From the IMG/VR virus record IMGVR_UViG_3300048023_000320, positions 1 through 21,987 of that record: a stretch of 21,987 nt of DNA; one strand, written 5' to 3'. Position numbers and translations under genes: made by a program. Of the stretch, positions 1 to 21,987 are shown piece by piece. The stretch comes from a virus. The notes beneath the pieces were generated by a model. It ran no database searches. It was not told the DNA's origin and saw only the letters and a program-made list of their open reading frames with translations. Numbering within the stretch: the first letter of the stretch is position 1; each line of letters opens with the position of its first letter.

Positions 1-1365
1 CATGTCATCGATATCAATGTCTTCAGCATTAACAACTTTGACTACATATCCGTTTTTACTTTGAAGCGGCAGACGTGCAATGTTTCCAATAGTATCTGTT
101 ATTGCAAAGATTGCAGACTCTGCAGCGCCACCACGTGTTTCTACAGTGAAAGGATTAGCGCTAGTAATATACACACTAGCACCCACTTGTGTTGCCGTAA
201 AATTAGCATTAGCAGTGATAGCAGTTGCCAAAGCATCTGCAATACTGTCAGCACTTGCACCAGAAGATGACGATGTAGTGGCAAACGGTAATGTTGCTTG
301 ACCGTCAGGCGTGAGTAATACTTCATAATTAGTAGAGTTACTCGCAATGTTGATGACTACCTGTGCACGGTTTGCATCCAAGCCAGTAGCATGGGTAGTA
401 TTTGCAGTCATTTGTACTGTCTTCTTTTTGTTCAGTACAAACGTGTAATCATTAATAGTTAGTAGTTCAATATCTTCTGAAGTAGCGCCTGCCAGGTAAG
501 CAGTAGTTGCAATTGTTGCAATAGCACAATCTGTATACTGTGCATCTAGAACTGTCTTAGAAGCTGCTTCATTAGCTACAGCAGTGTCATAAGCAGTTTT
601 GGCAGTATCATAATCTGGCTGTGCACCAGTGTTTGGAGTTACCGTATCGTCTAACAGTACCGGACTATTTGTTGCAGCTGTAGTTTTCTCAGCTTCATAT
701 ACACGAAAACCGGTGCTAGCAATCAGCGGATGCTCACTGGTTCGCTCAGTACTTAGTGCATAGTTGGCTGGAAGTGTGGTTGCTACAGAAACTACTGTGC
801 CATTATCTTTTACAGTAAGGACACCATCAGCATTTTCTGCAATGCCGCTGTGCAATTGCTCAACAACATTGGTGTTGTAGTTATAACGGAACTCAAACAG
901 GCTCTCTGTCGTTGCATATTGTGCAGCGATGGCTTGTGACAGAGTTACCTCTGCAGCCTGAAGTGCTGTAAAAGCAGTGGCAGTGGCAGCAACTTTTGTG
1001 TTGTAGTCGTTAGCTTTGGTGAGTTGATCAGCAATCAAACAAGTATCAGCAGTGCTGCCTTGAGCCGCACCCATGTCCACAGCACGAACATCTCCGTCTG
1101 CAAGGTCCCAAACATGAAAGCGATTATTGACATATTGGACAATGTATTTTTCATTAGTGTCCCGTAGGATTGGGAACCATTTACCACTACTTACTGCGTT
1201 CGGTAGGTTCGCAACAAACGTGCCTCCCGGTCGTTTAAGTAGACCTAGAGCAAAGTCAGGGAATGCGTTGACTGCATCCTTAAGTTGTCCAGGACGCTTC
1301 CTACTATCAGGTTGTTGCGAGATGCCAGATAGGAGGTTAGGAATAGATTGGGAGACTGTACTCAT
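1..1365 (-). CDS. Tail tubular protein B (T7 gp12-like nozzle), 5' part, truncated by the window edge
   Basis: The frame is open from ATG at 1365 to base 1, giving the first 455 residues. The N-terminus (MSTVSQSIPNLLSGISQQPD, then KRPGG near residue 46 and HVWDLADG near 84-91) matches the T7 gp12 start pattern. In T7, gp12 forms the tail nozzle below gp11 and contacts the fibres. The next recognisable gp12 landmark, LLTINDYTFVLNK (about 301-313), aligns with the T7 segment that directly follows the DLSG region. Roughly residues 102-297 therefore look like an Ala/Thr-rich insertion with helical stretches (about 113-150 and 249-290). The start overlaps the stop of the tail tube A gene as ATGA, implying coupled translation. 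The C-terminal half is outside the window. Confidence 0.9.
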   Translation of the reverse strand, partial: MSTVSQSIPNLLSGISQQPDSRKRPGQLKDAVNAFPDFALGLLKRPGGTFVANLPNAVSSGKWFPILRDTNEKYIVQYVNNRFHVWDLADGDVRAVDMGAAQGSTADTCLIADQLTKANDYNTKVAATATAFTALQAAEVTLSQAIAAQYATTESLFEFRYNYNTNVVEQLHSGIAENADGVLTVKDNGTVVSVATTLPANYALSTERTSEHPLIASTGFRVYEAEKTTAATNSPVLLDDTVTPNTGAQPDYDTAKTAYDTAVANEAASKTVLDAQYTDCAIATIATTAYLAGATSEDIELLTINDYTFVLNKKKTVQMTANTTHATGLDANRAQVVINIASNSTNYEVLLTPDGQATLPFATTSSSSGASADSIADALATAITANANFTATQVGASVYITSANPFTVETRGGAAESAIFAITDTIGNIARLPLQSKNGYVVKVVNAEDIDIDDM

Positions 1366-1982
1366 TGCCTAGAAAGAGCTTGAAAAGGTTGATAGCTTGT
1401 GTAGTAATTAGCTCCATCACGGAAACCGAACATGGAGTAATCACCTTGTTGACACTCTTCCTCAATTGCAGCTGCTTTGGTGGTAGCTTCCTGTTCTTGT
1501 AGAAGTTGGTTGAGTTGTGCATCACCCACCATCTTGGTTGCACACATACGTGCAGCTTTAGCAGTGATGTACTGCTGGATAGCGGGAGGCAGGTCTTGAT
1601 AGTCAAAGAACCAAAGCACGTCAGCTTTGATGTTCTCGTCGAATGTATAGCTGTGCTTGTACTTGTCGTAGAGCTTGCCGCTACGTTTTACTAGATCATA
1701 TTGATCTCGGTGATACTGGACATTGGCATCTAATGCCAGTGCAGTAGGAGGATATGCAATCTCATTTGTATTGGAGTCACGAACTAACTCGTAGTTATGT
1801 TCAGTATTGAATGACCACCCTTCAAGTTGAACCTGTTTGCTTTGTTCACGCAGAGTGCTGACAGCAATAGAGACTTCAGGGTTTTGCAGATCCAGAGTGG
1901 TGACAGGAGCCTGTCCCACACTGCTAAGTATTTGATTTACAGCATCCAGTTCGGTGGACACAGCATATGTAGGAAAAGGCAT
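1362..1982 (-). CDS. Tail tubular protein A (T7 gp11-like)
   Basis: The product is 206 residues beginning MPFPTYAVSTELDAVNQILS, followed by VGQAPVTTLD. This N-terminal helix and the SSVGQAPV pattern are characteristic of T7-like gp11, which forms the ring between portal and gp12 nozzle. The ATG at 1982 was chosen because it lies just after the intrinsic terminator, whereas longer readings of the same frame would run back through that hairpin. Length is close to T7 gp11 (about 196 residues). The stop TGA overlaps the tail tube B start (ATGA). No strong Shine-Dalgarno sequence precedes it. Confidence 0.88.
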   Translation of the reverse strand: MPFPTYAVSTELDAVNQILSSVGQAPVTTLDLQNPEVSIAVSTLREQSKQVQLEGWSFNTEHNYELVRDSNTNEIAYPPTALALDANVQYHRDQYDLVKRSGKLYDKYKHSYTFDENIKADVLWFFDYQDLPPAIQQYITAKAARMCATKMVGDAQLNQLLQEQEATTKAAAIEEECQQGDYSMFGFRDGANYYTSYQPFQALSRQ

Positions 1983-1995
1983 ATCTGTCAAAGAA

Positions 1996-2022
1996 TAAAA
2001 AAAAGGGACTCCGAAGAGTCCC
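1996..2022 (-). terminator. Intrinsic terminator after the capsid gene
   Basis: On the minus strand a 7-bp stem, GGGACTC / GAGTCCC, closes a TTCG tetraloop (2022-2005) and is followed directly by eight T residues (2004-1997). It sits 19 nt beyond the capsid stop and just before tail tube A. This matches the position of the T7 terminator T-phi that follows gene 10. In T7 that terminator is leaky, which would give high capsid mRNA and lower tail mRNA. That behaviour is inferred here by analogy. Confidence 0.9.
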
Positions 2023-2040
2023 CGTGTATTGATACGAATA

Positions 2041-3195
2041 TCAGGAAATGGTTGCAGGCTTGGTGGTAGTACCAGCAAACAGCTCAACTGCACAGGCAGG
2101 GTTCAGAGAACCAGCACCCATGGCCAGACGGCCAAGGATCACGTCGCCTTGGTAGATGACGGAAACGTCGCCACTGGTGACTTGCACCTGAGGAGCGATG
2201 GCTTCCACAACACCACAAGCTTCACGCTGGAAGATCAGACCGCAGCTGTTAGCGAACTCAGTCTCTTCGCCATACTCGTTCTGAATACCGGTAACGTCGT
2301 TAGCGGCATCTTCAATAGTAGGAGACACGAAAGAACCAGTGTTGCCAGGATCAACCACGTTGGTGTCAACAGCAGCGCTGTCACCAGAGGAAGGTTGATA
2401 CTTAGTACCGTAGCGGCTAGCAAACGGAATGTTCATGGACTTGAAGATCTTGATACCAGCAATCTCTACAACGCCTTCACCAGACTGCTTAGCAGTACCT
2501 TGAACGTCGCGGTTGATCAGTGCGTTGTTGCCAACTTCACGGACCAACGCATAGTACTGGCGAGGGTTGAGGACACCCACACGCCCGTCAGAGCTGACTC
2601 CTTTTTCATCCATTGCAGCTGCAGCATCGAAGAATGCATCGACGAGGTTGCTAGCGTTCAAGGAATCGTTGAAGTCAGAACCGGCGCCAACCTGGATCTG
2701 AGTACCACCGGGCTCAACGAAGTTAGCCTTGGTGATAGGAGATGCTTCACGTGCAGCTTTGGTGACAGCACGGAAGATCAAACGGTCATACTTTTCGGCC
2801 AGTGCATAGCCGATCTTGCGGGAGATTTCCGAGCGCAAGTCGTAATGTGAGAGTACTTCGTCCAATTCATAGACGAATGCACTGGAGATAAGGAGATCAT
2901 CGCAGGTGATGGTCTTCTCGTTCACCGGAGGTGCACCGTCGGAGTTACCTAGGATGCTGTTGCCAGGAGTGTGATACTCAGCAGTCGTGCGACCAGTGAA
3001 GATAAACTGAAGAGATTTGCCGTTCTTCAGGGTACGGCGCATAACCAGATCACGAGCAATCGTGTTGTTCTGGAAACCTTTAAACATCTCACCGCTAAAA
3101 AGCTTGAGATACAGAGCACGGGCGTCACCCGCACTGTTAGCCTGTCCTGGCCGTGTAAGATCGGCCAACGGCTCGTTACTATTTTGTTGTGCCAT
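2041..3195 (-). CDS. Major capsid protein (T7 gp10-like)
   Basis: The product is 384 residues with typical T7-like capsid features: an N-terminal region rich in N/Q/P, then LYLKLFSGEMFKGF (about 28-41), an FTGRTTAEYHTPG segment (about 66-78), DDLLISSAFVYELDE, and VLNPRQYYALV (about 208-218). It forms the HK97-fold icosahedral shell. ATG at 3195 is the natural start. No clear Shine-Dalgarno lies upstream, although a long structured leader does. Downstream is a TTCG-loop terminator, as in T7. The gene shows fewer A/T-ending codons than its neighbours, consistent with selection for high expression (visual impression only). Confidence 0.95.
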   Translation of the reverse strand: MAQQNSNEPLADLTRPGQANSAGDARALYLKLFSGEMFKGFQNNTIARDLVMRRTLKNGKSLQFIFTGRTTAEYHTPGNSILGNSDGAPPVNEKTITCDDLLISSAFVYELDEVLSHYDLRSEISRKIGYALAEKYDRLIFRAVTKAAREASPITKANFVEPGGTQIQVGAGSDFNDSLNASNLVDAFFDAAAAMDEKGVSSDGRVGVLNPRQYYALVREVGNNALINRDVQGTAKQSGEGVVEIAGIKIFKSMNIPFASRYGTKYQPSSGDSAAVDTNVVDPGNTGSFVSPTIEDAANDVTGIQNEYGEETEFANSCGLIFQREACGVVEAIAPQVQVTSGDVSVIYQGDVILGRLAMGAGSLNPACAVELFAGTTTKPATIS

Positions 3196-3351
3196 TGTAA
3201 GAGAATAAAAGTGTTGTTTACTCTCTGAACGTTCAGAATTTTTTAGTCAAAATTTTGTGGTCTATCCCACCGTCTAGACGGCAAAGGGTATCCGCGTACG
3301 GGCCGATGCCAATGCAAGGGAGGTCCGACTCTGAGGTGCCTCCCAAGCTGT
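3196..3351 (-). promoter_or_regulatory. Structured leader upstream of the capsid gene
   Basis: This 156-bp gap is the largest in the virion-gene block and has no ATG-initiated ORF. On the minus strand it holds a GGGAGG...CCTCCC stem (3344-3318) and three perfect palindromes: CCGTCTAGACGG (3270-3281), CAAAATTTTG (3248-3257) and CTGAACGTTCAG (3225-3236). The CCGT/ACGG hairpin can be lengthened by CCC/GGG pairing. T7 has its strongest promoter (phi10) and an RNA-processing hairpin in front of gene 10, so a promoter plus processing or stabilising structure is expected here. Function is inferred. The same DNA also carries a stop-free frame, described in the findings. Confidence 0.5.
3297..3313 (-). 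promoter_or_regulatory. Possible phage RNA-polymerase promoter before the capsid gene
   Basis: The minus strand reads ATTGGCATCGGCCCGTA. The promoter reported for the Syn5 RNA polymerase is ATTGGGCACCCGTAA, as I recall it. The two share ATTGG and CCCGTA, but the spacing differs by two or three bases. The position, about 100 bp before the capsid ATG, suits a phi10 equivalent. The resemblance is partial and I found no second copy in the window, so this is weak. Confidence 0.2.
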
Positions 3352-3546
3352 TTACATAAGACCTTTGACGCAACGCTTTTCAGCGCGGCACTGGGCTTTT
3401 ACATCACCACAATGTCCACAGCGCTTGAAGGGTTTGTTGTCGTCGAAGCCAAAGTTAACAGGAGTAGCTGTAGTCTTTTTGGACTGATGACGTGCACGCG
3501 TAGGTGCAGCTTTTTTAGCTATAGGTTTTACAGGCTTACTTGCCAT
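3352..3546 (-). CDS. Small Lys-rich protein with C-terminal Cys cluster, function unknown
   Basis: The product is 64 residues. Residues 1-30 are Lys/Ala/Thr/Arg-rich, low complexity and strongly basic. The C-terminal third carries CGHCGDVKAQC and then C, a CxxC-x6-C-x5-C arrangement that could bind zinc. The start ATG at 3546 follows the preceding gene's stop by two bases (TAATAATG), so translation is probably coupled. The basic tail suggests nucleic-acid binding, but that is only inference. It could also be a minor virion protein, since it lies directly before the capsid gene. Confidence 0.6.
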   Translation of the reverse strand: MASKPVKPIAKKAAPTRARHQSKKTTATPVNFGFDDNKPFKRCGHCGDVKAQCRAEKRCVKGLM

Positions 3547-3548
3547 TA

Positions 3549-3656
3549 TTACTTAGCGGAATTTTTGAGATAAGTAACGCCGCGATACTTCAGCTTGGCT
3601 TGCTTGACAGCAGCCTGTTGCTCTTTAACGCGAGCTTGCAGTTCAACGTTAGGCAT
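3549..3656 (-). CDS. 35-aa protein with a DUF4278-type YRGV-Y motif
   Basis: The short ORF reads MPNVELQARVKEQQAAVKQA and then KLKYRGVTYLKNSAK. The K-L-x-Y-R-G-V-x-Y core is the signature I associate with DUF4278, small proteins found in cyanobacteria and cyanophages, of unknown function. A good Shine-Dalgarno (GGAG, 7 nt spacer) precedes the ATG at 3656, which supports the start. It is followed within two bases by the 64-aa gene. The N-terminal half is probably one amphipathic helix. Confidence 0.65.
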   Translation of the reverse strand: MPNVELQARVKEQQAAVKQAKLKYRGVTYLKNSAK

Positions 3657-3673
3657 TGAAATACTCCGAAGTA

Positions 3674-3697
3674 CCTGATCCCCGTTCCATGATCAGG
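3674..3697 (-). other. Intercistronic stem-loop
   Basis: A perfect 7-bp stem, CCTGATC / GATCAGG, with a 10-nt loop starts three bases after the stop of the 59-aa gene and ends 18 bases before the next ATG. No T-run follows on the minus strand, so it is not a classical terminator. It could be an mRNA-stability or processing hairpin. Confidence 0.5.
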
Positions 3698-3699
3698 CG

Positions 3700-3879
3700 T
3701 CATGCGTCCTGCTGGTATGTCTCTTCTAGAACACACTTGTATAGCATGTTCTTCAAATACAGAAGAGCTTGCTGCTCAAATGCATCACCACCAGACCAGT
3801 TCTTGTGATGTAGATCTACTGATTTATAGATTAACTTGAGAGCTTCTGGTGGTAGTTCCAATTGATAGACATTTTCCAT
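3700..3879 (-). CDS. 59-aa acidic/helical protein, function unknown
   Basis: The ORF starts at ATG 3879 (MENVYQLELPPEALKLIYKS) and ends QQDA. It looks like two or three helices (ALKLIYKSVDLH; FEQQALLYLKNMLYKCVLEETYQ) with no signal peptide or metal motif. The arrangement resembles short conserved hypothetical proteins of cyanophages, but I cannot name a family. No Shine-Dalgarno is obvious. It follows the barrel-like protein by 19 bp in the same operon. Confidence 0.55.
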   Translation of the reverse strand: MENVYQLELPPEALKLIYKSVDLHHKNWSGGDAFEQQALLYLKNMLYKCVLEETYQQDA

Positions 3880-3898
3880 AAGGATGAACGTACGTTAC

Positions 3899-4273
3899 TT
3901 AGAATTTGTACTTAACGCCGGTCTTAGCACCAACGCCGAGACCTTCAATCTCCAAACCTTCAGACGTGATAGCAGAGACTTCGCCGTAAACGGAGAGCTT
4001 CTTAGTCACATCGACACCGAGACCGACTTTGCCAGAGGCAGCGCCGACTTGCTCAGCATCATCCGGAAAGCTGGCCGCTGGCCCTCCCTGGATATACCAG
4101 CTTGCGCTGTCACCCAGAGCGTTCTCGTAGCCCACGTGAGTCTCCAGCAGAGCACCTTGATAGTCCTCACCAGCCCAGCCTTGGTTGGCTTCGACATTCA
4201 GGTAAGGACCTGCCATAGCAGGCAGTGCAAAAGAAGACAGCGCGAGAGTGGAAAGAGCGATTTTGTTAAACAT
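3899..4273 (-). CDS. Small secreted, outer-membrane-barrel-like protein
   Basis: The product is 124 residues. Residues 1-21 form a classic signal peptide: basic start (MFNK), hydrophobic core (LSTLALSSFALP), and an AMA|G signal-peptidase I site. The mature part alternates Gly/aromatic/polar residues (YLNVEANQGW, THVGYENAL, SWYIQGGPAASF, GKVGLGVDV, LSVYGEV, GAKTGVKYKF) and ends in Phe, as outer-membrane beta-barrels do. At about 103 mature residues it is shorter than an eight-strand barrel such as OmpA or OmpX. I recall related porin-like proteins in other cyanophages, also without an assigned function. Export to the host envelope late in infection is inferred; a virion role is possible. Confidence 0.75.
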   Translation of the reverse strand: MFNKIALSTLALSSFALPAMAGPYLNVEANQGWAGEDYQGALLETHVGYENALGDSASWYIQGGPAASFPDDAEQVGAASGKVGLGVDVTKKLSVYGEVSAITSEGLEIEGLGVGAKTGVKYKF

Positions 4274-4277
4274 AATT

Positions 4278-4454
4278 TTATGCGATTTTTAGTTTAGAAT
4301 TCTTTTTCTTAGAAGCTTGTTTTTGAAAAGCATTTACGCTTTTCCCATATTTCTTATCTTCCCGATCAGCTTTCTCTCGGGCTTTCTTCATTGAATCGTA
4401 GTAACCATGTACTTGACCAGTTACTCCGTTCCATACCTTCCATGGTCCAGGCAT
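4278..4454 (-). CDS. 58-aa basic protein, function unknown
   Basis: The ORF begins [20 protein letters not shown] and has a charged helical middle (KKAREKADREDKKYG) and a Lys-rich tail. A perfect AGGAGG lies 9 nt before the ATG (4469-4464), and the stop of the preceding 22-aa gene overlaps the start as TAATG. Both support a real gene despite its size. The WKVWNGVTG...GYYDS pattern suggests a small compact domain shared among cyanophages, but I know no function. Confidence 0.6.
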   Translation of the reverse strand: MPGPWKVWNGVTGQVHGYYDSMKKAREKADREDKKYGKSVNAFQKQASKKKNSKLKIA

Positions 4455-4522
4455 TATTTTTTACCTCCTTTTTTAGGAGGACGTCCTTTTTGGGTACCGT
4501 AAGTACCTTTACCTTTAGGCAT
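4454..4522 (-). CDS. 22-aa Gly/Lys-rich basic peptide
   Basis: The peptide begins [20 protein letters not shown] and ends KK. The ATG lies inside the last codons of psbA (ATGCCTAA overlap), with a strong Shine-Dalgarno AGAGGAG at 4536-4530 and a 7-nt spacer, so it is very likely translated. Its own 3' end encodes the AGGAGG of the next gene. GRPPKK resembles an AT-hook core, so DNA or RNA binding is possible but unproven. Confidence 0.6.
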
Positions 4523-5573
4523 AGATCTTCTCCTCTGTAGTTGCTAAGTCGAGTGGGAAGTTATGAGCATTACGCTCGTGCATCACTTCCATGCCGAGAC
4601 CAGCTCGGTTCAGGATGTCAGCCCAGGTGTTGATGACTCTGCCATCCGCAGCCTGGATAGATTGGTTAAAGTTAAAGCCGTTCAGATTGAACGCCATGGT
4701 GCTTACGCCGAGTGCAGTAAACCAGATACCCACCACAGGCCAAGCAGCCAAGAAAAAGTGAAGACTACGTGAGTTGTTAAAAGATGCATATTGGAAGATC
4801 AAACGTCCGAAGTAACCATGAGCTGCAACGATGTTATAAGTCTCTTCCTCTTGTCCAAACTTGTAGCCATAGTTCTGGCTCATGTCTTCAGTCGTCTCAC
4901 GCACCAACGAACTGGTAACAAGAGAGCCGTGCATAGCAGAGAACAGAGAACCACCAAAGACACCAGCCACTCCCAACATGTGGAAGGGGTGCATAAGGAT
5001 GTTGTGTTCTGCTTGGAAGACAAGCATATAGTTGAAGGTACCTGAAATACCAAGTGGCATACCGTCAGAGAAGGATCCCTGACCGAAGGGGTACACCAGG
5101 AATACGGCCGTAGCCGCAGCAACAGGTGCTGAATATGCGACAAAGATCCAAGGCCTCATGCCTAATCGATAACTAAGTTCCCATTCGCGTCCCATGTAAG
5201 CGAAGACACCAATGAGAAAGTGGAAGACCACAAGTTGGTATGGTCCTCCGTTGTAGAGCCATTCGTCGAGACTGGCTGCTTCCCAGATGGAATAGAGATG
5301 TAGTCCGATTGCGTTGCTGGAGGGTACGACTGCTCCAGAGATGATGTTGTTTCCATAGAGAAGTGAACCAGCAACCGGTTCACGGATGCCGTCAATATCA
5401 ACAGGTGGTGCTGCAATGAATGCAACAAGAAAGCAAGTGGTAGCAACCAGTAGACAAGGAATCATGAGGACACCGAAGTGTCCTACATAAAGCCGGTTCT
5501 CAGTGCTGCTAACCCACTCACAATATCGATCCCAAATAGACTTGGGACGTTGTAGTGCGATAGTAGCTGCCAT
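4515..5573 (-). CDS. psbA: Photosystem II D1 protein (phage psbA)
   Basis: The product is a full-length D1 of 352 residues. In infected cells phage D1 replaces photodamaged host D1 in photosystem II thylakoid complexes. All diagnostic residues are at standard positions: Tyr161 (YZ), His198 (P680), His215 and His272 (iron), Ser264 (QB pocket), and manganese-cluster ligands Asp170, Glu189, His332, Glu333, Asp342 and Ala344. Position 130 is Glu, the high-light D1 form. After the Ala344 processing site only eight residues follow (TTEEKIYA), versus about 16 in host D1. The gene is intact with no intron. It is preceded by a 34-aa gene whose stop abuts the ATG and followed by overlapping small genes. 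I see no dedicated promoter. Confidence 0.99.
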
Positions 5574-5678
5574 TTAATTTTTAATTTTGATACAGTTGTT
5601 TGTACGTGTGGGAGTACCGCTCCCATGGGAAATCTTTGTGCCGGACTTTTTATACCCTTTCCAGCACTTTTTATCCAT
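5574..5678 (-). CDS. 34-aa basic Cys-containing peptide
   Basis: The ORF starts MDKKCWKGYKKSGTK and ends NNCIKIKN. KKCWKGYKK...NNC is a pattern I recall from very small cyanophage proteins; the role is unknown. The stop TAA directly abuts the psbA ATG, so it may set psbA translation by coupling, since psbA lacks a clear Shine-Dalgarno. Two conserved-looking Cys residues at 5 and 29 could pair or bind metal. An inverted repeat GGGAG-x5-CTCCC (5610-5624) lies within the gene, upstream of psbA. Confidence 0.55.
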   Translation of the reverse strand: MDKKCWKGYKKSGTKISHGSGTPTRTNNCIKIKN

Positions 5679-5685
5679 GCGGGTT

Positions 5686-5748
5686 TTAGTAGCCTTTTTT
5701 GCCTTTGCCACCTTTCTTTCCTCCGCAGGAACCTTTACCTTTATGCAT
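5686..5748 (-). CDS. 20-aa Gly/Lys-rich peptide
   Basis: The peptide begins MHKGKGSCGGKKGG and ends GY, composed almost entirely of Gly and Lys. The ATG overlaps the hli stop as TAATG. Its start resembles the MPKGKG peptide downstream of psbA, suggesting a related pair. There is no Shine-Dalgarno of its own, so expression would depend on re-initiation after hli. Because it is so short, coding status is uncertain. Confidence 0.4.
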   Translation of the reverse strand: MHKGKGSCGGKKGGKGKKGY

Positions 5749-5918
5749 TACCAAATACCAGGGATAAGTTGACCAGTCATGGCATACGCACCAAGCGCAG
5801 CCATCACGCCGAGCATGGCAAGCCTGCCATTGAGACGCTCGGCGCGCTCGTTATGTGGGATGGAGTTTTCGTCGATGTACATACGTGGTTCAGTGGGCCA
5901 GATTTGTGTGTCGTTCAT
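5748..5918 (-). CDS. hli: High-light-inducible protein (HLIP)
   Basis: The product is 56 residues with a hydrophilic N-terminus (MNDTQIWPTEPRMYIDEN) and one membrane helix containing ERAERLNGRLAMLGV. This is the chlorophyll-binding ExxNGRxAM motif of the Lhc/HLIP family (about residues 25-38), followed by a short aromatic tail ending PGIW. HLIPs sit in thylakoid membranes and protect photosystem II or help its assembly. The start overlaps the scaffold stop (TAATG) and the stop overlaps the next peptide, so the gene is embedded in the virion-assembly operon next to psbA. Confidence 0.95.
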   Translation of the reverse strand: MNDTQIWPTEPRMYIDENSIPHNERAERLNGRLAMLGVMAALGAYAMTGQLIPGIW

Positions 5919-6652
5919 TAAAAAGAAATCTCGGAGCGATCCAATTTATTAAGCACATCTTGCCGGTACGCTGGATCAGTCTCGTACCGGGAATCATTCA
6001 TTGCTTCAATAAGTTCCTGTTGACTGCGGAAGGTTGATTGAGCAGCTGCAGGTTTGCCTTGAATAAGGTCTCCGTCCTGTCCCATTGCGTCTGTATATCG
6101 ATAGTAAAGTGCTTGAAGTGCAAGGTTAATTTGTGCTGGGTTACCAGCATCAACAACTTGATCGTAGGCTTCAATCTCAGCATCTGTGAAATTGTCTTGA
6201 GCCCAACTAATTAAATCGTTGTACTGCTCTTCACCGCCAACAGCTTGATAAACACTGTTGAGTTCAGCCTCAGATAAGTCTTGAGTAACAGGAGCCATCT
6301 CCTGCATAGCATTGAATACATCAACACCGTTCATTTCAGAGAGTTGGTTGACTAGCTCTTCGGATAGCTCCCCGCTTTCTTGCATGGTTCGCTGGGCTTC
6401 AGCCAACCAATCGACTTCAGGAGCTTCTTCAGACTCTTCTTGCACATTGTCTTCTTCTTGTCCTCCAAGCTTCTTTTGCAGCTCAAGGTATGCAGCTTCT
6501 AGCTCTTCAGTATTTTTATACTTACCAGCCAGTCGCTGCTCTTGAGCTTCTATCATCTCTTCGCCAATGCGGAGAGACTCGGCTTCATCAGATACCTGAG
6601 ATTCCATAACCTCTGCAGGTACACTGTTATCCGATGTAAGAATTTCTGCCAT
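5918..6652 (-). CDS. Capsid assembly scaffold protein (T7 gp9-like)
   Basis: The product is 244 residues and strongly acidic, Glu/Gln-rich and mostly helical. It begins MAEILTSDNSVPAEV, with coiled-coil-like stretches around residues 25-70 (EEMIEAQEQRLAGKYKNTEE). The AGKYKNTEELEAAYLELQKKL segment is typical of T7-type scaffolds. Scaffold directs procapsid assembly and is released on DNA packaging. It lies between portal and capsid as in T7, with the photosynthesis insert between it and the capsid. The start overlaps the portal stop (TAATG) and its stop overlaps hli (TAATG). Confidence 0.88.
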   Translation of the reverse strand: MAEILTSDNSVPAEVMESQVSDEAESLRIGEEMIEAQEQRLAGKYKNTEELEAAYLELQKKLGGQEEDNVQEESEEAPEVDWLAEAQRTMQESGELSEELVNQLSEMNGVDVFNAMQEMAPVTQDLSEAELNSVYQAVGGEEQYNDLISWAQDNFTDAEIEAYDQVVDAGNPAQINLALQALYYRYTDAMGQDGDLIQGKPAAAQSTFRSQQELIEAMNDSRYETDPAYRQDVLNKLDRSEISF

Positions 6653-8220
6653 TATTGAATAGGTGGTTGTTCAGATTGTTCTTCTAGCTCTGCAGCTAGT
6701 GCAGGGTTCTTCGACGGATCATTGATTGGTGCAGACTGCATGGCTGCAGCTTGCTTAGTCATCTCCATCTGTTCCTGCATTTGCATGTTCTGCTGTTGTT
6801 CTTGCTGTTGCTGATCCATCGACTTAACGAGGTTCAGAACATCAATACCTTGTGCAGCAGCCAGACGTTTAATTGCTTCGTCTGGATTGAGATACTTCAT
6901 CATTGCCTCAGGACCAAGGGTCTGAGCAATAGTCATGATGAAAGAAGTCAGTGACTCACGGTCCTGACCTCTGCCAAGTGCATTGATACCAGCAACGATG
7001 GTTGGCTTAACAAGTTTCTTGGGGAACCTTGGCAACTCACCGCTGCGTTGCATTACAAGCAGCTTGCGATTGAGGTATGGAACAAGGAACTCAACGGTCA
7101 GCAGACTGAACAGTCCACCAAGTTGTTGTTCAAGTTCAAGTTGTGTAAGGCGTACCTCTTCAGCTGTAGTGCGTTCGCTTTGTCGAACAGTCAACACAAG
7201 GAATGCCTCAGCAATGCGACGCTCAAGCGTCTGCATCTGTTGCTGTGCTGTAGCAAAGTCAGCTGTCTTACCAACTTGTACAACAGCAACATCATCAGGT
7301 CGTCCCTGAATGATTGCACCGTTGCCTGCTTTGGCCAGCGTGGCTGGTTTAGTAGTCGATGAGGGTGACACTAGGAAGACTACTTTTGCAGCTGCTGCAG
7401 AGCCTTCTGTGATGGCCTGAGAGAGTGCTTCGAGTGACTTAAGATCACCGATAAACTCTTCTACACGACCTCTACCATAATTCTCACCATCTACCGAATT
7501 GAATCTTAGTACTAACCAGGGTGAAGTCTCCTTAGGAGCCTTACCTTCAGTACCAGGGATCCGTTTGTCGTACACCTCTTGGTGCCACAACCATCGGTTG
7601 TTCTCCAAGCGGCAGTGTGTATAGACTTCTACATCACCATTCTGGTTTGTTGATTCGTCATTGACCTTCAGTGGATCCTTGACAATATCAACAGGTAGAA
7701 GCTTTTTATTAATAAGTTCTTTGGTTACGATCTCAATTACGTTGCCGTTACCATCTCGCTCTATGACATAGCGGTTCAATGGGTAATGCTTAATCCCATC
7801 CTTACCCATAAACAGCAGAGCATTACCACCAACAACAAGATGTTTGATGGCTTGGTGCACAGTGACACGATCGCTTGACGCAGCGATAGAGTCCATCACC
7901 ATACGCTCAAGTTTGGCAAAGTTAAGGTCAAGTTCAGAACGAATCTCAGCAGGTATTTCAGTACCGAGCTGATCATCTGCAATCTGTAACTTAAAGAACG
8001 TAGTCTGAGGCGGCAGCAGAGCCAGCATCAACTTGGATGCAAGGGTAACTACCGCCTTAGCACCTACGGATTGCCAAGGTTGTGTAAGGGTTTTGTGGGA
8101 ACTCCGCATCTCATCACGTTGGATGAGATAAGGAAGAGTAAGCTCAGAGCATTTAACAGCTACATCAAGAAACGAGGTACGGCCACTGCTTAGTGCATCG
8201 TACCTAGCCTTTGCTGTCAC
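6652..8220 (-). CDS. Portal / head-tail connector (T7 gp8-like)
   Basis: The product is 522 residues, close to T7 gp8 (536). Recognisable gp8 signatures are TQPWQSVGAKAVVTLASKLM (about 46-65), LMLALLPPQTTFFKL, LVVGGNALLFM (about 127-137), NYGRGRVEEFIGDLKSLE (about 241-258) and the C-terminal INALGRGQD. The last about 60 residues are Gln/Met-rich, low complexity. The protein is the dodecameric ring through which DNA enters and leaves. The start is GTG, overlapping the preceding gene's stop as GTGA. The TAA stop overlaps the scaffold start. Confidence 0.95.
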   Translation of the reverse strand: MTAKARYDALSSGRTSFLDVAVKCSELTLPYLIQRDEMRSSHKTLTQPWQSVGAKAVVTLASKLMLALLPPQTTFFKLQIADDQLGTEIPAEIRSELDLNFAKLERMVMDSIAASSDRVTVHQAIKHLVVGGNALLFMGKDGIKHYPLNRYVIERDGNGNVIEIVTKELINKKLLPVDIVKDPLKVNDESTNQNGDVEVYTHCRLENNRWLWHQEVYDKRIPGTEGKAPKETSPWLVLRFNSVDGENYGRGRVEEFIGDLKSLEALSQAITEGSAAAAKVVFLVSPSSTTKPATLAKAGNGAIIQGRPDDVAVVQVGKTADFATAQQQMQTLERRIAEAFLVLTVRQSERTTAEEVRLTQLELEQQLGGLFSLLTVEFLVPYLNRKLLVMQRSGELPRFPKKLVKPTIVAGINALGRGQDRESLTSFIMTIAQTLGPEAMMKYLNPDEAIKRLAAAQGIDVLNLVKSMDQQQQEQQQNMQMQEQMEMTKQAAAMQSAPINDPSKNPALAAELEEQSEQPPIQ

Positions 8221-8564
8221 GCGAATGATCCTCCAATATTGAGTCCGCTCCCGGCTCCACCTTGTCCACCGAGTTGTTGATTAACTCGGGTACGTGGTCG
8301 AATCCGCAAGCTTGCAAGGGTTGTTTTCTTTTTCTTTGCCTCACTTTCTGGTCGCCGTAAGCCTTTACCAGCAGATGCCAAGGTGGCGTTTGTCTGTTCA
8401 GCAGGCTTTGGCACCGGCGGTGGTGCTGGCGGGTAAAGAAGACGCATACTTGCTGCCTTTAAACCTGGGTCTAAAGGTGTGTGCTCATACCCGATGAATT
8501 TACCCTTCTTGTTATACCTAGGTCGCTTAGTTGACCCAGCAAATAGTTCTGCTTCTGTATACAT
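8217..8564 (-). CDS. Virion protein resembling T7 gp7.3 (tail assembly / host range)
   Basis: The product is 115 residues with an N-terminal segment MYTEAELFAGSTKRPRYNKK, a Pro-rich middle (YPPAPPPVPKPA), and a Lys/Arg stretch followed by LASLRIRPRTRVNQQLGG and GSGLNIGGSFA. The end (SLRI...GG..GSGLNI) matches the C-terminal pattern shared by T7 gp6.7 and gp7.3, small virion proteins needed for tail completion and infection. The position immediately before the portal gene equals that of gp7.3. The family match is based on a short motif and location, so it is moderate. The start overlaps the 53-aa gene stop (TAATG). Confidence 0.6.
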   Translation of the reverse strand: MYTEAELFAGSTKRPRYNKKGKFIGYEHTPLDPGLKAASMRLLYPPAPPPVPKPAEQTNATLASAGKGLRRPESEAKKKKTTLASLRIRPRTRVNQQLGGQGGAGSGLNIGGSFA

Positions 8565-8725
8565 TAGTCTTCAGAAATGCGTTGTTTAATCCAATGGATA
8601 ATGTCTTGCTGACCAGCAACAAACATGATGTGTTGGATCTTGTCTTCTGGTCCAGTGAAGGGTGGAGGAAATTTTTCTTCTAGTTCTTTCAGCAAACCCT
8701 CTGGAGTAAGTCCAAGGTTAAGCAT
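8564..8725 (-). CDS. 53-aa protein, function unknown
   Basis: The ORF starts at ATG 8725 (MLNLGLTPEGLLKELEEKFP), continues PPPFTGPEDKIQHIMFVAGQ and ends KQRISED. It is probably two helices joined by a Pro-rich turn. It overlaps the RNR small-subunit stop by eight bases (ATGCTTAA) and the next gene by TAATG, so it fills the junction exactly. This favours a real gene. I do not recognise the family. Confidence 0.6.
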   Translation of the reverse strand: MLNLGLTPEGLLKELEEKFPPPFTGPEDKIQHIMFVAGQQDIIHWIKQRISED

Positions 8726-9437
8726 ATTGTGGGAGGTTTTGATTAGCGTGTTCGAAGAAGGCAGGCATTCTGGCTCTCTGTGTGAACAGAAGTTCAGGTG
8801 CTTTACCCTCGTACATCAGCCGATCACTAGAATCGAGCCAAAATTTTTGGTCTAAATATTTATCGGCACTCTTGCCTAGTGGTTGCATGACCCAGGCAAT
8901 AGTCGCCTTACGGAGTTTATCCAAAGACGGCGAAGCTTCCAGATTAAGCTCTCTACAAACCAAGCTATTTGTTGCGACGTGAACTTGCTCGTCTCTACTG
9001 ATGTCAGCGCTGACGGTTCGCATCCCTGCGTCACCAACAGCCCGCATGAAGGGTAGTAAGACGAAAAAGATTGCACGCTCAGCAACCATGGCTTTAAGGA
9101 GAGTGTGATCAGGATGTTCTGTCCACGCATCACGCAGTGCGATGGCTTCCCGCTCAGCTTTCGGATCAACGCCCCAAGCATCGGCGACATAACCCAAAGC
9201 CCTGTCGTGCTTAATCTCGTCTTGGACATTGCTCTCCAATATCTCACGCGAGAGAAGTGGAACTTCAGAGGCGAGCGCATCACGGATAAAATCTCCCACA
9301 GGTAGTTCCATATGTCGCAAGGCAAGTGCACGGCGCAGTGTCTCCTCCGCTCCCTCTTTGCAGTTGCCTTTGGTAGTAGCAACAGGTGTCCATGTCCTCT
9401 TGCGTTCTAGTAATTTTTGATAAGGATGTTGTCTCAT
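8718..9437 (-). CDS. nrdB: Ribonucleotide reductase class I small (beta) subunit, ferritin-like
   Basis: The product is 239 residues, short for an R2 protein (typically 320-380). A diiron-type ligand set is visible: Glu44 (HMELP), Glu74-x-x-His77 (DEIKH), Glu120 (VAERA), Glu150-x-x-His153 (DEQVH). The residue four after His77, where E. coli R2 has its radical Tyr122, is Leu81, so there is no tyrosine at that position. The partner large subunit has the class I Tyr-Tyr pair. I recall published work re-assigning the RNR of phage P-SSP7 from class II to class I after its overlooked small subunit was found; this gene fits that pattern. The start overlaps the large-subunit stop (ATGA). Confidence 0.82.
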   Translation of the reverse strand: MRQHPYQKLLERKRTWTPVATTKGNCKEGAEETLRRALALRHMELPVGDFIRDALASEVPLLSREILESNVQDEIKHDRALGYVADAWGVDPKAEREAIALRDAWTEHPDHTLLKAMVAERAIFFVLLPFMRAVGDAGMRTVSADISRDEQVHVATNSLVCRELNLEASPSLDKLRKATIAWVMQPLGKSADKYLDQKFWLDSSDRLMYEGKAPELLFTQRARMPAFFEHANQNLPQYA

Positions 9438-10804
9438 TCTTGACAGTCACAGGTTGGTTCTTTTTCATTCAGTAAATCTGCAAGATAGTCGTCTACGTCT
9501 TGTTGATCGAGAGCGGCATACGCATCAGATTTATCTTGTGTATCGCTCATAACTTGGAGCGAGTAATACAAGGAAGTCTGGGGACTCTTTAGCCACTCTT
9601 CGATAAAGGCGTTGTCATACGTGACAACATCACTCCAACTGTTGAAGCTATACCCGTGAAGAAGCCCAGTGCGATCGAGCAAGGTCATCATGCCGTCAGC
9701 CACACGCTTGTACGCGTCCCAGCCAACCTCTGATGCAATCTCTACATCGCCATAGTTATATGATTCGACACCAAAGGTGCCACTGTCCCGGTCTACGACA
9801 CGGGAGATAGGTGGTGCAATCTCAGGGGTGCAGGTGTAACCATCTACATCCTTGCTGCGGTAGCTACAGCTCGCAGTAGGAGCGATTGCGAAAGCTCGAT
9901 CCATCGTGTAACTGCGTGCGATGCTTGCAGCAGACTCGACGCCGGAAGCGAATTGAGAGACCAGCTCGAATGCAGGTGTCTGGACAATCTCGCCACCGTT
10001 GTATTGCTCAAGTGCACGTCCAAATTGTTCATAGCTAACGCCTACACGTCTAAGGAGATTTGCAAGTCCGAGCATTCCAAGGCCGACTTGTCGGTCCGTC
10101 TCGGGTGGGAGGTATTCACCACTCTCACCAACTCCAGTGGTTGCATGCAGTGCACACAATTCAGACATACCTTCGACGAAAGCTCGTGGTATGTCATCGA
10201 ACTCACAGGCTCCAAGATTAATATGCTGTAAGAGACAGGTTCCTCGGCTAGGCAAGTACACTTCGAGACAAACGTTGCCTCGGATACGGTTACCTTCTTT
10301 GTCATACTTTACTTTGTTGAGCCAAATGTCACCGGACTTAATGCCATTGAGTAGTTCCTCCTTAAAAGAACACGCCTCCCACCATTCATCTGTAATGTTG
10401 ATGCATCGCTTAGCCCAAGGAAGCTCATGACGTGGAGCTTGTAGAAACTCAAGAGCGTCAGGGTGGCACAAGTCCAGGTGCAACACCACAGCACCATTTT
10501 TATAGACTCCACCACGTCGGAGTACAGAGTTAAGGGTTGAATAGATTTGGCCAAATGAAACCGGGCCGCTAGCGACAAGTCCCTTTCCATTTTCAGTTCC
10601 TTTTGCTCGGAGTTCGGACAAGTGGATAGCTACGCCAGCTCCATTGCGGAGTGCATGTGATGCAAAACGCCAGCTAGCTTCGATACCTTCAGGACCCTCG
10701 CAAGAGTCATCAACTTTAAAAATTGTGCAGCTGACAGGCAACCGAGATGTTGGGTCATCGATCCAGCTTTGGACGCGACCAGTACGAGAAATAAGATTAG
10801 ACAT
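9434..10804 (-). CDS. nrdA: Ribonucleotide reductase large (alpha) subunit, compact class I type
   Basis: The product is 456 residues, much shorter than cellular class I alpha subunits, and lacks an ATP-cone. It makes dNTPs from NDPs. Visible catalytic residues are Cys26 (PVSC) and Cys190 as the redox pair, and Asn177-x-Cys179-x-Glu181 (NVCLE) as the active-site triad. Tyr413-Tyr414 (SLYYSLQ) is the radical-transfer dyad specific to class I. A C-terminal CDC (452-454) may replace the usual CxxxxC re-reducing tail. Such genes have been annotated as B12-dependent class II, but the Tyr pair and the adjacent ferritin-like subunit argue for class I. The start overlaps the MazG-like gene stop (TAATG). 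Confidence 0.9.
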   Translation of the reverse strand: MSNLISRTGRVQSWIDDPTSRLPVSCTIFKVDDSCEGPEGIEASWRFASHALRNGAGVAIHLSELRAKGTENGKGLVASGPVSFGQIYSTLNSVLRRGGVYKNGAVVLHLDLCHPDALEFLQAPRHELPWAKRCINITDEWWEACSFKEELLNGIKSGDIWLNKVKYDKEGNRIRGNVCLEVYLPSRGTCLLQHINLGACEFDDIPRAFVEGMSELCALHATTGVGESGEYLPPETDRQVGLGMLGLANLLRRVGVSYEQFGRALEQYNGGEIVQTPAFELVSQFASGVESAASIARSYTMDRAFAIAPTASCSYRSKDVDGYTCTPEIAPPISRVVDRDSGTFGVESYNYGDVEIASEVGWDAYKRVADGMMTLLDRTGLLHGYSFNSWSDVVTYDNAFIEEWLKSPQTSLYYSLQVMSDTQDKSDAYAALDQQDVDDYLADLLNEKEPTCDCQE

Positions 10805-11172
10805 TAAACAAGATCTGACAAATCAGGTGGTTGATAGTTAGGTCCTTTGAGGACTTTGCCGTCCTCGCGGTAGATCGGTTTGCCGTCTTGACCAAGCTTG
10901 GACATATTGGATTCGTGGACACGGCGCAATGCTTGCTCTATGTCCCAGTTCATATTCTCTGCGTACTGTGCGCAGACATAGATAAGGTCGGCAAGTTCTT
11001 TGAGGCACGCCTCCCTGTCAGGAGGATGCATCATTGCCATTTGATGATCAGCGTCTAGAAATTCTTTGAACTCTTCAACGATCAAATTTTTCTGTCTGTT
11101 CCGGCCACTCAAAGAGTTGGGTATCTTGAAAGCGTTGCGGAACTCGATCGCTGTGTTCGATAGCAGTGACAT
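10804..11172 (-). CDS. MazG-like NTP pyrophosphohydrolase (all-alpha NTP-PPase)
   Basis: The product is 122 residues. The MazG/PRA-PH helical metal site is recognisable: EEFKEFLDA (about 33-41) with the ExxE-type acidic pair and KELADLIYVCAQYA (about 58-71) with the E..D pair, followed by NMSKLGQDGKP and DGKVLKGPNYQPPDL. Such enzymes hydrolyse (d)NTPs to monophosphates, and roles in alarmone or dNTP-pool control have been proposed for phage versions. The first about 32 residues overlap the DUF3310 gene by 98 bp. The conserved N-terminal helix (AIEFRNAFKIP) argues that the upstream ATG is real. It is coupled to RNR by TAATG, consistent with nucleotide-pool management. Confidence 0.8.
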   Translation of the reverse strand: MSLLSNTAIEFRNAFKIPNSLSGRNRQKNLIVEEFKEFLDADHQMAMMHPPDREACLKELADLIYVCAQYAENMNWDIEQALRRVHESNMSKLGQDGKPIYREDGKVLKGPNYQPPDLSDLV

Positions 11173-11350
11173 TTTCTAGTTCTTTCTCAAGGTAGGTGAT
11201 AGCTTTTTGCAGGTCTTCAATCCTGCAGTCTTTGTAGCCTGCACGGCAGATGTATTTAATTGCGTTCCCGAGAAAGTAGTTAAGCTCTTGATCACGAATG
11301 AAGTCCCAGACTTCTATTGTGCCTCGGGTGTAGTAGGACGGGCGGGCCAA
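11075..11350 (-). CDS. DUF3310-type protein (related to T7 gp1.7 domain)
   Basis: The core is YTRGTIEVWDFI, then LNYFLGNAIKYICRAGYKD and EDLQKAITYLEKEL (about residues 7-57). This is the pattern of DUF3310, found in many phages and related to a domain of T7 gp1.7, which has been described as a nucleotide kinase. Function here is inferred. The frame contains no ATG before the domain; the only usable start is TTG at 11350, inside the end of the 79-aa gene. The end overlaps the MazG-like gene by 98 bp. The last about 30 residues lie outside the domain and share DNA with that gene. Confidence 0.7.
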   Translation of the reverse strand: MARPSYYTRGTIEVWDFIRDQELNYFLGNAIKYICRAGYKDCRIEDLQKAITYLEKELENVTAIEHSDRVPQRFQDTQLFEWPEQTEKFDR

Positions 11351-11553
11351 TTTTTTACTAAATTACTAACGGTATTACATAGACAGAAGTTCTGATGCTG
11401 CAGAGCATCAAGGATAGTGATGAGATCTTCTTTGGATGCTTCAGGCATCATGTCTCTCATCCTACGTAGCTTGAAGCTCTGCTCCATCGTCAATTCTGTA
11501 ACTGGAGGTGGGGGTCCATAAAATTGGACATCGTTGTTGGAAGTCATAGTCAT
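11314..11553 (-). CDS. 79-aa protein, function unknown
   Basis: The frame runs from ATG 11553 (MTMTSNNDVQFYGPPPPVTE); alternative in-frame starts are 11547 and 11487 (MEQSFKLRRM). It has a Pro-rich N-terminus and a helical part (MEQSFKLRRMRDMMP, KEDLITILDALQHQ), and ends NWPARPTTPEAQ. It overlaps the exonuclease gene by 92 bp if the first ATG is used, or 26 bp with the third. The amphipathic helices look protein-like and the position is fixed between replication genes, so I think it is real. I cannot assign a family. Confidence 0.55.
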   Translation of the reverse strand: MTMTSNNDVQFYGPPPPVTELTMEQSFKLRRMRDMMPEASKEDLITILDALQHQNFCLCNTVSNLVKNWPARPTTPEAQ

Positions 11554-12220
11554 CTACGGTAAGGATCTTTGCGAGTCGAGCATTCTGTAAAGCAATCTCT
11601 TCACCGAGACCCTTCTCTTTAAACGCATTGACTACTGTTTCCCAGCTGTAGCCGTGCTTATCGAACAGAGTTTCTGCTCGCTTCACGCCCACGCCGGGAG
11701 CGCCTGCATAGCCATCAGTCTGATCGCCTGCAAGTGTCTGAATGAGATGCCACTTAGCACCATCGACTTTGTTCACAGTCAGATGTTCCGTAAGGTTGTA
11801 GAGAGATCCGGGGATCTGTCGCATGTCCTTATCGGGCGAGACTATGACATTGCCTGAAAATTTTGTGGCATAAATCCCCATGGCATCATCTGCCTCAAGG
11901 GTATCCATGATCACCACCTCATACTCAGTCTTGAGTTTGTTGATGACACGTTTGTAGCCACATGGCTTCTTTCTGTTTCGATGTCCCTTGTATTCGGGTA
12001 AGATTTTTTTCCTAAAATTTATAGAGTCAGAGAAGAACAGAACAGGCTCGCTAAAGCCGCCGAACTCTCCAACTATTTTGGTGATGTCTTTGATTATATT
12101 TTTGTACGCCTCAGAAAACTTAGAGGTAACTAAGATCACGTCAGATCCCCAGTCAATCTCTGTCTCTGCGGCTGCACATCCCTTGTAGACAATATAATCA
12201 GCGTCAATGTACAGGCGCAT
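11462..12220 (-). CDS. 5'-3' exonuclease (T7 gp6-like, FEN/PIN fold)
   Basis: The product is 252 residues. Acidic metal-binding motifs of the FEN family are visible: DADYIVY (5-11), LFFSDSINFRKKI followed by YKGHR, LEADDAMGIYA (about 107-117), VIVSPDKDMRQIPG (about 124-137), and LAGDQTDGYAGAPGVG (about 161-176), the helix-hairpin region. T7 gp6 degrades host DNA, removes RNA primers and frees nucleotides. The end KILTVDDYDFQ...ILWTP mirrors the gp6 terminus, so it is full length. The start lies 16 bases inside the HNH gene end, so the HNH stop is read through in a different frame. Confidence 0.9.
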   Translation of the reverse strand: MRLYIDADYIVYKGCAAAETEIDWGSDVILVTSKFSEAYKNIIKDITKIVGEFGGFSEPVLFFSDSINFRKKILPEYKGHRNRKKPCGYKRVINKLKTEYEVVIMDTLEADDAMGIYATKFSGNVIVSPDKDMRQIPGSLYNLTEHLTVNKVDGAKWHLIQTLAGDQTDGYAGAPGVGVKRAETLFDKHGYSWETVVNAFKEKGLGEEIALQNARLAKILTVDDYDFQQRCPILWTPTSSYRIDDGAELQAT

Positions 12221-12782
12221 ACTTCAGTTTAATAGCGTTACTAGTAACTTTAAGCAAATCGAATAGATTCCAATTGTTGAGCATACTGTTGGCAGCCCAG
12301 CTAATGATTCTAATGTTGCCTGGCGTATACCCTTTAGTTGGATCAATCCTATCCAATGACTTTGAATCTGGACGTATAAACTTATAACCACTTCCACCAG
12401 GAGTCATTGGATACCTGTAAATTGGTATCTCCAAAAGAGGACAAAAATCAGTGTCAACTTTTTCAATGTCTTCTACTGTAATGGTGAACTCTCGGCCATT
12501 CCTGCTTGAGCGGGTTTTAGCTTTCCGCCAAAAATATTTAGCATCCGGCAACTTATTGAATTGCCGAATCCTCCGATCAGTCTCACATCTTTTGCAGCGA
12601 TAAATATGCTGCTTTTGATTAGAAGCACACCAATTGTCGTTACTCAGCGCAACGCCGCATTTAATGCACTTCCGCCCAATTGTCTCCTGTTTTGGCTTCT
12701 GCGTCGATTCTAATTCGTAGGTTGTAGTACTTACCAGCTGCAGTTGCTGTAGTGGTAAGTGAATTTGATAATCTTCCTGCAT
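12204..12782 (-). CDS. HNH homing-type endonuclease with zinc ribbon
   Basis: The domain part covers KCIKCGVALSNDNWC and RCKRCETDRR (a four-Cys zinc ribbon), then a basic linker, FCPLLEIPIYR, and SLDRIDPTKGYTPGNIRIIS followed by AANSMLNN. The last block is the HNH-type catalytic signature common to phage-borne nucleases of homing or intron type. The zinc ribbon begins almost exactly at the DNA polymerase stop (12661), so any start in this frame (ATG at 12782 or 12815, TTG at 12827) overlaps polymerase coding sequence. I chose 12782, but the true start is unclear. The gene is absent from the T7 gene order at this point, which suggests insertion. Confidence 0.8.
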   Translation of the reverse strand: MQEDYQIHLPLQQLQLVSTTTYELESTQKPKQETIGRKCIKCGVALSNDNWCASNQKQHIYRCKRCETDRRIRQFNKLPDAKYFWRKAKTRSSRNGREFTITVEDIEKVDTDFCPLLEIPIYRYPMTPGGSGYKFIRPDSKSLDRIDPTKGYTPGNIRIISWAANSMLNNWNLFDLLKVTSNAIKLKYAPVH

Positions 12783-13941
12783 GTTCGGGGTGGCACTCGA
12801 ACTGCAATTCGTCATGTACGAACGCAAGTTGCGAGCAGCATAATTGTAAGTTGGTAATGTTTTCTTGGTTCAATACAAGCCACCGCTTCGCGAGCGCTGC
12901 TGATGAACCTTGGAGTAGGAAATTGAGTGATTTGTGTGGCGAATCGAGTGGGATTCGGCGACCGTCAATCGCCTTAATAAAGCCTCGATCACCCGCAGCT
13001 TTAACAGCAGTAAGGAGCGAATCCAGACCAGGGATTGCCTCAACATATGCAGCGCGAATCTCTTTACCTTTGGATTTAGCTCTAGTACTGCTGAGAGTTG
13101 AGTCATAACTGAGTCCTATCTTTTGATCACCTGCGCCATACAAAAAGGCGTAGGTCACTGTCTTCACAAGTCGACGTGAGATGCCAATCTTGTCTGCGTT
13201 TACTTGGTGGATATCTCCGTTGAGCAGGATGTCTGCGTATCTGCCGCTGTCGTAGCGGGCAAGATAGTGAGCAAGCATCCGAAGCTCAATGCCAGCAAGA
13301 TCAGCACCGACCATAACTTGACCCGGAGTTGGTATAAATAATTCTCTGAATCGTGAGTCACTCGGTACTTGGGCAAGGTTGGGATTCTTGTGTGACATAC
13401 GGAATGTTGCACACCCAACTGAACAGTGGTGATGTACTCGATTAGCAGTCGTAGCAAGCTTCAGCCATGCGTTCGTGCCTTCCGAGATCATCCCCAATTT
13501 CTTCGTAATATCGAGACACTTCGCGAAGTCCGCGGCAATCGAGATCCCACCTGAGGCAGTCTCCATCAATATGGTCTCGTCGATAACCGGCTTCCCAGTA
13601 GTTGTCTTCTGGGTCGGCTTCCAGCCATAGAATGTGGAAAGGATCCATGCAATATGATCTCGCGATGTGGGGTTTAGTTCTTTGAGTCGGACTGACTCGC
13701 AGCCTTGAAAGTATCCTTGTGTTTTGTTATTTCTTTTAGGATTGAACGTCGCGCCTTGGACGAAAGGGTGCCTTTCTCGTAGTACTTTTTTAGTTTCTTC
13801 CAGCTCTTTTTGGAGAGCCGATGCAAGCTGCCATGCAGCGCGTTCATTAAAACGCCATCCATGTAACTCCTGTTTGGTCATTAATTGAGCGACTTGGTGC
13901 TCTAGTTGCACCCAGTCAGGTAAGGGCGGAAGTGTTGGCAT
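12661..13941 (-). CDS. DNA polymerase, polymerase domain (T7 gp5-like, family A), second part of a split gene
   Basis: With ATG at 13941 the product is 426 residues carrying the family A palm and fingers: motif A GADLAGIELR (Asp214), motif B with Lys260 and Tyr264 before FLYGAG, and motif C His376-Asp377-Glu378. The C-terminus TGDNWAEVH matches the T7 ending. The segment corresponding to T7's thioredoxin-binding loop appears much shorter. The proofreading domain is encoded just upstream in a different frame (40 bp overlap from this ATG). The reading PDWVQLEHQ continues the exonuclease part if one frame change occurs. No Shine-Dalgarno precedes the ATG. It could be a separate subunit, a frameshifted product, or the result of a sequence error. 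Confidence 0.9.
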   Translation of the reverse strand: MPTLPPLPDWVQLEHQVAQLMTKQELHGWRFNERAAWQLASALQKELEETKKVLRERHPFVQGATFNPKRNNKTQGYFQGCESVRLKELNPTSRDHIAWILSTFYGWKPTQKTTTGKPVIDETILMETASGGISIAADFAKCLDITKKLGMISEGTNAWLKLATTANRVHHHCSVGCATFRMSHKNPNLAQVPSDSRFRELFIPTPGQVMVGADLAGIELRMLAHYLARYDSGRYADILLNGDIHQVNADKIGISRRLVKTVTYAFLYGAGDQKIGLSYDSTLSSTRAKSKGKEIRAAYVEAIPGLDSLLTAVKAAGDRGFIKAIDGRRIPLDSPHKSLNFLLQGSSAALAKRWLVLNQENITNLQLCCSQLAFVHDELQFECHPEHAGRLSNSLTTTATAAGKYYNLRIRIDAEAKTGDNWAEVH

Positions 13942-14417
13942 AATTTGACGGTTACGTTTACGTCCTGTATGCAGTAGTCCTCCATCTCTTGGCTCCACTC
14001 TTTCCAGTCAGTGGACTTAGCAAAGCCTCCTTTGTATTCACCTAACCTGTAGCCATAGGACTCCAATGAGTGGCGTCCGTACAGCTGCAGTGGCATATGT
14101 TTCCACTGATGTTTCTTGTCGATACCCAGCATCCCTGGGTGGTAAAGCCTGCTCAGCAAGAGGGTGTCAATCACCTCACCTTGCGGTTCAAAGAAGGAAT
14201 AGACCTTTTGTATACAAGGAATGTCGAATGAAATGATGTTGTGTCCGACTATCCGATCTGCTTCCTCCAACCTTGTAACACCTGCACTAATCGGTGGCTG
14301 AGTGCCACTGTCGTTGTACGCAAGGGTTTCGTTAGTTTCAGAATCATAGATTGCAAGGCAATGTATGTGGGTAAAATCATTTAGAAGACCGTCCGTCTCC
14401 AGGTCGAACACCAGCAT
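13902..14417 (-). CDS. DNA polymerase, 3'-5' exonuclease domain (T7 gp5 N-terminal part), first part of a split gene
   Basis: The product is 171 residues. The proofreading active site matches T7 gp5 at identical positions: Asp5 and Glu7 (VFDLETD), Asp65 (HNIISFDIP), then IDTLLLSRL, SLESYGYRLGEYKG, and Tyr148-x3-Asp152 (YCIQDVNVT). The frame ends seven codons after the HFRPY sequence, while the polymerase domain continues in the -1 frame. In T7 and most relatives both domains are one polypeptide. I see no canonical slippery heptamer at the junction. The start is at ATG 14417, inside the end of a small ORF. Confidence 0.88.
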   Translation of the reverse strand: MLVFDLETDGLLNDFTHIHCLAIYDSETNETLAYNDSGTQPPISAGVTRLEEADRIVGHNIISFDIPCIQKVYSFFEPQGEVIDTLLLSRLYHPGMLGIDKKHQWKHMPLQLYGRHSLESYGYRLGEYKGGFAKSTDWKEWSQEMEDYCIQDVNVTVKLCQHFRPYLTGCN

Positions 14418-14547
14418 TTTTCCAGTTATATGTTTTGTCTACGAACTGTGCTTTCTTAACTGCTTCAGCCGTAGGTGGGTGAGGCTTACGAAGATCTAAA
14501 TCTGTACTAGAAATCGGTAGCCGGGTTGAAATCGGGTTCAGCTTCAT
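14377..14547 (-). CDS. Possible 56-aa protein between primase and polymerase
   Basis: The frame runs from ATG 14547, inside the primase end, to TGA 14377, inside the polymerase start. It fills the 89-bp gap completely without a stop. The middle reads STDLDLRKPHPPTAEAVKKA, then QFVDKTYNWKNAGVRPGDG, which looks protein-like. No Shine-Dalgarno is seen, and the part actually outside other genes is only about 30 codons. It may be a T7 gp4.x-like small gene, but I cannot identify it. Confidence 0.35.
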   Translation of the reverse strand: MKLNPISTRLPISSTDLDLRKPHPPTAEAVKKAQFVDKTYNWKNAGVRPGDGRSSK

Positions 14548-16111
14548 ATTCAGTAAATTTGCAAGTTTCCAAGTCGTATGTCAGTTGTCCAGCCACACCT
14601 GTTTCGCCAGAGTATCTATTCTTGAGGACTCTAATAGTTGTAGCAGCGTGTTCAGATCCACTCTGTTGATCCCTTTCGAGAGCGATAACTCCGTCAGAAA
14701 GTTGAGCAATGCTCGCACTTCCTCTAAGTTGTCCAATCGTAACTCGTGCGCCTTCTTCATGATTATGATCAGTCTGTGTTCGACGTAAGTGAGAGACAAG
14801 GAATAGTGCTATACCAGTGCGTTCAACCAATGACCGTAACTTAGTCATTGTCTGGTCAATCATCCTTCGCTCTTCACCTTCAAGACCGCTAAGAAGGATA
14901 GAGAGATGATCCAGAAAAACAATACGGCAATCGAGTCCGCTTGCCAAATACTCAATACGATTATAGATAACATCAGGATCGTAACTACCAAAACCATCGT
15001 ACAAATAAAGATCCCAAGTAGCCATTGTCCGACCATACGCATCTTGAAGCGATGCCTTGTCATGTTCTCCTATGTGTAGTGGTTTGCCGACAGCTGAACT
15101 CATCAAGCCGAGCGCTGTTCGTCGGTTACTTTCTTCAAGCGCCAGGTAACCAACCCGTTCCCCATTTTGTAGGAAGTGAGTGCATAGTTCTCGACAGAAG
15201 CTTGACTTACCTGCGCCAGTTGCTGCAGTAATAGTGACAAGCTCGCCGTATCTAACACCGTGAGTGAGTCGTTGTAATCCCGCAAAAGGGTATTCATGAT
15301 CGCAAGGTTTGGAGGGTTGGGTAACTAAATCGAGCAGTGACTTGCCATCAACAATCCCGTCTGGTCGGTACAACACATGGTCGTAGTTACAGACGGCTCG
15401 TACAGCTTCAGTGTCCCCTGCTTGCAATGCCTCTGAGGCATCCTTGTAATCCTCTAGAGCACCGATGTAAACCTTGCCGGGTGGTAACACCTGGGCGCAG
15501 TCAGTCGCGGCCTTCTGGCCTGCCTCATCGTTGTCAAAGAAGATGACAATCTTGTCGTAGTGATTGATCCACTCGTAGTGGTTTTGGATTGCTTTCTTTG
15601 CAGAGTGTGCTCCGTTTGGAATAGAGACCACATCCCAGTTTGGTTGTGCCTCCCACACAGACAGGCAATCCATCTCGCCTTCAGTAATGACGAGCTTCTT
15701 TGTCTTGTTGGTTGTCTTATGCCTGAACAGCTGGATGCCATACAAGCTGTTGACTTTACCCTCGCAGGTAAACGTCTTGTCTTTACCTCTTACCTTTGCT
15801 CCCTGAAGCGTTCCATCACTGCTGAAATAATAGAAGCGTAGTTGTTCTCCGAATTTGTATGCTTTGAACTTTTCGCAGGTCTGCTCTGAGATGCCTCGTT
15901 TCTGCAGCCGTCCGGCTGATCCTCGTAGTTCAACATTGGTAGTCATTACTTGGTGGTTAAATGTGCCGTCATCAAACACGTGGTGATGACAGACGAAACA
16001 ATGTGTGTGATTCGAGTAGACAGCTTTACCGTCTGACGAACCACACTGTTCGCAAGGCTCGTGCCTTATAAACTCACTATCAGGTGAGCCATTCGATTGG
16101 GATAGTTGCAT
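14507..16111 (-). CDS. DNA primase-helicase (T7 gp4-like)
   Basis: The product is 534 residues from ATG 16111. An N-terminal zinc-binding domain has Cys20, Cys23, Cys38 and Cys41 (CEQCG, CFVC). The TOPRIM primase core shows TEGEMD (143-148) and FDNDEAG (192-198). The RecA-like helicase has Walker A ATGAGKSS (297-304), a Walker B-like IVFLDHLS, VSHLRR, and GQLRGSASIAQLSD. Lengths and order match T7 gp4. This start was preferred over longer readings because it places SEFIRHEPCEQCG at the same distance from the N-terminus as in T7. It overlaps the endonuclease gene end by 32 bp. The hexamer unwinds the fork and primes the lagging strand. Confidence 0.95.
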   Translation of the reverse strand: MQLSQSNGSPDSEFIRHEPCEQCGSSDGKAVYSNHTHCFVCHHHVFDDGTFNHQVMTTNVELRGSAGRLQKRGISEQTCEKFKAYKFGEQLRFYYFSSDGTLQGAKVRGKDKTFTCEGKVNSLYGIQLFRHKTTNKTKKLVITEGEMDCLSVWEAQPNWDVVSIPNGAHSAKKAIQNHYEWINHYDKIVIFFDNDEAGQKAATDCAQVLPPGKVYIGALEDYKDASEALQAGDTEAVRAVCNYDHVLYRPDGIVDGKSLLDLVTQPSKPCDHEYPFAGLQRLTHGVRYGELVTITAATGAGKSSFCRELCTHFLQNGERVGYLALEESNRRTALGLMSSAVGKPLHIGEHDKASLQDAYGRTMATWDLYLYDGFGSYDPDVIYNRIEYLASGLDCRIVFLDHLSILLSGLEGEERRMIDQTMTKLRSLVERTGIALFLVSHLRRTQTDHNHEEGARVTIGQLRGSASIAQLSDGVIALERDQQSGSEHAATTIRVLKNRYSGETGVAGQLTYDLETCKFTEYEAEPDFNPATDF

Positions 16112-16430
16112 ATGAAGCCCACTTGATCCCGTGCTTTTCGCACCAGGATGCGTAGGTTGTTTTAGATTTCTTGCTGATCGTGTTGTATGGAGCCTGAAAG
16201 ACCATGCGAAGATCAACCAGAGGATTCTGTTTGATTACCTCCAAGATCTTCTTACGATCTTTTGCATCCCAATAACCTTTGGTCTCTAACCAAATACCAT
16301 TAGGCAAGCAAAAGTCAGGCGTATAAGTATGCTGAATTACATAAGGTATCTTTATACTTTCGTACTCGTAAGACACCCCAAGATTGGAGAGAAGATCAGC
16401 GACCCTCTCCTCCAGCTTGGATCGAAACAT
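16080..16430 (-). CDS. Endonuclease I, Holliday-junction resolvase (T7 gp3-like)
   Basis: The product is 116 residues. The catalytic residues of the T7 endonuclease I family are clear: Glu7 (KLEERV), Asp39 (YTPDF), and Glu49-x-Lys51 (LETKG). In T7 this enzyme resolves branched DNA before packaging and helps degrade host DNA to nucleotides. It is slightly shorter than T7 gp3 (149 residues). The start overlaps the SSB stop as TAATG, and the end overlaps the primase start by 32 bp. Confidence 0.93.
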   Translation of the reverse strand: MFRSKLEERVADLLSNLGVSYEYESIKIPYVIQHTYTPDFCLPNGIWLETKGYWDAKDRKKILEVIKQNPLVDLRMVFQAPYNTISKKSKTTYASWCEKHGIKWASYATIPIEWLT

Positions 16431-16999
16431 TAAAAATCGTCGTCACTTACCTCTTCTTCTTTGACTGTGACATTTGGGTCACCTGCTTTGAAGCCTTGCG
16501 TCTTTCCGAACATTTCAGCAACAGCAGAGTCAGACAAATCGCCAGTATCAACACCAGCAGATCCATTAACAGTAACAATTTGAATCCCCTGTAACTTCAG
16601 TGAAGTGCCATAGGTGACTCCATCCTTGAGGATGTATGGCTTTTGGTAGAACGCAAGCTTGACCTTGCTGCCGCTATACAACGGCGTACCGTTATCAACG
16701 ACTGGTGTGCCCTCAGTGTCAACCACTGGAGGTTTGGTCTCCTCATTCCAGGAGAATTTGACTTTGTATTTACCATTTGCGACTTCTTCCCATGGCTCAG
16801 GCCGCAGGACAGAACGCTTTGGATTCTTCAGCTTCGACTCAGCCCACTTAAGGGTTTCGACTCGATCATTCTCCAGTTTGTTCACCATCTCTGTGTCAAC
16901 GACAGCAGAGAGGGAGTAGCCATATTGGGAAGGTTTCAGTACAGCCTGGAAGCCTTCAAGGACAACAGGCTCTTTAGTTACGAAGGTGGTTCGTGCCAT
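16430..16999 (-). CDS. Single-stranded DNA-binding protein (T7 gp2.5-like)
   Basis: The product is 189 residues with an OB-fold-like central part (YKVKFSWNEETKPPVVD, GSKVKLAFYQKPYIL, YGTSLKLQGIQIVTV) and a strongly acidic C-terminal tail ending EEEVSDDDF. The terminal Phe after acidic residues is the hallmark of gp2.5 and binds polymerase and helicase. The position directly after RNA polymerase and before endonuclease I equals the T7 order. It overlaps the RNA polymerase stop and endonuclease start as TAATG on both sides. Confidence 0.93.
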   Translation of the reverse strand: MARTTFVTKEPVVLEGFQAVLKPSQYGYSLSAVVDTEMVNKLENDRVETLKWAESKLKNPKRSVLRPEPWEEVANGKYKVKFSWNEETKPPVVDTEGTPVVDNGTPLYSGSKVKLAFYQKPYILKDGVTYGTSLKLQGIQIVTVNGSAGVDTGDLSDSAVAEMFGKTQGFKAGDPNVTVKEEEVSDDDF

Positions 17000-19335
17000 T
17001 AACAGAAAAAATAAGTTGATTCAATTACCCTTTCGGGTTCAAGGTCGCCAATGATTGGCGGCTCAGTCTGTGCGCCGATTTGATCTGCCCACTCTTTTAA
17101 GTAGGTTCGATCAGCGAACAATTCCATATATGTTTGCCGGACAAGATCCGATAGCTGACCCATATCGACAGCACGAGCGAGCACCGAGTCGTGTATGAGG
17201 GCCAGCGGTGCTCTGAAACGTAAGGCTGTGAGATGTAGGAGGCTTGCATCTAATGAATGAATAAGGTTGGGAGCTGTAGCGTTTTTATGGTGTGCAGTAT
17301 CAACGGTGTCTGAATCTTCAGTTGCTACGTTTATCTCACATGTCCCAAGTAATTGTAATTGAATACGCTCAACTACCTTTTTCATTAGACGCTGAGTAAC
17401 AACAAAGCCAGACGGTGTTGTCCATGTCAACTCTGTTGCCCCACGTTTAATAGCAGCTGCTACCTCTGACTCAATCCACTTCATAACCTTCATAGGGCCA
17501 GGAACGATGACATCCATGGCTTCACGTACCGCTTTGACTGTTGCAGTTAAATCATCCTTCTCAATCTCCACACCCTTTTCTTTAAGTGCGTCACGTATGT
17601 ACGAACGGTTGGAAAAAGGTTTTGAATTGTAAGGAACAGTCATCACTGTTTTTTTGGTAGTTTTCCTGTCCATATGAGGACGGATAACAACAGGACATTT
17701 AGGTTCAGCTTCTACAGCTATTACTTTGTATGCGTCTTGTGGTCGGTCACTCGGTAAGACATTAACGAGCCGAGCAGTTGATGCGTCTTTTGCAAGACCA
17801 GCCAGGATCTGCAGACCACTACAGGTCGCATCCACAGCAACAGGCAAAGCAGTGTGAGAGCGATCACACTCAATAACACAATGATAATACTCATCACATG
17901 CAGCTAGGAAAGTCCAAGGTTCATCTGCATCAGCCCAGTCAGAGAGGTTTCTGATTGGATCAGTGGCAACTCTTTTGATTCGATCTAGGTTGTTCTTGAC
18001 CCATTCTTGCCTCTCCATCATTGTTGCTTTATCCAGCCCAGCCGTAGTGGCGCACTGGAATGCCAGCCATCCCTCTGCATCTGGTGTCACATATGCTTGC
18101 CCATAAAAGCGAAGCAAACTCTTACCAAAGTCAGTATCTTGTGGAGATAAGAATGTAGCAATTGGGTAAATCCTTCCGCGATAGTCGAAACTGTATGAAT
18201 GGAAGAACTTCTTTTTGTCTTTGAATATCTTTACTGCATTCATCGTCATCCGTGTACGACACGAACGTTGATATGCTTGAGCATTGATATTCATCACTTC
18301 TGCTGCCTTTCGCCTGTATTCCTTGCGGGACTCTTTATTGTCTGCAATGTCGAATGGCTTTGGCGGCAGAGGCAATTCACATATAGGGACAAACTTACCA
18401 ACCTCAATACCTTTCTCCATCAAGGTCTCTGCGACTTTGACTGTGAAAGGATTGAGGGTGTACGCCACCTTCTGAATCTGGTTCAGAAAGGCGATCGGTG
18501 TTTCTCCCTGTATACGGCACTGACCGCGCCTGACCATATCGTGACCGCGCATCACCTCATTTAGTAGGTATCCGCCAGCACGTTCATTGGTCCAATCATT
18601 GGGCTCGATCAGCATTGGCCAGGCACATGGGCTGAACAATTCAGCCGTGCCCATAATCTGGTCCTTTTGATCCATGAACACCTTGGTTGGCATTACATAG
18701 GTGTTTGTCTTGCGTCCCTCTCTACGTAGTTCCTTATCGAACCACCCCGATGCTTGGCATATGCAATCGAGTAACCACGTGCCCAGTCGGATGCGATTTG
18801 CGCGTCCCCATGCTTGCCAGTGCGGCACGTCCGCTTTGTTCATCAGGGTGGTAATCACCTTGACTTTTTGGTGCGTGCCTATGGATCTGTGCCAGTAGTT
18901 TTCCTTGAGCGTGTGCAGTAACCCCGGCACATTGCGCTCGTAATGACGCATCAACAGCTCATTTTCAACTGCTGTGCCTATGGCATCAGTCACGTTCTGC
19001 AGCTGAGATGAAGCCTTTTTCGGGCTGAATACCTTATCCATCGTCACTTTGGAAGCGATGGCTGCGGCTGCCTCAGGCTCAAGATCTGCCAAGTACTGGC
19101 GTATCTCTTTGAACGCAACGCCTGTGCGTCCCTCGTGTATGCGGTTGGCTGTATCGACGATGCGATCAACCACTAATGGGATCAACGTTTGGACTGATGC
19201 GACGCCATATACGGCTGCTGACGCGTACTCCTTTTCCTCCAGCTTCCTGGTATTACGACGCAGCTCCTTCAAGCCTTGTCGTATTTGTTCACGTTCGAGT
19301 TGGATTTGCTCATCAATTTGAGCGGGTGTCGCCAT
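16999..19335 (-). CDS. Single-subunit DNA-directed RNA polymerase (T7 gp1-like)
   Basis: The product is 778 residues from ATG 19335; a GTG at 19368 would add 11 residues. Catalytic motifs are intact: Asp502 in AVDATCSGLQILAG (T7 Asp537), Lys561 and Tyr569 in the DRKTTKKTVMTVPYNS block (T7 Lys631 and Tyr639), and the palm Asp in LALIHDSVLARA (T7 Asp812). It is shorter than T7 RNA polymerase (883), mostly in the N-terminal promoter-binding domain. The C-terminus reads YFFC instead of the T7 FAFA foot. The enzyme should transcribe the phage middle and late genes. It is preceded by a hairpin and the attachment site. Confidence 0.97.
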   Translation of the reverse strand: MATPAQIDEQIQLEREQIRQGLKELRRNTRKLEEKEYASAAVYGVASVQTLIPLVVDRIVDTANRIHEGRTGVAFKEIRQYLADLEPEAAAAIASKVTMDKVFSPKKASSQLQNVTDAIGTAVENELLMRHYERNVPGLLHTLKENYWHRSIGTHQKVKVITTLMNKADVPHWQAWGRANRIRLGTWLLDCICQASGWFDKELRREGRKTNTYVMPTKVFMDQKDQIMGTAELFSPCAWPMLIEPNDWTNERAGGYLLNEVMRGHDMVRRGQCRIQGETPIAFLNQIQKVAYTLNPFTVKVAETLMEKGIEVGKFVPICELPLPPKPFDIADNKESRKEYRRKAAEVMNINAQAYQRSCRTRMTMNAVKIFKDKKKFFHSYSFDYRGRIYPIATFLSPQDTDFGKSLLRFYGQAYVTPDAEGWLAFQCATTAGLDKATMMERQEWVKNNLDRIKRVATDPIRNLSDWADADEPWTFLAACDEYYHCVIECDRSHTALPVAVDATCSGLQILAGLAKDASTARLVNVLPSDRPQDAYKVIAVEAEPKCPVVIRPHMDRKTTKKTVMTVPYNSKPFSNRSYIRDALKEKGVEIEKDDLTATVKAVREAMDVIVPGPMKVMKWIESEVAAAIKRGATELTWTTPSGFVVTQRLMKKVVERIQLQLLGTCEINVATEDSDTVDTAHHKNATAPNLIHSLDASLLHLTALRFRAPLALIHDSVLARAVDMGQLSDLVRQTYMELFADRTYLKEWADQIGAQTEPPIIGDLEPERVIESTYFFC

Positions 19336-19421
19336 ATTTTGTAGTGATTGATACGTGGTTACGCGCACACGTTTCTTGGCTCACGCCTTTCCACATGTGC
19401 AAGTGTGTGAGTATTAAGTAA

Positions 19422-19439
19422 GGGCCAGGCTTTTGGCCC
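19422..19439 (-). terminator. Possible terminator hairpin between attachment site and RNA polymerase
   Basis: On the minus strand GGGCCA-AAAGCC-TGGCCC forms a 6-bp GC-rich stem with a 6-nt loop, followed by TTACTTAAT, only partly T-rich. It could end transcripts from integrase or the tRNA-like core, or be a leader structure of the RNA polymerase mRNA. The T-tract is weak. Confidence 0.4.
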
Positions 19440-19474
19440 GACCCTTGCAGATGTGAGAGTTAGTTTCTGCTACG

Positions 19475-19522
19475 CACGCACAACCCTCAAACGTGCGTGT
19501 CTACCAATTCCACCACATCCGC
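19475..19522 (-). other. Putative phage attachment site (attP) containing the 5' half of tRNA-Leu(GAG)
   Basis: On the minus strand, 19522-19484 reads as a clean tRNA-Leu 5' half: acceptor GCGGATG, then TG, D-arm GTG...GGTAGACAC, and anticodon stem and loop CACGT-TTGAGGG with anticodon GAG. After the loop the sequence departs from a tRNA: there is no variable arm, T-stem or T-loop. Thus it is a gene fragment, not a working tRNA. The loop is flanked by a perfect inverted repeat CACGCAC / GTGCGTG (19499-19493 and 19481-19475), as expected for integrase core-binding sites around the crossover. I recall that P-SSP7 carries a 42-bp match to its host tRNA-Leu next to int. The location 107 bp downstream of int fits. 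Confidence 0.8.
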
Positions 19523-19628
19523 TAGTGGTACCAAGGGTTTTCAGCGATTGACTCACCAATTTGGGGAGGGCTGACAGGCTCTTGGCAAGGAGGAACGGTA
19601 GCAGAGGGAAGTATTAGTTACGCTCGCT
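19523..19628. other. Non-coding spacer between integrase and attachment core
   Basis: This 106-bp stretch has no supportable gene, promoter or hairpin with a T-tract. It lies where arm-type integrase sites could be, but I saw no convincing repeated short motif. Confidence 0.4.
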
Positions 19629-20696
19629 TCACTTGAAACGGTTGAACACGTCGGGTTGGAGGTTTGTCAGCTGTTCATCGTTGAGCAGCTTTGTTCCAAC
19701 TTTAGTCAACCTTGGAAGGTGTGACACTGGCTCGGCCTTTAAGACCGGTGGTGTCACATGGTTAACCCAAGGCAGTGACTCATCCATCTTTTTGATGGCG
19801 TTTTGTCGCTGTTCATCCGTGCTGTGGCTGTAGTTCAGCGTGGTACCGATCAGTGCGTGACCCATCATCGACATCAGATCACGGGATGATGTGCCAATGC
19901 GGAATTGGTACGTCCCAAAGCTGTGCCGCAGTGAGTGGAAGCAGTAACCCTCTTCGATGAAACCGCAGTAGTTCTTCACTGCATCAAACCGGCGATACAG
20001 GTTGTGCCTGTCGCAGTTGAAATCTTCAGCAAAGATCAAAGCAGTGCCAGGCATGTCCCTGCATCTCTCTTGGAGAACTGGTAGAAGCCAAGCAGAGATG
20101 GGTATATGAACCACATCCCGAGCTTTTCTGCGATCTGTTTTGTGCTCTTTGTCTTTCCTTGCACCTGAAATCAGGCTGTTATCAAGAAAGTTAATGTCAC
20201 GAACACGCAGTTTGAGTAATTCACCCTGCCTAAGTCCGGTACTGAAAGCACAAATGATGATGTCCGCTAGTGCATCATCCCTGAACACTTCACGTGAAGC
20301 TGTTGCCAGCTCAAGTACCTGTTCAGGTTCATAATGCAAACGTACTTGAGCGTCCTTGGGTAGCTTGCAAGATTTCCAATCAACATCTGATTGTGAAATC
20401 TTTTTGAGCTTTGCACAATAGGTGAGACACGTTTGCATTGACTGAATAGCCAAGTTAATTGTGCGGTTGGCTTTACCTCGTTTGTACAGTGTGGTTTTGA
20501 GTTTTTCTACAGCCGCTATGTCGATACTTGTGATCAAGTAAGACCGACCGAAGATCTCAAGCCAAGGCTGGATCGCGTAGTACGCAGAAGCTGCGCCCTT
20601 GATGTATCTGCCGTCTTCATCACGCTGCGTCCACGGGATGTGGTTGTCAAACGTGAATTTGACGGCTTGTCCAAGTGTTCGTAAGTAGTTAGCCAT
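19629..20696 (-). CDS. int: Tyrosine site-specific recombinase (integrase)
   Basis: The product is 355 residues of phage-integrase type. The C-terminal catalytic domain shows Arg156 (STGLRQGELLKL), His254-x-x-Arg257 (HSLRHSFGTYQ), His280 (MMGHALIGTT) and nucleophile Tyr289 (LNYSHS). The N-terminal about 120 residues form the core-binding SAM-like domain with a short N-terminal arm region. All catalytic residues seem present, so it should be active. It starts inside the MarR-like gene end (ATGGCTAA overlap) and is followed by a tRNA-Leu attachment site, so it probably integrates into the host tRNA-Leu gene. T7-like phages are normally lytic, which makes this gene notable. Confidence 0.96.
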   Translation of the reverse strand: MANYLRTLGQAVKFTFDNHIPWTQRDEDGRYIKGAASAYYAIQPWLEIFGRSYLITSIDIAAVEKLKTTLYKRGKANRTINLAIQSMQTCLTYCAKLKKISQSDVDWKSCKLPKDAQVRLHYEPEQVLELATASREVFRDDALADIIICAFSTGLRQGELLKLRVRDINFLDNSLISGARKDKEHKTDRRKARDVVHIPISAWLLPVLQERCRDMPGTALIFAEDFNCDRHNLYRRFDAVKNYCGFIEEGYCFHSLRHSFGTYQFRIGTSSRDLMSMMGHALIGTTLNYSHSTDEQRQNAIKKMDESLPWVNHVTPPVLKAEPVSHLPRLTKVGTKLLNDEQLTNLQPDVFNRFK

Positions 20697-21063
20697 TCAT
20701 TAGGTGGAATAGTTTGACTTGATCCTTTCCAAGCTGTGTCAGCTGGAGCACTTTGAATCGCTTGTTACATGGGTCTGTCCTCTTGGTGATCAGGTGCATA
20801 CCCGGTTCACTTAGGTTGCGCTTAGCGCACAACCAATCGGTGTTGCGTGAGACAGCAGCAGGTGTCATGCCTGTGTCCTTGGCCATGTCTTGGCTGTTAC
20901 ACCCGTCGTGTGATGCGATGTAAAGGAAGCAGATCAAGACAGGCAAAGGCATATCAGAGATGCGTGTGCCTGTTGGCTTGATTAAATCGATGCGTTGCTG
21001 TTGAAAGCCAACGATCCAATCAAGCGCTCTCTCGATCTTCCGATCGGTCGTGCGCGATGCCAC
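20689..21063 (-). CDS. MarR-like winged-helix transcriptional regulator
   Basis: The product is 124 residues from GTG 21063, the only start in the frame after a stop. Helices LPVLICFLYIASHDG, CNSQDMAKDTGM and TPAAVSRNTDWLCAKRN form a helix-turn-helix, followed by a wing with GMHLITKRTDPCNKRFKVLQLT and QLGKDQVKLF. The DP.N.R.K...LT..G ending is typical of MarR wings. Its stop overlaps the integrase start by eight bases, so both are translated together. That suggests a role in controlling integration, excision or early transcription. The N-terminal dimerisation helix (DRKIERALDWIVGFQQQ) is present. Effector and operator are unknown; a small palindrome upstream is a candidate. Confidence 0.78.
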   Translation of the reverse strand: MASRTTDRKIERALDWIVGFQQQRIDLIKPTGTRISDMPLPVLICFLYIASHDGCNSQDMAKDTGMTPAAVSRNTDWLCAKRNLSEPGMHLITKRTDPCNKRFKVLQLTQLGKDQVKLFHLMNG

Positions 21064-21184
21064 ATTCTTGGTGGGTTGGGCTCCCCCACTCTATAACAAC
21101 GTTGCAGATGTGTAAGTAAAGATACGGAAAGCGTTCCGAATCTGTGCCTACGTAGAGGTCACCGCGTGAATAGATGGTTGGCAT
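21020..21184 (-). CDS. Possible 54-aa protein in the marR upstream region
   Basis: The frame from ATG 21184 (MPTIYSRGDLYVGTDSERFP) is open through the 142-bp gap upstream of the MarR-like gene and ends 44 bases inside it (TGA 21020). The N-terminal half looks protein-like, with Tyr/Gly/Asp patterns and YLYLHICNVVIEW as a strand. No Shine-Dalgarno is seen. The same DNA could instead be a promoter or operator region for marR-int. Confidence 0.33.
   Translation of the reverse strand: MPTIYSRGDLYVGTDSERFPYLYLHICNVVIEWGSPTHQECGIAHDRSEDRESA
21125..21138. promoter_or_regulatory. Candidate operator palindrome upstream of marR-int
   Basis: The sequence CGGAA-AGCG-TTCCG is a perfect 5-bp inverted repeat centred about 70 bp before the MarR-like GTG. 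A second palindrome, CTACGTAG, lies at 21148-21155. MarR proteins bind short dyads near their own promoters, so autoregulation is possible. The repeat is short and I see no convincing -10/-35 pair nearby. Confidence 0.25.
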
Positions 21185-21205
21185 GAAGATAAGATGAAGG
21201 CGCGA

Positions 21206-21424
21206 TCAAGGATCTAACTCAATACCCTCTCGCTGTAGTAAAGTTAATATGTGGTCATCTGTTTTTGCACGTTCATGTATGTGCGTCCTTGCACATGAGT
21301 ACATGAACTCGCTCATGCTTACGTCATCAATTGCACAAATCTGTTTGAGCACACGATGGCACGCAGGACTCATCAGAACTTGGACTCGTTTCACTGCACC
21401 TGCTGTGTACCACAGCGGCAGCAT
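21206..21424 (-). CDS. Ribbon-helix-helix-like DNA-binding protein
   Basis: From ATG 21424 the product is 72 residues; a TTG at 21463 would lengthen it by 13. KRVQVLMSPACHRVLKQICA then IDDVSMSEFMYSCARTHIHE shows the strand-helix-turn-helix order of CopG/Arc-type (RHH) proteins: a beta strand ending MSP, helix A, the VSMSEF turn, and helix B. Small RHH proteins act as dimeric repressors or as antitoxin-type regulators. No toxin partner is evident; its neighbours are the 44-aa unknown and the MarR-int pair. Assignment rests on motif appearance only. Confidence 0.6.
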   Translation of the reverse strand: MLPLWYTAGAVKRVQVLMSPACHRVLKQICAIDDVSMSEFMYSCARTHIHERAKTDDHILTLLQREGIELDP

Positions 21425-21438
21425 TAAACTTTTTGCTA

Positions 21439-21573
21439 CTAGGTAAGGTTCACTGCGATACAAATGTCACTGTCGTCCTGTATTTGTTCACACATAATCT
21501 GTAATAACTCGTCCCTGTGGCTGTGCAAATACACAAGTGTGTATAGCTGATCGATTTGTTCCTGTTCAGTCAT
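21439..21573 (-). CDS. 44-aa acidic helical protein, function unknown
   Basis: The ORF starts MTEQEQIDQLYTLVYLHSHR at ATG 21573, two bases after the stop of the 102-aa gene, which favours this start over a GTG at 21621 inside that gene. It is acidic and mostly helical (QIDQLYTLVYLHS, DELLQIMCEQIQDD). No family is recognised. The small size and close packing fit early T7-type accessory genes that target host functions, but that is only positional inference. Confidence 0.5.
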   Translation of the reverse strand: MTEQEQIDQLYTLVYLHSHRDELLQIMCEQIQDDSDICIAVNLT

Positions 21574-21575
21574 GG

Positions 21576-21884
21576 TCAAATGAGGTTGAGTGGGATGTGA
21601 ATCACGGCGTCGTGGTGACACACGGTGATCTCGTGTTCTTCTGTCTTGATCAGTTCTCTGACTTTTTTTCTTGCGTACTCAGGTCGTTTGTATACGTACT
21701 CTGTGACCTTGTGAGTAGGCATGTGCGTGGCACGTATGAGTACCTCGATCTCTTCTGGCAAGCACCAAGAGTCAGCCCGCCACTCCATGAACTCATCAAA
21801 TGGGAGCGCAAGCTCAGTGAAGATTTCATCAGGCAGACTCTTTACTAGTTTCCATCTGTTGGGAAAGTATTTGTTGTTTGACAT
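21576..21884 (-). CDS. 102-aa conserved-looking cyanophage protein, function unknown
   Basis: The ORF from ATG 21884 reads MSNNKYFPNRWKLVKSLPDE and later contains FDEFMEWRADSWCLPEEIEV, then VTEYVYKRPEYARKKVRELI and ITVCHHDAVIHI. The mix of aromatic-rich strands and a KVREL helix looks like a compact globular domain. I have an impression of similar short proteins in other cyanophages but cannot name a family. The start lies 56 bases inside the upstream frame, and the stop is two bases from the 44-aa gene. There is no signal peptide and there are no Cys pairs. Confidence 0.65.
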   Translation of the reverse strand: MSNNKYFPNRWKLVKSLPDEIFTELALPFDEFMEWRADSWCLPEEIEVLIRATHMPTHKVTEYVYKRPEYARKKVRELIKTEEHEITVCHHDAVIHIPLNLI

Positions 21885-21987
21885 AGCTTGGGATAATATC
21901 TTTGAGGGTTGAATCTGTGGTCCTGGCTAACTCGTAAGCTGACCATGCTGCTTGCTCTAAGTTCTCAGCTAGGATGTATTGAACATC
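21829..21987 (-). CDS. C-terminal end of an early gene cut by the window edge
   Basis: A frame enters from the right edge and reads DVQYILAENLEQAAWSAYEL, then ARTTDSTLKDIIPSYV, ending KESA at TGA 21829. The visible 52 residues are helical and acidic/polar, look like coding sequence, and overlap the 102-aa gene by 56 bp. The start is outside the window and the family is unknown. Confidence 0.5.
   Translation of the reverse strand, partial: DVQYILAENLEQAAWSAYELARTTDSTLKDIIPSYVKQQILSQQMETSKESA

Follow-up and report, generated by a model that had tools for sequence, protein, structure and literature searches.

A tRNA-Leu(GAG) half beside an integrase gene as the probable attachment site of a T7-like cyanophage

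Why does a phage genome carry the first half of a tRNA-Leu gene, ending with the anticodon loop, between its integrase and RNA polymerase genes? The window, meaning the whole stretch of DNA analysed here, is a virus record of 21,987 bases and represents a fragment of a T7-like cyanophage with all genes on the minus strand. It encodes psbA, hli, ribonucleotide reductase, portal, head protein, primase/helicase, ssb, and a T7-like RNA polymerase; assignment to the T7-like cyanophages (Autographiviridae) is based on the polymerase, the gp2.5-like ssb, the primase/helicase, the portal (head-tail adaptor), and the major head protein. The ribonucleotide reductase (9434-10804, 456 aa) matches large-subunit families only in parts and may be a shortened cyanophage form. 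The region of interest contains, in minus-strand order:

21063-20689, minus strand: small transcriptional regulator upstream of int (phrog_9665, 1.7e-26)
20696-19629, minus strand: tyrosine integrase, 355 aa (PF00589, 4.2e-15; phrog_1, 4.6e-40)
19522-19484, minus strand: tRNA-Leu(GAG) nts 1-39 (5' half), identity block of the proposed attP core, matched exactly at no fewer than 120 genomic loci
19490-19484, minus strand: anticodon loop TTGAGGG, nts 33-39, right end of phage/host identity (ARAGORN anticodon position 35 in host genes)
19368-16999, minus strand: T7-like RNA polymerase downstream of the proposed attP (PF00940, 4.2e-67; phrog_414, 2.4e-220); an internal ATG near 19335 may be its start

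The small regulator has the position of the MarR-like gp0.7 of P-SSP7 and is likewise placed in S-CBP1/2. The integrase has the PF00589 domain and the R-K-H-R-H-Y set of tyrosine recombinases (R156, K191, H254, R257, H280, and Y289), which is invariant in an alignment of seven integrases including those of P-SSP7 and S-TIP37. The half tRNA is very probably the attP of this phage, at which the tyrosine integrase recombines with the host tRNA-Leu(GAG) gene.

The half tRNA and its host target

The minus strand from 19522 to 19484 reads GCGGATGTGGTGGAATTGGTAGACACGCACGTTTGAGGG and is present as a single copy in the window. Because neither ARAGORN nor Rfam calls a tRNA in the window, the 5' half is not followed by a 3' half, which agrees with the sequence-only reading; the complete cloverleaf of a functional tRNA gene is absent. 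The exact 39-mer is found in at least 120 genome-contig stretches, nearly all of them from Synechococcus, Cyanobium, or Prochlorococcus. Among the matches listed, phage/host identity stops in all host loci at nt 39, where the anticodon loop ends, and the sole 40-nt run is in a viral contig. Upstream, identity is limited to nt 1 or, in some host loci, to one base earlier. An exact match of 39 nt to a host tRNA is not due to chance. The host genes tested with the 39-mer are complete tRNA-Leu(gag) genes according to ARAGORN, and tRNA-Leu(GAG) is single-copy in 8/8 host genomes checked.

An attachment site for a host tRNA-Leu(GAG) had been proposed from the sequence alone, with the expectation that an exact host match of 35-45 bp would end in the anticodon arm, and with the provision that a complete tRNA at this locus or a lack of matching host genes would speak against it. 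The matches at 120 or more host loci, all ending at nt 39, bear out this proposal; matching host genes exist and the window has no complete tRNA. When the junctions are assembled in silico, attR, which combines the 5' half from the phage with the 3' half from the host, is called as a complete tRNA-Leu(gag), while attL and attP are not. No occupied tRNA-Leu(GAG) site was found among the fetched host loci carrying the 39-mer, which counts against the attP explanation.

Related attachment sites and an integrated relative

An alignment search of IMG/VR yielded 80 further int loci, and a 38-mer search yielded five contigs with the same GAG half. The 90 attPs of the survey all have nts 1-39 of a tRNA-Leu: CAG in 48, UAA in 27, UAG in 8, GAG in 6, and CAA in 1. 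Exact host gene matches were obtained for the GAG, CAG, UAG, and CAA halves. The int gene is directly upstream on the same strand in 87/90, and the next gene is the RNA polymerase in 72 and ssb in 15. The window conforms to this arrangement: its int gene is followed directly by 39 bp that match the 5' half of a host tRNA-Leu.

GAG halves are confined to the window and five uncultured contigs. None was found in named phages; those found have CAG, UAA, or CAA halves, and the named-phage sequences closest to the GAG half are CAG halves with 86% identity. The closest named integrases are from P-SSP7 (37.5% identity) and S-TIP37 (31.5%), a range of 31-39% for the two phages. A single-sequence search of IMG/VR gave no close protein relatives of the integrase, and the phage collection contains no close DNA relatives of the int region. 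The window integrase is at most 40% identical to other integrases and is on a long, unplaced tree branch, and both of these observations count against the attP explanation. The other GAG integrases form two branches joining each other, for which the tree program warns of a possible long-branch artefact.

Site-specific integration at tRNA-Leu has been demonstrated experimentally for S-TIP37 and P-SSP7, and for S-TIP37 it requires both int and attP (PMC8776855). This kind of attP is therefore already known, while tRNA-Leu(GAG) appears to be a new target. The same source describes four attP groups of 39 bp across 11 genomes, beside which GAG is probably a fifth. Like the window, S-TIP37 and P-SSP7 have a tyrosine integrase preceded by a small regulator, and after int come, on the same strand, 39 nt equal to the 5' half of a host tRNA-Leu and then the RNA polymerase; by analogy, the phage of the window would itself integrate. 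The target differs, being tRNA-Leu(GAG) in the window but CAG in S-TIP37 and UAA in P-SSP7. More distant parallels exist in the islands mapped by Islander, of which 159 of 3919 have a 5' tRNA fragment and 3760 a 3' fragment (PMC4383910). The 5'-fragment islands share with the window the type of fragment and the anticodon-loop crossover; they are a minority in that collection, whereas every T7-like cyanophage attP found here is of this type.

The T7-like Pseudomonas phage LUZ100, which has temperate features, also has a lysogeny module with an integrase before the RNA polymerase, and a tRNA-Leu beside int (PMC10134795). In LUZ100, however, the tRNA-Leu is upstream of int and was called as a gene, unlike the downstream half in the window, and its integrase has about 24% similarity to that of the window. 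The LUZ100 tRNA-Leu has been read as a remnant (PMC10134795), and T7-like cyanophages behave lytically, with stable lysogens not obtained (PMC8776855). Both observations would fit a dead relic, left by a past integration or by tRNA capture through imprecise excision, at a site no longer used. This is improbable given that the six GAG halves show no differences across 39 nt although the flanks on both sides have diverged, that the window integrase retains its catalytic residues, that integration at sister sites has been shown (PMC8776855), and that a natural prophage exists.

This prophage is in Synechococcus sp. AG-670-B23, a genome that no paper found mentions by name. Contig C12 (52,265 bp; of the genome holding locus L048) has a tRNA-Leu(CAG) half with a phage-type hairpin after it, and at its other end:

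3750-2707 of contig C12, minus strand: int, followed by the complete tRNA-Leu(CAG)
2610-2526 of contig C12: complete tRNA-Leu(CAG), after int
6423-3979 of contig C12: T7-like polymerase

Terminase, scaffold, head protein, portal, nozzle, primase/helicase, and DNA polymerase are also encoded. The 5' half at 48124 is 45.5 kb from the int/tRNA-Leu(CAG) end, with phage genes between and host murA and an aminotransferase beyond it; murA adjoins an uninterrupted tRNA-Leu(CAG) in 11 related genomes. The attR-side flank is host-like, with 92-94% matches in relatives; synteny was checked for the murA flank only, which counts against the attP explanation. The contig thus apparently holds a complete 45.5-kb T7-like prophage at tRNA-Leu(CAG), from about 2.6 to 48.1 kb (L257 2526-6423, L258 8087-9577) of a single-cell assembly. 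An extra C is present in the D loop of the rebuilt tRNA at attR but missing from the displaced host half at attL. Since the junctions share the sequence from just past this C to nt 43, the crossover occurred between about nt 17 and 43, and the presence of the phage 5' half in the rebuilt tRNA supports the integration model. The earlier suggestion of a crossover in or near the anticodon loop fits both this interval and the nt-39 boundary. With the support of this prophage, we infer that the loop at 19484-19490 is the most likely crossover interval in the window.

Other host genomes contain further traces of such phages. Contig C48 of the same single-cell genome (G005, 3340-7803) has a second integrase and pieces of a T7-like polymerase, perhaps from a second phage or remnant. 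Strong matches to T7-like cyanophage integrases on two large contigs, with split T7-like polymerase genes nearby, look like decayed prophages (L264, G040:C1:925086-925898; L266, G127:C1:534401-535198). No tRNA-Leu was found beside int in the 3-4 kb fetched at these and other host integrase/polymerase matches. In another host genome (L268, G363:C25), a related integrase is directly upstream of a complete tRNA-Leu(UAA), forming an attR-like junction of some element.

Repeats and transcription signals around the core

The core is surrounded by the following elements, for which the named functions are predicted:

19493-19499, minus strand: left arm of a 7-bp inverted repeat (tRNA nts 24-30), GTGCGTG on the plus strand
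19475-19481, minus strand: right arm of the 7-bp inverted repeat (phage flank, positions 42-48), CACGCAC on the plus strand
19601-19619, minus strand: candidate left arm-type repeat, AACTAATACTTCCCTCTGC, 19-nt direct repeat, 74%
19447-19465, minus strand: candidate right arm-type repeat, AACTAACTCTCACATCTGC, 19-nt direct repeat, 74%
19595-19603, minus strand: extended -10 promoter-like element TGCTACCGT upstream of the half tRNA, by consensus match
19420-19446, minus strand: terminator-like hairpin AAGGGTCGGGCC AAAA GCCTGGCCCTT with a weak T tail, conserved in position and form

The perfect inverted repeat CACGCAC/GTGCGTG is located exactly where it was first described. Its 11-nt spacer (19482-19492) includes the 7-nt anticodon loop and shares its centre, the middle base of the anticodon, with the anticodon stem. 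The sequence-only reading considered this repeat to be the core-site pair of the integrase, conserved since the phage flank had kept pairing with the tRNA stem. We consider this doubtful. While the exact centring on the anticodon is suggestive, and shuffling the window's right flank gives a loop-centred perfect repeat of at least 7 bp in 0.3% of cases, one such case across 42 non-redundant attPs is not very improbable (about 12% by our estimate). In the other 41, the best loop-centred perfect repeat is at most 4 bp, and the relatives with the same half have only 2-4 bp. Symmetric core sites are thus not conserved around the crossover in related attPs, and the perfect 7-bp repeat, which S-TIP37 and P-SSP7 do not share, is idiosyncratic to the window rather than a general architecture. 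Right flanks are complementary to the stem at 3.55/9 positions compared with 2.15 expected from sequence further downstream, a weak general excess in keeping with the core-site interpretation. However, flanks swapped between phages fit as well as native ones (permutation p = 0.75-0.93), so the complementarity does not depend on the isoacceptor. Continued pairing of the flank with its own tRNA stem is unsupported, and tracking of each isoacceptor's stem by the right flank is rejected. Weak dyad symmetry does exist, as expected of recombinase core sites.

The core-site interpretation also draws on repeats of the GTGCG type, which are enriched in GAG attPs (2.0 per attP in five, compared with 0.31 in shuffles) and absent or rare in the other groups (0.00-0.14). 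Since the right arm of the window's inverted repeat is one of these, it may still be an integrase-binding motif. S-TIP37 and P-SSP7 have CTAGCG-type repeats in place of GTGCG, and CTAGCG/CTAACG motifs at fixed places in the non-GAG groups are candidate arm sites. Arm repeats copy the core half-site in GAG (CGTGCG) and CAG (CTAGCG) attPs but not in UAA or UAG attPs, so such copying is not a general rule.

A promoter-like sequence, TGnTAnnnT, is present within -85 to -15 of the half in 33/42 attPs, compared with 6.3% of shuffles, and two control regions show no enrichment. A terminator-like hairpin starts 28-44 nt past nt 39 in 40/42 non-redundant attPs, compared with 0.95% of shuffles; for the window hairpin (19446-19420), a stricter general terminator scan lists none in the window. 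The putative promoter and terminator activities are consensus-type calls, which is counted against the attP explanation. Experimental mapping in LUZ100 placed a terminator immediately after int, with read-through into the polymerase gene proposed as a point of control (PMC10134795).

Many attPs (for example L184, L186, and L201) also have a short hairpin at about -35 to -10 before the half tRNA, varying in sequence with pairing kept (CTCGGG..CCCGAG, CTGGGC..GCCCAG) and followed by GARATCCC; it is possibly a tRNA leader. Covariation is visible by eye in many CAG attPs, but it is not claimed here because automatic alignment missed the hairpin and RNAalifold gave no support.

A promoter-like element before the half and a hairpin after it could also delimit a small transcript, with the half acting as an RNA or gene fragment (e.g., a tRNA-derived regulator or decoy) and not as an attachment site. 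This is very improbable: the half is always beside int, five isoacceptors are used, the boundary is always nt 39, and S-TIP37 integration requires attP (PMC8776855).

A model of integration and its meaning

Several parts of the model of the half as attP can be read directly from sequence, namely the half with its exact end point, the genes targeted in hosts, the order of the phage genes, the flanking elements conserved among attPs, and a relative found naturally integrated with its two junctions. The integrase would recombine attP (nts 1-39) with the host tRNA-Leu(GAG) near the anticodon loop. As attP contains tRNA nts 1-39, this would rebuild the tRNA at one junction, attR, from the phage 5' half and the host 3' half just downstream of int; at attL, the host promoter and the displaced host 5' half would be followed by the phage right flank. 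Because the phage carries the 5' half, the host promoter would be displaced and the rebuilt tRNA would have to be expressed from phage sequence, with transcription either starting at the promoter-like element between int and attP or continuing through from int; the sequence-only reading did not draw this consequence. A core site would hardly need nts 1-23, and their conservation would fit selection for a working rebuilt tRNA. The hairpin to the right of the core would stop transcription arriving from the host tRNA promoter in the integrated state or from int in the free phage, and would thereby keep it out of the RNA polymerase gene. Read-through from the host tRNA promoter as a means of switching on the phage polymerase after integration was also considered, but the hairpin conserved after attP, ahead of the next gene, makes this less likely.

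A further, tentative proposal is that attP is a built-in switch. The crossover would divide the phage transcription unit, leaving the early promoter and int on one side and the RNA polymerase gene on the other, and integration alone would thus disconnect the polymerase from that promoter; the hairpin would insulate the polymerase gene from the host tRNA promoter, and the phage promoter and leader would keep the rebuilt, single-copy tRNA-Leu alive.

With tRNA-Leu(GAG) included among the targets of T7-like cyanophages, each of five picocyanobacterial leucine isoacceptors (GAG, CAG, UAG, UAA, and CAA) is targeted by some phage in the survey. The survey also gives a common attP anatomy of promoter-like element, tRNA nts 1-39, and hairpin, which leads to testable predictions on the survival of the host tRNA on integration and on the silence of the polymerase. 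The published view is that intact T7-like cyanophage prophages are absent, single-cell genomes included (PMC8776855), and the AG-670-B23 prophage bears on whether these phages form lysogens. If the proposed switch is true, then T7-like cyanophages would have a real, if rare, dormant state, as that prophage suggests.
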